From Burkholderiales bacterium (lineage in GTDB: Bacteria; Pseudomonadota; Gammaproteobacteria; Burkholderiales; Burkholderiaceae_E), in NCBI GenBank assembly GCA_029977705.1, contig JAPOKJ010000006.1:1-64000 (forward strand): 64,000 bases of DNA, in the 5' to 3' direction. Below, one piece after another: positions 1-64,000 of this stretch. Positions within the stretch are counted from its first letter, which is position 1. Each line of letters begins with the position of its first letter. The notes beneath the pieces were generated by a model, which was given only the letters and a program-made list of their open reading frames with translations, was not told where the DNA came from and did not search any database. The translations under genes were made by a program, and so were the position numbers.

Positions 1-54
1 GAGGGTGATGGTCAGGACACCATCGGCGATGTCGCATTGGATGTGCTCGGGCAT
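1..54 (-). CDS. Enoyl-CoA hydratase/isomerase family protein, N-terminal fragment
   Basis: Only the first 18 codons are inside the window; the gene continues past the left edge. The minus strand reads MPEHIQCDIADGVLTITL, which matches the usual opening of crotonase-fold proteins (a short beta strand followed by a GVxxITLNRP-type strand). A GGAG ribosome-binding site lies about 6-8 bases before the ATG. It is the last visible gene of the minus-strand operon Rieske alpha - beta - LivK - this gene, so a role in beta-oxidation of ring-derived CoA esters is plausible. The family call rests on the short N-terminus only. Confidence 0.55.
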   Translation of the reverse strand, partial: MPEHIQCDIADGVLTITL

Positions 55-145
55 GCAAGGCTCCAGGGTGGTCGAGCCATTGTCGCACCGCCCGGGCCTT
101 CGCGCAGCGCACAGGCCGCCCTGGCGAATCGGGGCGGCGACCGGG

Positions 146-1336
146 CTACATCTTGCACTCAGCCACAAACGCGTCCGGATGCTTCTCGAGAATCTTGCCC
201 ATGGTGCGGTTGGTGATGCGTCCCTTTGCATCGCGGTGAACGACGCGCAGGTAGTAGTCCTGGATCGGATAGTTGTTGCGGTTCAGCTTGACCGGACCCC
301 GCACACTGGCAAAGTCCATCGCCTTCAGGGCCTTGCGCAGGGCGTCCTTGTCCTCGATCCTGCCCTTGACCTTGGTGACGGCCGAATCGATCATCAGCGC
401 CGTGTCATAGCCTTGTGCGGCATACAGCGAGGGCAGCCGGCCATAGGCCTTCTCGAACTCGGCCACGAACTTCTTGTTGGCCTCGTTGGGCAGGTCGTGC
501 GCCCAGTGGCTGGAGTTGAAGGTGCCCAGCAAGGTGTTGCCGGTCGGCTTGAGGGTGTCCTCGTCGGCCGAGAAGCCCGGCAGCATCAGCTGCACGCTGC
601 CCGACAGCCCCGAGCCGGCGAACTGCTTGATGAAGTTGATGCCCATGCCGCCCGGCAGGAACACGAACAAGGCGTCCGGCTTTGCAGCGGCAATGGCGGC
701 GATCTCCGAGGCGTAGTCCAGTTGCCCCAGCGGGGTATAGATCTCGGCGGCAATCTTGCCCTTGTACAGACGCTTGAAGCCGGTGATCGATTCGCGGCCG
801 CCGGCATAGTTGGCGCCCAGCAGGTAGACGTTCTTGAAGCCGCGCTCACTGACATACTTGCCCATGGCCGCCGGGATGTCCTCGTTCTGCCAGCTCGAGA
901 CGAAGAAATTGGGATTGCACTTGGCGCCGGCGAACTCGGCCGGCCCGGTGTTCGGACTGATGTAGACCATGCTCGGCAGCACTTGCGGTACCACCGGCAG
1001 CAGCACGTTCGAGAACACCATGCCGGTCATCAGGTCGACCTTGTCCGATTGCATCAGCTTGGTGGCGGCCTGCAGTCCGACATCGGCCTTTTGCTGGTCA
1101 TCGGCCATCACCACCTCAACCGGCAGGTTGCCCATCTTGTTGCCGGCCAGCTTGATTGCCAGCATGAAGCCATCGCGGATATCCACGCCCAGCGCCGCGC
1201 CCGGACCGGACAGGGTGGACAGAAAGCCGATCTTGATCTTGTCGGCGGCCTGCGCCTGGGGCAGGGCGGCTGGCAACAGGCCCAGACAGGCGGCCAGCGT
1301 GAGCGGGCGGGTCAGGCGGAGGGAAAAGCGGCGCAT
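146..1336 (-). CDS. LivK-type ABC transporter substrate-binding protein
   Basis: Periplasmic binding protein of the branched-chain amino acid/amide (HAAT) type, 396 aa from the chosen ATG. A signal peptide (MRRFSLRLTRPLTLAAC..., cleavage after AQA) is followed by the typical KIKIGFLSTLSGPGA start of the mature protein. The ATG at 1336 has AGGAG about 7 bases upstream; an in-frame ATG 14 codons earlier lacks this. No LivHMGF permease or ATPase genes are present, so it is an orphan or works with permeases elsewhere. It lies 75 bases downstream of the oxygenase beta gene and before an enoyl-CoA hydratase. This suggests delivery of an aromatic or other organic acid, as many members of this family bind such acids. 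The ligand is unknown. Confidence 0.88.
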   Translation of the reverse strand: MRRFSLRLTRPLTLAACLGLLPAALPQAQAADKIKIGFLSTLSGPGAALGVDIRDGFMLAIKLAGNKMGNLPVEVVMADDQQKADVGLQAATKLMQSDKVDLMTGMVFSNVLLPVVPQVLPSMVYISPNTGPAEFAGAKCNPNFFVSSWQNEDIPAAMGKYVSERGFKNVYLLGANYAGGRESITGFKRLYKGKIAAEIYTPLGQLDYASEIAAIAAAKPDALFVFLPGGMGINFIKQFAGSGLSGSVQLMLPGFSADEDTLKPTGNTLLGTFNSSHWAHDLPNEANKKFVAEFEKAYGRLPSLYAAQGYDTALMIDSAVTKVKGRIEDKDALRKALKAMDFASVRGPVKLNRNNYPIQDYYLRVVHRDAKGRITNRTMGKILEKHPDAFVAECKM

Positions 1337-1411
1337 CGGAAACTCCTGTTCAGTCAAAGGGGGCCAGGTGGCATGCACCGGGCCGTCTTGGTTCGTTGGG
1401 TCGTGAGGGCC

Positions 1412-2233
1412 TCAGACCCAGACCTGCAATACGTAATCGAAGGGTGCCTGGCCATTGAACAGGTCGACCCGCTGCATCAGGATGCGAAAGCCGTCGGCGC
1501 GCTTGGCCAGGCGATGCCGGTAGGTGCCACCGAAATGGCGCACCGAGTCACGCCGCAGCTCCATCATGTGAAAGCGTGAGCGCACGGTGACTTCCTTGGC
1601 GGTCTCGCTCTCGATCACGATGTTGCCGACCAGATGGTTGGTGGCCCACATCGGTGCCTGCGACCAGGCATTGGGATGGGTGACCCGGCCCATGCGCACC
1701 CTCATCAGGTCCTTGTCCTCGGCAAAGATCGAGGGCTCGGATTCCCAGTCCTTCTGTTCGGGCAGGATCGGCATCCAGTAGATGCCCTCGTCGGCGAACA
1801 GGTCGATATAAGCCTGCCATTGCTGCTGGTCGAGCAGCTCGCTCTGGTGGTACAGGAATTGCTCCACCGCCTGGCGGGTGTTGGCAGCGGCTGCTGCGGC
1901 GTGCGCCACCTCGGCCTTGCGCAAGGCTGCCCTGGGCGAATGGTCGGCCGCAATGCGCTGGGCGCCAGTGTTGCCCCGGGCCACCCCGGCGGCCACGATC
2001 ACCTGGCCATGCACGCCGCGGCCCTTCTCGGCCACGACCTTGAGCTTCTGGCCGCCCACCGACGAGGCCCGCGCGACCGGCTTGGCGGCAGGTTTCGAGG
2101 CGGGCTTTGCAGCCGGTTTCAATGCCGGTCGTGCGGCAGATTTGGCAGCGGATTTTGCAGCAGATTTGGCAGCAGATTTGGCAGCCGGCTTCCTGGCTGC
2201 AGCCTTGGCAGCGAGTTTCTTTGCGGTGGCCAT
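1412..2233 (-). CDS. Ring-hydroxylating oxygenase beta subunit with histone-H1-like N-terminal tail
   Basis: 273 aa. Residues about 113-273 form a SnoaL/NTF2-like small subunit of Rieske ring-hydroxylating oxygenases: the LLDQQQWQAYIDLFADEGIYWMP opening and the QRVDLF...FDYVLQVWV ending are typical. The partner alpha subunit is immediately upstream; its TGA is one base before this ATG, and GGGAGCA serves as ribosome-binding site. Residues 2-57 are an Ala/Lys/Pro tail (AAKS and AAKP repeats) like bacterial histone-H1-like or AlgP-type proteins, and residues 58-112 are a poorly recognisable linker. Usual beta subunits are about 160-180 aa, so the first 110 residues are extra. The tail is in the same frame with no stop or obvious alternative start before it. 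The structural role of beta in the alpha3beta3 complex is family knowledge; the function of the tail is unknown. Confidence 0.85.
   Translation of the reverse strand: MATAKKLAAKAAARKPAAKSAAKSAAKSAAKSAARPALKPAAKPASKPAAKPVARASSVGGQKLKVVAEKGRGVHGQVIVAAGVARGNTGAQRIAADHSPRAALRKAEVAHAAAAAANTRQAVEQFLYHQSELLDQQQWQAYIDLFADEGIYWMPILPEQKDWESEPSIFAEDKDLMRVRMGRVTHPNAWSQAPMWATNHLVGNIVIESETAKEVTVRSRFHMMELRRDSVRHFGGTYRHRLAKRADGFRILMQRVDLFNGQAPFDYVLQVWV
2136..2183. repeat. Four tandem 12-bp units coding AAKS repeats
   Basis: Four consecutive 12-bp units (2136-2147, 2148-2159, 2160-2171, 2172-2183), three of them identical (GCAGATTTGGCA on the plus strand) and one differing at two positions. On the minus strand they encode Ala-Ala-Lys-Ser units of the tail of the oxygenase beta subunit. 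Because the period is four codons, copy-number change would alter tail length without breaking the frame. Confidence 0.9.
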
Positions 2234-2234
2234 C

Positions 2235-3569
2235 TCAGAGTGCTCCCGTCATGTATTGCACCCAGGCCTTGAACTGGCTTCGCATCACCGCCTCGGAGGT
2301 GCCCTTGTTGGAGTAGGTCACGCCGTTTTCTTCGGTATCGGTTCCCATGCCGCGATGGAAGCTGACCCATTCACCCCCCTTGGACTCCAGGCCCCACTGG
2401 CCCTTGGACCAGTTTTCGAGGTCATCGGCATTGATCATCGTGGCTGGCGAGTTGACCAGGTTGTAGTACCACAGGGAACGCTTGTAGATCGCATCAGGGG
2501 CGCCCTTGAGCCGGAAGTGCCAGATCTCGGAGAGGGTCTTGTTGGGAGCAATTGGCCGCAGGCAGCGCAACTGCTGCAGGGGTGACTGCACCGACAGATA
2601 GGGGTAGACCAGCACATGATGGATCGAGCGCGACAGGTACTCCTCCATCTTTTCCTTGCCATAGGCCTTCTCGAGCAGCGCCTCGTAGGCCTTGGTGTCG
2701 GGGTCCTGCGGGCGCAGGCCCATGTAGGCCTTCAGGATGCCGTGGCCCCTCGGAAAATTGAGTGTCTGCACCTCGTCCCACATCTCGAACGAGGAAGCAA
2801 AGGTGGACAGCATGTGGTAGTAGAGCGGCGCCTTGCCGTGCTTCTTGACCAGTTGCTGCTCGATGCGGCCTGCGGCAACGCCGGTGGACTGGTGGGTCAC
2901 CGAAGGGTGCAGGGCATCGAGCTGGTTCTCCATGAAGAACTTCCAGTTCGAGTGCTGGATCACCCGGTGACAGACCGGGACGGCCTCGACCTCGCCCACC
3001 GGCGAGCGGTCGCACATGTCATCGAAGGCGATCCTGGCTTCGCCGAGGAACTCGCGCAGGGAGGGGCCGGTAGGGCTGAGGCTGGCGAACACGAAGCCGC
3101 GGTAGGCATCGACCCGCTCGGCGCGCTTCATGCTGCAGTCCGGATTGTCGCGGCTCAGGCGGGTGCCGTCGTAGCCGCTGGCCAGCGGGATCGCCTTGAT
3201 CTTGCCGTCCAGGTGAAAGCTCCAGGCGTGATAGGAACACACCAGGCTCGAGCCGGTATTGCCCTTGGTGGCGCCGCACAGTTCGACCCCTCGGTGCGGG
3301 CAGCGGTTGTACAGCACATGGATCTGCATGTCCTTGTCGCGCACCATGACCATGGGCTGGCGACCGATCTGCATGGTGTAGAAATCGCCCGGCTTGGGTA
3401 CCTGCGACTCGTGTCCGCAGTACACCCAGATGCGCTCGAAGATGCGCTCGACCTCGAGATCGAAGAGGGCCTGGTCGGTATAGACGCTGCGGTGGACGCG
3501 GTCCGGCTCGACCAGGGCTCGGATGTGGTCCGCACCGATGGGCGGTGCGGAAAGGGACTGGGTGCTCAA
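2235..3569 (-). CDS. Rieske ring-hydroxylating oxygenase alpha subunit
   Basis: 444 aa. Rieske [2Fe-2S] ligands are C90/H92 (CPHRG) and C111/H114 (CSYHAW). The mononuclear iron site is ENQLDALHPSVTH, giving bridging D218 and ligands H221 and H226, with a later Asp near NADDLENW. I chose a TTG start at 3569 because CAGGAG lies 8 bases upstream and because all motif positions then coincide exactly with the second alpha subunit at 16251-17594. Upstream in-frame sequence is arginine-rich and unlike the family. The beta subunit follows after one base. Neither a ferredoxin nor a reductase gene is nearby. The substrate is probably an aromatic acid; this is inference from the family and the neighbouring CoA-pathway genes. 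Confidence 0.9.
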   Translation of the reverse strand: MSTQSLSAPPIGADHIRALVEPDRVHRSVYTDQALFDLEVERIFERIWVYCGHESQVPKPGDFYTMQIGRQPMVMVRDKDMQIHVLYNRCPHRGVELCGATKGNTGSSLVCSYHAWSFHLDGKIKAIPLASGYDGTRLSRDNPDCSMKRAERVDAYRGFVFASLSPTGPSLREFLGEARIAFDDMCDRSPVGEVEAVPVCHRVIQHSNWKFFMENQLDALHPSVTHQSTGVAAGRIEQQLVKKHGKAPLYYHMLSTFASSFEMWDEVQTLNFPRGHGILKAYMGLRPQDPDTKAYEALLEKAYGKEKMEEYLSRSIHHVLVYPYLSVQSPLQQLRCLRPIAPNKTLSEIWHFRLKGAPDAIYKRSLWYYNLVNSPATMINADDLENWSKGQWGLESKGGEWVSFHRGMGTDTEENGVTYSNKGTSEAVMRSQFKAWVQYMTGAL

Positions 3570-3858
3570 GAAGGGCTCCTGGGAGGCGCAATGGAAAGGC
3601 CGGCGTCGGGATGGCCTGCCATCCGGAATGCTCAAGAGCTTCAGCCTGCCGCCCAACCCGTTCGAGAACGACCTTAGCACGGGATTATTTGATTTTGCAA
3701 CCAATCAGGCCCGGTCGCAGGAACCCCGCTTTGTCGGCAATCCGACAGAGTCGGACCCGGCGCTGCACCATCGGGGCCCATGGCGCGATACTCTCGGCTT
3801 GCCTGCATTCGTCAAGCTTGCAGGAAAGCCAGACCAACAACATGCGGAGACAGGCGAG
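3570..3858. promoter_or_regulatory. Divergent intergenic region, oxygenase operon / sulfatase operon
   Basis: 289 bases between the TTG start of the alpha subunit and the ATG of the sulfatase. A short AT-rich patch at about 3677-3702, unlike its surroundings, is the likely site of a minus-strand promoter: TTGCAA, 17 bases, then CTAAGG, the last being a poor -10 match. No regulator gene is adjacent and no clear operator palindrome was seen. Confidence 0.35.
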
Positions 3859-6126
3859 ATGAGCCAGCAAGGTGCAGGACGGGAAGACTTCAAGGGGAAA
3901 GTGGGCACGACTGCCCGCGAGTCGGAACCCTGGTGGCCAGGGCGCCCGGAAGCGCCCGAAGGGGCACCCAATGTGCTGGTGATCGCGCTCGATGACACCG
4001 GCTTTGCGCACCTGGGCTGCTATGGGTCCGATATTGAAACACCCAACCTGGACCGGCTTGCCGCAGGAGGGCTGCGCTACACCAATTTTCATACCACCGC
4101 GCTGTGTTCGCCCACCCGTGCCTGCCTGCTCACGGGGCGCAACCACCACTCGGTGGGCATGCGATTTCTGAGCAATGTCGACACCGGCTTTTCCAACTGC
4201 CGCGGCCAGATCACGCCCAAGGCGGCGACCATTGCCGAGATGCTGCGCAGCACTGGCTACAACACCTTCGCACTGGGCAAGTGGCATCTGGCCAACATGC
4301 AGGATTGCACCGCTGCGGGCCCCTTCGACCAGTGGCCCCTGCAGCGTGGCTTTGACCGCTACTACGGGTTCCTGGGGGGCGCCACCGACCAGTTCTCCCC
4401 CGAGCTGACGGTCGACAATCACCCGATCGATCCGCCCAGCGACCCCGCCTATCACCTGTCCGAGGCCCTGGTGGACCAGGCCATGGGCATGATCACCGGC
4501 CAGCGCGCCTCGGGAGCCCAGCGACCCTTCTTCATGTACCTGGCCTTCGGCGCGACCCATTCTCCGCACCAGGCCCCCAAGGCCTGGCTCGACAAGTACA
4601 AGGGGCGCTACGACAAGGGCTGGGACCAGACCCGCGCCGAATGGTTTTCCCGCCAGCAGGCGATGGGCATCGTGCCCGAGGGCACGGTGCTGTCGCCGCG
4701 CAATCCCGGCGTGCCGGCCTGGGACAGCCTGGATGAGGACCGCCGTCGCCTGTACGCCCGCATGCAGGAGGCCTTTGCGGCCTTCCTGGACCACACCGAT
4801 GTGCAGATCGGTCGCCTGGTGGAGTTCCTGCGCAGCATCGGCAGTCTGGACAACACCCTGATCGTGTTCCTTTCCGACAATGGCGCGAGCCAGGAGGGCG
4901 GCCACGATGGCGTCACCAACGAGCTGGCCTATTTCAACCAGCTCAGCCAGAGCGCTGCCGACATGCTGCCGCAAATCGATGCGATCGGCGGGCCGAACCT
5001 GCTCAACAACTACCCCAAGGGCTGGGCACAGGTGGGCAATACGCCGCTGCGCTTTTACAAGCAGAACACCTACGAGGGCGGCATTCTCGACCCGATGATC
5101 GTGCACTGGCCGGCGCGCATCAGGCAGGGCGGGGGCATCCGTCACCAGTATCACCATGTCAGCGACATCACCCCAACCATCCTCGAGTGTGTCGGGATCC
5201 AGGCACCCCAGGTGTATGCGGGGGTGCCGCAATTGCCGATCGAGGGCACCAGCTTTGCCTACACCTTCGACGATGCCCAGGCGCCGCGCCGAAAGCCCGC
5301 CCAGTACTACGAGATGCTGGGCCATCGCGCCCTCTGGAAGGACGGCTGGAAGGCGGTCGCCCTGCACCGTCAGGGCGAGGATTTCGACAAGGATCGCTGG
5401 GCCCTCTATCACACCGATGTCGATTTTTCCGAGACCAGGGACCTGGCCGAGGCCGAGCCGCAAAAGCTGCAGCAGATGATTGCGGCCTGGTGGGCCGAGG
5501 CCGGTCGCTACAACGTGCTGCCGCTCGATGACCGGGGTGTCGAATTGTTCGTGCTGCGCAAGCCCGGCAAGCAGGCCAATCCGAGTGCGATCCGCTACCT
5601 GCCCGGCACCCCGCACATCGACCGCTTTGGCGTACCCGATACCCGCAACCGCTCGCACACCATCAGCGCGCGCATCGAGCGCAGCAGCACCACGCAGCAA
5701 GGTGCGCTGATTGCGAGCGGCTCGCGCGTGGGCGGCTACGCGCTCTATGTCCTGGACAACCGGCTGCACTACGTCTACAACCGGCTTGGCCAGATGCGCT
5801 GCATCCGCAGCAGCATCGAGTTGCCGGCCGGGCTGTGCGAACTGGCCGCGCGCTACGACAAGACGGTCGAGCATGAAGGCCGGGTCACCCTGCTGGTCAA
5901 TGGCCAGGAGGTGGGCAGCGGCGAGGTGGTCCAGATGCCCTGGCGCCAATCCTTCTACGGGCTCGATGTCGGCTCGGACCAGGGCTCGACGGTTTCCGAT
6001 GCCTATGCCGCCCCGTTTCGTTTCGAGGGACGCCTGCATCATGTCGACTTCCAGTTGGGCGATGACCGCAAGGACCTGAAAAAGGCCGCCAAGGTCGAGG
6101 CCCGCAACGCGGTGGCCGATCAATGA
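3859..6126 (+). CDS. Arylsulfatase, formylglycine type with C-terminal beta-sandwich
   Basis: 755 aa, alkaline-phosphatase-superfamily sulfatase. Metal-binding ALDDTGFAHLGCYG is at 43-55. The sulfatase signature LCSPTRACLLTGR places the formylglycine-forming cysteine at C83, and GKWHL follows. The catalytic domain covers roughly residues 35-540. The last 200 residues (SHTISARIE..., GYALYVLDNRLHYVYN..., HHVDFQLG) look like the ConA/LamG-like sandwich found in large AtsA-type arylsulfatases. There is no signal peptide, so it is probably cytoplasmic. The ATG at 3859 follows a GGAGACAGGCGAG stretch; an upstream open frame without family residues was ignored. The stop overlaps the next ATG (ATGA), so it is coupled to the Bug gene. 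It would hydrolyse an organic sulfate ester; the substrate is unknown. No formylglycine-generating enzyme is in the window. Confidence 0.93.
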   Translation: MSQQGAGREDFKGKVGTTARESEPWWPGRPEAPEGAPNVLVIALDDTGFAHLGCYGSDIETPNLDRLAAGGLRYTNFHTTALCSPTRACLLTGRNHHSVGMRFLSNVDTGFSNCRGQITPKAATIAEMLRSTGYNTFALGKWHLANMQDCTAAGPFDQWPLQRGFDRYYGFLGGATDQFSPELTVDNHPIDPPSDPAYHLSEALVDQAMGMITGQRASGAQRPFFMYLAFGATHSPHQAPKAWLDKYKGRYDKGWDQTRAEWFSRQQAMGIVPEGTVLSPRNPGVPAWDSLDEDRRRLYARMQEAFAAFLDHTDVQIGRLVEFLRSIGSLDNTLIVFLSDNGASQEGGHDGVTNELAYFNQLSQSAADMLPQIDAIGGPNLLNNYPKGWAQVGNTPLRFYKQNTYEGGILDPMIVHWPARIRQGGGIRHQYHHVSDITPTILECVGIQAPQVYAGVPQLPIEGTSFAYTFDDAQAPRRKPAQYYEMLGHRALWKDGWKAVALHRQGEDFDKDRWALYHTDVDFSETRDLAEAEPQKLQQMIAAWWAEAGRYNVLPLDDRGVELFVLRKPGKQANPSAIRYLPGTPHIDRFGVPDTRNRSHTISARIERSSTTQQGALIASGSRVGGYALYVLDNRLHYVYNRLGQMRCIRSSIELPAGLCELAARYDKTVEHEGRVTLLVNGQEVGSGEVVQMPWRQSFYGLDVGSDQGSTVSDAYAAPFRFEGRLHHVDFQLGDDRKDLKKAAKVEARNAVADQ

Positions 6127-7145
6127 GTCGGCTCGACCGGACAGGGCGGGTGGCCCTTCGGGCGCAGCGCCGCAGCCTGTTGCGCGGCTCGCTGGTTGCG
6201 CCGCTCGGCCTGGCGGGGGCTTTGCCGGCCTGGGCGCAGACGGCACCCTTCCCGGCCAAGGCGATGCAGTTCGTGGTGGGCTCGCCGGCCGGTGGTGGCG
6301 TCGATGTGACGGCGCGCAAGCTGGCCGACGGTGTGGGGGCGCTGCTCGGGCACAACATGCTGGTGGTCAACCGGCCCGGTGCGGCTGGCCTGCTGGCGGC
6401 CCAGGTGGTGTCCACCGCGCCGCCCGATGGTCATACCCTTGGCTACGTGCACTCCGGTCATTTGATCCTGCAGGCGATGGAGGGCAAGCCCGATCTGCCG
6501 CGTGACTTCTCACCGATCCTGCGCGTGACCGCCTCGCAATTCTGTATCGCGGTGGCCAGCGATTCGCCCTACCGCAGCCTGGGGGACCTTTTGTCAGCGA
6601 TGGCCCGCAATCCCGGCAAGCTGAACTATGGCGCAGGGGGCAATGGCTCGCCCGGCCACATTGCCTTCGAGAAGTTGGTGATGATGCGACCCGGCCTGGT
6701 CGCGGTGCAGATCCCGTTCAAGGGTGCCGTCGAGTCGGTGCTTGCTGTCGCGCAAAAGGAAATCGACTTTGTCTCCGGCCTGCTCTCCAGCGTGTTCGGT
6801 GTGGCCCGCTCCGGCAAGGTGCGCATCCTGGCCGTGACTGGCGCGCAGCGCTCGCCGACCCTGCCCGATGTGCCGACCGTGGCCGAGGCCGCGTCCCTGC
6901 CGGGCTACGAGTACATGGCCTGGGGAGGTGTGGCTGGCCCGGCGCGCATGGCCAGGGACCGGGTGCTCAAGCTGGAGGCGGCCTTTCGGCGCGTGGCCAG
7001 CAGCGAGGAGTTCCGCAAGTTCCTGTCCGAATCGGGCGGGCAGTCGGTGCTCAGCCAATCGCCAGCCAGCTTCGCGGCTGACATCCGCCGCGAACTGGCC
7101 GAGACCAGTGCCTTGATGAAGCGCCTGGGGTTGCAAAAAACCTGA
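6123..7145 (+). CDS. Bug family (TctC-like) tripartite tricarboxylate transporter binding protein
   Basis: 340 aa extracytoplasmic binding protein. A Tat-like leader (RRSLLRGSLVAPLGLAGALPAWAQ) precedes the mature PAKAMQFVVGSPAGGGVDVTARKLAD, the family's beta1-loop that contacts carboxylate ligands. The typical TGAQRSPTLPDVPTVAEA segment is also present. The start overlaps the sulfatase stop by four bases. There are no TctA/TctB membrane genes nearby, as is usual for the large Bug families of Burkholderiales. Its position in the sulfatase operon suggests capture of the sulfated substrate or its acid product, which is inference. Confidence 0.93.
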   Translation: MSRLDRTGRVALRAQRRSLLRGSLVAPLGLAGALPAWAQTAPFPAKAMQFVVGSPAGGGVDVTARKLADGVGALLGHNMLVVNRPGAAGLLAAQVVSTAPPDGHTLGYVHSGHLILQAMEGKPDLPRDFSPILRVTASQFCIAVASDSPYRSLGDLLSAMARNPGKLNYGAGGNGSPGHIAFEKLVMMRPGLVAVQIPFKGAVESVLAVAQKEIDFVSGLLSSVFGVARSGKVRILAVTGAQRSPTLPDVPTVAEAASLPGYEYMAWGGVAGPARMARDRVLKLEAAFRRVASSEEFRKFLSESGGQSVLSQSPASFAADIRRELAETSALMKRLGLQKT

Positions 7146-7156
7146 GGGAATTGGCC

Positions 7157-8095
7157 ATGAACGAAGCCAGCTGTTTCGAATTCCTGTTGCCGGCGTCCTC
7201 GCTCGATGCCCTGCGGGTGTCGCTGTCGGCGATCAGCGGCGAGTCGCTGCAGGCGCTCGATGAAAAGCCGCAGTCGCTCAGCCTGCATGTGCCCCTCGAC
7301 GCCGCGGTGACCACCTACGCCCACGAGTATGACGAGGCCTTTCCGATTCCGGGGCAACTGAGGATCGGTCCGCTCTGGGCCTCGCTGTGCTCATTCGAGC
7401 GTGTGGCCTTGTTGCGCCTGAGCGCCTCCAGCCCGGCCATGAGCATCCTGTTTCGCGACTCCGGCGCAGTGCAGCAGACCCTCAAGGCGCTGGCCCAGGA
7501 ATGGTCTGCGCTGGCCCTGTTCCTGGACAGCGGCGCGGCCCAGGTGCAGCAGTTGTGGCCGGGCGATGGGGCGGTGACGCTGCCCGCCGGGCAGGCGCTC
7601 ACCCCCCAGGCCCGTGCGGCCAGCTTGCTCGAGACGGTGACTGCCCAGGCGCCGCTGCGTCGCTTCGAGCTCGTCATCCCGGTGACCGAGGAGGATCGTC
7701 CCGAAGACAAGTTCAGCCACCATGTCAATAATGCGCGCTACGCGGTGTTCATCAACCGCACCCTGCAGCGCTGGTATGTGCCGATGGGACTGCGGGGCGC
7801 CTTGCCGGACTTTTCCGCGATGATGGCGCGCTCCGAGTACGACTTTCTCCACGAGGTCGCCGTGCCTGGCGAGGTGACCTGCCTGTTGCAGGTGTCCCGG
7901 GTCGGCCGCTCCAGTCTCGAGCACCGGGTCGAGATGTGGTCCACCGGGACCAGCGACGCGCGCCTGGTCGGGCGGGGCCGTCTGGTGCATGTGGGCATCG
8001 ATCGCCAGACGCGTAAGTCACGGCCCTGGCCGCCCGAGGTGCTGGCACTGTGCTGGCCAGCCAAGGCCGCCGGCTCGGCGCCACCCGTCGCCTGA
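7157..8095 (+). CDS. Hotdog-fold acyl-CoA thioesterase-like protein
   Basis: 312 aa. The C-terminal half (about 170-295) has a 4HBT-like hotdog pattern: RFELVIPVTEEDRPEDKFSHHVNNARYAVFINRTLQRWY, then a strand pair YDFLHEVAVPGEVTCLLQV and a LVGRGRLVHVGID strand. The HHVNNARY segment corresponds to the HxNNxxY region of acyl-CoA thioesterases. The N-terminal half (1-165) has no recognised signature; a second degenerate hotdog is possible. GAGGG 8 bases before the ATG at 7157 favours it over the TTG two codons earlier. It follows the Bug gene by 11 bases and would release an acid from a CoA thioester. Confidence 0.65.
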   Translation: MNEASCFEFLLPASSLDALRVSLSAISGESLQALDEKPQSLSLHVPLDAAVTTYAHEYDEAFPIPGQLRIGPLWASLCSFERVALLRLSASSPAMSILFRDSGAVQQTLKALAQEWSALALFLDSGAAQVQQLWPGDGAVTLPAGQALTPQARAASLLETVTAQAPLRRFELVIPVTEEDRPEDKFSHHVNNARYAVFINRTLQRWYVPMGLRGALPDFSAMMARSEYDFLHEVAVPGEVTCLLQVSRVGRSSLEHRVEMWSTGTSDARLVGRGRLVHVGIDRQTRKSRPWPPEVLALCWPAKAAGSAPPVA

Positions 8096-8269
8096 TCGGA
8101 CCCGCCACGCGCGGGGCCGGACCGCTTTTCGGGGTGCGGCCGCAGGGCGGGCAGGACTTTTCGCTACCATCGTTGCCAAAGGTGCGCCCCTGACCTGCTC
8201 GGGCGCCTTTCCCGCGTCCACGACCGGATCTGCCGATCGGCGCGGACATCATCCCCAAAGGAGCACATC

Positions 8270-9430
8270 TTGCGCGAAGCCGTCATCGTTTCCTATGCCC
8301 GTACCGGTCTGGCCAAAGCCGGCCGCGGCGGATTCAACAACACCTCGAACATGACCATGCTCGGTCATGCCATCCAGCATGCCGTGGCGCGCTCGAAGGT
8401 GGCCCCCGAAGAGGTCGAGGATGTGGTGGCGGGCTGCGTTGCGGCCTCCGGCAACGTGGGCCGTGCCGCGGCCCTGCTGGCCGGCCTGCCGGTCACTACC
8501 TCAGGCGTCACGTTGCATCGCGCCTGTTCTTCGGGCCTGAATGCGATCGCCTACGCGGCCCACACCATCGTCGAGGAAGGCGCCGACATCATGGTCGGTT
8601 GCGGGGTCGACTCGATCACCTTCCAGGGCGGTGGCGGCGGTGGCAGGGATCCGCGCCTGACCGAGATCTCGCCCGATTTCTGGATGCCGATGATCGATAC
8701 GGCAGACATCGTCGCGGCCCGCTACAACATCAGTCGCGAGTACCAGGACGAGTTCTCGCTGCGTTCGCAGAAGCTGATGGCTGCTGCCCAGGCCGCCGGC
8801 AAGTTCAAGGACGAGATCATTCCGGTCAAGACCCAGATGAAGGTTGTCGACAAGGTCACCAAGGCCGAGTCCCTGGTCGATTACACGGTCGATCGCGATG
8901 AGTGCAACCGCCCCGACACCACCCTCGAAGGGCTGGCCAAGCTCGAGCCGGTCAAGGGCCCGGGCAAGTTCATCACGGCCGGCAACGCCAGCCAGCTGTC
9001 CGATGGTGCAGCTGCCGTCGTGCTGATGGAAGCCAAGGAAGCCGAGCGCCGCGGCCTCAAGCCTCTGGGCGCGTTCCGTGGCTGGGCGGTGGCCGGCTGC
9101 GAGCCCGACGAGATGGGCATCGGTCCGGTGTTTGCAATCCCCCGCCTGCTCAAGCGTCACGGCCTGAAGATCGATGACATCGACCTGTGGGAGCTGAACG
9201 AGGCCTTCGCCAGCCAGTGCCTTTACAGCCGCGACAAGCTGGGGATCGATCCCGACAAGTACAACGTCAATGGCGGCTCGATCGCCATCGGCCACCCCTT
9301 CGGCATGACCGGTGCCCGCCTGACCGGCCACGCCCTGCTCGAGGGCAAGCGCCGCGGTGCCAAGCGCGTCGTGGTGTCGATGTGCATCGGCGGCGGCATG
9401 GGTGCCGCCGGCCTGTTCGAAGTGTATTGA
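8270..9430 (+). CDS. Acetyl-CoA acetyltransferase (thiolase)
   Basis: 386 aa thiolase. The nucleophile is C86 ([11 protein letters not shown]). NEAF is present, the [10 protein letters not shown] histidine is H342, and the C-terminal CIGGGMG cysteine is C372; all four catalytic signatures are intact. The start is TTG at 8270, supported by AAAGGAG at the proper distance and by the family's N-terminus ([16 protein letters not shown]). It lies 174 bases after the thioesterase and is followed by a strong terminator. It is a degradative or biosynthetic thiolase of acyl-CoA metabolism, likely the last step of the adjoining CoA pathway. Chain-length preference cannot be read from sequence. Confidence 0.93.
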
Positions 9431-9474
9431 TCGGTGGCTGCCTGCCGGCTTGTCCGGCGGGCTGCAGACCAAAG

Positions 9475-9512
9475 CGCCAGCGCTTGCCTCCAGGGGCAGC
9501 GCTGGCGTTTTT
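9475..9512 (+). terminator. Rho-independent terminator after thiolase
   Basis: A 10-bp perfect stem (CGCCAGCGCT at 9475-9484 with AGCGCTGGCG at 9498-9507), a 13-base loop and a run of five T directly after the right arm. It lies between the convergent thiolase and MaoC-like genes. The opposite strand has only a short TTT after the stem, so it may work weakly in both directions. Confidence 0.88.
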
Positions 9513-9515
9513 CTT

Positions 9516-10439
9516 TCAGGCGGCCTGCACCGGGTAGTGCGGATACGAGGCCTTGAACACGCCCTGGTGCAGCAGCACCTCGCATACCGGCCGTTCGCCA
9601 TCGAGCAGCGTCGACAGGGTCCAATACGACTCGGTGCGCTTGCTGGCACCCATCGCGACGATCTCGCGCGTCAGCCGATAGGTCTTGCCCACCAGGACCG
9701 GTGTCCCCAGCATCCGGACCTCCAGGTCGATGAACAGGCCGACCGAGGGCTGGCGGGCAATGAAGCCGGCGCTCTTGGAAAAGGAACCGGTCAATACGCT
9801 CATCATCTCGAAGGGAAAGATCGGACCGCCCCAGGGTGTCCTGGCGCCATCCTGATGAAAGGCCAGGTGCTCGGTGATGCTGGCCAGTTTCTGGCGTGGC
9901 GTGAAGGGATACAGGTCGCCCAGGTGGGTGTCCAGGGTGACGGTCAGGGTCTCGTCCTTCAGGCCACGCTGCCCGACCTTGAGGACGTCGATGATGAACA
10001 ATTGCGCCGGCGGACTGGCCTTGGCAGCGGCGAGCCGGCCTGACAGGGCGGTCTCGCCATGGTCGGGGCCGATCGAGGCGGTGCCGGTCAGCACCGGCGT
10101 GCCGTCAGCCTTGCGGGCGTCGATCTGCCCATGGGTCGCACCGGGTCCCGCGATGCTCAGCTGTGCCTGCACCTGCTCGCCCTCGATGACCATGTTCTGG
10201 AAATGCGCGCTGATGCAGCCATGGCTGAACCAGCGTTCGCCCCACAGGGCTGCGGCCAGCGGCTCGAACTGGGAAAAATGAGTCGGCCCCTCGATCGGTG
10301 CGCCGCGCAGGCCGAGCTTGGCCGCGGACTCGGCATCATGCACGCTCTTGTGGCCGCCGTAACTTTGTTCGGCCAGCATCTGGGCGGGCGCGCGCAGCGG
10401 TCCGGCCAGGACGATGGGGGTTTGCGAGATCAGGCTCAT
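9516..10439 (-). CDS. MaoC-like (R-hydratase) hotdog protein
   Basis: 307 aa. Residues 20-55 (LAEQSYGGHKSVHDAESAAKLGLRGAPIEGPTHFSQFEPL) resemble the hydratase-2 motif of MaoC/FAS1-type hotdog dehydratases, where Asp and His act on a trans-2-enoyl thioester. The later half contains a second hotdog-like strand pattern (TVTLDTHLGDLYPFTPRQKL, GLFIDLEVRMLGTPVLVGKTYRLT). The ATG at 10439 has GGAG six bases upstream. It stands alone on the minus strand, divergent from the opine-dehydrogenase-like gene. Function in CoA-ester hydration is likely but not proven by sequence. Confidence 0.65.
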   Translation of the reverse strand: MSLISQTPIVLAGPLRAPAQMLAEQSYGGHKSVHDAESAAKLGLRGAPIEGPTHFSQFEPLAAALWGERWFSHGCISAHFQNMVIEGEQVQAQLSIAGPGATHGQIDARKADGTPVLTGTASIGPDHGETALSGRLAAAKASPPAQLFIIDVLKVGQRGLKDETLTVTLDTHLGDLYPFTPRQKLASITEHLAFHQDGARTPWGGPIFPFEMMSVLTGSFSKSAGFIARQPSVGLFIDLEVRMLGTPVLVGKTYRLTREIVAMGASKRTESYWTLSTLLDGERPVCEVLLHQGVFKASYPHYPVQAA

Positions 10440-10642
10440 GGAAACTCCGAGGCATGTGAGGGCAGGGCGATGGGGGCCGTCGCTGCATCTGCGCCGGGAA
10501 GGCCCCTGCGCCGGCACACGGCCGGTGGGCCGGGCTGGCTCTGGGGGTATCGTACGGGATCTTGCGCCGCGCTGCGCTGCCGCTTGCCACCCATGCGCGT
10601 CTCTGGTGCGCTTGCCGGCGGGCCCGGCCGCCCGATGATTAG

Positions 10643-10671
10643 TTGACTTTTGAATAGTTGAAAAGTAAAGT
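10643..10671 (+). promoter_or_regulatory. Sigma-70 promoter with inverted repeat in the spacer
   Basis: TTGACT (10643-10648), a 17-base spacer and TAAAGT (10666-10671), in an AT-rich island 32 bases before the ATG at 10703. An inverted repeat ACTTTT-N9-AAAAGT (10646-10666) fills the spacer, which is where a repressor would block RNA polymerase. It probably drives the whole 10703-18079 operon. The rest of the 263-base gap (10440-10642) is GC-rich with nothing recognised. Confidence 0.72.
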
Positions 10672-10702
10672 AATTGAACGTCCTCGAGGAGGTCAGGGGC
10701 TG

Positions 10703-11776
10703 ATGGACATTGCAGTGTTGGGGGGCGGGCATGGCTGTTACGCCGCGGCTGCCGATCTTTCTGAAGCGGGTCACCGGGTCCGGTTGTGGCGCCGTGATGC
10801 CCAGGCCTTGCAGCCGGTCATCGATGCCGGTGCGATCACGCTCAAGGACGCCCGTGGTGCACGCGAGGTGCCGATCTTCCTGGCCAGTGCCGACATCGGT
10901 CAGGTCCTGCGCGGCGCCGAACTGATCGTCATTCCTTCCCCCGCGATCGCCCAGCAGGACATCGCCCGGGCGATGGCCCCGCATCTGGTCGATGGCCAGG
11001 TGGTGTTCCTGCCGCCCGGCACCTTCGGCGCTTACGTGATGGCGCAGCTCGTGCGGGCTGCTGGCAACCGCGCCCGTGTGCTGTGGGCCGAGACCGGCAC
11101 CTTGCCCTATCTGGCCCGCAAGCATGGCGTGCGCGAGGTCAATGTCACCATCCGTGCCATCCATCTGCCCACCGGCGTGTACCCGGCGAGCCAGGCCGAC
11201 GCAGCGCTGGCCGTGATTGCCAGGGCCTACCCGGCGGTGCATGCCTGCGGCGATGCCCTGTCCGGTGCGCTGATGAATGCCGGGCCGATCATCCACCCGC
11301 CCCTGATGGTGATGAATGCGGCACCGCTGCAGCATTTCGACAAGTGGGACATCCACACCGAAGGCACCCAGCCCTCGGTACGTGCGGTCACCGATGCGCT
11401 CGATCGCGAGCGCGTGGCCATCCGTGAGGCGCTCGGCTATGGCGCGCCCCATTACCCGCTGGCCGACCACTACAACAACGATCGCTGGATGTACGGCGAT
11501 GCCCACAAGAAGCTGCAAAAGTCGGGCGACTGGCGTGAGCACATCGACCTGCATACCCATCGCTACATCAGCGAGGACACTGAGATCGGCCTGGCCCTGC
11601 AGGCCTCGGTGGCACGCTGGGCTGGCGTGGATGCGCCGATCACGCAGGGCCTGCTGGCCATCGTGGGCGGCTTTCTCGGACGGGACCTGCGGCGCGGTCC
11701 CCGCACCCTGGAGAGCCTCGGGCTTGCGGACCTGACACCGGCCGCCTTGCAGCAGCGGCTGCATCTGGGAGCCTGA
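10703..11776 (+). CDS. NAD/NADP octopine/nopaline dehydrogenase family protein
   Basis: 357 aa. An N-terminal Rossmann domain (MDIAVLGGGHGCYAAAADL) is followed by an octopine-dehydrogenase-type C-terminal domain with IIHPPLMVMNAAPL and HYPLADHYNNDRWMYG. The family reductively couples or oxidatively splits an amino acid and a keto acid, or handles related carbinolamines. AGGAGG lies about 10 bases before the ATG. It is the first gene of a plus-strand operon and is followed after 4 bases by a 3-hydroxyacyl-CoA dehydrogenase. The context (TRAP transporter, dioxygenase) suggests catabolic use of an imported compound. The true substrate is unknown. Confidence 0.85.
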   Translation: MDIAVLGGGHGCYAAAADLSEAGHRVRLWRRDAQALQPVIDAGAITLKDARGAREVPIFLASADIGQVLRGAELIVIPSPAIAQQDIARAMAPHLVDGQVVFLPPGTFGAYVMAQLVRAAGNRARVLWAETGTLPYLARKHGVREVNVTIRAIHLPTGVYPASQADAALAVIARAYPAVHACGDALSGALMNAGPIIHPPLMVMNAAPLQHFDKWDIHTEGTQPSVRAVTDALDRERVAIREALGYGAPHYPLADHYNNDRWMYGDAHKKLQKSGDWREHIDLHTHRYISEDTEIGLALQASVARWAGVDAPITQGLLAIVGGFLGRDLRRGPRTLESLGLADLTPAALQQRLHLGA

Positions 11777-11780
11777 ACCC

Positions 11781-12767
11781 ATGGCCCGATTCGCAGCAGC
11801 AGGAGCGGGACGCATGGGGCGTGGCATTGCCATCGCCTTTGCCTATGCCGGCCATCGCATTGCCCTGGTCGATCTGAAGGCCCGTTCGGCCCAGGACTGG
11901 TCCCGACTGGCCCAGGAGGCGAGGGCCGAGATCGAGGCAAGCCTGCAGGCCCTGGTCGAGCTGGGCGCGATCCGTGCCGATCAGGTGGCGCGCATTGCCG
12001 CGCGCATCGAGTATGTGGACCTGGCCGGTGCGCCCGCCGCATTGGCCGATGCCGAACTGGTCTTTGAAGGGGTGCCCGAGACCCTGCAGGCCAAGCGCGA
12101 GGCCTTCGCCGCCCTGAACCGCATGTGTCGCCCCGACGCGATCCTGACCTCGACCACGAGCAGCATCCTGGTGACGCAACTGGTCGATCTCATCGAGCAT
12201 CCCGGCCGCTTCCTGAACATCCACTGGCTCAATCCGGCGTACCTCATTCCCGTCGTCGAACTGTCGGTGCATCCGGGCACCAGCCCAGCGGTGCTCGCCC
12301 AGGCGCGCGACCTGATGACGGCGATCGGCAAGCTGCCGGTGGTGTGCGGGGCAACGCCGGGCTACATCGTGCCCCGCCTGCAGGCGCTGGTCATGAATGA
12401 GGCCGCCCGCATGATCGAGGAGGGGGCGGCCACGGCCGAGGAGATCGACAAGGCCACCCGCTTTGGCATGGGCCTGCGCTTTGCAGCCCTGGGGGTCGTC
12501 GAGTTCATCGATTTCGGGGGGGCCGACATCCTGCATCACGCCAGCCGCGAAATGTCCTCGACCATCGATGCCCAGCGCTACCGTGCGCCCAAGGTGCTGG
12601 ACCAGCTGATCGCGCAGGGCCATCTGGGGCTCAAAACCGGTCAGGGCTTTTACGATTATCATGACCGGGATGTCCCGGCGTATCGGCGTGACGTGCTGCT
12701 GCGTACCCTGGGCATGTTGCGTCATGCCGGGCTGTACCGTCCTGCGGTTGACGACACCCTGTCCTAG
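11781..12767 (+). CDS. 3-hydroxyacyl-CoA dehydrogenase family protein
   Basis: 328 aa. The NAD-binding GAGRMGRGIAIAFAYAGH is at the N-terminus. LVFEGVPETLQAKREAFAAL, TSTTSSILVTQL and the HWLNPAYLIPVVELS segment correspond to the catalytic His/Glu-Asn region of 3HCDH enzymes, and a C-terminal 3HCDH domain ends with LGLKTGQGFYDY. The fold also includes carnitine dehydrogenases and 3-hydroxybutyryl-CoA dehydrogenases, and the HWLNP variant in place of HFFNP leaves substrate class open. It is tightly spaced after the opine-dehydrogenase-like gene. Confidence 0.88.
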   Translation: MARFAAAGAGRMGRGIAIAFAYAGHRIALVDLKARSAQDWSRLAQEARAEIEASLQALVELGAIRADQVARIAARIEYVDLAGAPAALADAELVFEGVPETLQAKREAFAALNRMCRPDAILTSTTSSILVTQLVDLIEHPGRFLNIHWLNPAYLIPVVELSVHPGTSPAVLAQARDLMTAIGKLPVVCGATPGYIVPRLQALVMNEAARMIEEGAATAEEIDKATRFGMGLRFAALGVVEFIDFGGADILHHASREMSSTIDAQRYRAPKVLDQLIAQGHLGLKTGQGFYDYHDRDVPAYRRDVLLRTLGMLRHAGLYRPAVDDTLS

Positions 12768-12830
12768 CACCCGATTGCTGTCTCTGGTCTGATTGTTTCC
12801 GACGCCTGTTTTCGCAAGGAGAAACCCCAC

Positions 12831-13880
12831 ATGAACCTGCGCACCGCCCCGCTTTCAGCGAACGATTCGTCCGCTTCCCCCGCCGCGCCGCGTCGCCGCC
12901 ACCTGCGTGCCCTGGCCGGCACGGCCGCCCTGAGCCTGGCGGCCGGGCTGTCCCTGAGCGCGCCGGCGCTGGCGCAGGAAGTCACACTGAAGGCCGTCAA
13001 CGGCTTTCAGGAAGGCACGTATTACGCCAAGAATTTCGAGCGCTTCGTCGAGAAGGTGAACAAGGAAGGCAAGGGCATCGTCCAGATCAACTACCTGGGT
13101 GGCCCGAAGAACATCCCGACCATGGAGCAGGGCGCGGCCCTTCGCAACGGTGTGGTCGACCTGGCCAACACCACGACCTCGTTCGTGGCCAGTGTGTCGC
13201 CCGAGTCGCTGGCCCTGAACTACGCCACCGTGCCCTGGGCCGAGATGCGCAAGAACGGCACGGTCGACTTCCTCAACACCCTGATGATGGAAAAGGGCTT
13301 GTACTACTTCGCCCGCACGGGTGATGGCGTGCCGTATCACATCTACCTGAACAAGAAGATCGACAAGGCCGACCTGTCCGGCCTGAAGATCCGCATCGCG
13401 CCGATCTATCGCGAGTTCTTCACCCGCATGGGTGCCTCTGTGATGCAGATTGCACCGGGCGAGGTCTATACCGCGCTCGACCGGGGCGTGGTCGATGGCT
13501 ATGGCTGGCCCCTGCTGGGTATCTTCGATCTGGGCTGGCATGAAAAGACCAAGTACCGGGTCGAGCCAGGCTTCTACAACATCGAGCTGGGCGTGCTCTT
13601 CAGTGCCAAGACCTGGAAGAGCCTGACTCAGAAGCAGAAGGACTTCCTGAACAAGCAGGCGGTCTGGCTGGAAAGCCTGAATGCCGACATGGCGGGCAAG
13701 GATGCGGCCGTCGACCGCATCCGCCAGAACTCCGTGGGCATCCAGGTGATCCAGTTGCCGCCGGCCGAAGCCAAGAAGCTGCAGACGCTGTCGCTCGAGG
13801 CGGGCTGGGAGGGTGTCATCAAGGCCAGCCCGACCCATGGTCCCAAGCTGCGCCAGATGATGGCGCCGGACAAGCGCTGA
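12831..13880 (+). CDS. TRAP transporter substrate-binding protein DctP
   Basis: 349 aa. A twin-Arg-like leader (RRRHLRALAG, cleavage near APALAQ) precedes a DctP fold: LKAVNGFQEGTYYAKNFERFVEKVN and LSGLKIRIAPIYREFFTRMGASVMQIAPGEVYTALDRGVVDGYG, the latter carrying the conserved Arg that clamps a ligand carboxylate. AAGGAG precedes the ATG. It is followed by dctQ after 7 bases and then dctM, making a complete TRAP system. An organic-acid ligand is expected from the family. Confidence 0.95.
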   Translation: MNLRTAPLSANDSSASPAAPRRRHLRALAGTAALSLAAGLSLSAPALAQEVTLKAVNGFQEGTYYAKNFERFVEKVNKEGKGIVQINYLGGPKNIPTMEQGAALRNGVVDLANTTTSFVASVSPESLALNYATVPWAEMRKNGTVDFLNTLMMEKGLYYFARTGDGVPYHIYLNKKIDKADLSGLKIRIAPIYREFFTRMGASVMQIAPGEVYTALDRGVVDGYGWPLLGIFDLGWHEKTKYRVEPGFYNIELGVLFSAKTWKSLTQKQKDFLNKQAVWLESLNADMAGKDAAVDRIRQNSVGIQVIQLPPAEAKKLQTLSLEAGWEGVIKASPTHGPKLRQMMAPDKR

Positions 13881-13887
13881 GTTCGCA

Positions 13888-14373
13888 ATGCATGCCTGGC
13901 TGATGCGCGCCTGCGGCGCGGTGGCGGCGGCGACGGTCGCCGTGATCACCCTGCTGGTCTGCTATGACGTCGTCGGTCGCAACATCGGCCTGGGCTCGGT
14001 GACCTGGATCAACGAGGTCTCCGAATATGCGATGCCGATTGCCACGCTGGCGGCGGCGCCCTGGCTGATGTGGCGCAACCAGCACGTGCGCCTCGACCTG
14101 CTGGGGGCCAAGCTCACGCCGGCTGCGCAGTTGCGACTGGACCGCATCTCCTCGCTGGTGGGCCTGGTCGTCAGCCTGGTGATGGTCTGGTACGGGGTGA
14201 TGGCCTTGCTCGACAGCAGGGCGGCCGACAGCGTCGTGCTCAAGGCACTGGTCTTTCCCGAGTGGTGGCTGTTCCTGCCGGTGCCGATCGGCTTTTCGAT
14301 GCTGGCCCTCGAGTGCGGCCGGCGCGTGCTGTTTCCCAGCGGCCTGGCCGATGAGAGCGGGAGCAGGACATGA
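13888..14373 (+). CDS. TRAP transporter small permease DctQ
   Basis: 161 aa with four predicted membrane segments: AAATVAVITLLVCYDVVGRN, IATLAAAPWLMW, LVGLVVSLVMVWYGVMAL and WWLFLPVPIGFSMLAL. WINEVSEYAMPI is the DctQ signature region. The stop overlaps the dctM ATG. It anchors the large permease and contacts the binding protein. Confidence 0.93.
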   Translation: MHAWLMRACGAVAAATVAVITLLVCYDVVGRNIGLGSVTWINEVSEYAMPIATLAAAPWLMWRNQHVRLDLLGAKLTPAAQLRLDRISSLVGLVVSLVMVWYGVMALLDSRAADSVVLKALVFPEWWLFLPVPIGFSMLALECGRRVLFPSGLADESGSRT

Positions 14374-15689
14374 TCTGGTGGCAGAGCCTGCTGATCCTGT
14401 TCGGCATTCTCACCGTGCTGCTGCTGGTCGGCCTGCCGGCCGGCTTTGCTTTCCTGGCGATCAACATCGTGGGGGCCTTCGTCTACCTGGGCGGCGAGGC
14501 CGGCATGATGCAGGTGGTGCGCAACAGCATTGCCTCGGTGACCAATTTTTCGCTCACGCCCATTCCCTTCTTCATCCTGATGGGCGAAGTGCTGTTTCAT
14601 TCGGGCCTGGCGATGCGCGCCATCGACGGCTTTGACCGCGCCATCCGTGGCCTGCCGGCACGCCTGAGTGTGGTGGCCATCGTGGCGGGCACCGTGTTTT
14701 CCGCGATTTCCGGCTCGACCATTGCTACTACCGCCTTGCTGGGCAGCCTGCTGCTGCCCCAGATGCTCAAGCGCGGGTATCACCCGCGCCTGGCGATGGG
14801 GCCGATCATGGCCATCGGCGGGGTCGACATGCTGATTCCACCCTCGGCACTGACCGTGCTGCTGGGCAGCCTGGCCAACATCTCGATCTCGGGCCTGCTG
14901 ATCGCCGGCGTGGTGCCCGGCATCCTGATGGCCGCGATGTTCCTGGGCTGGATCATCTACAGCGCGGTTCGCCACCCTGAACTGGCGCCACCCGATCCCG
15001 GTGCCCCGGTACAGGGCTGGGAGCGCTGGGGGCCCCTGGTCATCAATGTCACACCCCTGGTGCTGATTTTCGTGATGGTGATCGCTGCCATGTCGGCCGG
15101 CTGGGCCACACCCACCGAAAGTGCCGCACTGGGCGCCCTGGCTACGGTCATCGTCTGCGGCCTGTACCGGGTCCTGACCTGGAAGGTGCTGATGCAGGCC
15201 CTGGCCGGATCGGCTGGCATCACCGGCGTCATCCTCTTCATCATCATCGGCGCCACTGCCTTCTCGCAGATCCTCTCCTTCTCGGGTGCCACCAACGGCT
15301 TTGTGTCCCTGGTGCAGGGGGCGAGCCTGCCCGGCTGGGCCGTGCTGGCCGGCATGATCGTCATCCTGCTGATCCTGGGCTGCTTCGTCGACCAGGTCAG
15401 CATGATGCTGCTGACCTTGCCCTTCTTCATGCCGATGGTGCAGCACTTCCAGTGGGATCCGCTGTGGTGGGGTGTGGTCTATCTCATCTGCATGCAACTG
15501 GGCCTGCTCACACCGCCCTTCGGCATGCTGCTGTTCACGATGCGCAGCGTGGCGCCCTCATCGATCCCCACCCGTGAGATCTTCGCAGCCGTGACCCCGT
15601 ACGTGATCATGGGGGCCTTGATGATCGCGCTGGTGCTGGCCGTGCCGCCCATCGCGACCTGGTTGCCCGCGCTGCTGCTGGGCAAGTGA
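14370..15689 (+). CDS. TRAP transporter large permease DctM
   Basis: 439 aa, about 12 membrane helices, of the sodium-coupled DctM family. Typical segments are FFILMGEVLFHSGLA, AISGSTIATTALLGSLLLPQML, GGVDMLIPPSALTVLLG and the C-terminal LGLLTPPFGMLLFTMR. It overlaps dctQ by four bases. With DctP and DctQ it forms a complete secondary uptake system. Confidence 0.95.
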   Translation: MIWWQSLLILFGILTVLLLVGLPAGFAFLAINIVGAFVYLGGEAGMMQVVRNSIASVTNFSLTPIPFFILMGEVLFHSGLAMRAIDGFDRAIRGLPARLSVVAIVAGTVFSAISGSTIATTALLGSLLLPQMLKRGYHPRLAMGPIMAIGGVDMLIPPSALTVLLGSLANISISGLLIAGVVPGILMAAMFLGWIIYSAVRHPELAPPDPGAPVQGWERWGPLVINVTPLVLIFVMVIAAMSAGWATPTESAALGALATVIVCGLYRVLTWKVLMQALAGSAGITGVILFIIIGATAFSQILSFSGATNGFVSLVQGASLPGWAVLAGMIVILLILGCFVDQVSMMLLTLPFFMPMVQHFQWDPLWWGVVYLICMQLGLLTPPFGMLLFTMRSVAPSSIPTREIFAAVTPYVIMGALMIALVLAVPPIATWLPALLLGK

Positions 15690-15696
15690 GGCGTAC

Positions 15697-16236
15697 ATGA
15701 CGGCCCTGCGTGAGCGCTTGTCCTGGCCGGCCGAAGGCGGCCGCATCCAGGACGGTGCCCGGCGCTATTTGATGATGCGGCCGGATGTCCTGATGGGTGC
15801 CCTGCTGCGCGCCGACCCGGCCGTGCGCAGCGCGATGCTCGAGGCCTTTGCCGCATCGGTTGCCGAGCATGGCGCCGACAGCCTGCGCGCCTATGCCCAG
15901 TCGGTCGGTCACGATGCCTCGGCCCTGATGCGCAGCACCTGCGAGGCCGCCGCTGATCTGGGCTGGGGGCGCTGGCAGATGAGCTACTCGGCCGGCATCC
16001 TGACCCTGGACGTCGAGGACAGTCCCTTCGTGGCCGGCTGGGCGCAGGCCTGTGCCAGCCTGCCTTCACGGGCTGGCGTGGCCACGCCGCAGCAGGTCTG
16101 TGCGCCGATCCTGGGCATGTTCACCGCCCTGGTGCGGCAATTGGGCGCGGAGCCTTCGCAGGTTCATGAGTGCCGCTGCGCCGTGTCGCAGCCCGGTCGG
16201 GGTTGTCGCTTCGAAGCGCGCTGGCCGATGTGCTGA
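15697..16236 (+). CDS. Stand-alone V4R domain protein
   Basis: 179 aa, no signal peptide or membrane segment. The C-terminal 110 residues fit a V4R (4-vinyl reductase) small-ligand-binding domain: DSPFVAGWAQA, then VCAPILGMFTALVRQLG, then HECRCAVSQPGRGCRFEARW, the E-x-C-x-C...G-x-x-C-x-F metal/ligand region. V4R domains sense aromatics in DmpR/PoxR-type activators and also occur in bacteriochlorophyll biosynthesis proteins. Here there is no AAA+ or DNA-binding domain. Position between dctM (7 bases) and a Rieske alpha gene suggests binding or handling of the imported aromatic compound; this is inference. Confidence 0.68.
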   Translation: MTALRERLSWPAEGGRIQDGARRYLMMRPDVLMGALLRADPAVRSAMLEAFAASVAEHGADSLRAYAQSVGHDASALMRSTCEAAADLGWGRWQMSYSAGILTLDVEDSPFVAGWAQACASLPSRAGVATPQQVCAPILGMFTALVRQLGAEPSQVHECRCAVSQPGRGCRFEARWPMC

Positions 16237-16250
16237 ATCCGGATCCGACC

Positions 16251-17594
16251 ATGATGCCCACGCATGCGATTGCGCGTCACTGGAGCCCCGCGGCGCTGGC
16301 CGCCCTGGTGCAGCCCGAGCAGATCCACCGCGACATCTACCGGGATGAAGGCGTCTTCCAGGCCGAGATGACGCGACTGTGGGCGCGCAGCTGGTTGTTC
16401 GTCGGCCATGACAGCCAGGTCCCCAATCCGGGCGACTTCATCACCACGATCCTGGCCGGTCAACCGGTACTGATGATCCGCGGGGAGGGCGGTGCCATTC
16501 ACGTCCTGCACAACCGCTGTCCGCACAAGGGGGCGCCGCTCAAGAGCGAGCCGTCCGGACAGGCCGGGCGGGCGATGCGGTGCCCGTATCACGGCTGGTC
16601 GTTCCGGCTCGATGGCAGCCTGCTGGGCGTGCCGCTGCGCGCCGGCTACGAGGCCTCCGGCTTCGACAGCAGCCCGGCCTGCCAGGGCATGACCCGCTAC
16701 GGCGAGGTGGCGATGCGGCGCGGCTTTGTGTTTGCCCGCGCCGATGCGCGAGGCCCGGGCTTCGAACAGAGCCTGGGTGAACTGCTCGTGGCGCTCGAGC
16801 TGATCGCCGATCGCTCTCCCGAGGGCCGGCTGCGTGTGGCCGGCGGCGTCTTGCGCACCGAATTCGCAGCCAACTGGAAGATCTATCTCGAGAACATCAA
16901 TGATGCCTTCCATCCGGTGACGACCCATGCCTCGGCCACCCAATCGGCACAGACGGTCTGGGACGGTCAGGGGCCGGGCTCAGAGCCGACCCTGGCGGTC
17001 CGCCAGCTGCTGCCCTTTGCCTCGGGTTACCGGTTCTTCGAGGAGATGGGCGGACGGGTGCTGCCGCATGGGCACAGCATCCTGGGCACCCATGCCAGCA
17101 TTCACACCTCCTACGCTCACCTGGGCGATTACGGCGCGGCGCTCGAGGCGGCCCATGGGGTCGAGCGTACGCGTCAGGTGATGGCCTTTGCCCCGCAGAA
17201 TGTCGTCTTCTACCCCTCGATGGCCATCAAGGGTTCGCCGCAGGTGATGCGCGTGCTGCGCCCGATCTCGGCCGGGCGCACCGTTCTCGAGGCCTGGGCC
17301 TTCGAGCCGGTTGGCGCGCCGGCGGCCATGCTGCAAAGCGCCTTGCTCTACAACCGCCAGGTGTTCTCCCCGATGTCCATCGTCGCCCACGATGACTTGC
17401 ATCTGTTCGAAGGCATCCAGAGGCAGCTGGCGGCCAATGGCAACCCCTGGATCAGCCTGCATCGCGGGGGCCGGGGCGGCGCTGATGCTTGCCCGCCGCG
17501 CGAGGTCAGCGGCATCGATGAGGCCTTGCTGCGCAATCAGTACCAGGCCTGGGCCCAGTGCATGGGCCAGGAAGATGATGAGGGGGCAACATGA
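16251..17594 (+). CDS. Rieske ring-hydroxylating oxygenase alpha subunit (second copy)
   Basis: 447 aa. Rieske ligands are C90/H92 (CPHKG) and C111/H114 (CPYHGW). The mononuclear iron site ENINDAFHPVTTH gives D218, H221 and H226. The numbering is identical to the alpha subunit at 2235-3569, which supports the ATG at 16251 (14 bases after the V4R stop) rather than an upstream frame that would overlap the V4R gene. There is no strong Shine-Dalgarno; translational coupling to V4R is likely. The beta gene overlaps the stop by four bases. Electron-transfer partners are not encoded nearby. Confidence 0.92.
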   Translation: MMPTHAIARHWSPAALAALVQPEQIHRDIYRDEGVFQAEMTRLWARSWLFVGHDSQVPNPGDFITTILAGQPVLMIRGEGGAIHVLHNRCPHKGAPLKSEPSGQAGRAMRCPYHGWSFRLDGSLLGVPLRAGYEASGFDSSPACQGMTRYGEVAMRRGFVFARADARGPGFEQSLGELLVALELIADRSPEGRLRVAGGVLRTEFAANWKIYLENINDAFHPVTTHASATQSAQTVWDGQGPGSEPTLAVRQLLPFASGYRFFEEMGGRVLPHGHSILGTHASIHTSYAHLGDYGAALEAAHGVERTRQVMAFAPQNVVFYPSMAIKGSPQVMRVLRPISAGRTVLEAWAFEPVGAPAAMLQSALLYNRQVFSPMSIVAHDDLHLFEGIQRQLAANGNPWISLHRGGRGGADACPPREVSGIDEALLRNQYQAWAQCMGQEDDEGAT

Positions 17595-18079
17595 GTGCCG
17601 CCGATGCCCACCTCGCGGACCCGATCGCCTTCGTGTTGCATGAGGCTCGCCTGCTCGATGAGCAACGTTACGAGCAATGGCTCGATCTGTTCACGCCTGA
17701 TGGCTGGTACTGGTTGCCTGGCGATGCCCGTCATACCGACCCGCTCAACCAGGTGGCCCATCTCTATGATGATCATCTGCTGCGCCAGATCCGCGTGCGG
17801 CGGGTGCAAAGTCCGCAGGCCTTTTCACAGCAGCCTCGCGGCCGATGTCATCACCTGATGCAACTGCCGCAGATCGAGGCCGGGCTGGCAGGAGAGGATT
17901 CCCTGCGGTTGCGCACGGCCTTCATCTATACCGAGTTGCGGGGCGGGCGCAGCCTGAGCCTTCCCGGCATCGCCTGGCACGACCTGCGCCGCCAGGCAGG
18001 GCAGTGGAAGATCGCCTGCAAGCGGGTCGACCTGCTGCATGCGGGCGAGCCCCTGCCCGCGGTCGAGTTCTATATCTGA
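17591..18079 (+). CDS. Ring-hydroxylating oxygenase beta subunit (second copy)
   Basis: 162 aa, the normal family length. It opens with LLDEQRYEQWLDLFTPDGWYWLPG and ends with WKIACKRVDLLHAGEPLPAVEFYI, matching the SnoaL-like small subunit. It has no extension, in contrast to the beta subunit at 1412-2233. It is coupled to the alpha gene by ATGA overlap and is the last gene of the operon that starts at 10703. It is convergent with a MarR regulator. Confidence 0.9.
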   Translation: MSAADAHLADPIAFVLHEARLLDEQRYEQWLDLFTPDGWYWLPGDARHTDPLNQVAHLYDDHLLRQIRVRRVQSPQAFSQQPRGRCHHLMQLPQIEAGLAGEDSLRLRTAFIYTELRGGRSLSLPGIAWHDLRRQAGQWKIACKRVDLLHAGEPLPAVEFYI

Positions 18080-18104
18080 GTTGCCCCCCGGGCGCGCGCT
18101 GGCA

Positions 18105-18551
18105 TCAGCCCATGCGATGCAGCTCGATGATCCGCTTGAGCGTGGCCTTCAGGTCTTCGGCGCGATCCAGGCCGAAAGGCTCGAGGACGCGACGCTCGTG
18201 CTCTTGGGCCAGGGCGATCAGTTTCGAGACGGTGCGCTTGCCCTCGGCGGTAATTCGCACCCGGGTCACGCGCCGGTCGGCACTGTCCTCGAGCCGCTCG
18301 ATCTGGCCGCGCGCCTGCATGCGATCGAGCAGCCGGGTGGCGGTCGGGCCCTTGGTCAGCGACAGGGCAGCCAGCTCACCGGTGCTGATCGCCTGGCCGC
18401 CCGCCAGGCTGGCCAGTACCCGCCACTCAGAGACCGACAAGCCATGCGCGCGGACGACCCGGTGGAACTGCCCCGAGATCAACTCGCTGGCCTGACCCAG
18501 CAGGGCGGGCAGATAGTCGTCAACAAAGTCGGGTTTCGTGCGCAAGGGCAT
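18105..18551 (-). CDS. MarR family transcriptional regulator
   Basis: 148 aa winged-helix regulator: FHRVVRAHGLSVSEWRVLASLAGG, recognition region STGELAALSLTKGPTATRLLDRM, wing DSADRRVTRVRITAEGKR. MarR proteins usually repress and are released by small aromatic ligands. It lies between the end of the dioxygenase operon and the alkylsulfatase gene, and is the only MarR in the window. It is therefore a candidate controller of either operon, perhaps through the inverted repeat at 10646-10666. The binding site is not proven. Confidence 0.93.
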   Translation of the reverse strand: MPLRTKPDFVDDYLPALLGQASELISGQFHRVVRAHGLSVSEWRVLASLAGGQAISTGELAALSLTKGPTATRLLDRMQARGQIERLEDSADRRVTRVRITAEGKRTVSKLIALAQEHERRVLEPFGLDRAEDLKATLKRIIELHRMG

Positions 18552-18614
18552 GATCCGGGGTGGGTCCTGTTCAGGTGGAAGGGGCGGATGCAGCCGTTTG
18601 CAGCCGGGAAATCT

Positions 18615-20639
18615 TCAACGCGTGACGATGGGAAACAGCCCGTCGGGCTTGTCGAGCAGACTGAAAAAGCGTACCAGATCGAAACGGTTGCCGCTGACCG
18701 ACAGGTCGGGGCCGAGCAAGATGTCCTTCAATGAGGCGCTGCGGGTCAGCATCTTGACGAACAGGGGTCGGGTCAGGCTCAGGCTGACATCGGCATCGGG
18801 CGCGGGTGGCGCAGCCTTGTGGTGAAGCACCGCGTTGTCGATCCACAGGACGAAATGCTCCTGGCTGTCCGTGAAGGCCAGATTGACCTTCAGGTGCATC
18901 CCCTCGGCAGCCCGGGCATCGAGGCTGGCTGCCATCGCCTCGAGAAAACGCTCGACGGGTGTTTGCAACAGCATGTCGCTGACCAGGGCGCGATTCAAGG
19001 TGGTCTTGGGCAGGCCTTCGCGCAACTCCCGGGCCGCACTCAGGTAACTGTTGCGCCAGGTGCTCGATTCAGCGGCATAGCCCATCTGTTCGTAGGTGCG
19101 GGCCAGCAAAGCCTTGGCCGGGGCATGACCGTCCTGGGCCATCACGGCATGGTTGAGCAGCTCGGCTGCCCATCGAAGATCGCCGCCATCGTAGGCCGCC
19201 TGTGCCGCGGCCATCAGCTTGTCCATGCCGCCCGCCAGGGCGACATGGCGCTTGCCGGCATCGACCGGCGGGAGCGGGTCCAGGTTGGCCGGATTGCCAT
19301 CGTAGTGCCCCAGATAGAACTGCGCCACCGCCTTCACGTTGTGGCGCAGGTCGCCGTAATAGCCACGCGCTGCAGCCTGGCTGGCCAGGCTGGCGGGCAG
19401 GCGGATGCGATCGGCAATCTCGGCAGGCGTCAGGCCTGCATTGAGCAGGCGCACCGTCTGGTCGTGGGTGAACTTGTAGACATCGCGCTGCGTGACCAGG
19501 AACTGGCGGATGCGCGCCTGACCCCAGACCGGCCAATGATGCTGGGCGAACACGACTTCGGTGTCGCCCAACTGGTCGAGTGCCTGTTGCAGGTATGAAG
19601 ACCAGCGCAAGGCATCGCGAACCTTCGCGCCCCGTACCGGCAGCAGGTTGTGCATGGTCTGGGCCACGATCTCCGCACCACCATAGGCCTTGTGCGCCGG
19701 CAGATGGAAACTGAGTTCGGCCGGCGCTTCCGCACCGGGCATGTTGTGGAAGACGAAGGGCACACCATCGATCTTCATGGCCTGGTCGGCCTTGCTGATC
19801 AACAGGGTGGGCGCCAGCAGGCCGACCGTGCCATAAGCCAGGGCCTTGCCCAGGCCGGCATCGACATTGCCGGTGGCCGAACGCGGCAGGTCACGCCCGA
19901 ACTGGTAGATCGAACGCCTGCCCATGGCGATGCCGGCGAGCAGGTTTTCGCTGGTGGCTTCCTCGACAAAGCCTTCGGGCGCGATGATCGGGATCTTGCG
20001 TGCGGCTGCCTCCTGCGCACTGATGACGCCCAGCACGCCACCGAAGTGATCGCCGTGACTGTGGGTGTAGACAATCGCGCTGACCGGCCGCTTGCCCAGA
20101 TGCTGGTGCGCGAAGGCGATGGCCGCTGCCGCGCTCTCGCGGGCCGTGAGCGGATCCACCACGATCCAGCCGCTGCGGCCTTCGATCAAGGTCATGTTGG
20201 CCAGGTCAAAGCCGCGCAGCTGGTACAGCCCCTCGCTGACCTTGAACAGACCGGCACGGGCATTGAGCTGGGCATGACGCCACAGGCTCGGGTTCACCGT
20301 GGGCGGGGCCTTGCCCTCGAGAAATCCCCAGGCCTCGAAGTCGATCAGCACCTCGCCCGCAGGTCCGCGGATCTGGCCAGCGGGACGTGCGATCAGTCCG
20401 CGTTCGGCGTCCTCGAAGGCCTGCCTGGACTGCAGGTCGAGTTCGCCGGCACTTTGCCGATGGGCTTGTGCCGTGCTTGCGCTGATCGCGCCGGCAGCAT
20501 CGGACGCAGGCCCTGAGGGCTGGCAGGCGGCGAGCAGGGCCAGCGCGACCAGCCCTGCGACCAGGGGGAACCTGTGCCCGGGCCTGGACAGTCCTGATGC
20601 TGGCGAGGCCGATGGATGGCGGGGTATCGATCGGATCAT
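18615..20639 (-). CDS. Alkyl sulfatase (SdsA1/YjcS-like metallo-beta-lactamase) lipoprotein
   Basis: 674 aa. The lipobox LLAAC places the lipidated Cys in the N-terminal signal peptide. The metallo-beta-lactamase motif THSHGDHFGG gives zinc ligands H193, H195, D197 and H198. The central alkylsulfatase dimerisation domain (YFGDLRHNVKAVAQFY-like region, here GYYGDLRHNVKAVAQFYLG) is followed by a C-terminal SCP2-like lipid-binding domain ending in LVRFFSLLDKPDGLFPIV. SdsA1-type enzymes hydrolyse alkyl sulfates such as SDS to alcohol and sulfate. The envelope location is predicted from the lipobox. The Bug gene upstream ends 12 bases before the ATG, so they form an operon. Confidence 0.93.
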   Translation of the reverse strand: MIRSIPRHPSASPASGLSRPGHRFPLVAGLVALALLAACQPSGPASDAAGAISASTAQAHRQSAGELDLQSRQAFEDAERGLIARPAGQIRGPAGEVLIDFEAWGFLEGKAPPTVNPSLWRHAQLNARAGLFKVSEGLYQLRGFDLANMTLIEGRSGWIVVDPLTARESAAAAIAFAHQHLGKRPVSAIVYTHSHGDHFGGVLGVISAQEAAARKIPIIAPEGFVEEATSENLLAGIAMGRRSIYQFGRDLPRSATGNVDAGLGKALAYGTVGLLAPTLLISKADQAMKIDGVPFVFHNMPGAEAPAELSFHLPAHKAYGGAEIVAQTMHNLLPVRGAKVRDALRWSSYLQQALDQLGDTEVVFAQHHWPVWGQARIRQFLVTQRDVYKFTHDQTVRLLNAGLTPAEIADRIRLPASLASQAAARGYYGDLRHNVKAVAQFYLGHYDGNPANLDPLPPVDAGKRHVALAGGMDKLMAAAQAAYDGGDLRWAAELLNHAVMAQDGHAPAKALLARTYEQMGYAAESSTWRNSYLSAARELREGLPKTTLNRALVSDMLLQTPVERFLEAMAASLDARAAEGMHLKVNLAFTDSQEHFVLWIDNAVLHHKAAPPAPDADVSLSLTRPLFVKMLTRSASLKDILLGPDLSVSGNRFDLVRFFSLLDKPDGLFPIVTR

Positions 20640-20651
20640 GGCAGGGCAGGA

Positions 20652-21605
20652 TCAGCGCGGCGAGGGCGTCAGCAGCTTGAGCCAGCGCCGCGCTTCCGCA
20701 TCGACGTAGGCCTTGAAGGCGCTGCTGTCCAGAAAGGCCTCCTGGCCGCCCGAGGCGAACAGCCGTGCGCGCACTTCGGTGCTGGCGCAGGCCGCCTGGA
20801 TCGCCTGGCCAATGCGCTGCACGATCGCCGGCGGCGTACCGGCCAGTACATGGATGCCGTACCAGGACAGGGCCGTGGCCTCCGGATAACCGGACTCGGC
20901 CAGTGTCGGTACATCGGGCAGATGCGGCGAGCGCTGCTCACCGGTGGTGGCCAGGGCCCTGACCCGTCCGGTGGCCACCGCCGAGAGCGCGACCGATGAG
21001 GGAATGATCGACAACTGCAGCAGGCCTGCGGCCAGATCCGGCACCATCGGCGGTGCGCCCTTGTAGCCGACCGGTTCGAGCTGCAGGCCTGCCTTGAGTG
21101 CCAGCATCTGCAGGGCCAGGGCCTGGGTCGTCCCCGCACCGCCATCGCCAAAACGAAGACCCGGGTTCTTGCGGGCATGGGCCACCAGATCGCGCAGTGA
21201 TTTCCAGCCCGAGGAGGCCGGCACCAGCAGGAAACTGGGGGACAGGGCATAGCGCGCCACCGGCTCGAAGTCCGACAGCTTCCATTTGGCGTTGGCATCG
21301 GTGGCCGGGTTGACGAACAGGAAGTTCGAACTGACCAGCCAGGTATGGCCATCGGCGGGCGCGGCAAGCGAGGCGCCCACCCCGATGCTGCCGCCTGCAC
21401 CGGGGCGGGTCTCGATGATCAGGGGTTGGCCCAGGGTCGGCGCGATGCGGTCGGTGACCGCGCGTGCCATCACGTCCACCACACCGCCCGCCGGGAACCC
21501 GACGATCACCCGGGTCGGCCGGGAGGGCCAGGACTGGGCATGGGCCGGGTGGCCGGCCAGCAAGGGCAGGCAGCCAGAGATCTGCAGCAGGCGTCGTCGT
21601 TGCAT
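20652..21605 (-). CDS. Bug family (TctC-like) binding protein
   Basis: 317 aa. A twin-Arg-like leader (MQRRRLLQISGCLPLLAGHPAHAQ) precedes RVIVGFPAGGVVDVMARAVTDRI and the conserved TTGEQRSPHLPDVPTLAESGYP. The ATG at 21605 places the leader normally; an earlier in-frame ATG adds 22 residues unlike a signal peptide. It has no membrane partners. Co-transcription with the alkylsulfatase suggests a sulfated or carboxylated ligand, which is inference. Confidence 0.92.
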   Translation of the reverse strand: MQRRRLLQISGCLPLLAGHPAHAQSWPSRPTRVIVGFPAGGVVDVMARAVTDRIAPTLGQPLIIETRPGAGGSIGVGASLAAPADGHTWLVSSNFLFVNPATDANAKWKLSDFEPVARYALSPSFLLVPASSGWKSLRDLVAHARKNPGLRFGDGGAGTTQALALQMLALKAGLQLEPVGYKGAPPMVPDLAAGLLQLSIIPSSVALSAVATGRVRALATTGEQRSPHLPDVPTLAESGYPEATALSWYGIHVLAGTPPAIVQRIGQAIQAACASTEVRARLFASGGQEAFLDSSAFKAYVDAEARRWLKLLTPSPR

Positions 21606-21769
21606 GGGGGCGGTGCTCGTGGTCGTGGTGAGGGCAGGGGGCGATCGTTCCGGTCGGCAAGCGTAGCGCATTGCGGGACCGGGCGGGGCTTTTCACAAAT
21701 GCAGCCTGCGCCAGGCTCGTGCGCCGCGCCCTCGTGCATGATGCAGTGATCAAGCTCAGGAGAAAGATC

Positions 21770-22894
21770 ATGTTGCAGCAGTGTTCACGCGTGGGCCGTT
21801 GGCTTGGTGCGCTCGGCCTGGTGGCCGCCCTGATCGCCTGCGCTCCGATGGTCCAGCGTGTCGAGGGCAGCCCGGCCGGCAGTGGCGGACCCCGCTATGC
21901 GGTCGATGCCACCTGGCCCAAGCCCTTGCCGAACAACTGGATCCTGGGACAGGTGGCAGGCATTTCGGTCGCCCGTGATGACACCATCTGGCTGATTCAT
22001 CGGCCGCTGACCCTCACCGAGGACGAAAAGGGCGCTGCCCTGAGCCCGCCGCGCTCGCGCTGCTGCGTCGCGGCGCCGCCGGTGTTGCAGTTCGATCGCC
22101 AGGGTAACCTGCTGCGCGCCTGGGGTGGCAAGGGATCCGGTTACGACTGGCCCGCCAATGAGCATGGTATCTACATCGATCCCAAGGGCGATGTCTGGCT
22201 CGGTGGCAATGCGGCGACCGACCACATGCTGCTCAAGTTCACCCCCGAGGGCAAGTTCCTGTTGCAGATCGGGAAGCCAGGCGCCAGCAAGGGCAGCAAT
22301 GACCCCGAGCAGTTGGGCCGGCCGGCCAACATGGAAGTCGATGCCCAGGCCAACGAACTGTACGTGGCCGATGGCTATGGCAACCGTCGTGTCATCGTCT
22401 TCGATGCCTCCACCGGCAAGTACAAGCGCCATTGGGGAGCCTATGGCAATCGTCCCGACGATGCCAAGATCCCGGACTACAACCCCGAGTCGGCGCAGTT
22501 TGGCAACCCGGTGCATTGCGTGCGTCTGACGCGTGACGAGTACGTCTACGTGTGTGACCGCATGAACAACCGGATGCAGGTATTCCGCAGGAACGGCCAG
22601 TTTGTGCGCCAGTTCGTGTACGACCCTGCCACCCGCGGCTCCGGGTCCGTTTGGGACATGATCCCCACCGAGGACCCGGGCCAGCGCTACCTGCTGATCG
22701 CCGATGGCACCAACAATGAGGTCAAGATCGTGCTGCGTGAAACCGGCGCGGTGATGGGCAGCTTCGGTCGCCCCGGTCGCCAGGCCGGTGATTTCCACTG
22801 GGTGCACAACATCGCGATCGATTCGCAAGGCTCGGTCTACACCTCGGAGGTGGATACCGGGAAGCGGGCGCAGCGCTTCGTGCGGGTGCCCTGA
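21770..22894 (+). CDS. NHL-repeat beta-propeller lipoprotein
   Basis: 374 aa. The signal peptide has lipobox ALIAC with lipidated C24. The body is a six-bladed NHL/SMP-30-like propeller: repeated blocks such as HGIYIDPKGDVWLGG, ANMEVDAQANELYVADGYGNRRVIVFD, YVYVCDRMNNRMQVFRRNGQFV and IAIDSQGSVYTSEV. AGGAGA six bases before the ATG fixes the start. Proteins of this type in Proteobacteria often lie near catabolic genes, but their activity (lactonase, peptidyl-alpha-hydroxyglycine lyase or scaffold) is not defined. It is divergent from the Bug gene. Confidence 0.82.
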   Translation: MLQQCSRVGRWLGALGLVAALIACAPMVQRVEGSPAGSGGPRYAVDATWPKPLPNNWILGQVAGISVARDDTIWLIHRPLTLTEDEKGAALSPPRSRCCVAAPPVLQFDRQGNLLRAWGGKGSGYDWPANEHGIYIDPKGDVWLGGNAATDHMLLKFTPEGKFLLQIGKPGASKGSNDPEQLGRPANMEVDAQANELYVADGYGNRRVIVFDASTGKYKRHWGAYGNRPDDAKIPDYNPESAQFGNPVHCVRLTRDEYVYVCDRMNNRMQVFRRNGQFVRQFVYDPATRGSGSVWDMIPTEDPGQRYLLIADGTNNEVKIVLRETGAVMGSFGRPGRQAGDFHWVHNIAIDSQGSVYTSEVDTGKRAQRFVRVP

Positions 22895-22908
22895 GGCTGG
22901 AGCACCGG

Positions 22909-22928
22909 GCCGCCTGGTGTCAGGCGGC
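22909..22928. repeat. Convergent intergenic hairpin
   Basis: A perfect 8-bp stem (GCCGCCTG at 22909-22916, CAGGCGGC at 22921-22928) with a 4-base loop lies between the convergent NHL lipoprotein and thiolase genes. There is no T run on either side, so it may aid termination or mRNA stability but is not a classical terminator. Confidence 0.5.
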
Positions 22929-22942
22929 GTATCCGATGCTGA

Positions 22943-24178
22943 TCAGACCCGTTCGATGATGATCGCCGGCGCCATGCCGCCCGCGGCGCACATCGTCACC
23001 AGGCCGCGCTTGAGGTCGCGACGCTCGAGTTCGTCGAGCACGGTGCCGATCAGGATCGAGCCGGTGGCACCGATCGGGTGACCCAGCGCGATCGAGCCGC
23101 CATTGACGTTGACCTTGCTGCGGTCCAGCTTGAGGTCGCGGATGAATTTTTCGGACACGACAGCGAAGGCCTCGTTGATCTCGAACAGGTCGATGTCATC
23201 GATGGTCAGGCCAGCGCGCTGAAGGGCCTTGCGGGCGGCAGGCACGGGCGCGTTGAGCATCAGGGTCGGGGAATCGCCGACATTGACGGCGGCGATGATG
23301 CGGGCGCGCGGCTTCAGGCCGTTCTTCTTGGCATAGGCCGGCGAGGCCAGCAGCAGGGCGGCGGCCCCATCGACGACGCCGGAGGAATTGCCGGCATGGT
23401 GCACATGCTCGATCTTCAGGTCGGGATACTTGGCCAGGATCAGGCTGCGATAGGTGGTGCCCCGGTCATCGAGCGGCACATCGGCCAGCGCGGTGAAGGC
23501 CGGCTTGATCTGCGACAGCCCTTCCAGGGTGGTCTGCGGGCGGGGATACTCGTCGTGATCCAGGGCCAGCGTGCCATCGACCCTGTGGATCGGGACGATG
23601 CTCTTCTTGAAGTGGCCGTTGGCGATGGCGTAGGCGGCCTTGCGCTGGCTCTCCAGCGCATGGGCATCCAGGTCGGCGCGTGAGATGCCTTCCAGGGTGG
23701 CCACCGCATCGGCGCATACGCCCTGATGCGATTGCGGGTGCTGGGCGCGCAGGTGCAGGTTGCCGGCGTCCATCATCATCGGGCCGTCATCGCTGCGTCG
23801 GCCGGGCATGGACATCATCTCGGTGCCACCGGCAATCATCAGGTCCTCGAAGCCGGACATGATGCTGGCAGCGGCCAGGCTCACAGAGGTGATGCCCGAG
23901 CCGCAGAAGCGGTCCAGTGTGACGCCGCTGGCACGGATGTCGTAGCCGGCATCGAGCGCGGCCATGCGGCCCAGGTCGCCGGCCTGCGGGCCGCGTTGGG
24001 CGCTGGTGCCCCAGATGATGTCATCGACCTCGGCCGTGTTGATGCCTGTGCGTTCGGCCAGGGCCTTGAGCACGGCGGCGGCCAAGTGCTGGGGATGCAT
24101 GTCGGCCAATGCGCCTTTGCCAGCCTTGCCGATGCCGCGCGGTGAGCGGCAGGCGTCGATGATCAGAGCTTCAGTCAT
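22943..24178 (-). CDS. Acetyl-CoA C-acyltransferase (thiolase, FadA-like)
   Basis: 411 aa. Nucleophile C92 (DRFCGSGI), NEAF, GHPIGATG and C-terminal CAAGGMAPA are all present. Residues 120-150 (GTEMMSMPGRRSDDGPMMMD) are the variable loop. AAGGA precedes the ATG by about 9 bases. It is transcribed divergently from hpd across an AT-rich region. It catalyses thiolytic cleavage of 3-ketoacyl-CoA. It is closer in style to degradative FadA-type enzymes than the thiolase at 8270, which is an impression from motifs only. Confidence 0.92.
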   Translation of the reverse strand: MTEALIIDACRSPRGIGKAGKGALADMHPQHLAAAVLKALAERTGINTAEVDDIIWGTSAQRGPQAGDLGRMAALDAGYDIRASGVTLDRFCGSGITSVSLAAASIMSGFEDLMIAGGTEMMSMPGRRSDDGPMMMDAGNLHLRAQHPQSHQGVCADAVATLEGISRADLDAHALESQRKAAYAIANGHFKKSIVPIHRVDGTLALDHDEYPRPQTTLEGLSQIKPAFTALADVPLDDRGTTYRSLILAKYPDLKIEHVHHAGNSSGVVDGAAALLLASPAYAKKNGLKPRARIIAAVNVGDSPTLMLNAPVPAARKALQRAGLTIDDIDLFEINEAFAVVSEKFIRDLKLDRSKVNVNGGSIALGHPIGATGSILIGTVLDELERRDLKRGLVTMCAAGGMAPAIIIERV

Positions 24179-24491
24179 GGGGGATCCTTGTCGATTCAGG
24201 GTTGGAAGTGATGGCGTCGATGGTATCTCGCAACGGCGCCCGGCAGGGCATGCCGGACCGGCTTTTCGACTCCGGCGGGGAGCGGCCCGGACTGGCCAGT
24301 CCGCATCCGGGACTGGCAGGCGACAGGATGGATTGCGGCGATATCGTTTTCAGTTGCAAGAAATGATCAAATAATGATATTTATAAGCAATATAATTGCA
24401 TATAAATCGGATTTTACCGTTCAATACGAACGCCGATTGCGCGCCACATGGCCTATTGTTTCCGATATCAACCTGCACCGGAGACACGCCC
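24179..24491. promoter_or_regulatory. 313-base divergent region between thiolase and hpd
   Basis: No gene is seen here. The left part (to about 24345) is GC-rich. Bases 24350-24425 form the most AT-rich island near these genes. A consensus -10 TATAAT (24391-24396) sits inside the near-palindrome GCAATATAATTGC; at 17-18 bases upstream the -35 is poor, as in activator-dependent or regulated promoters. The elements TGATCAAATAATGATA around 24364-24379 could be operator sequence. This probably drives hpd, whose ATG is 96 bases beyond the -10 box, leaving a long leader with CCGGAGA as ribosome-binding site. Confidence 0.55.
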
Positions 24492-25610
24492 ATGAACGCC
24501 CCCGAAAAACACCTCGCCCGCAGCGCCGTCTGGGACAACCCGATGGGCACCGACGGCATGGAGTTCATTGAATTTGCGGCGCCGGATCCTGTTGCCATGG
24601 GTCGTCAGTTCGAGGCCCTGGGCTTTCAGGCCGTGGCCCGCCATCGTCACAAGCAGGTCACGCTTTATCGCCAGGGGGAGATCAATTTCATCATCAATGC
24701 CGAGCCGCATTCCTACGCGCAACGCTTTGCGCGCCTGCACGGTCCGTCGATCTGTGCCATGGCCTTCCGGGTGCAGGATGCCCGCGCGGCCTACGAGCGG
24801 GCCCAGGAGCTGGGCGCCTGGGGCATCGACTGCAAGAACGGGCCGATGGAGCTGAACATCCCGGCCATCAAGGGCATTGGCGATTCGCTGATCTATCTGG
24901 TGGACCGCTGGCCGGGCAAGAACGGTGCGAAAGCCGGTGACATCGGCAACATCAGCATCTATGACGTGGACTTCGAGCCGATTCCGGGCGTGCAGCCGCA
25001 GCATGCGGGCCACGGGTTTCTGAGCATCGACCACCTGACCCACAATGTCTACCGGGGACGGATGAATGAATGGGTCGGCTTCTACGAGCGCCTGTTCAAC
25101 TTCCGCGAGATCCGCTATTTCGATCTCGAGGGCAAGGTCACCGGCATCAAGTCCCGCGCGATGTACTCGCCTTGCGGCAAGATCCGCATCCCGATCAACG
25201 AGGAGGGCAATGACGCGCAGGGCCAGATCCAGGAGTATCTGGACAAGTACCACGGCGAAGGCATCCAGCATGTGGCGCTGTCCTGCTCGGATCTGCCGGC
25301 GGCGGTGGACCGCCTCAAGGCGGGCGGCATCCAGCTGCTGGACACGCCGGACACCTACTACGAGGCCGTCGATGCACGCATCCCGGGCCATGGAGAAGAC
25401 CTTCAGGCGCTGCGCGAGCGGCGCATCCTGATCGATGGCGAGGCCGATCGGGTGTTGCTGCAGATCTTTTCCGAGAACCTGCTCGGTCCGATCTTCTTCG
25501 AGTTCATCCAGCGCAAGGGCAACGACGGGTTCGGCGAGGGCAACTTCAAGGCCTTGTTCGAATCACTCGAGCTGGACCAGATCCGTCGCGGGGTACTTCA
25601 GGCGCAGTGA
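24492..25610 (+). CDS. hpd: 4-hydroxyphenylpyruvate dioxygenase
   Basis: 372 aa with two vicinal-oxygen-chelate domains. Iron ligands are H181 (SIDHLTHNV), H260 (GIQHVALSC) and E337 ([10 protein letters not shown]). The C-terminal [20 protein letters not shown] is characteristic of HPPD and covers the active-site helix. It converts 4-hydroxyphenylpyruvate to homogentisate in tyrosine catabolism, in the cytoplasm. The ATG at 24492 is chosen by the CCGGAGA ribosome-binding site; an upstream frame runs through the AT-rich promoter. Homogentisate dioxygenase and fumarylacetoacetase genes are not in the window. A hydroxymandelate synthase is less likely, judging by the typical HPPD C-terminus. Confidence 0.95.
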
Positions 25611-25697
25611 TCTGGCGCAGCGGCCTGCGGCCGCGTCTGACCGCTCCCCCGGCGCTACAATGGGTCGCACTGGGTCTCTGGAAAACGGTGGGCGACG

Positions 25698-27443
25698 ATG
25701 AGCGGGTTCAAGACAGCGGCGGTCGTGGTCGCGGTGGTGGCTGCGGCGGCCGGCGGCGGTTGGTACTGGAAGCAGCAGCAGGGTGCCGCCCCCCCGGCAA
25801 CTGGCGCAGGGGTGACCCCGGGCGCAGCATCGGGCAATGCGGCACCTGCGGCAGGCAAGGCGGACGGCGCCCGCAAGGGGGGGCCTGGTGCTGATCGCAA
25901 CCGGCCGGTGCCGGCGGTCATTGATCAGGTGCGGGTTGGCGATGTGCCGGTGCTGGTCAATGCCCTGGGCACGGTTACGGCGCGGCAGCAGGCGGTGGTG
26001 CGTGCGCGGGTCGACGGGCTGCTGGAGGCGCTGACCTTCAAGGAAGGCGCAGCGATCAAGAAGGGACAGGCGCTGGCGCGACTGGACCGTCGTCCTTTCG
26101 AGGCGGCCCTGGCCTCGGTGCAGGGACAACTGGCCAAGGACCAGGCCCAGCTCGATATCGCCCAGCTGGACCTGCAGCGTTACCGCAAGCTCTTGGCCGA
26201 GGACTCGATCGCAGCCCAGCAGGTCGATGCCCAGGCCGCGCTGGTCAAGCAGTTGCAGGGCGTGATCACGGCCGACAAGGCCGCCGTGGCCACCGCCCAG
26301 CTGAACCTGTCGTTTGCCACCGTGACTGCACCGATTGCCGGACGTGCCGGTCTGCGCCAGGTCGATCCGGGCAACATGGTGCGCAGCGCCGATGCCAATG
26401 GCATCGTCGTGATCACCGAAGTGTCTCCGATCACCGTGGTGTTCTCGGTCCCCCAGGAATCGATGGGGCTGGTGATCAGCAGGTTCAAGCAGGCCGAGGA
26501 CAAGCGCGAGGTGATCCGGGTCCAGGCCCTGGACCGCGATGGCCGCACGCCCATCGAGGGCGGACGTCTGCTGGCGATCGACAACCAGACCGATCCGAGC
26601 ACCGGCTCGACGCGGCTCAAGGCGGGGTTCGGCAACAAGTCGGGCAAATTGTTTCCAGGCCAGTTTGTCAATGTGCGGGTCATCGTCGATACCTTGCCAG
26701 GTGCGCTGACGGTGCCGCAGAGCGCGATCCAGCGCGGCGCGCAAGGCACCTTCGTGTTCGTCGTCACGCCCGAGAAAACCGCCTCGGTACGCCGCGTGAC
26801 CCTGGGCAACCCGATTGGGGAGCGCATCGTGGTCAGCGAGGGCCTGAGTGAGGGCGAATCGGTGGTGATCGATGGCGCCGACAAGTTGCGCGAAGGTGCG
26901 CCGGTGACCACCGTCAGCCCGCCGCCCTCGATGCGGCGACGCGGAGGGCCCGGTGCACCGGGTCCGGCCGGGGCCGCAGGGGGGCCGCCTGCGCCTGCCG
27001 CGCCCGCTGCTCCCGCAGCTCCGGCAGGTGCCGGCGCTTCACCCCCGGGTGGGACGCCGGCCGCTGCGGCAGCCCCTGCTGCAGGCAAGGCGGGCGCTGA
27101 TGTGCCAGCCGCCCAGGCGCCAAGGCCGGGCAAGGGCGCAGACCGGGGCGCGGCGAAACCCGTGGGCGATGCTGCCGAGGAGACGAGCGGCAAGGCACGC
27201 CCGAGCGGTGGCGCAGCCCCCGAGGCAGGCACCCCGGAGCGGCCCCGCGGCCCCGCAGCGGGCGGCACCGGCAAGCGTGAATGGACGCCCGAGCAGAAGG
27301 CGGCCTTCGATGCCCTGACGCCTGAGCAAAAAGAGGCCATCCGCAACATGACGCCGGAACAACGGGCAGCCTTGCGGGCACGCCGCGCGGCGCGCGAGGC
27401 AGGTGAGGCGGGCGCAGCCGACGCCGCCGGCACCAAGCCATGA
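25698..27443 (+). CDS. mdtA: RND efflux periplasmic adaptor, MdtA-like, with repeat-bearing C-terminal tail
   Basis: 581 aa. The N-terminal membrane anchor ([21 protein letters not shown]) is followed by an MFP core at about 75-405: barrel-sandwich lipoyl halves [31 protein letters not shown] and [21 protein letters not shown], a helical hairpin between them, then beta-barrel and membrane-proximal domains. Known MdtA proteins are about 400-415 aa. Here residues about 408-528 add an Ala/Pro/Gly-rich linker and 529-561 add three 11-residue TPEQ units. The stop overlaps mdtB (ATGA). A TACAAT -10-like box is at 25656-25661. It couples the RND pump to the outer-membrane factor. Confidence 0.92.
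27282..27380 (+). repeat. Three 11-residue TPEQ repeats in MdtA tail
   Basis: Codons 529-561 of the adaptor encode three exact-period units beginning WTPEQ, LTPEQ and MTPEQ, each followed by K/R and Ala at fixed positions. The LTxxQ-like pattern recalls Spy/CpxP periplasmic chaperones; an 11-residue period suits a helical bundle or coiled coil. The segment is preceded by a 120-residue low-complexity linker. Confidence 0.85.
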
Positions 27444-30400
27444 ATTTTTCTGAGGTCTTCATCCGGCGACCGGTGGCCACCAGCCTGCTGATGCTGGCAG
27501 TGCTGATCGCTGGCCTGGTGGCCTACCGGCTGCTGCCGCAGTCCGCCTTGCCCCAGGTCGACTATCCGACGATCCAGGTGACGACGCTGTACCCGGGGGC
27601 CAGCCCCGATGTCATCACCTCGTCCATCACGGCGCCCCTGGAGCGCCAGTTCGGACAGATGCCGGGGCTGGATGCGATGTGGTCGGCCTCCAGTGGTGGT
27701 GCCTCGGTCATCACCTTGCGCTTTTCGCTCGAGCTGCGTCTGGATGTGGCCGAGCAGCAGGTCCAGGCGGCCATCAACGCGGCCGCCACCTTCCTGCCCT
27801 CCGACCTGCCCGCACCCCCGGTCTACAACAAGGTCAATCCGGCTGATGCGCCGATCCTCACGATCGCATTGAGCAGTGCCACCATGCCCCTGCCCAAGGT
27901 GCAGGACATGGCTGAGACGCGTGTCGCGCAGAAGATCTCCCAGGTCACGGGTGTGGGTCTGGTGACCCTGTCGGGCGGACAGAAGCCGGCGGTGCGGGTG
28001 CAGGTCAATCCGCGGGCCCTGGCCGCGATGGGCCTGTCGATGGAGGATGTGCGTATCGCCATCAGCAACCAGAATGTCAATCAGGCCAAGGGCAGTTTCG
28101 ATGGCAGCCTGCGGGCTTCGACCATCGACGCCAATGACCAGCTGGTCAGCGCCGCCGAGTACCGGCGGCTGGTGATCGCCTATCGCAATGGTGCGCCGAT
28201 CCGCATGGGTGATGTTGCCCGTGTGATCGATGGCGCAGAGAACGTTCGGCTGGCTGCCTGGGCCAACCAGGAGCCCGGGATCGTCCTCAATGTGCAGCGC
28301 CAGCCCGGTGCCAATGTGATCGAGACGGTGGATCGCATCAAGGAGTTGCTGCCCCAGCTGCAGGCCAACCTGCCGGCGGCTGTCACGCTCACCACCCTGA
28401 CCGATCGCACGATCACCATTCGCGCATCGGTTCGCGACGTGCAGATCGAACTGGCCATGGCGGTTGCCCTGGTGGTGATGGTGATCTTCCTGTTCCTGCG
28501 CAGTGTGCCGGCCACCCTCATCCCCAGTGTGGCGGTACCGCTGTCACTGGTGGGGACCTTTGCTGCGATGTATTTTGCCGGCTTCACCATCAACAACCTC
28601 ACCTTGATGGCCCTGACGATTGCCGCTGGCTTCGTCGTCGACGACGCCATCGTGATGATTGAAAACATTGCCCGGCATCTCGAAGAGATGTCGGGCAATG
28701 TTTCGGCGCAGGCTAACCTGGCCGCAGGCCAGGTCAAGGACGCGCAAGCGTCCGGCGACTCGATCGCGATGCGCGCCGCCATCACCGGAGCCCGCCAGAT
28801 CGGCTTCACTATCCTGTCGCTGACAGTCTCCCTGATCGCGGTGCTGATCCCGCTGCTGTTCATGCGTGAGGTGGTCGGACGCCTGTTCCGCGAATTCGCG
28901 ATCACCCTGGCCATTGCCATCCTGATCTCGGCAATTGTGTCGCTGACCCTGACGCCGATGATGTGCGCGCGCCTGCTCAAGCCGGAATCGCAACACCGGG
29001 AGCCCGGCTGGCTCAAGGCCCTGGGACGCAGCTTTGATCATCTGGTCAATGGCTATGCCCGGGCCCTGGACTGGGTTCTGGCGCGGCAAGGCCTGGTGCT
29101 GTGGGTGGCGGTTGCCACGGTGGCCCTGACGGTGGCCTTGTCGCTGGTGGTGTCCAAGGGCTTTTTTCCGGTGCAGGACACCGGTGCCATCCAGGGCATC
29201 ACCGAAGCCTCCCAGACGATTTCCTTCACCGCGATGGGTGATCGCCAGCAGGCGCTGGTGCAGGAACTGATCCAGGATCCCGCAGTGGAGAGCGTGGCCT
29301 CGCTGATCGGGGTCGACGGCAGCAACCAGACGGTCAACAGTGGCCGCCTGATGATCAATCTCAAGCCGCTCGAGTCCGGCAGGCCGCGCGCCGCGGCGCT
29401 GATTCCGCGCCTGCAGGAGCGGGTCAGCCGCATTCCCGGCATCGTGCTCTACCTGCAACCCTCGCAGGACCTGACGATCGACGACCGCGTCAGCCGCACG
29501 GCCTACCAGTTCACCCTCGACAGCTCCGATCCGGCCGCCCTGTCCGAGTGGGTGCCCCGACTGATGGAGCGGCTGCAGGCCCTGCCGCAATTGCGCGAAT
29601 TGAGTACCGACCAGCAGATCGGTGGCCTGCAGGCCTATGTGCAGATCGATCGTGATGCGGCCGCGCGACTTGGCGTGACGGTGGCAGCCATCGACAATGC
29701 CCTATACAACGCCTTCGGCCAGCGTCTGGTGTCGACCATCTTTACGCAGGCCAGCCAGTATCGGGTCGTGCTCGAAACGAGTCCGGAGTTTCGGCGAACC
29801 CCCGAGGACATTGCCCGGCTGTACGTGCCAGGCAATGTCAACGGCGTTGCGTCCCAGGTGCCGATGGCATCGGTGGCGCAAGTGGTGGAAAAGCCGGCGC
29901 AACTGGTGATCAACAAGCTCAACCAGTTCCCGGCAGCCACCGTTTATTTCAATCCGGCGCCGGGCCACTCGCTGGGTCAGGCGGTCGAGGCGATCGAGGC
30001 GGCGCAGGCTGAGATCGGTTTGCCACCGAGCATCCGCACCCAGTTCCAGGGTGCCAGCCTGGCCTTCAAGGCGGCGCTGGTGAACCAGGTGCTGCTGGTG
30101 CTGGCGGCGATCGTCACGATGTACATCGTGCTCGGAGTGCTCTACGAGAGCTACATTCATCCGGTGACGATTCTCTCGACCCTGCCATCGGCCGGTATCG
30201 GTGCGCTGCTGGCACTGATCCTCACCCGCAACGACCTGAATGTAATCGCGATCATCGGGATCGTGCTGTTGATCGGCATCGTCAAGAAGAACGCGATCAT
30301 GATGATCGATTTTGCGCTCGAGGCCGAACGGCATCGGGGCGCCACGCCGCACGAGGCCATCCGCCAGGCCTGCCTGCTGCGGCTGCGCCCGATCCTGATG

Positions 30401-30607
30401 ACCACCATGGCGGCCCTGCTCGGCGCCTTGCCCCTGATGCTGGGCGGCGGTATGGGCAGCGAGCTTCGCCAACCCCTGGGCCTGACCATGGTCGGGGGTC
30501 TGCTGGTCAGCCAGGTACTGACCCTGTTCACCACGCCAGTCATCTATCTGGCCTTTGATCGTGCCGCGCGCCGCTGGCGTGCGCGGCGTCAGGCGTCTGC
30601 CGCATGA
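27440..30607 (+). CDS. mdtB: RND multidrug efflux inner-membrane transporter, MdtB-like
   Basis: 1055 aa, twelve membrane helices and two large periplasmic loops. The HAE-RND start is [52 protein letters not shown]4 contains [13 protein letters not shown] with the proton-relay Asp pair. The segment [39 protein letters not shown] is close to E. coli MdtB as I recall it. Compared with the neighbouring MdtC, 23 extra residues (417-439) follow ARHLEE; they are encoded by a hairpin-rich insertion. It overlaps mdtA and mdtC by four bases each. In E. coli MdtB and MdtC form a mixed trimer exporting bile salts and novobiocin; that role is transferred by homology. Confidence 0.95.
28663..28756. repeat. 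Hairpin-rich in-frame insertion within mdtB
   Basis: Three consecutive inverted repeats. First is a 19-bp stem with one mismatch and a 3-base loop: left arm 28663-28681, AAACATTGCCCGGCATCTC; right arm 28685-28703. Second is an 8-bp perfect stem with a 3-base loop (28716-28734). Third is a 6-bp perfect stem with a 4-base loop (28738-28753). They span the 69 bases (about 28688-28756) that encode 23 residues absent from the aligned MdtC segment. The frame is kept. Confidence 0.85.
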
Positions 30608-33600
30608 ACATGTCCGCGCTGTTCATCCGGCGGCCGGTGGCCACCAGCCTGCTGACCCTGGCGATCATGCTGGCCGGTGTGCTCGGCTTCGTGATGCTGC
30701 CGGTCTCGCCCTTGCCCCAGGTGGAGTTTCCGACCATCTCGGTCACCGCGAACCTGCCGGGCGCCAGCCCCGAGACCATGGCCGCCACCGTGGCCACGCC
30801 GCTCGAGCGCGCCCTGGGGGCGATTTCGGGGGTGACCGAACTGACCTCCTCCAGCTCGCTCGGGGCCACCCGTGTCACCCTGCAGTTCGACCTGGGCAAG
30901 AACATCGACAGCGCAGCCCGCGAGGTACAGGCCGCGATCAATGCAGCGCGGGTGATGCTGCCCAGCAGCCTGCCCAACAATCCCACCTATCGCAAGGTCA
31001 ATCCGGCCGACTCGCCGGTGATGATCATCTCGCTGACCTCGGAGACGATGACCCGCGGCCAGATGTATGACGCCGCCTCCACCGTGCTGTCGCAGCGCAT
31101 CTCGCAACTGGAAGGCGTGGGGCAGGTGACGGTAGGCGGCGGTGCCCTGCCTGCGGTGCGGGTGGCCCTCGACCTGCCGGCGCTGACGGCCCGTGGCATC
31201 AACCTCGAGGAGGTCCGCTCGGCCATCGCGACCACCAATGTCAACCGGCCCAAGGGCTTCGTCGACGATGAGTACCGCCAGTGGCAACTGGGTGCCAATG
31301 ACCAGGCGCGCCGGGCCAGGGACTATCTGCCCCTGGTGGTGGCCTACCGGAACAATGCGCCGGTGCGGCTGTCCGATGTGGCCGCGGTGACCGACGGGGT
31401 GCAGGACTCGCGCAACATGGGCCTGACCAATGGCAAGCCGTCGGTGCTGCTGCTGGTCTATCGCCAGCCGGGGGCCAACATCCTGGAGACGGTCGAGCGC
31501 GTGCGCGCCACCTTGCCCTTGCTCAAGGCTTCGGTGCCCGCAGCCCTGGACATGGATGTGGTGCTCGAGCGCACCACCACCATCCGCGCTTCGCTGCGCG
31601 AGGTCGAGCGGGCCCTGGCGATCTCGGTGGCGCTGGTCATTCTGGTCGTCTATGCCTTCCTGCGCAGTGCCCGGGCCACCCTGATTCCTGCCATCGCCGT
31701 GCCGGTGTCGCTGCTCGGCACCTGTGCCGCCATGCACCTGCTCGGCTACAGCCTGAACAACCTGTCGCTGATGGCGCTGACCGTGGCCACCGGCTTTGTC
31801 GTCGATGATGCCATCGTGGTGCTCGAGAACACCATGCGCCACATCGAAGAGGGCATCAAGCCGATGCAGGCCGCCTTGCAGGGCGCCCGCGAGGTCGGCT
31901 TTACGGTGGTGTCGATGAGTGTCTCGCTGGTGGCGGTCTTCATCCCGATCCTGGCCATGGGAGGCATCGTCGGCCGCCTGTTCCGCGAGTTTGCGGTGAC
32001 CCTGTCGGTGGCCATCCTTGTGTCCCTTGTCATCTCGCTGACGGCCACGCCGATGATGTGCGCACACTGGTTGCGCGCGCAACCGGTCGAACGCAGGGAA
32101 AAGGGCAGGAACCTGGTGCAACGGCTGTTTGACGCGATCGGCCGTGGCTATGGCCACTCCTTGTCCTGGGCCCTGGATCACCGCAAGACCTTGCTGCTGG
32201 TGTTCTTTGCCAGCATCGCCTTCAACATCTGGTTGTACACCATCGTACCCAAGGGCTTTTTCCCGGCCCAGGACACTGGCCTGATCATGGGCGGCATCCA
32301 GGCCGACCAGGCGACTTCCTTCCAGTCGATGAGCCAGAAGGTCAGCCGCTTCGTCGAGATCGTCAAGGAGGACCCGGCTGTCGCGCATGTCACGGCCTTT
32401 ACCGGCGGCGGCTCGCGCAATTCGGGCTTCATGTTCGTCGTCCTCAAGCCCTTGAAGGAGCGCGGCGTTTCGGCCGAGGCCGTGATTGCGCGCCTGCGGC
32501 CCAAGCTTGGCAGGGTGCCCGGGGCCAACCTGTTCCTGCAGGGGGGGCAGGACCTGCGCATTGGCGGTCGTCAGAGCAATGCCGCCTACCAGTATTCGAT
32601 CCAGTCCGATGACCTGGCACTGCTGCGTCGCTGGGAGCCGGCGATCCGGGCCACCCTGTCGAACCTGAAGGAGCTGGCCGATGTCAACACCGATGCCCAG
32701 GACAAGGGCCTGCAGACCCGCCTGCAGATCGATCGCGATGCCGCCATGCGCCTGGGGGTGAACGTGCGCGCCATCGATGCCACGCTCAACGATGCCTTCG
32801 GCCAGCGCCTGGTCTCGACCATCTACGAGCCGCTCAACCAGTACCGGGTGGTGATGGAGGCGGATGCGCGTTTCCTGCAGGGGCCCGAGGCGCTCAAGGA
32901 CATTTATTTCATTGGCAATGACGGTCAGGCGATTCCGCTGCTTTCCTTTGCCCAGGTGGTTCCCGGCAATGCCGCACTGTCGGTCAATCACCAGGGCCAG
33001 TTTGCTGCCAGCACGATTTCCTTCAACCTGGCCGAAGGCATGTCGCTGGGCCAGGCCACGATCGCGATCCGCGAGGCCCTGGACAAGATCGGTGTGCCCA
33101 GCGCGATTGCCGGCTCGTTTGCAGGCGGTGCCAAGGTCTTCCAGTCATCGCTGGCCAGCCAGCCCCTGCTGATCCTGACGGCCCTGGTGGCGATCTACCT
33201 GGTGCTGGGCATGCTGTACGAGAGCCTGATCCACCCGCTGACGATCCTCTCGACGCTGCCCTCGGCCGGCATCGGTGCCTTGCTGGCCCTGATGCTGTTC
33301 GACATGGAGTTCAACATCATCGCCTTCATCGGTGTGATCCTGCTGATCGGCATCGTCAAGAAGAACGCCATCATGATGATCGATGTGGCCATTGCCTCCG
33401 AGCGGCGCGGCGAGAGCGACCCCAGGCGGGCCATTCACGAGGCCTGCCTGCTGCGCTTGCGTCCCATCCTGATGACCACCCTGGCGGCGCTGCTCGGTGC
33501 GCTGCCGCTGGCCATCGTGACCGGTGATGGCGGTGAGTTGCGCCAGCCCCTGGGCGTGTCGATTGTGGGCGGCCTGCTGGTCAGCCAGTTGCTTACGCTC

Positions 33601-33711
33601 TACACCACGCCGGTGGTGTACCTGTCGCTGGATCGGCTGCGCCGGCGTTTTGCCCGCAAGCCCCGACCGCCGGTGGTGCCGGCGGTGCTCAATCCTGGAG
33701 AACCTGCATGA
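30604..33711 (+). CDS. mdtC: RND multidrug efflux inner-membrane transporter, MdtC-like
   Basis: 1035 aa, the paralogue and expected partner of MdtB. It has [41 protein letters not shown] at the N-terminus, TM4 [29 protein letters not shown], and C-terminal repeats [15 protein letters not shown] and [15 protein letters not shown]. There is no insertion at the MdtB site, so its length is normal for the family. ATGA overlaps at both ends show tight translational coupling. Confidence 0.95.
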
Positions 33712-35201
33712 TGAGGGGCCTGTTCACGCACCCGGTCACGCTCTTTCGTGTGCCCGCGCATGTCATTCGTGATGCATCATGCCGCCCTGCGCTGCATGCT
33801 GCCCGGGTCCTGGGCCTGGCACTGGTCGCCGCCTTGCTGGGCACGCTGGCCGCCTGCACGGTGGGCAAGGACCATCAGGTGCCGGCGCCCCTGCCGGCAG
33901 CGGCGCCCGTGCCGGAGCAGTACAAGGAAGCGCTCTCGCTGATGAAGCCGGCCCGTCCCGCCGATACCCTGCCCAAGGGGGCCTGGTGGCAGGTGTTTGC
34001 CGATGCGCGGCTCGATGCGATGATGCATGAGGTGGCCCAGAACAACCAGAACCTGCAACTGGCGGCGGCCAAGTACCGGCAGGCTCGCGCGGCCTTGCAG
34101 CAGGTGAGTGCGGCGCGACTGCCCGCGATCAGTGGCAGTGCCGGTGCCACCCGCGGCAACTCCAGCCTGATCAGCAACCCGACCAGCAACTTCAGTCTTG
34201 GGGCCTCGGCCAGCTGGGAAGTGGACGTGTGGGGGCGTGTCAGCCGCAGCATCGAGGCCAGTGGTGCGACGGCGCAAGCCGCGCAGGCCGACCTCATGGC
34301 GACCGCCCTGAGCCTGCAGGCCCAACTGGCGAGCACCTATGCAGCGCTGGGCGTGGTCGATGCCCAGGCTGCCCTGCTGGCGCGCGCCGTCACCAGCTAC
34401 GAACGCTCGCTCAAGCTGACCCAGAACCGCTATGCCGCCGGCGTGGCCTCCAGGATCGACGTGGTGCAGGCCGAGACCCAGTGGCTGAGCACCAAGGCCC
34501 AGTACACCGATACCGGCATCCAGCGGGCCCAGCTCGAGCATGCCCTGGCGGTACTGCTGGGCAAGGCGCCTTCTGCCTTCTCGCTGGCACCCGGATCGAC
34601 CCGGCTCCTGCCCTTGCCGCAGGTGGCGCAGGGACTGCCCAGCCAGATGCTCGAGCGACGGCCCGATGTGGCGGCAGCCGAGCGGCGTGTGGCGGCCGCC
34701 AATGCCCAGATCGGGGTGACCGAGGCGGCCTTCTTTCCCTCGCTCGTGCTCAATGCCTCGGCGGGCTTGCGCAGCCCCGTCCTCAGTGACCTGTTCGCGG
34801 CCCCGATCCGCACCTGGTCGCTGGGCCCGGCGCTGGCGATGACCCTGTTCGATGCCGGCGCGCGCAAGGCGGTCACCGCCCAGGCCCAGGCCAGCTATGA
34901 CCAGACCGTCGCGTCCTATCGCAGCGTGGTGCTGGGGGCCTTGCAGGAGGTTGAGGATCAACTGGCGGCGCTGCGCGTGCTCGAGCAGGAGAGTGCCGAG
35001 CAGCAGCTCGCGGTCAAGGCCGCCGAGAAGGCCAGTGAACTGGCCACCAACCAGTACAAGGCGGGTCTGGTCAGCTACCTGAACGTCGTCACGGCGCAGA
35101 CCGCCGAGCTGTCGGCGCAACGGGCCGCCCTGGGCCTGCAGGGTCAGCGCCTTGCGGCCACCATCGCCCTGATCAAGGCCCTGGGAGGCGGCTGGCAATA
35201 G
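33708..35201 (+). CDS. Outer-membrane efflux lipoprotein, NodT family
   Basis: 497 aa. The leader and lipobox GTLAAC give a lipidated Cys at about residue 48, after a longer than usual pre-sequence; internal ATG starts closer to the signal core are possible. Two outer-membrane-efflux repeats follow: [36 protein letters not shown] in the first, [23 protein letters not shown] between them, and [32 protein letters not shown] in the second. It forms the trimeric outer-membrane channel for MdtABC. The start overlaps the mdtC stop. Confidence 0.93.
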
Positions 35202-35274
35202 CCCGCCCCGGCAGTGTAAGCTTGCCAGACAGGCCGCACACAAGCCGGCCGGAGATCGACAAGGAGACAGCAGC

Positions 35275-36825
35275 ATGTATGCGGGACAGTTCCCGGTCAC
35301 CCATCCCGACCGGCCGGCGTTCATCATGGCCAGCAGTGGCGAGACCATCACCTACGCCCAGGTCGAGGCGCGCAGCAACCAGCTGGCCCACCTGTTGCGC
35401 CGGCATGGCCTGAAGCGGCTCGATCACTTCTCGATGTTCATGGAGAACAACAACCGGTACATCGAGACCTGCATGGCCGGCGAGCGCACCGGCCTGTACT
35501 ACACCTGTGTCAATTCCTACCTGAAGGCCGACGAGCTCGCCTACATCCTGAACAACAGCGAGTCCAAGGCGCTGGTCACGTCGATGTCGCGCCTCGATGT
35601 GGCGCGCGAGGCCCTGAAACAGGCGCCGGGCGTGACCCTGGTGCTGGTGGTCGATGCGCAGGGCGATATCGCACCCTTCCAGGATTTTGCCTCGGCGGTC
35701 GCCGGCCTGCCCACCACACCGGTTGCCGATGAATGGCTGGGCACACCGATGCTGTATTCCTCGGGCACCACCGGGCGGCCCAAGGGCATCGTCCGTCCCC
35801 TGCCCGAGAATCCTCCTGCCAAGCCCTTGCCGCTGTTCGATTTCCTGAACAAGCTGTGGCGCTACCGGGCCGACATGATCTACCTGTCGCCCGCCCCGAT
35901 GTATCACTCGGCGCCGCAGGCGGCGGTGGCCCTGACCATCCGCAACGGCGGCACGGTGATCGTGATGGAGCAGTTCGATCCCGAGCACTACCTGCAGCTG
36001 GTCGAAAAGTACAAGGTCTCGCACAGCCAGCTGGTGCCGACCATGTTCAGCCGCATGCTCAAGCTGCCCGAGAGCGTACGCACGAAATACGACCTGTCCT
36101 CGCTCGAGATCGCGGTGCATGCCGCCGCGCCCTGTCCGGCCCAGGTCAAGGAACAGATGATCGCCTGGTGGGGACCGATCATCCACGAGTACTACGGGGC
36201 GACCGAGGGTCTGGGCTTTACCGCCTGCGACACGCCGGAGTGGCTGGCCCATCGCGGGTCGGTAGGCAAGGTGCTGCTGGGCGACCTGCACATTCTCGAT
36301 GAGAACATGCAGCCGGTTCCCAAGGGCACGTCGGGCGAGATCTGGTTCAAGACGGCCACGCCCTTCGAGTATTTCAACGACCCGGCGCGTACCGCCGAGA
36401 CGCGATCGGCCGATGGCACGATGAGCACGGTGGGCGATGTCGGCTATGTGGACGACGACGGTTTTCTCTACCTGACTGACCGCTCCACCTTCATGATCAT
36501 CTCGGGCGGGGTGAACATCTATCCGCAGGAGTGCGAGAACCTGCTCATCACCCACCCCAAGGTGGCCGATGCTGCCGTCTTCGGCGTGCCCAACGAGGAC
36601 CTGGGCGAGGAGGTCAAGGCCGTCATCCAGGTCATGCCCGGCGTCACCGCCGGTCCGGCCCTGGCCCAGGAGCTGATCGATTTCTGCATGGCCCACCTGT
36701 CGCGCCAGAAGGTGCCGCGCTCGATCGATTTCATCGACGAGATGCCGCGCCTGCCCACCGGCAAGCTTTACAAGAAGCCGCTGCGCGAGAAATATTGGGC
36801 CGACCGCAAGACGCGCATTGTTTGA
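35275..36825 (+). CDS. AMP-forming acyl-CoA synthetase
   Basis: 516 aa adenylate-forming ligase. The P-loop-like YSSGTTGRPKGIVRP, YYGATEGLGF, GDVGYVDDDGFLYLTDRSTFMIISGGVNIYPQE (A8 hinge) and the C-terminal PTGKLYKKPLR lysine are all present. AAGGAGACAGCAGC precedes the ATG. It is followed after 54 bases by a SnoaL-like gene. Pairing with a SnoaL/NTF2-like protein is common in steroid or terpenoid-acid CoA pathways, but the substrate cannot be assigned. Confidence 0.92.
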   Translation: MYAGQFPVTHPDRPAFIMASSGETITYAQVEARSNQLAHLLRRHGLKRLDHFSMFMENNNRYIETCMAGERTGLYYTCVNSYLKADELAYILNNSESKALVTSMSRLDVAREALKQAPGVTLVLVVDAQGDIAPFQDFASAVAGLPTTPVADEWLGTPMLYSSGTTGRPKGIVRPLPENPPAKPLPLFDFLNKLWRYRADMIYLSPAPMYHSAPQAAVALTIRNGGTVIVMEQFDPEHYLQLVEKYKVSHSQLVPTMFSRMLKLPESVRTKYDLSSLEIAVHAAAPCPAQVKEQMIAWWGPIIHEYYGATEGLGFTACDTPEWLAHRGSVGKVLLGDLHILDENMQPVPKGTSGEIWFKTATPFEYFNDPARTAETRSADGTMSTVGDVGYVDDDGFLYLTDRSTFMIISGGVNIYPQECENLLITHPKVADAAVFGVPNEDLGEEVKAVIQVMPGVTAGPALAQELIDFCMAHLSRQKVPRSIDFIDEMPRLPTGKLYKKPLREKYWADRKTRIV

Positions 36826-36879
36826 GCAAGAGCAAGGAAGGCTGCCGCAGGGCGCCGATCCCTACAAGGAGTTGATCAC

Positions 36880-37545
36880 GTGTTTGGCATGATGCCCGGG
36901 ATGAGCGCCCCGGTGACGGATCTGAACGATCCGCAAACCCGCGCCGATGTGCAGGCCATCCGTCAGATGATCGAGAACTGGGCGATCTGGCGGGATGCAG
37001 GCGACTGGGACCGCTTTGCCACGGTCTGGCATCCGGAAGGCGTGATGATGGCCACCTGGTTCCAGGGACCCTATCAGGACTTCATTCGCGTCACCCGCGA
37101 GGGCTGGGACAAGGGCGTGAGCATCCTGCATTTTCTGGGTGGCAGCTCGGTCGAGATCAATGGCGACCGCGGCCTGGCGCAGACCAAGATGACCATCTCG
37201 CAGCGTGGCATGGTCGAGGGCGTCGATGGTCCGGTGCTGTGCGATGTCGTCTGCACGGGACGCTTCTTTGACTTCGTGATCCGCCACGAAGGCCAGTGGA
37301 AGCTGCTGCACCGTCAGCCGATCTACGAGAAGGATCGCATCGATCCGGTCGACCCTTCCGCGCAATTGAAGCTGGACAAGGACCTGCTCGCCACCTTCCC
37401 GGAAGGCTATCGCCACCTGGCCTACATCCAGACGCGCATTGGCTACAAGGTGAAGATGGACATGCCGATGCTCAAGGGACAGGAAGTGCAGTCCCTGTAC
37501 GGGCACGGCGCCTGTTACCTGGGCGGCGGTCCGCTGCTGCGCTGA
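36880..37545 (+). CDS. SnoaL/NTF2-like protein
   Basis: 221 aa, soluble. Residues 25-150 show the cone-shaped NTF2-like pattern: IRQMIENWAIWRDAGDWDRFATVWHPEGVMMATW, then VSILHFLGGSSVEINGDRGLAQTKMTISQRG and a WKLLHRQPIYEKDRIDPVDP strand. The final 60 residues are an extension rich in conserved-looking aromatic residues. GTG at 36880 has AAGGAG seven bases upstream; the ATG three codons later is not as well placed. Members act as isomerases, dehydratases or small oxygenase subunits. No alpha subunit is adjacent, so I leave the activity open. Confidence 0.75.
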   Translation: MFGMMPGMSAPVTDLNDPQTRADVQAIRQMIENWAIWRDAGDWDRFATVWHPEGVMMATWFQGPYQDFIRVTREGWDKGVSILHFLGGSSVEINGDRGLAQTKMTISQRGMVEGVDGPVLCDVVCTGRFFDFVIRHEGQWKLLHRQPIYEKDRIDPVDPSAQLKLDKDLLATFPEGYRHLAYIQTRIGYKVKMDMPMLKGQEVQSLYGHGACYLGGGPLLR

Positions 37546-37567
37546 GAACCCGGAGGCAGGCGCGCAG

Positions 37568-37606
37568 CCAGGGAATTTCCCCAGGGACCTTCCCCAGGGA
37601 CCTTCC
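37568..37606. repeat. Three tandem 13-bp repeats in a convergent gap
   Basis: Units at 37568-37580, 37581-37593 and 37594-37606; the last two are identical (CCAGGGACCTTCC) and the first differs at two positions. Each carries a small GGGA...TCCC dyad. The array ends exactly at the stop codon of the PhyH gene and lies 22 bases after the SnoaL stop. It could act as a weak bidirectional terminator or a variable-number repeat. Confidence 0.85.
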
Positions 37607-38527
37607 CTAACGCCTGGGTGCGTCCGCCGTTCCGAAGTACGGTTGCCTGAGCGAGCGCTGGTTCTCGTAGATCGAGCCCTGGTTCAGCGCCGCCGGCAGG
37701 GGCAGGCGGACCGGCACATTGGTGCAGCGGGGCACCATCGGATCATCCTCGCCACAGAGCAGCAGGTTCTTGTAATCGTTCCAGGGGGCCTGATTCTTGG
37801 CCAGCAGGGGCCAGGCGTCGGCGGCGCGATACTGGTAGAGCAGCAGGCGCCGTTCTTTGTCCGATGTGTTGACCGCCGAGCCGTGCACGGTGCGCACATG
37901 GTGCACGGTGATGCTGCCGGCCTTGCCGGTCAGGGGCACGGCCCGGCTGAAGTCGAGTTCACGGCGGGTAGGATCCATGGCGCCGCAGAAGTAGCCCTCG
38001 GCATCATGATGGTCGTACACCGGCCCGCGGTGGCTGCCCGGGATGCACAGCAGCGGCCCGTTCTCGAGCAGCATGTCGTCCATCATCACGCCCACTGCCG
38101 CCAGATCGTCATTGGTGTGCGGATAAAAGGCCCAGTCCTGGTGCCACTCCACCGCCGCGCCATAGCCGGCCGACTTCAGGTTCAGCTTGGAGGCGTCATA
38201 GCGGATGGCCGGGTGTATCAGGGCCTGCAGCACGGCCAGGATACCGGGGTGGCGCATGATCCTGTCGTACACCGGATCCACATCGGTGGGCGACTTGATG
38301 CGGCGAACGCGTGGTTGTTCGGCGCTGTGCGTGGGTTCCAGATCGTAGATCCTGTCGTGCTGGCTGACGCTGCGCGAGCGCTCGACCAGTTCGTCGGTGA
38401 CGCGGCGCAGGTCCTGCACATCCTGTTCGCTCAGCACGTTGTCGATGACCACGAAACCGTCGCGATGGTACGCGGCGATCTGTGCAGCCGTGACGGCCGG
38501 GATGGCAATCGGGTCGTTATATCCCAT
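37607..38527 (-). CDS. Phytanoyl-CoA dioxygenase (PhyH) family protein
   Basis: 306 aa from ATG 38527 (GGAGCGCCTCC upstream). Fe(II)/2-oxoglutarate oxygenase with H129 and D131 (EWHQDW) and distal H215 (RTVHGSAVN), followed by KERRLLLYQY, where an Arg would bind 2-oxoglutarate. The double-stranded beta-helix core spans about 105-235. It is the last gene of the long minus operon with TRAP, CoA ligase and crotonase genes, which suggests hydroxylation of an imported acid or its CoA ester. The exact substrate is unknown. Confidence 0.9.
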   Translation of the reverse strand: MGYNDPIAIPAVTAAQIAAYHRDGFVVIDNVLSEQDVQDLRRVTDELVERSRSVSQHDRIYDLEPTHSAEQPRVRRIKSPTDVDPVYDRIMRHPGILAVLQALIHPAIRYDASKLNLKSAGYGAAVEWHQDWAFYPHTNDDLAAVGVMMDDMLLENGPLLCIPGSHRGPVYDHHDAEGYFCGAMDPTRRELDFSRAVPLTGKAGSITVHHVRTVHGSAVNTSDKERRLLLYQYRAADAWPLLAKNQAPWNDYKNLLLCGEDDPMVPRCTNVPVRLPLPAALNQGSIYENQRSLRQPYFGTADAPRR

Positions 38528-38546
38528 GGAGGCGCTCCGGTTGGTT

Positions 38547-39062
38547 TCAGGCTGCTGGCAAATCGTCCAGCATGTAGACACGGACCAGCACGGCCTGCAG
38601 GGCCGGTGCCAGCGGATGAAGGCTGCCCACCAGGATGCGGCGGTTCAGCCATTGCCAGGGGCCCTCGGGCGCGGTGACCAGCACCCGCGACAGGGCGTAT
38701 CGGACGGGCTGGCGCGCCTCGTCGATCAGGACCTGGTTGTGGACGCTGATGAGGGCGCCGTCATCGGTCTGCATTTCGTAGATGGCCTGCAGTTCCTTGA
38801 CGCCGTCGGCGCGCATCAGCTGTCGGTCGGCACCACCGGCCAAGACCTGGCCGGACAGCCCGGGAGCGCCGGGGCCAGCCCAGAATCGGCCACCGGTGAT
38901 CGGGATGATCCAGCGTTCCCCCAGCGGAGAGGTACCCAGATCCTGGCGCGGCGAGACGGTGACGACCGCCTGCCACAGCAGGGGCGTCTGCAGGGCCGGC
39001 AGGGCAATGCCGGCTGCACGGGCCTGCAGCTCGGCGAGGGCGGGCAGGGTATCGGTGCTCAC
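38547..39062 (-). CDS. DUF3237 family protein
   Basis: 171 aa. The pattern GERWIIPITGGRFWAGPGAPGLSGQVLAGGADRQLMRADGVKELQAIYEMQTDDGALISVHNQ is typical of DUF3237 (UPF0311), a small beta-barrel family of unknown function common in catabolic operons. The chosen start is GTG at 39062, with only a distant AGG; the true start could be a little different. It lies 39 bases after the HAD gene and 19 bases before the PhyH start. Confidence 0.8.
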   Translation of the reverse strand: MSTDTLPALAELQARAAGIALPALQTPLLWQAVVTVSPRQDLGTSPLGERWIIPITGGRFWAGPGAPGLSGQVLAGGADRQLMRADGVKELQAIYEMQTDDGALISVHNQVLIDEARQPVRYALSRVLVTAPEGPWQWLNRRILVGSLHPLAPALQAVLVRVYMLDDLPAA

Positions 39063-39101
39063 GGTGTCTGGCTGTGCCTCATCGGGTTCCTGCGCGTGCG
39101 C

Positions 39102-39752
39102 CTAACGCAGGGCAAAGCCCACGAGCCGCTCGAGTTCGTCCAGGGCAGGCGCTGCATCACCGACCTTGATGGTGTGCATGCCCATCTCGCGAGCCGGCTT
39201 CAGGTTGATGCCCAGATCATCCAGATAGATGCAGGCACTGGCCGGCAGGGCCAGCCTGTCGAGCATCATCTGGTAGATGCGCGGGTCGGGCTTGCGAACG
39301 CCGGCCTTGGCGCTTTCGATGATCTCGTGGAACAGGCCCATGATTTCCTGCTTGTACAAGGCCCCCATCGGGCTGACGCTCATGGCCTTGAAATTGTTGG
39401 TGATGCAGGCGATCTTCATGCGTGCGCGCAGGCGGCGCAAGGCCTCGACCATCTCGGGGCGGATGTGACCGGAGAGCAGGGGCAGCACATCACGGCCGGG
39501 CACTTCATGCCCCAGCGCGCGGCTTTCGGCGGCGAAGGCCTCATCGAAGGCCTCCAGGCCAATATCGCTGCGCTCGAGTTTTGCCCAGGCATTGTCGTGC
39601 GGGTTGGTGGCATTGACCTTGCGCAGCAGGCCGGCCGGCAGGCCCTTCTCGGTTTCATAGCGGCTGAAGGCCTCGAAGGGGCTCGACGAGATGACCCCGC
39701 CGAAATCGAAGATGACGGCCTGGATCACAGGGGAGCCGGAGCCGCCGCTCAT
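39102..39752 (-). CDS. HAD-IA family hydrolase
   Basis: 216 aa. Motif I VIFDFGGVISSSPFEAF, cap helices from about 20 to 90, motif II ACITNNFK, the lysine region AGVRKPDPRIYQMM and motif IV YLDDLGINLKPAREMGM. This matches the group containing the N-terminal phosphatase of soluble epoxide hydrolase and ACAD10-like proteins. The ATG overlaps the crotonase stop (ATGA). It is probably a small-molecule phosphatase. Confidence 0.87.
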   Translation of the reverse strand: MSGGSGSPVIQAVIFDFGGVISSSPFEAFSRYETEKGLPAGLLRKVNATNPHDNAWAKLERSDIGLEAFDEAFAAESRALGHEVPGRDVLPLLSGHIRPEMVEALRRLRARMKIACITNNFKAMSVSPMGALYKQEIMGLFHEIIESAKAGVRKPDPRIYQMMLDRLALPASACIYLDDLGINLKPAREMGMHTIKVGDAAPALDELERLVGFALR

Positions 39753-40567
39753 GCCACCGGGTCCTTGAAGTTGGCCGGGCGTTTTTCCAGGCTGGCACGC
39801 ACCGCCTCGGTCTGGTTCGGGCTGCCGATGATGGCTTGCTGCTCGACCGATTCGGCCATCAGCAATTCGGCGGGGCCACCGGTTTCGGTCAGGTTCATCA
39901 GCCGCTTGCCCGCACGGATGGCGTCCGGGTTGCTGCCGGCGATCTGCCGGGCCAGGGCCATCGCATCGCGCAGCGGGTCGTCACTCAGTCGGGTGGCCAG
40001 ACCCAGTTCGACGGCCTCAGGACCCAGCACCATGCGCCCGGTGTAGGTCAACTCGCGCAGATGGTCGGCACGCACCAGATGCTTGAGCAGGGGCACACCG
40101 GCCATGTCCGGCACCAGGCCCCATTTGATCTCGAGAACCGACATCCGGGTTTCGGGATGGACGATGCGGATATCGGCGCCCAGGGCCACCTGAAGGCCGC
40201 CACCGAGGGCGACCCCGTGCACGGCGGCGATCACCGGCACCGGCAGGGTGTGCCAGCCCCAGGCCACCTGCTGCGGCGAATTGGCCAGGCCATGGGTGCG
40301 GGTGCGCAGGTCGCGGGCCTGCGGCAGGCCGGTGCCCCCGCCCTGGCTCATCGCCTGGAAGCGGCCCATGTCCAGGCCGGCGCAGAAGGCGCGACCCTCG
40401 CCCGAGATCACCACCACGCGCACCTTGGCATTGGCGCGCAGGGATTCGCTGGCAGCGACCAGGGCCTCGAACATCGCCGGATCGAGCGCGTTCATCTTGT
40501 CGGCACGGTTCATGCGCACATGCGCGATGCCTTGTTCATCGATCGTGGTCAGGACGCGATCATTCAT
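39749..40567 (-). CDS. Enoyl-CoA hydratase/isomerase (crotonase)
   Basis: 272 aa. The oxyanion-hole segments SGEGRAFCAGLDMGRF and VHGVALGGGLQVALGADIRI are present. RMSVLEIKWGLVPDMAGVPLL follows; in this family the position after GL is often the acid/base Glu and here it is less clear, so hydratase versus isomerase activity cannot be decided. GGAG lies eight bases before the ATG. It lies 12 bases after the CoA ligase gene. Confidence 0.9.
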   Translation of the reverse strand: MNDRVLTTIDEQGIAHVRMNRADKMNALDPAMFEALVAASESLRANAKVRVVVISGEGRAFCAGLDMGRFQAMSQGGGTGLPQARDLRTRTHGLANSPQQVAWGWHTLPVPVIAAVHGVALGGGLQVALGADIRIVHPETRMSVLEIKWGLVPDMAGVPLLKHLVRADHLRELTYTGRMVLGPEAVELGLATRLSDDPLRDAMALARQIAGSNPDAIRAGKRLMNLTETGGPAELLMAESVEQQAIIGSPNQTEAVRASLEKRPANFKDPVA

Positions 40568-40579
40568 GGGAGGACTCCT

Positions 40580-42184
40580 TCAGGATGTTGCTTTCGGTGT
40601 TTCGGCGATCAGCTGCTTGCGCAGTTCGGCCTTGGCGATCTTCTCGAGCGTGGAGCGGGGCAATTCGCTGACCATGCGGATCTCGCGGGGCTGCTTGAAA
40701 TCGGCCAGTTGCGCGGCGCAGGCAGCGGCAATGCGCGCGGACAGGTCGGCCGGCGCATTGGCGGCCGGCAGCACGAATGCCACCGGCACCTCGTCGAGCA
40801 TGGCATGCTTTTTCGCGACGATGGCGCACTCGCCCACGCCAGGCACCAGCATGATGACGCGCTCGATCTCGGAGGCGGCGACATTCTCGCCACCGACCTT
40901 GAGCATGTCCTTGTCGCGATCGCCGAACTGGATCGTGCCGTCCTCGAGCAGGTTGACGCGATCGCCGGTGCGAAACCAGCCCTCGGGGTCGAAGCTGTCG
41001 GCAGTGGCCTTGGCATTGCCCAGGTATTCGCGAAACAGCGACAGGCCGCGCACGCCGCGGATCAGCAGGTGTCCGGAACCTCCGGGCGCGATGGCGCGCG
41101 ACTCGCGCACCGGCCGCTCGTCGTTGTCGACGATGGCGATCTCGTACTCGGGCGCGGGTCGACCGATCGCACCATTGACGGCGCTCAGGTAGGGCGAGCT
41201 GACGATGCCATGGGTGATGGTCTCGGTCATGCCCCACCAACCGAGGGTCTTGATGCCGAAGTGCTGCTCGAGCGGATGCGCGATGGCGCCCATGCCCCAC
41301 ATCCGGTAGCGGTGATGGGCCGGCACATCGATCGTCATCAGGGCCTTGGTGCAAAAGCCGATCATCGAGGTCCAGGTGCAGCCATGGGCCAGCGAGACCG
41401 GCCAGAAGCGGCTGGTCGAAAAGCGCGGCTGTACCACGGCGGTCGCACCGATCCAGAGCGTGGCGAGCACCGAGTAGGCCTGGGCATTGGTGTGGAACAG
41501 GGGCAGATGCACCAGATGCACGTCGTCCGGGCGCAGGTCCTCGTGGACGGCATTGATGCGCGCACCCCACAGGGCATTGGCATGGGTCCACAGCACGGCC
41601 TTGGGGCGCGAGGTGGTCCCCGAGGTGAACTGCACGCTGCACGGGGCCAGCGGATCATGCGGCCGCATCGGGGGTGCCTCGGCATCGAGGCTGGCCCAGC
41701 TGGAGGCGGCATCGGTGGCGCCGGACACCGGCGTACCGGCGTCGTTGTCGGTCACCACCATCCAGCGCAGGCCCTTGCACGAGGCCGCCACGCGCGCCGC
41801 AAAGCGGGGCTGGGTGATGGCGCATACCGCGCCGCAGTGGTCGGCGTAATAGGTCAGTTCGTCGTCGGCCGCACGCGCATTGGTGGTCACCGCCACGGCG
41901 CCGATCCAGGTGCAGGCATACCAGGCCAGCAGGCATTCCAGGCTGTTTTCCATGTGGATCAGCACATACTCGCCCTGGCGCACGCCGCGCCGCGCCAGAC
42001 CGCCGGCCACCCGGCCGACACGATGCAGGAACTGGCCGTAGCTCAGGCTCACCGGTGGCGAATCGAAGGGTTCCCAGATGATGAAGGGATGGTCGCGGCG
42101 GGTGCGGGCGCGCTCGGCCAGCAGCCAGGGCACATCCATGCCGGTGAAGGGGTGGGGGTCTTGGGGGCCGAGCAGCAATCTCAT
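40580..42184 (-). CDS. AMP-forming acyl-CoA ligase
   Basis: 534 aa. VQFTSGTTSRPKAVLWTHANA, WWGMTETI, RTGDRVNLLEDGTIQFGDRDKDMLKVGGENVAASEIE and C-terminal RSTLEKIAKAELRK define a full adenylate-forming ligase (class I acyl-CoA synthetase). SGTTSRPK has Ser where most have Gly. It lies between the AroE-like gene (83 bases) and the crotonase, and would activate the imported acid for the rest of the operon. Confidence 0.92.
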   Translation of the reverse strand: MRLLLGPQDPHPFTGMDVPWLLAERARTRRDHPFIIWEPFDSPPVSLSYGQFLHRVGRVAGGLARRGVRQGEYVLIHMENSLECLLAWYACTWIGAVAVTTNARAADDELTYYADHCGAVCAITQPRFAARVAASCKGLRWMVVTDNDAGTPVSGATDAASSWASLDAEAPPMRPHDPLAPCSVQFTSGTTSRPKAVLWTHANALWGARINAVHEDLRPDDVHLVHLPLFHTNAQAYSVLATLWIGATAVVQPRFSTSRFWPVSLAHGCTWTSMIGFCTKALMTIDVPAHHRYRMWGMGAIAHPLEQHFGIKTLGWWGMTETITHGIVSSPYLSAVNGAIGRPAPEYEIAIVDNDERPVRESRAIAPGGSGHLLIRGVRGLSLFREYLGNAKATADSFDPEGWFRTGDRVNLLEDGTIQFGDRDKDMLKVGGENVAASEIERVIMLVPGVGECAIVAKKHAMLDEVPVAFVLPAANAPADLSARIAAACAAQLADFKQPREIRMVSELPRSTLEKIAKAELRKQLIAETPKATS

Positions 42185-42267
42185 GCGGCGAGGCTATCAC
42201 GGTCAGCCGCCCGGGCGCGTCCGCCGAAGCTGCAAAGTGAGAAGCCGCCGGCCTGGCCCGGCGGGGT

Positions 42268-43092
42268 TCAGGCAGCCAGTGCGCGCAACTGTTCGGCCGA
42301 GGTGCCGGGCAGCCCGAAATACTCAAGATAGGCGGGAATCTGCTCGTACAGCATGTCCGAGCCGACCTGGATGCGGCAGCCGCGCGCGCGCGCCGCCTGC
42401 AGGAAGGCCGTCATCTCGGTACGCATCACCACCTCTCCGACAAAACTGCCGGGGCTGATGCGGTTCATGTCCATGGGCAGGGGGTCGCCCTCATTCATGC
42501 CCATCGGCGTGGCATTGACGATCAGGTCGTAGCCAGAGGGGTCATTGCTGCCGGTGTTCACTCGAAGCGCCGGGTAGTGTTCGCGCAGGCGCGCCCCCAG
42601 GCCCTCGGCGGCACGCTCCCGCAGGTCGAACAGGCCCAGGGCTGCGACGCCGGCACGCGCCAGCGATGCGGCGATCGCCGAGCCCACGCCCCCGCTGCCC
42701 ACCACCAGGGCTGACTTGCCGCGTGGGTCGAGCCCCTTGCGCCGGATACCCCTCACGAAGCCCTCGCCATCGAACAAGTCTCCCTGCAGGCGGCCGTTGC
42801 CATCGCGGCGCACGGCATTGCAGGCGCCGGCGATGCGCGCCGTCGGCGAGACTTCATCGAGCAGGCCCACCGTGGTCACCTTGTGCGGCATGGTGATCAG
42901 TGCGCCCCGGATATTGGTGAGCGTGAACACCGCGCGCAGGAAGGCTGGGTAATCGGGTGCCTGACAGCCCATCGGCACGACCACCGCATCGATGCCGGCT
43001 TGCTCGAAATAGGGGTTGTAGATCATCGGCGACTTGAACGCGAAGGTCGGATAGCCGATGTGGGCAATGAGCAAGGTGTTGCCGGTGATCAT
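42268..43092 (-). CDS. Shikimate/quinate dehydrogenase-like protein with altered substrate motif
   Basis: 274 aa, AroE fold. The N-terminal substrate domain has IGYPTFAFKSPMIYN where canonical AroE has HSKSPxIHN, so the first substrate-binding Ser is replaced by Phe. LITMPHK keeps the catalytic Lys, and GDLFDGEGF keeps the Asp of NTDGxGF. The NADP domain has VVGSGGVGSAIAASLARAG. It lies in a TRAP/CoA-ligase operon, not with aromatic biosynthesis genes. It is likely a catabolic dehydrogenase for quinate or another hydroxy acid rather than the housekeeping AroE. Both points are inference. Confidence 0.82.
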   Translation of the reverse strand: MITGNTLLIAHIGYPTFAFKSPMIYNPYFEQAGIDAVVVPMGCQAPDYPAFLRAVFTLTNIRGALITMPHKVTTVGLLDEVSPTARIAGACNAVRRDGNGRLQGDLFDGEGFVRGIRRKGLDPRGKSALVVGSGGVGSAIAASLARAGVAALGLFDLRERAAEGLGARLREHYPALRVNTGSNDPSGYDLIVNATPMGMNEGDPLPMDMNRISPGSFVGEVVMRTEMTAFLQAARARGCRIQVGSDMLYEQIPAYLEYFGLPGTSAEQLRALAA

Positions 43093-43128
43093 GAGGGTCC
43101 CGTTGCCAGGTGTCGGTAAGTCAAGCCC

Positions 43129-44142
43129 TTACCGGGCGCCGCGCAGGGCGTTCAGCTCCAGCATCAGGGCCTTGGTGGTGCCAGGGCCGACGATCTCGGA
43201 GTACTTGTCGATGACTGGCTTCATCTTGTCGCGCAGTTTTTTCATTTCGCTGGCATCAAATTGGGTGACCTGCATGCCCGCCTTCTTGAGCTGGTCGACC
43301 ACTTCGGCGGCCTGCTTGCGCGAGGCAGCACGATTGGCCTTGGTGGCCTCGAGCGCGGCTTCGGCAAAGATCTTCTTCTCGTCGGCACTGAACGTGTCCC
43401 AGGTCTTCTTGCTGATGATCACCGACTGCGGGTTGTAGACATGGTGCGTCAGCGCCAGGTGCTTTTGCACCTCGTAGAACTTGTTGGCGGCAATCACGGT
43501 CAGCGGGTTTTCCTGACCGTCGATGGCCTTCTGCTCGAGGGCGGCATACACCTCGGGAAAGGCCAGCGGCGTCGGGTTCGCGCCCAGGGCCTTGACCCAG
43601 TCCAGGTTGATCGGATTGGGAATGACGCGGATCTTCAGGCCGGCAATGTCCTCGACCTTGTTCAGCGGACGGCGGCTGTTGGTCATGTCGCGAAAGCCGA
43701 GTTCGAAATAACCCAGGCCGATCAGGCCCTTCTCGGTCAGGCGACCGTGCATCATCTTGCCGAATTGGCCATCGACCACGGCATCGGCCTCTTTTTCGTT
43801 GGCAAACAGGAAGGGGAAGTCGTAGATCGCAAATTCCTTGACCTGGCTGGCCAGGATGCCCGAGTTCATCGAGGCCATGTCGATGGTGCCGCCCTGCATG
43901 GCCGACACCGTCGGTGCATCGCCGCCGAGCACACCGCCCGGGAACAGGTTGATCTTGATTTTGCCGCCCGACTTGGCCGCCACCACTTCGGCAAATTTTT
44001 CCATGCCGATCACGATCGGGTGCCCTTTCGGGTTCTGCGTCGCGAACTTGAGGCTGCGCTCCTTGATGTCGGCCGCATGGGACAGGGGCAGGGCGGCCAG
44101 GGCAAGGCTGGCCACAAGGGATTTGAGCAAGAGGCGTTTCAT
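43129..44142 (-). CDS. TRAP transporter substrate-binding protein DctP (second system)
   Basis: 337 aa. The signal peptide LLLKSLVASLALAALPLSHA precedes KFATQNPKGHPIVIGMEKFAEVVAAKSGGKIKINLFPGG. The core segment IAGLKIRVIPNPINLDWVKALGANPTPLAFPEVYAALEQKAIDGQENP has the conserved Arg and the carboxylate-clamp region. It lies downstream of dctQM (120-base gap) and 36 bases before the AroE-like gene. The gap 44143-44262 shows no clear gene or terminator. Confidence 0.95.
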   Translation of the reverse strand: MKRLLLKSLVASLALAALPLSHAADIKERSLKFATQNPKGHPIVIGMEKFAEVVAAKSGGKIKINLFPGGVLGGDAPTVSAMQGGTIDMASMNSGILASQVKEFAIYDFPFLFANEKEADAVVDGQFGKMMHGRLTEKGLIGLGYFELGFRDMTNSRRPLNKVEDIAGLKIRVIPNPINLDWVKALGANPTPLAFPEVYAALEQKAIDGQENPLTVIAANKFYEVQKHLALTHHVYNPQSVIISKKTWDTFSADEKKIFAEAALEATKANRAASRKQAAEVVDQLKKAGMQVTQFDASEMKKLRDKMKPVIDKYSEIVGPGTTKALMLELNALRGAR

Positions 44143-44262
44143 GGCTGAGGGTTTCCGGGGGGACGAAAAGTGATGTGAAAAGTGGACGTAAAAGAGGGGC
44201 TGCGGGGGCAGGACGAGTCAGTTCAAAGGGACGGAGGGGTGGGTGAGACCTGTGCGGCCCGC

Positions 44263-45540
44263 TCAGTACAACCAGCGCGCCGGAATCATCACCAGATCCG
44301 GGAAGGCGACCAGCAGGAACAACAGGATGAATTCGGCAATCATGAAGGGAATGACGCCGCGGGTGACCTCGTCCATCGGAATGCGCCCGACTCCGGCCAC
44401 GGTATTGAGCACGGTGCCCACCGGTGGTGTGACCAGACCGATCGAGTTGTTGATGATGAACAGCACGCCGAAGTACACCGGGTCGATGCCGGCGGCCTTG
44501 ATGACTGGCATCAGCACCGGCGTGAGCAGCAGGATGGTGGGTGTCATGTCCAGCGCCGTGCCGACAACCATCACCAGGGCCATGATGGCGACCATGAGCA
44601 GTTTCGGACTGTCCATCAGCGGCTGCAGCAGGCCGACGATCTTGTCGGGCAACTGGGCCACCGTGATCAGCCAGGCCGAGACCATCGCGGCTGCGACCAG
44701 GAACATGACCACGGCACTGGTCTTGGCGGCCGCGACAAAGATCGGCAGCAACTGCCGGTAGGACACCTCGCGATACACGAACAGGGCAACCACGAGGGCA
44801 TACACGGCCGCCACCACGGCCGCTTCAGTGGGCGTGAAGACGCCAAACTTGAGGCCGAAGATGATGATCAGGGGCAGCACCAGGGCCCAGGCGGCCTCGC
44901 GCACGGCCTGGAGCACCTCGGCCGCCTTCTTGCGGGGTGCCGGCTGGATGTTTTCCTTGCGCGCCACGTACCACCAGGTCAGCCATAGCGCGGCGCCCAG
45001 CATCAGGCCAGGCACGATGCCGGCCAGGAACAGCTTGGAGATCGACACATTGCCGGCCACGCCGAAGATCACGAAGCCGATCGAGGGCGGGATGACCGGG
45101 CCGATGATCCCGGACGAGGCGATCAGCCCTGCCGAGCGCGCCCGGTCATGGCCAGCGGCAATCATCATCGGCAGCAGCAGGCTGGACAGGGCCGCCGCAT
45201 CGGCAACCGCCGAGCCCGACAGGGCCGACAGCACGCAGGCCGCGATGATGGCGACGTAGCCGAGCCCGCCGCGGATGTGGCCGACCAGGGCCATCGCGAC
45301 ATTGACGATGCGCCGCGACAGGCCGCCGGTATTCATGATCTCGCCGGCGAGCATGAAAAATGGCACCGCCAGCAAAGGAAAGCTGTCGGCACCATTGACC
45401 ACGTTCTGCGCCAGGATCTGGGCATCGAACATGTCCAGGTGCCACATCAGCGCGGCTCCGCACAGCAGCAGCGAAAAGGCGATGGGGACGCCCAGCGCCA
45501 TCGCGCCCAGCAGCGAGCCGAGAAAGACGGCGATGGTCAT
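44263..45540 (-). CDS. TRAP transporter large permease DctM (second system)
   Basis: 425 aa with about 12 membrane helices. FPLLAVPFFMLAGEIMNTGG, ALSGSAVADAAALSSLLLPMM, GPVIPPSIGFVIFGVAGNVSI and the C-terminal GLVTPPVGTVLNTVAGV identify DctM. The start overlaps the dctQ stop. The order Q-M-P differs from the P-Q-M order of the system at 12831-15689. Confidence 0.95.
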   Translation of the reverse strand: MTIAVFLGSLLGAMALGVPIAFSLLLCGAALMWHLDMFDAQILAQNVVNGADSFPLLAVPFFMLAGEIMNTGGLSRRIVNVAMALVGHIRGGLGYVAIIAACVLSALSGSAVADAAALSSLLLPMMIAAGHDRARSAGLIASSGIIGPVIPPSIGFVIFGVAGNVSISKLFLAGIVPGLMLGAALWLTWWYVARKENIQPAPRKKAAEVLQAVREAAWALVLPLIIIFGLKFGVFTPTEAAVVAAVYALVVALFVYREVSYRQLLPIFVAAAKTSAVVMFLVAAAMVSAWLITVAQLPDKIVGLLQPLMDSPKLLMVAIMALVMVVGTALDMTPTILLLTPVLMPVIKAAGIDPVYFGVLFIINNSIGLVTPPVGTVLNTVAGVGRIPMDEVTRGVIPFMIAEFILLFLLVAFPDLVMIPARWLY

Positions 45541-46094
45541 GCTGCCTCCTTCGAGGCTTTTTCGTAGGACTCGCTGGTGAGTGCCGCTTCCTCGGATTCA
45601 CGGATGGTGATGAGGTCATCGTCTCCGAGTTGGCCACTGAGCAGCTTCCACAGGTCGCGCAGGATGATCAGCCCGCCCAGGACTGCGAAGGCCATGCCCG
45701 AGGCATAGAACCAGCTCATCGACACTTCCATCACGGCGCTGGTACTGCTCCAGTTGATCTGCACCTGCTGCCAGGCGCCGCTGAACAGCAGCCAACTGGA
45801 AAACAGCATCAGCCCGTAGGTGACGGCCAGACAGAGCTTCCGGCCGCGCGGGCCGAGCTTGCCCACCAGCATGTCGGTACCCAGGTGCCCCTTGTCGTTG
45901 AGGGCCACCACCGCGCCCAGGAAGGTGATCCAGACGAAGAGCCAGCGCGACAACTCGTCAGAGACACTGATGCCGGCATTGAAGCCATAGCGCAGGACCA
46001 CGTTGCCAAACACCAGGATCACCATCACGCCCAGCGCCAGGGCCATGGCCCATTCCAGCCAGCGGCAATAGCGCGCAATCAGTCGATCCAGCAT
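45537..46094 (-). CDS. TRAP transporter small permease DctQ (second system)
   Basis: 185 aa, four membrane helices (MALALGVMVILVFGNVVLRYG, WLFVWITFLGAVVAL, LAVTYGLMLFSSWLLF, MAFAVLGGLIIL) with ISVDELSRWLFVW-like DctQ signature, here ISVSDELSRWLFVWITF. GGGAGGAGCCCC before the ATG is a strong ribosome-binding site. It is the first gene of the minus-strand operon running to the PhyH gene. Confidence 0.93.
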   Translation of the reverse strand: MLDRLIARYCRWLEWAMALALGVMVILVFGNVVLRYGFNAGISVSDELSRWLFVWITFLGAVVALNDKGHLGTDMLVGKLGPRGRKLCLAVTYGLMLFSSWLLFSGAWQQVQINWSSTSAVMEVSMSWFYASGMAFAVLGGLIILRDLWKLLSGQLGDDDLITIRESEEAALTSESYEKASKEAA

Positions 46095-46253
46095 GGGGCT
46101 CCTCCCGTTGGCCCGGTCTTTCTTCGGTGAAACCGGTTTGTCATGGGCGAAATGTACGAACTGGTTAATTTCTTGGATATAAGTGGAAACACGTAGTTTT
46201 TATTGCCCAAGCCCGCCCGCAGGCCTTCTCGCGCTGCGAGCGGCGGCTGCAAG
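46095..46253 (-). promoter_or_regulatory. Upstream region of the second TRAP operon
   Basis: 159 bases between dctQ and the 3' end of the panE-like gene. The part at 46140-46205 is AT-rich against a GC-rich background and probably contains the operon promoter. AAACCGGTTT (46130-46139) is a perfect 10-bp palindrome about 36 bases before the dctQ ATG, and AACTGGTTAATT further up is a looser dyad; both are operator candidates. No regulator gene is adjacent. Confidence 0.4.
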
Positions 46254-47219
46254 TCAGGGCTTGGCCGCGCCCTGGCGCGCCTGCCACGCCAACAGGTGTT
46301 CGCGACCATGGACGGCAGCCAGCAAGGTGTCATTGACCGGGGTGGCAATGCCCAGGCGGCGGGCCTCCTGCACCACGGCGCCGTTGATGAAGTCGATCTC
46401 GGTGCGCGACCCGCGCTCGAGGCTTTGCAGCATCGAGGCCTTGAACTCATAGGGAAGTCCGGCGCTGGCCCTTTGCCAGGCTTGCAGCGGATCTGTGATG
46501 CCCAGTCGGATGCCTTGGGCCCGTGCCACCGCCAGGGCCTCGGCTGCGGCGGCCACACCCACCGCCTGGGCCTCGGGCAGTTGGTAGAGCTCGCCATAGT
46601 GCAGGCCGGTCAGGGCCGCCAGGGCCCCGGTGGCGGTGTTGACCAGCAGCTTGTCCCAGATGATGCCCAGGATGTTGTCGCTGGCCTGACAGGCCAGGCC
46701 AGCCTGGTGGAACAAGGCCTCGATGGCCCGCACCCGGGGGCTCTGGCGGCCATCGAACTCGCCGATCACATTGGCCTTGTCGCGCACGCCGGCCACCACA
46801 TGGCCCGGGGCGATGAGCAGGCCGCCGACATAGCTGCGTCCGGCCAGCACCTTGTCGGGGCCGACCGCCTCGCCCAGGATGCGTTCGTGGCCGAGCCCGT
46901 TCTGCAGGCTGAGCACGGCCGTGTCCTTGCCCACCAGGGGCCGGGCCTGGGCGATGGCAGCGGCCGTGTCGAAGGACTTGACCAGCACGATGATCAGATC
47001 CATCGCCTGCTCCTGCGGCGGGATGTGGGCGCAGTCCTGCACGGCGCGCACTGGCACGACCCGGTCCTGGCCTTCCAGCCGCATGATCAGGCCGCGCTGC
47101 TGCAGGGCCTCCACCTGGTGCGCATTGCGGTTGACCAGCCAGACGTTTTCGCCAGCGGCACTGAGCATGCCGCCGATGGCGCAGCCCAGTGAGCCGGCGC
47201 CGAGAATGCAGATGCGCAT
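46254..47219 (-). CDS. 2-dehydropantoate 2-reductase-like protein (PanE/ApbA family)
   Basis: 321 aa. The N-terminal MRICILGAGSLGCAIGGMLSAAGENVWLVNRN binds NADP. The C-terminal ketopantoate reductase domain has IIWDKLLVNTATGALAALTGL with the catalytic Lys, and ends with RTEIDFINGAVVQEARRLGIATPVNDTL. AAGGA precedes ATG 47219; an earlier in-frame ATG would add ten residues before the Rossmann start. Burkholderiales carry several paralogues, so pantothenate synthesis is only one possible role. It is divergent from nudC. Confidence 0.88.
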   Translation of the reverse strand: MRICILGAGSLGCAIGGMLSAAGENVWLVNRNAHQVEALQQRGLIMRLEGQDRVVPVRAVQDCAHIPPQEQAMDLIIVLVKSFDTAAAIAQARPLVGKDTAVLSLQNGLGHERILGEAVGPDKVLAGRSYVGGLLIAPGHVVAGVRDKANVIGEFDGRQSPRVRAIEALFHQAGLACQASDNILGIIWDKLLVNTATGALAALTGLHYGELYQLPEAQAVGVAAAAEALAVARAQGIRLGITDPLQAWQRASAGLPYEFKASMLQSLERGSRTEIDFINGAVVQEARRLGIATPVNDTLLAAVHGREHLLAWQARQGAAKP

Positions 47220-47338
47220 GGGGGGTGTTTCCTTTCCGTGTCCGGGCATCCCTTGCCCGCAGCCTGCATGCTAAGCTGATTCGCTTTCCGACGAACCGGC
47301 CGGGCAGGCTCCCATGCCCGGCATCCTGATGGCCCGCC

Positions 47339-48175
47339 ATGCTGCAAAGTCCCTCCCACTTCGAACCGCGCCTTGACCTGCAACTGAGCGATGAGGCGCT
47401 GGTGCACCTTTTTCATCTGGACCGTTACATCAACCGGGCCGAGCAGCCCATGATGATGACCTGGGGCCAGGCCCGCAGCGCCGGCTTTGAGGGCCACCGC
47501 GTGCATTCGATGGGCCTGCTCGACGGGCAACCGCATTTCGCGGTCGCAGTCCCGGATGATTTCGAACCCGGCGCCGCTCCCGAGGGTTTCCGGGCGGCCG
47601 GTTTGCGCAACTGGTTCGGCGTTCTCGACGACCTGCCGCTGTCGCTGGCGATGCGTGCCGTCCAGGTCCTCGAGTGGGACCGCACGCACCGCTTTTGCGG
47701 GGCCTGTGGCACGCCCACCGAACGGGCGGCCGGCGAGCGTGCCAAGCGTTGCCCGGCCTGCAAGCTGACGGTGTACCCGCGCATCTCGCCAGCCATGATG
47801 GTGCTGGTGACGCGGGGACGCGAGCTGCTGCTGGCCCGGGGCGTCAATTTCCCTCCGGGCCGTTTCAGCGCGCTGGCCGGTTTTCTCGAGGCCGGCGAGA
47901 CCATCGAACAGGCGGTGGTGCGCGAGGTCCGCGAAGAAGTGGGCGTCGAGGTCGATGGGCTCGAGTACTTCGCCAGTCAGAGCTGGCCCTTCCCCAATTC
48001 GCTGATGATTGCCTTTACCGCGCGTTGGGTCGGCGGCGACATCCGGCCTGATACCGCCGAGATTGCCGAGGCGCACTGGTTCACCGAGGACAACCTGCCG
48101 TCCCTGCCGCCGCGCCTGAGCATTGCCCGCTCGCTGATCGAATCGACGCTGGCCCGCATTCGCGGCCAGGGCTGA
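47339..48175 (+). CDS. nudC: NAD(H) pyrophosphatase NudC
   Basis: 278 aa. The zinc ribbon has C120, C123, C138 and C141. The Nudix box GFLEAGETIEQAVVREVREEVGV is at 181-203, followed by the NudC-specific SQSWPFPNS at 213-221. It hydrolyses NADH and deNADs NAD-capped RNA in E. coli (family knowledge). It is monocistronic, convergent with the DnaQ/GIY-YIG gene, only 6 bases apart. Confidence 0.95.
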   Translation: MLQSPSHFEPRLDLQLSDEALVHLFHLDRYINRAEQPMMMTWGQARSAGFEGHRVHSMGLLDGQPHFAVAVPDDFEPGAAPEGFRAAGLRNWFGVLDDLPLSLAMRAVQVLEWDRTHRFCGACGTPTERAAGERAKRCPACKLTVYPRISPAMMVLVTRGRELLLARGVNFPPGRFSALAGFLEAGETIEQAVVREVREEVGVEVDGLEYFASQSWPFPNSLMIAFTARWVGGDIRPDTAEIAEAHWFTEDNLPSLPPRLSIARSLIESTLARIRGQG

Positions 48176-48181
48176 GGCCGT

Positions 48182-49753
48182 TCAGGCGGCCGCCTGCAGC
48201 AGCGGCGCGGCCAGGGCCTGACCAGCTGCATCCAGCATCAGACGCCAGCCGGCGCGCCCGGATACTGGCCCGCCGGCCTGCGCGCTGCCCGCCTGCTCGT
48301 CGGGCGTGGCATCGGCCAGCAGGGGACGCAGCAGGTGATACAGGTTCAGGTCGAAGCGGCCGGCGGCCTGGTTCGCCTCGTCGCCCTTGTGCGCCGCAGA
48401 CGCGTCACTGGCCGAACTGCCGAGCCAGCACCACTGGTCGAAATGATGAAAGCGCAGGCTCGGATAGTCGGTGGCCGGCTCCTCGATGCACAGCGGCCCC
48501 CAGACCCAGGGCGGACGCCGGCGCGGCGCCAGTGCATCGGCCAGGCGGGCCGCCAGTTGCGACGCCGTCTCCAGGCCACAGCAGGCCCCCTTGCAGCGGG
48601 CGATCTGATGATTGAAGCAGGGGCGCAGGGGTTCGTTGTCGCGCTCGCGCCGCGAGCGCTTTTCAAGCCCCATGGTCTGCAGGCACAGGTGGGCCTCGCG
48701 GGCCAGGCCGGTCAGATGGTGGCGCGCCGCGGCCTTGCTCACGAAGGGGCCGAACAGGTCCAGGCCTTCGGGGGCCGGCTCATGGCAGGGGTGATGGCCG
48801 ATCTGGGCGCTGTCGGGATCGATGCTGATCCACAGGGCCTGCTCGCGCTTGCGCAGGGCGATGTTGTGGGCCGGCATCTCCTGGTGGATCAGCACGATCT
48901 CGCGCAGGCGGGCGCCGAAGTCGCCGGCACACTGCTCCCACTCGATGCGGCGGATTTCCTGGGCCAGGCGCATGCCGCGCTCGGAGCGATGATCGACGCA
49001 GAAATGTTCGCCGATGCGGTCGCGCAGGCTGATGCTCTTGCCGATGTACAGCGGATGCTTGTTCAGCCCGTAGAACTTGTAGACGCCGGGCGTGCGCGGC
49101 AGTTGCTGCAACTGGTCGGGCGGCAGGTGGGCTGGCAGGCTGGGGTGGCGCATCAGCTTGCGCAGCACCAGGGCCAGTGCCGGAGGCTCGACACTGCCCA
49201 TCAGCACTTGCAGGAAGGACCACAGCACCTGGGCATCGCCAAGGGCCCGGTGGCGACCGCTGCAGGGCAACTGGTGGCGGGCGATCAGTGCATCCAGGCC
49301 ATGGGCGCCTGTGTCCGGAAAAAGCGCCTGCGACAGCCGCACGGTGCACAGGGTACGGGCCTGGAAGGCCTGGCCGCATCGCTCCATTTCGGCCTTGATG
49401 AAGCCGTAGTCGAAACGAGCCTGGTGGGCCACGAAGATGGCGTCGGCGCTCAGGGCCAGCACCTGCCCGGCGATGGCCTCGAAGCGGGGCGCCTCGCGCA
49501 CCATCTCGGGGGTGATGCCAGTCAGGGCCTGGATCGGCTGCGGGATCGCTTCCTCGGGATTGACCAGGCTCGACCACTGTGTCAGCCGCGGGGCCGGCCC
49601 GGCCCAGTCCTCGACGCGCAGGATGCCGACTTCGGTGACACGGCCGCGCTGCGGCGACATCCCGGTCGTTTCGACGTCGATGAAGCACAGGACGGGAGGC
49701 AGGTCGAGCAGGGCGGGCGAAGTCAAGACAGTCGGGGCTTGGGCGGGAGCCAC
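48182..49753 (-). CDS. DnaQ-like 3'-5' exonuclease fused to GIY-YIG (UvrC-like) nuclease
   Basis: About 523 aa from GTG 49753. The DEDDh exonuclease domain starts at LCFIDVETTG (motif I) with FVAHQARFDYGFIKAEM (II) and HRALGDAQVL (III). A GIY-YIG domain follows (TPGVYKFYGLNKHPLYIGKSISLRDRIGEHF), then a UvrC/Cho-like Cys-rich segment (CFNHQIARCKGACCG) and a variable C-terminus. The start is uncertain: the frame is open to a TTG at 49867 but that stretch is unlike the family, and a TACAAT -10-like box (49756-49761 on the minus strand) lies inside it. It is likely a repair nuclease. Similar fusions occur in other Betaproteobacteria as far as I recall. Confidence 0.82.
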   Translation of the reverse strand: MAPAQAPTVLTSPALLDLPPVLCFIDVETTGMSPQRGRVTEVGILRVEDWAGPAPRLTQWSSLVNPEEAIPQPIQALTGITPEMVREAPRFEAIAGQVLALSADAIFVAHQARFDYGFIKAEMERCGQAFQARTLCTVRLSQALFPDTGAHGLDALIARHQLPCSGRHRALGDAQVLWSFLQVLMGSVEPPALALVLRKLMRHPSLPAHLPPDQLQQLPRTPGVYKFYGLNKHPLYIGKSISLRDRIGEHFCVDHRSERGMRLAQEIRRIEWEQCAGDFGARLREIVLIHQEMPAHNIALRKREQALWISIDPDSAQIGHHPCHEPAPEGLDLFGPFVSKAAARHHLTGLAREAHLCLQTMGLEKRSRRERDNEPLRPCFNHQIARCKGACCGLETASQLAARLADALAPRRRPPWVWGPLCIEEPATDYPSLRFHHFDQWCWLGSSASDASAAHKGDEANQAAGRFDLNLYHLLRPLLADATPDEQAGSAQAGGPVSGRAGWRLMLDAAGQALAAPLLQAAA

Positions 49754-49915
49754 TGATTGTATATCCAGTGCCCGCGATGCCGGTTTCGGCAGGCGCGACC
49801 GGCCTGGCAGTCCCAAAAGTGCACCAAAGGGCCAATCTCCAACAAATAGTTGCGGAAAAAGGCGCAAATCGCGCCGTCCAGCCTGAAATCGGGTGCGATC
49901 GGCCCGGAAACGTCC

Positions 49916-49921
49916 TAAAAT
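49916..49921 (+). promoter_or_regulatory. Candidate -10 box for the DEAD-box helicase gene
   Basis: TAAAAT 30 bases before the TTG start of the helicase gene, in the short divergent gap with the nuclease gene. The -35 region is weak. The first transcribed base would be near 49928, giving a leader of about 24 bases without an obvious Shine-Dalgarno. Confidence 0.4.
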
Positions 49922-49951
49922 CCCGGTGCTATCGTTCTTATCAAGACTTCA

Positions 49952-51463
49952 TTGACCACTTTTCAAGATTTCGGCCTCAGTGACACGATCCTGAGGGCCA
50001 TCACCGAGATGGGCTACCAGACGCCCACTCCGATCCAGGCCGAGGCCATTCCTGTCGTCCTCCAGGGGCGCGATGTCATGGGTGCTGCCCAGACCGGCAC
50101 CGGCAAGACCGCTGGCTTCGGTCTGCCGCTGCTGCAAAGGCTGCTGCCCCACGCCAACACCAGCACCTCGCCAGCCCGGCATCCGGTACGTTCCCTGATC
50201 CTGGCGCCGACCCGCGAACTGGCCGACCAGATCTTCGCCAACCTGCGCGATTACGCCAAGCACACGCCGCTGCGCTGCGCCGTGGTCTTTGGCGGTGTCG
50301 ACATGAAGCCGCAACTGCTGGCGCTGCGCAATGGCTGCGAAGTGCTGGTGGCCACGCCGGGACGCCTGCTCGATCACATGGAGCAAAAGTCGGTCAGTCT
50401 GGCCCAGGTGGAAGTGCTGGTGCTCGATGAAGCCGACCGCATGCTGGACATGGGCTTCCTGCCCGACCTCCAGCGCATCGTGCGCGCCTTGCCCAAGCAG
50501 CGCCAGAGCCTGCTGTTTTCGGCAACCTTCTCCAACGAGATCCGGCGCCTGGCGGGTACCTTCCTGACCGACCCGATCACGATCGAGGTCGCGCGCCGCA
50601 ATGCCACCGCCGAAAATGTCACCCAGAAGGTGTACAAGGTGGCCTCCACCGAGGCCAAGCGCAATGCGGTGGCCCACCTGATCCAGTTGCATGCGCTCAG
50701 CCAGGTGATCGTGTTCTCGAACACCAAGATCGGCTGCGGTCGCCTGGCCCGTCACCTGCAAAAGCTTGGCCTGAATGCCGATGCCATCCATGGCGACAAG
50801 TCGCAGCAGGACCGGCTGGTCACGCTCGACAACTTCAAGAACGGCAAGACCAGCGTGCTGGTGGCCACCGATGTGGCGGCCCGGGGTCTGGACATCGCCG
50901 AGCTGCCGGCGGTCATCAACTACGATTTGCCGTACTCGCCGGAAGACTATGTGCACCGCATCGGCCGTACCGGTCGCGCCGGCGCCAGTGGCCTGGCCTT
51001 GTCGATCATGTCCTCCGAGGACGGTCGCCTGCTGGCCGATATCGAGAAGCTGACCAAGAGCAAGCTCGATGTCGAGGCCCTCGATATCGATGCCCGCGAA
51101 GGCGGTCGCAGCGATGAGCGGGGCCCGCGCGAGGCGCGCATGCCGCGCGAGGAGCGGGGCTTTCGCGAGGAGCGCGGCAGCCGTGAGGCGTCCGGCAGCC
51201 AAGAGGAACGTCCGCCGCGCGAGGACCGGGCCGTGCGCGAGTTGCGCTCGCGTACCCGCGAACCGCGCCGTGCGCCGGCCAGCATGCCCAGCGTCACCGG
51301 ACAATCGAACGATCCCTTCTTCTACAAGCCCTACGACGCCGACGCACAGCCAGCGGCCGAGCCAACGCCCGCACCGGTCGAAGCCGCCGTGCAGGCGCGG
51401 CCGATCACCGGGCTGCGCCGACCCGCTGCACCGGTCGCCGCCTTGCTCGGCGGCAAGCGCTGA
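49952..51463 (+). CDS. rhlE: DEAD-box RNA helicase, RhlE type
   Basis: 503 aa. Q motif FQDFGLSDTILRAITEMGYQTPTPIQ, Walker A AQTGTGKT, PTRELA, VLDEADRMLDMGF, SATF, and C-terminal ATDVAARGLDI and HRIGRTGRAG. After about residue 385 there is a charged Arg/Glu-rich tail (REERG, REASG, PPRED repeats) typical of RNA-binding tails of this family. The start is a TTG with no clear ribosome-binding site, placed by alignment to the family N-terminus. It unwinds RNA in ribosome assembly or decay. Confidence 0.92.
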   Translation: MTTFQDFGLSDTILRAITEMGYQTPTPIQAEAIPVVLQGRDVMGAAQTGTGKTAGFGLPLLQRLLPHANTSTSPARHPVRSLILAPTRELADQIFANLRDYAKHTPLRCAVVFGGVDMKPQLLALRNGCEVLVATPGRLLDHMEQKSVSLAQVEVLVLDEADRMLDMGFLPDLQRIVRALPKQRQSLLFSATFSNEIRRLAGTFLTDPITIEVARRNATAENVTQKVYKVASTEAKRNAVAHLIQLHALSQVIVFSNTKIGCGRLARHLQKLGLNADAIHGDKSQQDRLVTLDNFKNGKTSVLVATDVAARGLDIAELPAVINYDLPYSPEDYVHRIGRTGRAGASGLALSIMSSEDGRLLADIEKLTKSKLDVEALDIDAREGGRSDERGPREARMPREERGFREERGSREASGSQEERPPREDRAVRELRSRTREPRRAPASMPSVTGQSNDPFFYKPYDADAQPAAEPTPAPVEAAVQARPITGLRRPAAPVAALLGGKR

Positions 51464-51466
51464 ACA

Positions 51467-52480
51467 TCAGCGGACGGCCTCGCGGCCGAGCCGCAGGTGG
51501 CGCCACTGCGCCACTGCCTTGAGCCAGAACTCGGCAAGCGACTCGCCATTCATGGCGACGGCGGGCAGACCCAGATCGCGCAAGGCCTGTTGCAGCAGCG
51601 GCAGGGGGTGGCGGGTGTCGATCGCTGCCGCGCCATTCTGCTTGGACAGTTTCTGGCCGTCGGCCCCCATCACCAGGGGGCAGTGCCAGTAGTGTGGCGT
51701 CGGCAGTCCCAGGCATTGCTGCAAATGGATTTGCCTCGCGGTTGAGTCGATCAGGTCCAGGCCACGCACGACATGGGTGATGCCGGCATCGCCATCGTCG
51801 ACGACCACCGACAACTGGTAGGTCCAGTCCAGCCCGGCACCTGACGCCGGGCGCGCAATCACGAAGTCGCCAAGGCTTTGGGCAAGATTTTCGCTCTGCG
51901 TCCGGCCCGCCAGAGGGCTGGCGCGGGGGCTCAGCCAGTCGCCTTCGGTCCAGCGGATCGGACGTGCCGGGACCTGCACCCGCCAGGCCCGAAGCGGTGC
52001 GGTTGCGGGCGCAACGAAAAGCGCCGGGCGATCAGGCCGGCAGGTCCCCGGGTAGATGCGTGCGTCGGTCATGCCACGCTGGCTGAGCGAGTCTGCGATC
52101 TCCTTGCGGCTGCAGCGGCAGGCATAGAGCAGGTGCTGCGCCGTCAGTTTGTCGAAGGCCTGCTGGTAGCGCGACAGGCGCTGGCTCTGGTACCACAGGC
52201 GTTGCGGGTCGAAGCGAAAGCCCAGGGTCGACAGGTCGCGCAGGATGGCGGCAGCAGCGTCGGCGCGGCTGCGCAGGGTGTCGATGTCTTCGATGCGCAG
52301 CAGCCACTGGCCGTCATGGGCCAGGGCATCCAGGTAGCTGGCCATGGCGGCGACCAGCGAGCCGCGATGCAGTGGGCCGCTGGGGCTGGGCGCAAAGCGG
52401 CCGATGTAGGTCCCGGGCGTGGGGACGACAGGTGTTTTCGGCGCGGCTTGCGCTTCGGATGGTGGCGCTGAACCCGTCAT
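51467..52480 (-). CDS. gluQ: Glutamyl-Q tRNA(Asp) synthetase
   Basis: 337 aa, a truncated GluRS paralogue without an anticodon-binding domain. The signature GRFAPSPSGPLHRGS is the HIGH-like site, and QKLSKQNGA is the KMSKS-like site. YACRCSRKEI and YPGTC supply zinc ligands. It glutamylates queuosine at position 34 of tRNA-Asp. ATG 52480 has GAGGAG eight bases upstream and overlaps the LysR stop (ATGA), so the two genes are coupled. It is convergent with rhlE. Confidence 0.94.
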   Translation of the reverse strand: MTGSAPPSEAQAAPKTPVVPTPGTYIGRFAPSPSGPLHRGSLVAAMASYLDALAHDGQWLLRIEDIDTLRSRADAAAAILRDLSTLGFRFDPQRLWYQSQRLSRYQQAFDKLTAQHLLYACRCSRKEIADSLSQRGMTDARIYPGTCRPDRPALFVAPATAPLRAWRVQVPARPIRWTEGDWLSPRASPLAGRTQSENLAQSLGDFVIARPASGAGLDWTYQLSVVVDDGDAGITHVVRGLDLIDSTARQIHLQQCLGLPTPHYWHCPLVMGADGQKLSKQNGAAAIDTRHPLPLLQQALRDLGLPAVAMNGESLAEFWLKAVAQWRHLRLGREAVR

Positions 52481-53412
52481 GGCCGCATCTCCTCGCCCTG
52501 CAGCAGCCGCTTGCGGACCTGGGCCACCTGCAGGCGGGACAGCCACCAGGCCAGGGCCTTGCCCGGCCGGGTACGGCGCCAGGCGTAGACCATGCCGGGC
52601 GCCGGCCGCGGCTCGGCGATGCGGCGCTCGATCAGGGCACCGCTGCGCAGGGCGCTGGCCGCCAGATAGCGCGGCAGATAGCCGATCCCCAGGCCCCCCA
52701 CCTGTGCCTCGAGCTTGTGCTGCATGGTGGCTACCGTGAGCACCGGCTGGCCCGCCAGAAGGCCGAAGCTTCGGGGACTGATGTGTCTTGCCGAGTCGGC
52801 GACGGCGACCACCCGGTGCGGTCGCAACTGATCGGGCTCGAGCGGCTTGTTCGGCGCCAGGCTGGCCAGCGGGTGGGAGGGGGCCACGCAGAAGGCGAAA
52901 TCCATGGCGCCCAGGGGCCGCACGCTGATCTGGCCCGAGGCATGCACCTGTGCAGGGGCATCGTCGATGGCCCCGATCAGTAGGTCGCAGCGTTCATCGA
53001 GCAGGCTCTCCCAACTGCCCGACAAGGTCTCTTGCTGCAGCACCAGTCGGGTTGGCGCCTGCTGGCGGTCGAAGTCGCGGATCAGGGGGTGCAGGCGCAC
53101 GATCGGCAAGGCGCTGTCGCAGGTGATGCGCAGGCCCTGCTCCCAGCCGCTGGCCGATTCGCGGACCATGGCCTGCAGGTTCTCGACGCTCTCCAGCAGG
53201 ACGCGCCCCTGACTGAGCAATACCTCGCCGCTCGGGGTCAGCTGCAGGCGCCGTTTGCGCCGGTCAAAGAGCAGGGCATCGAGTTCTTCCTCGAGCTTGC
53301 GGATCTGGTACGACAGCGCCGAGGGGACCTTGCCCAGGGCCTGGGCGGCCGCGGCAAAGCTGCCTTTGCGGGCGATGGTGTCCAGGGCCACCAGGGCGTC
53401 GAGCGAGATCAT
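52477..53412 (-). CDS. LysR family transcriptional regulator
   Basis: 311 aa. The helix-turn-helix is LVALDTIARKGSFAAAAQALGKVPSALSYQIRKLEEELDALLFDR at 8-53, followed by a periplasmic-binding-like effector domain. The wording resembles the AllS/DmlR-like branch found next to pirin genes. It is divergent from the pirin gene; the gap contains a pair of 13-bp direct repeats that are its likely operator. Coupled downstream to gluQ, which is probably accidental. Confidence 0.93.
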   Translation of the reverse strand: MISLDALVALDTIARKGSFAAAAQALGKVPSALSYQIRKLEEELDALLFDRRKRRLQLTPSGEVLLSQGRVLLESVENLQAMVRESASGWEQGLRITCDSALPIVRLHPLIRDFDRQQAPTRLVLQQETLSGSWESLLDERCDLLIGAIDDAPAQVHASGQISVRPLGAMDFAFCVAPSHPLASLAPNKPLEPDQLRPHRVVAVADSARHISPRSFGLLAGQPVLTVATMQHKLEAQVGGLGIGYLPRYLAASALRSGALIERRIAEPRPAPGMVYAWRRTRPGKALAWWLSRLQVAQVRKRLLQGEEMRP

Positions 53413-53612
53413 GATGCTGGCAAGGCTTGAGGGCAGGTGTATGAAATCGGCAGATTCGTTAAATTTAAAATACTGATCAATGGCATGACCATATCATCAA
53501 AATAATTGATCATTGCCATCGAAAAATCACCCCGCCGGTGGCGATGGCGACCGTATCATCCGGTTTCTCTGGTGCCGTCCTGGCATCTGCCCGTTTCCCG
53601 CAGGAGAACCTC
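53413..53612. promoter_or_regulatory. LysR-pirin divergent region with 13-bp direct repeats
   Basis: 200 bases with a marked AT-rich part at 53456-53530. Two direct repeats, TGATCAATGGCAT (53474-53486) and TGATCATTGCCAT (53507-53519), are 33 bases apart start to start, close to three helical turns; each begins with the palindrome TGATCA. These are candidate LysR sites. A TATCAT box at 53554-53559 could be the -10 of the pirin gene. Confidence 0.6.
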
Positions 53613-54314
53613 ATGCTCATCAGGCGCCCTTCAGCCGAGCGCGGCTATGCCGACCACGGCTGGCTCAAGTCCTTCCACAGTTTTTCGTTTGCGGGTTACT
53701 ACGACCCGCGCCACATGGGTTTTGGCCCGCTGCGCGTCATCAACGAGGACCGTATCGCGCCCGGCACTGGCTTTGGCACGCATGGTCATCGCGACATGGA
53801 AATCATCTCCTATGTGCTCGATGGCGCCCTGGCGCACAAGGACAGCATGGGCAATGGCTCGGTGATCCATCCCGGCGACGTGCAGCGCATGAGCGCCGGC
53901 ACGGGCGTGATGCACTCCGAGTTCAACCATGAGGCTGCGGGCCAGACCCACTTCCTGCAGATCTGGATCGAGCCGTCGCAGACCGGGATCGTGCCCGGCT
54001 ATGAGGAAAAGCGCTTCGAGTCCGAGCACAAGCGCGGCAAGCTTTGCCTGGTCGCATCACCGGACGGCGCCCAGGGCTCGGTGACCCTTCACCAGGATGC
54101 GCGGTTGTATGCCGGCCTGTTCGATGCCGGTGAGAGCACCCGGTTGCCCCTGGCCCCGGGGCGTCAGGCCTATGTGCACCTGATCAAGGGGCGCCTGTCG
54201 GCCAACGGACAGGTGCTGGACACGGGTGATGCCCTGATGCTGTGCGATGAGACTGAACTGCAACTGGCCGATGCCCAGGGTGCCGAAGTGCTGGTCTTCG
54301 ACCTGCCTGCCTGA
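53613..54314 (+). CDS. Pirin family protein
   Basis: 233 aa bicupin. The N-terminal cupin holds the metal site GTHGHRDMEIISYVLDG and VMHSEFNHE (His, His, His, Glu). The C-terminal cupin domain (GARLYAGLFDAGESTRLPL onward) lacks metal ligands, as usual. CAGGAG is seven bases before ATG 53613. Bacterial pirins act as quercetinases or redox-linked regulators. It is followed by a flavodoxin-like gene after 40 bases, a common pairing under a LysR regulator. Confidence 0.94.
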   Translation: MLIRRPSAERGYADHGWLKSFHSFSFAGYYDPRHMGFGPLRVINEDRIAPGTGFGTHGHRDMEIISYVLDGALAHKDSMGNGSVIHPGDVQRMSAGTGVMHSEFNHEAAGQTHFLQIWIEPSQTGIVPGYEEKRFESEHKRGKLCLVASPDGAQGSVTLHQDARLYAGLFDAGESTRLPLAPGRQAYVHLIKGRLSANGQVLDTGDALMLCDETELQLADAQGAEVLVFDLPA

Positions 54315-54354
54315 ATCAAACCCTTTACCTCCCACCTGTCCTCGGAAAAACACC

Positions 54355-54921
54355 ATGTCCTCCTCCAACACCATTGTCATCGCCTGCCATTCGGGCTACG
54401 GCCATACCCGCAAGATCGCCCAGGCCGTGCAGGCCGGTGCGGCCTCGGTGGCCGGCGCCCATGCGGTGCTCATCGATCTGGCGCAACTCAAGGACGCCGA
54501 CTGGGAACTGATGAACCAGGCGCGGGCCATCATCTTCGGTGCACCGACCTACATGGGCGGCCCGAGCGCGCCCTTCAAGGCTTTTGCCGACACCAGTGCC
54601 AAGATCTGGTTCACCCAGGGCTGGAAGGACAAGGTGGCCGGCGGCTTCACCTGTTCGCTGTCGATGAGTGGCGACAAGCTGTCGACGCTGCAGTACTTCA
54701 ATGTGCTGGCCATGCAGCACGGCATGATCTGGGTCGGCACCGGCATGCTGCCCAGCCAGAAGCCCGGTGATCCGCTCACGCTCAATCGTCTGGGGGCCTA
54801 CCTTGGCGTGATGGCCCAGGCCGACAATGTACCGGCCGAGCAAAGCCCGCCCCAGGGCGATGTGGATACCGGGTTTGCCTACGGCGCGCGGGTCGCCAAG
54901 GTGGCCCTGAAGCTGGCCTGA
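54355..54921 (+). CDS. Flavodoxin-like NAD(P)H-dependent oxidoreductase (WrbA-like)
   Basis: 188 aa. The FMN phosphate loop CHSGYGHTRKIA is at 11-22, with GAPTYMGGPSAPFKAFAD as the isoalloxazine loop and GGFTCSLSMSGDKLSTLQ as the third loop. The length matches WrbA-type quinone reductases. It is predicted to be cytoplasmic. ATG 54355 is chosen; CGGA is only a weak ribosome-binding site, so it may be coupled to the pirin gene. Confidence 0.88.
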   Translation: MSSSNTIVIACHSGYGHTRKIAQAVQAGAASVAGAHAVLIDLAQLKDADWELMNQARAIIFGAPTYMGGPSAPFKAFADTSAKIWFTQGWKDKVAGGFTCSLSMSGDKLSTLQYFNVLAMQHGMIWVGTGMLPSQKPGDPLTLNRLGAYLGVMAQADNVPAEQSPPQGDVDTGFAYGARVAKVALKLA

Positions 54922-54940
54922 GCCAGCATGCCGGCAGGCT

Positions 54941-55765
54941 TCAGCGTGCCGCCAGCAGCAGCGCGGCCATCTCCTCGAAGCCTGCGCCATGCGAGGCCCG
55001 GGTCAGCCTGGCGGGCCGCGCATCGCCCAGATCGGACAGGAAGGGTGTGATGTTGGCCACGCCGACCGAGCGTGGAAAGCTGGCGAACATCGATCGGTCG
55101 TTCGGGGCATCCCCGATGAACAGCCAGTCCTGGCCAGCTGTCCGGGTATCGATGCCACGCCATTGCTGCAGCAGGCGCAGGGCCATCGGGCCCTTGTCGA
55201 AATGCCCATGCCAGGCATTGATGTGGACCGTGCTGTGGCGTGCCTGGAAGCCGGCGCCACGGATCTTTTCGATCAGGGCCAGGACCTGGGCCATCGGCAC
55301 GCGCGGCACCTCTTCGCAATAGTCGATGGCGACGTCGACGCGGCGCAGCTCATTGTCGCTGGCAAAGCGCAGGCCCGGCGCGTCGCGCAGCCATTGCGCG
55401 CACAGGTCCATCAGGCGCTCGCGCTGCTGTTGCACCTGTTGCGGCTCGTCGAAGGTGTCCACGCGCAGGGTGGAAGCAGCGCCCGCGCCGGCCTCGCGCC
55501 ACAGCGCGACGCCGCCACTTTCGGTGACCACGGCGGGCACCGGCCATTGCGCCAGCATCATGTGGGCCCAGCCGTAGGAGCGTCCGGTCACGGGCACCAC
55601 GTCAATGCCGGCTTCATGCAACTGCCACAGGCAGCGATAGGTGCTGGCCGACAGCTTGCCCTCGCGGGTCAGCGTGTCATCGACATCGGTGAGCACGCCC
55701 CGTATGCCGCGCAGGTCCTCGGGGGCGAGCAGGGCGGGCGCTGCCCGGTCAGCTTCACTGCCCAT
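54941..55765 (-). CDS. HAD-IIB family phosphatase
   Basis: 274 aa. Motif I VLTDVDDTLTREGKL, motif II VVPVTGRSYGW, the type IIB cap in the middle, and motif IV WLFIGDAPNDRSMFASFPRSVGVAN. The nearest functional groups are sugar-phosphate phosphatases (mannosyl-3-phosphoglycerate or sucrose phosphatase-like). The substrate is undetermined. GGAG lies seven bases before ATG 55765, which overlaps the trhO stop by 11 bases. Confidence 0.85.
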   Translation of the reverse strand: MGSEADRAAPALLAPEDLRGIRGVLTDVDDTLTREGKLSASTYRCLWQLHEAGIDVVPVTGRSYGWAHMMLAQWPVPAVVTESGGVALWREAGAGAASTLRVDTFDEPQQVQQQRERLMDLCAQWLRDAPGLRFASDNELRRVDVAIDYCEEVPRVPMAQVLALIEKIRGAGFQARHSTVHINAWHGHFDKGPMALRLLQQWRGIDTRTAGQDWLFIGDAPNDRSMFASFPRSVGVANITPFLSDLGDARPARLTRASHGAGFEEMAALLLAAR

Positions 55766-56522
55766 GGCGGGACTCCAGCGCCTCGACGGTGCCGGGGGGC
55801 ACGGGTTGCAGGGCCGGATCGACACCGCGCCGCCCATCGAAGACATACAGTGCGCCCCGCCAGTGCGCCTGGCCGACCTGCTCGAAGTAGCGCAGCACGC
55901 CGCCCTCCAGCTGGCTGACCTTCTCGTAACCGAGTGAGGCCATGTAGAGGGCCGATTTCTCGCAGCGGATGCCGCCGGTGCAGAAGCTGACGATGCGTTC
56001 GCGCTTGAAGGTTTCAGGCTGCGCGGCGATCCAGTCGGGCAGCTGGGTGAAGCGCTTGATGGGGGGAATGATGGCGCCCTCGAAGCTGCCCAGCGCCACC
56101 TCATAGTCGTTGCGGGTGTCCATCAGGCGCACCGGGCGGCCCTCGTCGTCATGGCCGGCATCGAGCCAGCGCCTGAGGGTGAGCGGGCTGACCGATTCGG
56201 CCCGGGCATCCTGGGGCCGGATGCCCCGCTTGCGGAACGTGATGATCTCGGACTTGATCTTGACCTTCCAGCGCTTGAAGGCCTGTTGCGGGGACTGGCT
56301 GTGCTTCCAGTCCAGGCCCGCCAGGCGCGGATCGGCCTGCAGGGCCTCCTGCAGGGCCTCGAACTGGGGTTGGGTGCAGCACAGGAAGGCATTGATCCCT
56401 TCCGGCGCCAGCAGGATGGTGCCTTTCAGGGACCACTGTTCGCCCCAGCCCAGGAATTGCTCGCGCAGGCGGGGCAGGTCGTCGAGATCGACGAAGCGGT
56501 AGGTGGCCAGATTCAGGAACAT
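55755..56522 (-). CDS. trhO: tRNA uridine(34) hydroxylase, rhodanese-like
   Basis: 255 aa. The N-terminal acylphosphatase-like domain has GTILLAPEGINAFLCC, and the rhodanese domain has the active-site loop SFCTGGIRCEKSA. This matches TrhO/YceA, which hydroxylates uridine 34 of tRNAs in an oxygen-dependent route to cmo5U/mcmo5U. The ATG is eight bases after a perfect TATAAT box and has no Shine-Dalgarno. Confidence 0.93.
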   Translation of the reverse strand: MFLNLATYRFVDLDDLPRLREQFLGWGEQWSLKGTILLAPEGINAFLCCTQPQFEALQEALQADPRLAGLDWKHSQSPQQAFKRWKVKIKSEIITFRKRGIRPQDARAESVSPLTLRRWLDAGHDDEGRPVRLMDTRNDYEVALGSFEGAIIPPIKRFTQLPDWIAAQPETFKRERIVSFCTGGIRCEKSALYMASLGYEKVSQLEGGVLRYFEQVGQAHWRGALYVFDGRRGVDPALQPVPPGTVEALESRHGQ

Positions 56523-56587
56523 CGGGCGACATTATAGGATCAGCACCGCCGGCTCCGTCTGCGGCGCAGGGGGGTAAAATGTGGGGC
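56523..56587. promoter_or_regulatory. Divergent trhO/dnaE promoter region, probable leaderless starts
   Basis: Only 65 bases separate the two ATGs. Minus strand: TATAAT (56536-56531) ends eight bases before the trhO ATG. Plus strand: TAAAAT (56575-56580) ends seven bases before the dnaE ATG at 56588. Standard spacing puts both transcription starts at or next to the start codons. The -35 regions are poor. Confidence 0.6.
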
Positions 56588-59500
56588 ATGAACTTCGTGC
56601 ACCTGCGTGTCCACAGCGAATACTCCATCACCGATTCCATCGTCCGTCTCGATGGGCTGGTGGCGGCGGCGATCAAGGACCAGCAGCCGGCCGTCGCCCT
56701 GACCGACCTGTGCAATACCTTCGGCTGGATCAAGTTCTACAAGGCGGCGCGCGGCAAGGGCCTCAAGCCGATCCTGGGCGCCGATGTCCTGATCACCAAT
56801 GCCAAGGATCGCGACCGGCCCTTCAAGGCGCTGCTGCTGGTGCGTGATCGCAGCGGCTACCTGCGGTTGTGCGAATTGCTGAGCCGGGCCTGGCTCGAGA
56901 ACGAGTACCGTGGTCGGGGCGAATTGCTGGCCGAATGGTTCGATGAAGGCGAGGTCGCCGGCAACCGGGGCCTGATCGTGCTCTCGGGCGCCGCCGAGGG
57001 CGATGTCGGGCAGAGCCTTCTGGCCGATCGCGAGGCAGCGGCCGACCAGCTGGCGCAGCGCTGGCTGCGGCGTTTTCCGGGCAGCTACTTTCTCGAGGTG
57101 CAGCGTGCCGGCCGCGAGACCGATGAGCGTCACACCCGCCTGGCGGCCAGGCTCGGGGCCCGTCTGGGCATCCCGGTGGTGGCAACCCATCCGGTGCAGT
57201 TCCTGGCCCGCGAGGAATTCCGTGCCCATGAGGCCCGTGTGTGCATTGCCGAGGGCGAAATCCTCGCCAACCCGCGCCGCACCCGCCGCTATACCGAGCA
57301 GCAGTACTTCAAGACCCAGGCCGAGATGGCCGAGTTGTTTGCCGACCTGCCCTGCGCGCTCGAGAACTCGGTGCGCATCGCGCGCCAGTGCAGCCTGACC
57401 ATGCAACTGGGCAAGGCCTTCCTGCCGGATTTTCCCACCCCCAATGGCCAGCCGCTGGACGACTACATGAAGGAGCTGGCTGCGGCCGGCCTGCAGGAGC
57501 GCATGCTCAAGCTGTTTCCCGACGAGGCGGTACGGGCGGCCCAGCAGGACACCTACCAGGCGCGTCTGGCCTTCGAGTGCGACACCATCGTTGCGATGGG
57601 GTTTTCCGGCTACTTCCTGATCGTGGCCGACTTCATCAACTGGGCGAAGAAAAACGACGTGCCGGTGGGCCCGGGGCGTGGTTCGGGCGCCGGCTCGCTG
57701 GTGGCCTTCTCGCTGGGCATCACCGATCTGGATCCCCTGCCTTACGCCCTGCTGTTCGAGCGCTTCCTCAATCCCGAGCGGGTGTCGATGCCCGACTTCG
57801 ACATCGACTTTTGCCAGGACAACCGCTACAAGGTGATCGACTACGTGCGTCAGCGCTATGGCGCGCAGGCCGTATCGCAGATTGCCACCTTTGGCACGAT
57901 GGCCTCGAAGGCGGTGATCCGCGATGCCGGCCGAGTGCTCGACATGGGTTACAACTTCTGTGACCAGCTCTCCAAGCTGATTCCGGTCGAGCAGAACAAG
58001 CCCCTGTCACTGGACAAGGCGCGCGAGCAGGAGCCCCTGCTCAAGGAGCGCGAGGAAAACGAAGACGAGGTGCGCGAGTTGCTGGCCCTGGCCGGTCCGC
58101 TCGAGGACCTGACCCGCAACGTCGGCATGCATGCCGGCGGCGTACTGATTGCGCCGGGCAAGCTGACCGACTTCTGTCCGCTGTACAAGCAGCCCGGGGC
58201 CGAGGCCAGCGTGGTCAGCCAGTACGACAAGGATGATGTCGAGGCGGTCGGCCTGGTCAAGTTCGACTTCCTGGGTCTTCGCAACCTGACCATCATCGAT
58301 CTGGCGGTGCGCTTCATCCGGCAGCGCCATCCCGAGTTGGGGCTGGATCTGGCCACCCTCAAGTTTGACGACCCGGCTGCCTACCAGATCCTGCGCGATG
58401 CGAACACCAACGCGATCTTCCAGGTGGAAAGCGACGGCATGAAGAAGCTGCTGAAAAAGCTTCAGCCCGACCGCTTCGAGGACATCATCGCCGTACTCGC
58501 GCTTTATCGCCCCGGGCCGCTGGGCTCGGGCATGGTCGATGACTTCATCCTGCGCAAGAAGGGCCAGCAGAAGATCGACTACTTCCACCCCGACCTGCAG
58601 AAGACGCTTGAACCCACCTACGGCGTGATCGTCTACCAGGAACAGGTGATGCAGATCGCCCAGATCATCGGCGGCTATACCCTGGGTGGCGCCGACCTGC
58701 TGCGCCGCGCGATGGGCAAGAAAAAAGCCGAGGAAATGGCCGAGCATCGCAGTATCTTCTGCGAGGGCGCCGAGAAGAAGGGCTACAGCGTATCGCTGGC
58801 CAACCAGCTGTTCGACCTGATGGCCATGTTTGCCGAATACGGCTTCAACAAGTCCCACACCGCCGCCTACGCGGTGGTCACCTACCAGACAGCCTGGCTG
58901 AAGGCGCACTACCCTGCCGAGTTCATGGCGGCCACCCTGTCCGCGGACATGGGCGACACCGACAAGGTGCAATTGTTCGTCACCGATGCCAAGACCAACC
59001 GGGTGGAGGTGCTCGGGCCCGATGTCAACCGCTCGCAGTACCTGTTCGAGCCGGTCGATGTGCCCGGTGGCAAGCCGACCCTGCGCTATGGCCTGGGGGC
59101 GGTCAAGGGCTGCGGACAGAATGCGGTGCTCAACATCATCGCGGCGCGGCAGGCCGGTCCGTTCAGGGACTTGTTTGATTTCTGCGCCCGAGTCGATCGC
59201 AAGCTGGTCAACCGCCGGGCCATCGAGGCCCTGGTGCGGGCCGGTGCCTTCGATGCCCTCGACGAGGACCGCGGCAAGTTGCTGGCCAACGTCGGACGCG
59301 CCATCGACAGTGCCGATGCGCAACTGGCCTCGATCAACCAGGTCAGCCTGTTCGGGGAAGAAGACCCGGCTTCGGGCATCGCGCCGCAGTGGATCGAGGT
59401 CGAGCCCTGGATCGAGCGGCAACGCCTGCAGGAGGAAAAGCAGGCGCTGGGCTTTTACCTGAGCGGCCACCTGTTCACCGCCCACGAGAAGGAGGTACGC

Positions 59501-60040
59501 CGTTTCGCGCGCACCCGGCTCAAGGACGTCGCGCCCGGGCAGTCGCCGATCTGGGTCGCCGGCATCGTCGCGTCTCTGCGCACCCAGATGACCCGGCGCG
59601 GCAAGATGCTGGTGGTGATGCTCGATGACAGCAGTGCCAGCCTCGAGATTCCGCTCTACAACGAGCTTTACGAAAAGCACAAGAGCATCGTGCGTGAGGA
59701 CGAGTTGCTGGTGGTGCAGGCCAAGATCAGCAAGGACGATTATTCGGGCGGCGTGCGCATCAATGTCGACAAGGTGCTCGATCTGGGCCAGGCGCGTCAG
59801 GAATTCGGCAAGGCCTTGCGCATCCGCCTGAGCGAGACCCGCCAGGGATTCGACGGTGCTGCGCTCAAGACGGTCATGGGCCCTTTCCTGGGTTCACTGC
59901 CGGTGATCCTGGACATCCAGGATGCCTGCGGTGCCTGCAGCCTGCAGTTGGGCGATGCCTGGCGCGTGCGGGCTGATCCCACCCTCGTCAGCGAGATCCG
60001 GCAGCGCCTCAAGCCGGTCTCGGTCGAGGTCGAATATTGA
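56588..60040 (+). CDS. dnaE: DNA polymerase III alpha subunit
   Basis: 1150 aa. The PHP domain opens FVHLRVHSEYSITDSIVRLDGLV. The palm catalytic carboxylates are in PDFDIDFCQDNR at about 399-410. DQLSKLIP, RNVGMHAGGVLIAPG and GFNKSHTAAYAVVTYQTAWLKAHYPAEFMAA are conserved. OB-fold nucleic-acid-binding and tau-binding C-terminal regions are present and the length is normal. ATG 56588 is preferred over the ATG at 56579 because the latter overlaps the -10 box. This is the replicative polymerase of the chromosome and an anchor for a housekeeping locus. Confidence 0.97.
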   Translation: MNFVHLRVHSEYSITDSIVRLDGLVAAAIKDQQPAVALTDLCNTFGWIKFYKAARGKGLKPILGADVLITNAKDRDRPFKALLLVRDRSGYLRLCELLSRAWLENEYRGRGELLAEWFDEGEVAGNRGLIVLSGAAEGDVGQSLLADREAAADQLAQRWLRRFPGSYFLEVQRAGRETDERHTRLAARLGARLGIPVVATHPVQFLAREEFRAHEARVCIAEGEILANPRRTRRYTEQQYFKTQAEMAELFADLPCALENSVRIARQCSLTMQLGKAFLPDFPTPNGQPLDDYMKELAAAGLQERMLKLFPDEAVRAAQQDTYQARLAFECDTIVAMGFSGYFLIVADFINWAKKNDVPVGPGRGSGAGSLVAFSLGITDLDPLPYALLFERFLNPERVSMPDFDIDFCQDNRYKVIDYVRQRYGAQAVSQIATFGTMASKAVIRDAGRVLDMGYNFCDQLSKLIPVEQNKPLSLDKAREQEPLLKEREENEDEVRELLALAGPLEDLTRNVGMHAGGVLIAPGKLTDFCPLYKQPGAEASVVSQYDKDDVEAVGLVKFDFLGLRNLTIIDLAVRFIRQRHPELGLDLATLKFDDPAAYQILRDANTNAIFQVESDGMKKLLKKLQPDRFEDIIAVLALYRPGPLGSGMVDDFILRKKGQQKIDYFHPDLQKTLEPTYGVIVYQEQVMQIAQIIGGYTLGGADLLRRAMGKKKAEEMAEHRSIFCEGAEKKGYSVSLANQLFDLMAMFAEYGFNKSHTAAYAVVTYQTAWLKAHYPAEFMAATLSADMGDTDKVQLFVTDAKTNRVEVLGPDVNRSQYLFEPVDVPGGKPTLRYGLGAVKGCGQNAVLNIIAARQAGPFRDLFDFCARVDRKLVNRRAIEALVRAGAFDALDEDRGKLLANVGRAIDSADAQLASINQVSLFGEEDPASGIAPQWIEVEPWIERQRLQEEKQALGFYLSGHLFTAHEKEVRRFARTRLKDVAPGQSPIWVAGIVASLRTQMTRRGKMLVVMLDDSSASLEIPLYNELYEKHKSIVREDELLVVQAKISKDDYSGGVRINVDKVLDLGQARQEFGKALRIRLSETRQGFDGAALKTVMGPFLGSLPVILDIQDACGACSLQLGDAWRVRADPTLVSEIRQRLKPVSVEVEY

Positions 60041-60118
60041 TGCGGTCGTGCTGATCATGGCCTCGAATTTCCCGGCGTCGCTCAGCCTGCCCGCCGCTTT
60101 GCACAGGACTTGTCCATC

Positions 60119-60787
60119 GTGAATTCCCCCGCCCCTGCGCAGCCGGTGAACCGGCTGTCGGTGATTGCCTTTCATGACCAGTGTCTGGCCGATCCGGCCT
60201 GGCCACCGCAGCAGCCGGCTGACAGCGCTGCCGGCACGGCCGATGTCTGGCGCTGGATTGCCGAGAACCATCGCAACAATTGCCTGCTGTGGGACGAGGA
60301 GGATCTGGCGCGGCGCACGCGTGTGAGCGATGCCGAGATCGCCGCCAACAAGCGCAACATCGACCGCTACAACCAGGCGCGCAACGATGCCACCGAGCGC
60401 GTCGACGAATTCCTGCTGATCGCCCTGGGTCTGGTCAGTGCCGACTCGGCCCAGACCAGTTCGCCGGTGAGCCGCCCGGCCGCGGGCGCGCGCCTGTCCA
60501 GCGAGACCGCCGGCAGCATGATCGACCGCATGTCGATCATGGCGCTGAAGGTGAAGGCGATGCGCTGGCAGTTGCAGCGCAGCGATGTCGATGCGGCCTT
60601 TCTCGATGCGACCCGGGTCAAGCTCGAGCGTCTGCTCGAACAGCGCCAGGATCTGGGCGATTGCCTGGACCGCCTGCTGGCCGAGACGCGTGGCGGTCAG
60701 GCCTACTTCAAGGTCTATCGCCAGTTCAAGATGTACAACGACGCCCGTCTGAACCCGGCCCTGCTGGCCGAGGCGGGCAAGCGCTGA
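60119..60787 (+). CDS. DUF4254 family protein
   Basis: 222 aa. VWRWIAENHRNNCLLWDEEDLARRT, NKRNIDRYNQARNDATERVDEFLL and GSMIDRMSIMALKVKAMRWQLQ are the conserved blocks of DUF4254, a soluble helical family of unknown function that travels with LPS heptosyltransferase genes. GTG 60119 is preferred, with ACAGGA ten bases upstream; a TTG three codons earlier is too close to it. waaC follows after 34 bases. Confidence 0.88.
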   Translation: MNSPAPAQPVNRLSVIAFHDQCLADPAWPPQQPADSAAGTADVWRWIAENHRNNCLLWDEEDLARRTRVSDAEIAANKRNIDRYNQARNDATERVDEFLLIALGLVSADSAQTSSPVSRPAAGARLSSETAGSMIDRMSIMALKVKAMRWQLQRSDVDAAFLDATRVKLERLLEQRQDLGDCLDRLLAETRGGQAYFKVYRQFKMYNDARLNPALLAEAGKR

Positions 60788-60821
60788 TGCGGCTGCGGCG
60801 TCTCAAGGCGGAGCGGCGGGT

Positions 60822-61793
60822 ATGACGATGCGGGTCCTGGTGGTTCGGGTCACCTCGATGGGTGATGTGGTGCTGACCCTGCCGGCGATCACCGACATGA
60901 TCGAGCAGGTGCCCGGCATCGAGATCGACTGGCTGGTCGAAAAGCCCTTCGCCGCCATCGCTGCCCTGCACCCGGGCGTGCGGATGGTGCACCCGGTGGC
61001 CTGGCGCAAGTGGCGCAAGTCGCTGTGGAAATCGGATACCCGTGCGGCCCTGGCTGATTTCCGTCACGTGCTGCGCAGCAAGCGCTACGACCGCGTCATC
61101 GACTTCCAGGGACAGATCGCCAAGAGTGTGATCCTGGGGGCGATGGCGCGCGGTCCGCTCGAGGGCTTTGCCTGGCAGGGCCTGCGCGAGCCGCTGTCCT
61201 CCCTGTTCTACCGGCGCAAGGGACAGGTCAGCCGGCAACTGCATCTGGTGCCGCGCTCGCGCGCACTGGCCGCGCAATTGCTCGGCTACCGCCTGCCAGA
61301 GGGCGCGCCGCGCTATGGCCTGAAGGTTGGCCCGCCGTTCTGGCGTCCGCCCGGCGATGCGCCCTTTGCCATCCTCATCCCGCATGCCAGCCGTCCGGAA
61401 AAGCACTGGCCGCTGGAGCGTTGGGTAGCGGTGGGCGAGCAGTTGCGCCGCGCCGGTCTCGAGATCGCGGTGTTCTGGGGCAGCCCGGCCGAAGAGGTCA
61501 TGGCCAAGGATCTGGCGGCGCGCATCAAGGGACATGTTCCGCCTTTCGTGACGGTCGCCCAGGCGGCCACCGTCCTTGCTGCCTGCGACCTGGTGGTGGG
61601 CCTGGATACCGGCTTCACCCACCTGGCTGCCGCGCTGGAGCGGCCCACGGTGGGCATCTACTGTGATTTCGATCCGGCCCTGGCCGGCGTGACCGGACCG
61701 GCCTTCTGCGCCAGCCTGGGCGGGGTCGGGCAGGTGCCCGCCCTCGATGCGGTGCAGGCCGCGGTATCGGCGGCACTGGAACAGCGCCGCTGA
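60822..61793 (+). CDS. waaC: Lipopolysaccharide heptosyltransferase I
   Basis: 323 aa GT9 enzyme. The N-terminal VLVVRVTSMGDVVLTLPAITDM is the acceptor side. YDRVIDFQGQIAKSVI, ILIPHASRPEKHWPLERW and CDLVVGLDTGFTHLAAALERPTVGIY follow, the last being the ADP-heptose-binding site. It adds the first heptose to Kdo2-lipid A at the inner face of the inner membrane. The neighbourhood (DUF4254, msbA) supports an LPS locus. Confidence 0.94.
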   Translation: MTMRVLVVRVTSMGDVVLTLPAITDMIEQVPGIEIDWLVEKPFAAIAALHPGVRMVHPVAWRKWRKSLWKSDTRAALADFRHVLRSKRYDRVIDFQGQIAKSVILGAMARGPLEGFAWQGLREPLSSLFYRRKGQVSRQLHLVPRSRALAAQLLGYRLPEGAPRYGLKVGPPFWRPPGDAPFAILIPHASRPEKHWPLERWVAVGEQLRRAGLEIAVFWGSPAEEVMAKDLAARIKGHVPPFVTVAQAATVLAACDLVVGLDTGFTHLAAALERPTVGIYCDFDPALAGVTGPAFCASLGGVGQVPALDAVQAAVSAALEQRR

Positions 61794-61818
61794 GCGCGGC
61801 GCCTGCGGCGCGCCGGTG

Positions 61819-62445
61819 CTACATGCCCGAGCGCTTGAAGGCCTTGATCCTGGCCGACAGCTTGTGGCGCAGTTCGTCTTTCTTGACGACCCAGTCCGAG
61901 ATCACCCAGTTCAGCTGAATTGCGCGGCGTGGCCCGACGAAGGGGTGATGGCCGTGCCAGCTCTTGTCGCTGCGCTTGAAGGCCAACAAGGTGCCGCCGC
62001 TCGGGGCGACCTCTTCGCTGAAATCTTCCAGGTCGGTGCCGCTGCGCAAGACGCGCAGGCGGCCGCCGGGCTGGGTCCAGGGGTTCTCGTTGAAGTACAC
62101 CAGCACGGTCACCACCTTGGTGGTGCTGTCGGTGTGGATGTTGCCGTCCTTGGCGCGTGTGTGACCCCGGATGGTGTAGACCTTCGGGTATCGGGACAGG
62201 TCCAGGTCGAAGGCCTTGGACATGGCGGCTTCGAAGGCCGGGCCCATCAATTCGTCCATGGTCTGGGCAAACGCACCCTTGACCTCGACTTCGTCATGCG
62301 AGTACAGGCCGGCATCGGGAATGGCAGGGAAATCGGCCAGCACCTGGGGCTGATGCTCCTTGCGGATGAAATCCGGCATCACCAGATGCAGATAAGGCTC
62401 GGTGCGGGTGGGCAGGCGCGACAGGCCTTCGAGATCAAGAATCAT
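61819..62445 (-). CDS. 2OG-Fe(II) oxygenase family protein
   Basis: 208 aa. H-x-D in GNIHTDSTTKVVTVLVYFN, distal His in KSWHGHHPF and the 2-oxoglutarate Arg in GPRRAIQLNWV define the prolyl-4-hydroxylase-like fold. The N-terminal SRLPTRTEPYLHLVMPDFI is conserved in small LPS-linked or unknown oxygenases. The ATG is six bases after a TAAAAT box (62457-62452 on the minus strand) and has no Shine-Dalgarno, so the mRNA may be leaderless. The substrate is unknown. Confidence 0.85.
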   Translation of the reverse strand: MILDLEGLSRLPTRTEPYLHLVMPDFIRKEHQPQVLADFPAIPDAGLYSHDEVEVKGAFAQTMDELMGPAFEAAMSKAFDLDLSRYPKVYTIRGHTRAKDGNIHTDSTTKVVTVLVYFNENPWTQPGGRLRVLRSGTDLEDFSEEVAPSGGTLLAFKRSDKSWHGHHPFVGPRRAIQLNWVISDWVVKKDELRHKLSARIKAFKRSGM

Positions 62446-62601
62446 GGGTTCATTTTACTGCTGAAGCCCGGGGCTGAACAGCGGCCCCCGCCCGACCGCA
62501 CCCCTGCAGCCCGTATCTCCAACCGCCTGCCCTTGCAGGCCAGGGGCTCGGTTACACTCGCGCATCTGCCCCAACTGCCAGCCCCCAACGCGTCTGCCTC
62601 C
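62446..62601. promoter_or_regulatory. Divergent gap between 2OG oxygenase and msbA
   Basis: 156 bases. TAAAAT at 62457-62452 (minus strand) is the probable -10 of the oxygenase gene. TACACT at 62553-62558 preceded by TTGCAG at 62533-62538 is a possible msbA promoter, but the spacer is only 14 bases. Nothing else recognised. Confidence 0.4.
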
Positions 62602-64000
62602 GTGAGCTCGAGTTACGCCGTCTACAAGCGCCTGCTGGGCTACACCCGGCCTTACCGGATCGCCTTTGTCGTGGCCATCGCGGCCATGGTGGTGGCGGCA
62701 CTCACCGAGCCGCTGTTCCCGGCCCTGCTGCGCCCCCTGCTGGACAATGGTTTCGTCAACAAGACCGGGTTTCCGCTCTGGTTTGTGCCGGCCGCCCTGA
62801 TCGGCATGTTTGCCGTGCGCGGCATCGCCACCTTCGTGAGCAGCTATGCGATGAACTGGCTCGCCAACAAGATGCTGATCGATCTGCGTTGCCAGATGTT
62901 CGAGCGCATGCTGCGCCTGCCGGCGACCGATTTCCAGCGCGATGCCTCGGGCCTGCTGATCTCCAGGATCGTCTTCGAAGTGGGCAATGTCACGCAGGCG
63001 GCCACCAAGACGGTCACGGTGGTGGTGAAGGACAGCCTGATCGTGCTCAGCCTGCTCGGCTGGTTGCTCTACCTGAACTGGAAGCTGACCCTGATCGTGC
63101 TGGTGCTGGTGCCGGTCATGGCGCTGATCATCCGCGCCTACAGCAAGCGCATGCACCACCTGAATCGTTCCAGCCTCGAGTCCACCGGCGAGTTGACGCG
63201 GGTGGTCAACGAAGCAGTGTCGGGCTACAAGGAAATCAAGGTCTTCGGGGCCTTTGGTCAGGTGCAGGGAGGCTTTCGCCGCACCATCGACCAGTTGCGT
63301 CGCTATGCGATGCGCATCACGGTGGCCAGCAGTGCGACGGCGCCCATCACCCAGACCCTGGCGGCCGCGGCGGTGGCATGCGTCGTCACCATCGCGATGT
63401 TGCAGACCCAGCGCAACGAGACCACGGTGGGCGGCTTCGTGTCATTCATCACCGCCATGCTGATGCTGCTGGCGCCGCTCAAGCACCTGGCCGACATCAA
63501 TGAGCAATTGCAGCGCGGCATCGCAGCCGCCGAGGGCGTGTTTGCGCTCCTGGACCGGCCGATCGAGGCTGAGACCTCATCCACTGCCTTGGGTCCGGTA
63601 CGTGGCGCCATCCGCTTCGAGCAGGTGGGCTTTCGCTACGAGGGCAGCGAACAGGCCTCGCTGCACGACCTGTCGCTCGACATCCGGCCCAACGAGGTGC
63701 TGGCCCTGGTGGGTGAATCCGGCGGCGGCAAGACCACCCTGGTCAGCCTGATTCCGCGCCTGCTGACGCCGAGCAGCGGACGCATTCTCATCGATGGCAT
63801 TGATGCGGCATCGGTGTCGCTCGAGAGCCTGCGCGCACAGATGGCGCTGGTCTCCCAGGACACCATGCTGTTCAATGAATCGGTGCGCTACAACCTGTGC
63901 CTGGGCATGGCCCGGCCGCATGATGATGCGGCCCTGTGGCGCGTGCTCGAGGAGGTCGAGCTCAAAGAGGCGGTCGAGCAATTGCCCGGCCAGCTCGATG
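62602..64000 (+). CDS. msbA: Lipid A export ABC transporter ATP-binding/permease MsbA, C-terminus missing
   Basis: 466 codons visible; the gene runs off the right edge. The membrane domain (about 1-320) has six helices and contains TEPLFPALLRPLLDNGF, the MsbA-type opening, and EAVSGYKEIKVFGAF. The nucleotide-binding domain has Walker A GESGGGKTT at about 371-379 and the Q-loop ALVSQDTMLFNESVRYN. The signature and Walker B motifs lie beyond the window. GTG 62602 is the first plausible start; no ribosome-binding site is obvious. It flips lipid A-core across the inner membrane, consistent with the waaC neighbour. Confidence 0.92.
   Translation, partial: MSSSYAVYKRLLGYTRPYRIAFVVAIAAMVVAALTEPLFPALLRPLLDNGFVNKTGFPLWFVPAALIGMFAVRGIATFVSSYAMNWLANKMLIDLRCQMFERMLRLPATDFQRDASGLLISRIVFEVGNVTQAATKTVTVVVKDSLIVLSLLGWLLYLNWKLTLIVLVLVPVMALIIRAYSKRMHHLNRSSLESTGELTRVVNEAVSGYKEIKVFGAFGQVQGGFRRTIDQLRRYAMRITVASSATAPITQTLAAAAVACVVTIAMLQTQRNETTVGGFVSFITAMLMLLAPLKHLADINEQLQRGIAAAEGVFALLDRPIEAETSSTALGPVRGAIRFEQVGFRYEGSEQASLHDLSLDIRPNEVLALVGESGGGKTTLVSLIPRLLTPSSGRILIDGIDAASVSLESLRAQMALVSQDTMLFNESVRYNLCLGMARPHDDAALWRVLEEVELKEAVEQLPGQLD

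Follow-up and report, generated by a model that had tools for sequence, protein, structure and literature searches.

The window, by which is meant the whole 64,000-nucleotide stretch of Burkholderiales DNA analysed here, contains an RND operon, and its gene at 27440-30607 belongs to the MdtB/MuxB type. Against the NCBIfam model NF007798 (MdtB/MuxB) this gene scored 1572 bits, slightly below the cut-off of 1584, and it matched E. coli MdtB (PDB 9lyq) with an E-value of 0. It carries an insertion composed of hairpins, the parts of which are given here with the labels used throughout:

27440..30607, + strand: mdtB-type RND permease gene of 1055 aa, which holds the insertion (open reading frame, NCBIfam, PDB)
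28661..28665, + strand: putative target site G-A/A-A-A, cut after the first A, codons E-N (from the letters; consensus S-A/M-A-A)
28663..28681, + strand: T, the host left arm, coding for (E)NIARHL and conserved in relatives (arm pairing, alignment)
28682..28684, + strand: s, the loop GAA (arm pairing)
28685..28703, + strand: T', inverted copy of T with 18 of 19 pairs (arm pairing, score 16)
28704 to about 28756, + strand: predicted copy of element E, 3'-truncated (covariance model R1)
28716..28734, + strand: hairpin A of E, an 8-bp stem with loop GCA that corresponds to helix 3 in the family structure (fold)
28738..28753, + strand: hairpin B of E, a 6-bp stem with loop GCAA that corresponds to helix 4 in the family structure (fold)

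The initial annotation had reported an in-frame gain of 23 residues over the neighbouring MdtC, and this is borne out by alignment with MdtC and with the relatives that cover the site. A protein query against 61 genomes returned loci from 30 of them (the window's own included), and none of the 43 other rows spanning the site has the extra residues. E. coli MdtB (PDB 9lyq) lacks the insertion as well; there the gap falls after ENISRYIEKGEK, a position that we take, from the topology of AcrB, to be the loop after TM4. A different and unrelated insertion of seven residues, with no recognised E, occurs in the same pump loop of two mdtB loci of the Derxia group (L005 and L006), of which L005 corresponds to a Derxia lacustris contig over 6195 identical bases.

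The three consecutive hairpins described initially are all present, both in the letters as read and in the RNA fold. The long hairpin has arms of 19 nt (28663-28681 and 28685-28703) that are 95% complementary, with one mismatch, around the loop GAA; hairpin 2 pairs 28716-28723 with 28727-28734, and hairpin 3 pairs 28738-28743 with 28748-28753. The predicted fold of 28655-28770 has an energy of -66.2 kcal/mol against -38.8 kcal/mol for shuffled sequence (z = -8.9), and none of 200 shuffles was equally stable. A hairpin scan of the 64 kb with loops of 3-10 nt gave the long hairpin a score of 16 and no other hairpin a score of 11 or more, and simulated 64-kb sequences (20, order-2 Markov) reached 13 at most, which upholds the earlier view that so long a stem is beyond chance. 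The T/T' pairing likewise scored 16 against a control maximum of 9. Within T', the 16 nt 3' of GAG are new sequence. The E portion is read in frame as (V) followed by 18 residues and is without its last ~8 nt (consensus CGAAGCCA); the GGC at 28754-28756 may belong to either the element or the host.

Hairpins 2 and 3 of mdtB are, judged by sequence and predicted fold, a 3'-truncated copy of a structured element of ~62 nt, here called E. When 74 genomes of the family were searched, 28700-28756 alone gave multi-copy matches, some of them in tandem with a spacing of ~96 bp. The sequences share the layout TTKCGGCGMAGGCTRAC..hairpin..GTYAAG..hairpin..CGGCCGAAGCCAMAA. A covariance model (R1) was built from 16 copies of E with the window copy left out, and at E-values up to 0.01 it matched 78 places in 26 of the 74 family genomes, representing 9 of 16 genera, with 1-6 copies per genome. 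Across the order, matches at 1e-3 or below were present in 114 of the 399 genomes sampled and in 59 of the 159 genera, with up to at least 12 copies per genome when the best 12 candidates of each genome were scored. In a class-wide sample, whose share of Burkholderiales is only partly listed, 2 of 369 genomes matched at 1e-4 or below, and both belong to the Burkholderiales. Within the window R1 matched 28701-28784 (E-value 2.3e-6), a weak match of 33.5 bits against up to 97 elsewhere. A second region of the window, 51054-51117, matched at 17.4 bits (E-value 0.036), probably by chance. The window's own genome (G000) has three R1 matches at 1e-3 or below, among which the window copy has an E-value of 1.6e-4; searched for other copies of the hairpins, this genome yielded two further, full copies of E:

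G000:C143:8563-8626: full E copy behind a LivH-like permease gene (L149)
G000:C46:37444-37508: full E copy behind glmS (L232)

The structure of E was assessed over 122 matches comprising 108 distinct copies. In the distinct copies 94.4% of cells were paired and 16 of 21 pairs had changes on both sides, with 369 cells changed on both sides, compared with 127 for shuffled alignments and 30-52 for slid controls; these covariation figures lean towards structure because the alignment was fitted to the model. For helix 3, which is hairpin A, 94.9% of cells were paired and 7 of 10 pairs had changes on both sides. Searches of Rfam 15 with 19 loci (E-values up to 1) and with 27000-31000 of the window (up to 5) gave only scores far below the gathering scores. 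No description of E was found among open-licence papers, which were also searched with six short E strings, and plasmid and phage collections had no match to the E query at 0.01 or below. Plasmid matches to the insert with its flanks covered only the RND motif before the insertion and not E. Among viral contigs one true E was found (L282), behind the end of a sigma-70 gene named by eye; a further viral-contig match (L284) was set aside as chance.

Many copies of E have a further feature in common, namely that the 10-20 nt just 5' of the element are an inverted copy of the host sequence upstream. In the T/T' test this pairing exceeded all 60 same-locus controls at 74 of 100 places. The 26 failures comprised 10 later tandem units, 8 that tied or missed by one, and 8 others. 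In a second set, made up of places gathered with a different aim, 24 of 39 outscored all their controls and the other 15 did not. Over both sets the T-T'-E layout was thus found at 98 of the 139 places tested in other loci and genomes. Places too near a contig end had been excluded beforehand (4 of 104 in the first set and 1 of 40 in the second). The target consensus, taken from 66 first copies with a clear arm, is S-A/M-A-A, cut after the first A. The first three bases of T are partly fixed by anchoring; positions -1 and -2 are free of it, and there the base was A in 66 of 66 (-1) and G in 57 or C in 9 (-2). The 24 passing places of the second set, read from the list, gave A in all 24 at -1, and G in 21, C in 2 and T in 1 at -2. 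By eye, the target usually encodes an acidic residue and then N or K. T' was closer to the upstream T than to the downstream copy of T in 60 of 66 rows, equally close in 6 and the reverse in none, a count that is biased because a good upstream fit was what the rows had been selected for.

The right arm is thus the reverse complement of older, adjacent sequence. The initial annotation had offered two origins for the insertion, a template switch copying the left arm back or the insertion of a small palindromic element. Each was partly right, and the two apply together: copy-back, because the left arm is conserved host sequence (ENIARHLEE) and the right arm its inverted copy, and insertion of a palindromic element, because E occurs across the order, often with an inverted target copy.

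Most copies of E lie at the ends of housekeeping genes such as proB, glmS, metK and ftsW, and also dnaB. In 49 of the 66 rows T falls within the final 16-76 nt of a frame read in sense whose protein end can be recognised, and in 8 more the site is a nuoD start in antisense reading. For any one gene, T stands at a nearly fixed distance from the stop codon:

proB: 19 in 15 rows
glmS: 40 in 7 rows (one more read in the wrong frame)
metK: 46 in 4 rows
ftsW: 31 in 6 rows and 34 in 1
smpB: 73-76 in 3 rows

Hosts named by Pfam/NCBIfam, from one representative each, are proB, glmS, a LivH-like permease, a member of the PilT family, FtsW, DnaJ, MetK, DnaB, SmpB, ribonucleotide reductase and ornithine carbamoyltransferase. 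One site is a tRNA-Leu (ARAGORN); for the sigma-70 and rfbB-like sites the names come from inspection by eye. Behind proB, two loci (L157, 1415-1850; L150, 1370-1700) carry tandem arrays with as many as five E units, with units of 94-97 bp, an incomplete last unit, and first-unit arms that are near-perfect with the proB end. In nine hand-picked sequences, out of at least 17 such sites and with two left out for duplicate arms, the proB T/T' arms were 99.3% paired and had 8 double-change cells against 1.9 in shuffles.

A direct copy of the gene end frequently follows E on its 3' side. In G107 the glmS end (KPRNLAKSVTVE-stop) and in G314 the metK end are copied in this way, each with six differences that all fall in third codon positions. 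Four pairs of T and direct copy have synonymous differences only (G107, G314, G338 and the first copy of G036), the pair in G384 is identical, and the direct copies of the proB and ftsW ends in one genus are decayed. Pooled over 20 pairs, mismatches by codon position numbered 33/20/58, with at least 3 of these pairs in spurious reading frames, so that the individual cases above carry the argument.

E occurs at unrelated loci, and its orthologous sites are found both empty and filled. At nuoD of one genus, 6 sites were filled and 10 empty in the 16 genomes that had a match (18 searched). In one of these (G095) both nuoD copies share the codon TCT, found in no other genome there, and therefore the duplication was probably made in place. 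The functional nuoD copy of another genome (G096) has an AT-rich look and is possibly of foreign origin. By eye, E in two loci (L267 and L269) lies upstream of nuoD inside a short frame that opens with the old nuoD start and ends by overlapping the real start codon of nuoD, an arrangement like that of translational coupling.

Copies also occur inside genes. When 144 places were checked for spanning frames, three lay inside genes that continue on both sides, namely the window and genomes G115 and G119. The other spanning frames ran from stop to stop and were by eye spurious or upstream extensions. Among 80 named MdtB-like loci only that of Acidovorax delafieldii 2AN (L058) matched R1 at 0.1 or below, with E at the same codon as in the window. 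The two genes have an identical 20-nt T region, and their best protein segment is 65% identical; the T' of the Acidovorax copy matches its own host gene. Hairpin A reads ACCTGGCC/GGCCAGGT in the window and CATGGGGCC/GGCTCCGTG in Acidovorax, where many bases are changed on both arms and pairing is still full with G-U. An old protein feature, according to the initial annotation, would appear as the same residues in distant MdtB proteins with unrelated codons and without hairpins; no such protein was encountered in these comparisons, and L058 has the hairpins. A DNA search of the 399 order genomes with the Acidovorax site, which considered the best two candidates per genome and missed G119, returned only the window's genome.

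In G119 an RND permease (L321, ~1070-1420) has three tandem copies of E after VVLENIHRHQ, an in-frame repeat of three units of ~31 residues at the same codons as in mdtB. Its T/T' arms (AAATATTCATCGAC/GTCGATGAATATTT) match its own host gene, and therefore insertion at the RND codon pair happened more than once. The one other genome of the G119 family examined had no such copy. In G115 the element lies within mpl (NCBIfam mpl, 708.6 bits), with arms AAACATCCTGGG/CCCAGGATGTTT that are perfect over 12 bp and tie with the best locus control (12 vs 12). In all four genes (window, Acidovorax, G119 and G115) E is read in the same frame, as SAQAN..VK..QA.G.SQN, whereby the residues S, A, A, V, Q, G and S are invariant.

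The mdtB insertion is very probably an in-frame, 3'-truncated copy of the Burkholderiales palindromic element E together with its usual target-copy scar, and E itself is in our view mainly a mobile, selfish repeat. Copies are usually laid out as gene ... S-A/T - s - T' - E - T(copy) - s, with T beginning M-A-A; mdtB lacks both the second T and the terminus of E, and has 23 extra residues in frame. Insertion would start at the target S-A/M-A-A with a cut between A and MAA. A strand ending ...T'-TTK, the complement of the cut target, would be extended along an E template to give T'-E, after which the terminal stem of E (TTKCGGC/GCCAMAA) could fold back and the MAA end resume synthesis at T. The product would be T-s-T'-E-T-s without loss of the gene end; with the copied terminus present twice, the gene therefore stays intact. 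Such a process would amount to template switching aided by, or catalysed for, a specific element, and for mdtB we assume a later deletion of the E terminus together with the second T. Within genes only the copies that keep the frame would survive. Against one-step local copying stand the several pairs of T and direct copy that differ at synonymous sites only, which movement of gene ends between species by homologous recombination would explain. More tentatively, and with the balance leaning against it, E may represent a new class of target-copying mobile element that leaves the inverted copy T' beside each insertion at S-A/M-A-A and regenerates the gene end after it. In that case the unit [T-s-T'-E] might find its way to the corresponding gene of further species, T' serving as a guide of 10-20 nt, and this would explain the repeated hits on the same few housekeeping genes and on the same codons of different RND pumps.

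Among the alternatives, arrival of E within a foreign mdtB segment by homologous recombination, in place of a new insertion, is a serious possibility that we nevertheless rate below even. It would fit the Acidovorax delafieldii gene, which shares with the window both the codon position of E and the 20-nt T despite 65% protein identity, and the orthologue-like, synonymous-only differences between T and direct copy at some other genes. However, the E sequences of the window and Acidovorax clearly differ in hairpin A, and the host-specific T of the RND copy in G119 means that new insertions at this codon do happen. It is unlikely that E is instead a functional cis-acting RNA at gene ends (a 3'-UTR stabiliser, terminator or attenuator) whose T/T' pairing is kept by selection. 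The strong covariation in E and in the nine hand-picked proB T/T' sequences, and the recurrence of the same conserved genes in several families, would suit such a role. Copies inside coding genes (the window, L058, L242 and L321), antisense copies at the nuoD start, and the presence of E at only 6 of 16 nuoD genes of one genus would not, and the direct gene-end copies after E resemble insertion scars. Furthermore, template-switch repair of hairpin arms as described in PMC8794818 can also yield covariation.

Local template switching (quasipalindrome mutation) that made all three hairpins with no element involved is very improbable, even though a fold-back copy would yield just such a 19-bp stem and the mechanism, according to PMC8794818, has been thoroughly studied in microbes and both creates and corrects hairpins. 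Hairpins 2 and 3 and their linkers fit a model made from other copies, and E is present in 59 of the 159 sampled genera of the order; as the source of T' alone, local template switching is likely. Least credible of all is a fold-back chimera from assembly or amplification. Inverted copies are a known artefact, and the genome is a draft of 143 contigs; yet the frame is open across the 23-codon insertion, the same insertion occurs in a separately sequenced Acidovorax contig, and 98 of 139 tested places elsewhere have the T-T'-E layout.

If the reading of E as a target-copying palindromic element is true, it describes a widespread bacterial repeat so far unnamed, within the limited searches made, at the ends of proB, glmS, metK, dnaB, ftsW and nuoD. 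In many copies the insertion event is preserved as an inverted copy of the target, so that compound template-switch insertion, a rare process, becomes directly testable. The reading would also imply repeated hits at one codon pair of RND efflux pumps, and a route from hairpin DNA to protein sequence like that of the Rickettsia palindromic elements (RPE) outside Rickettsia.

The single-stranded DNA transposons of the IS200/IS605 group have structured ends, and the layout of E would suit a short guide (here TTK) that is complementary to the target as well as to the element end. Their insertions are not known to copy the target in inverted form, and the window's genome has no match to the Y1 transposase family PF01797. 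An IS200-type Y1 transposase was rejected as the mover, since PF01797 occurred in 7 of 26 genomes with E and 13 of 48 without and is thus not associated with it. The core sites of integron attC read RYYYAAC ... GTTRRRY; compared by eye with this motif, E reads GGCTRAC...GTYAAG rather than the consensus. Like MITEs and REP/BIME repeats, E is a small, non-coding palindromic repeat with tandem units and no gene of its own. Unlike REP/RAYT systems, it is without Y1/RAYT association and its flank is an inverted host copy. REP/BIME repeats with RAYT are described as exceeding 100 copies per genome (PMC2817692), whereas E has 1-6 copies per family genome and up to at least 12 in the order sample. In quasipalindrome mutations as described in PMC8794818, an inverted copy of adjacent sequence produces a near-perfect stem; E differs from these plain cases in that the switch is linked with one specific element and with a fixed motif at the target.

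The nearest kind to E is the RPE, which is described as lying in frame in unrelated protein genes with a recurrent peptide frame (PMC10969869). E shares with this description the presence of short palindromic DNA in frame within protein genes and the use of the same peptide frame, here in four genes. Length and host group set the two apart, with ~62 nt against ~150 bp and Burkholderiales as hosts of E. In addition, E lies mostly at gene ends, at the target S-A/M-A-A, and is usually accompanied by an inverted and often also a direct copy of that target, and it is this target-copying flank that distinguishes E from the RPE.
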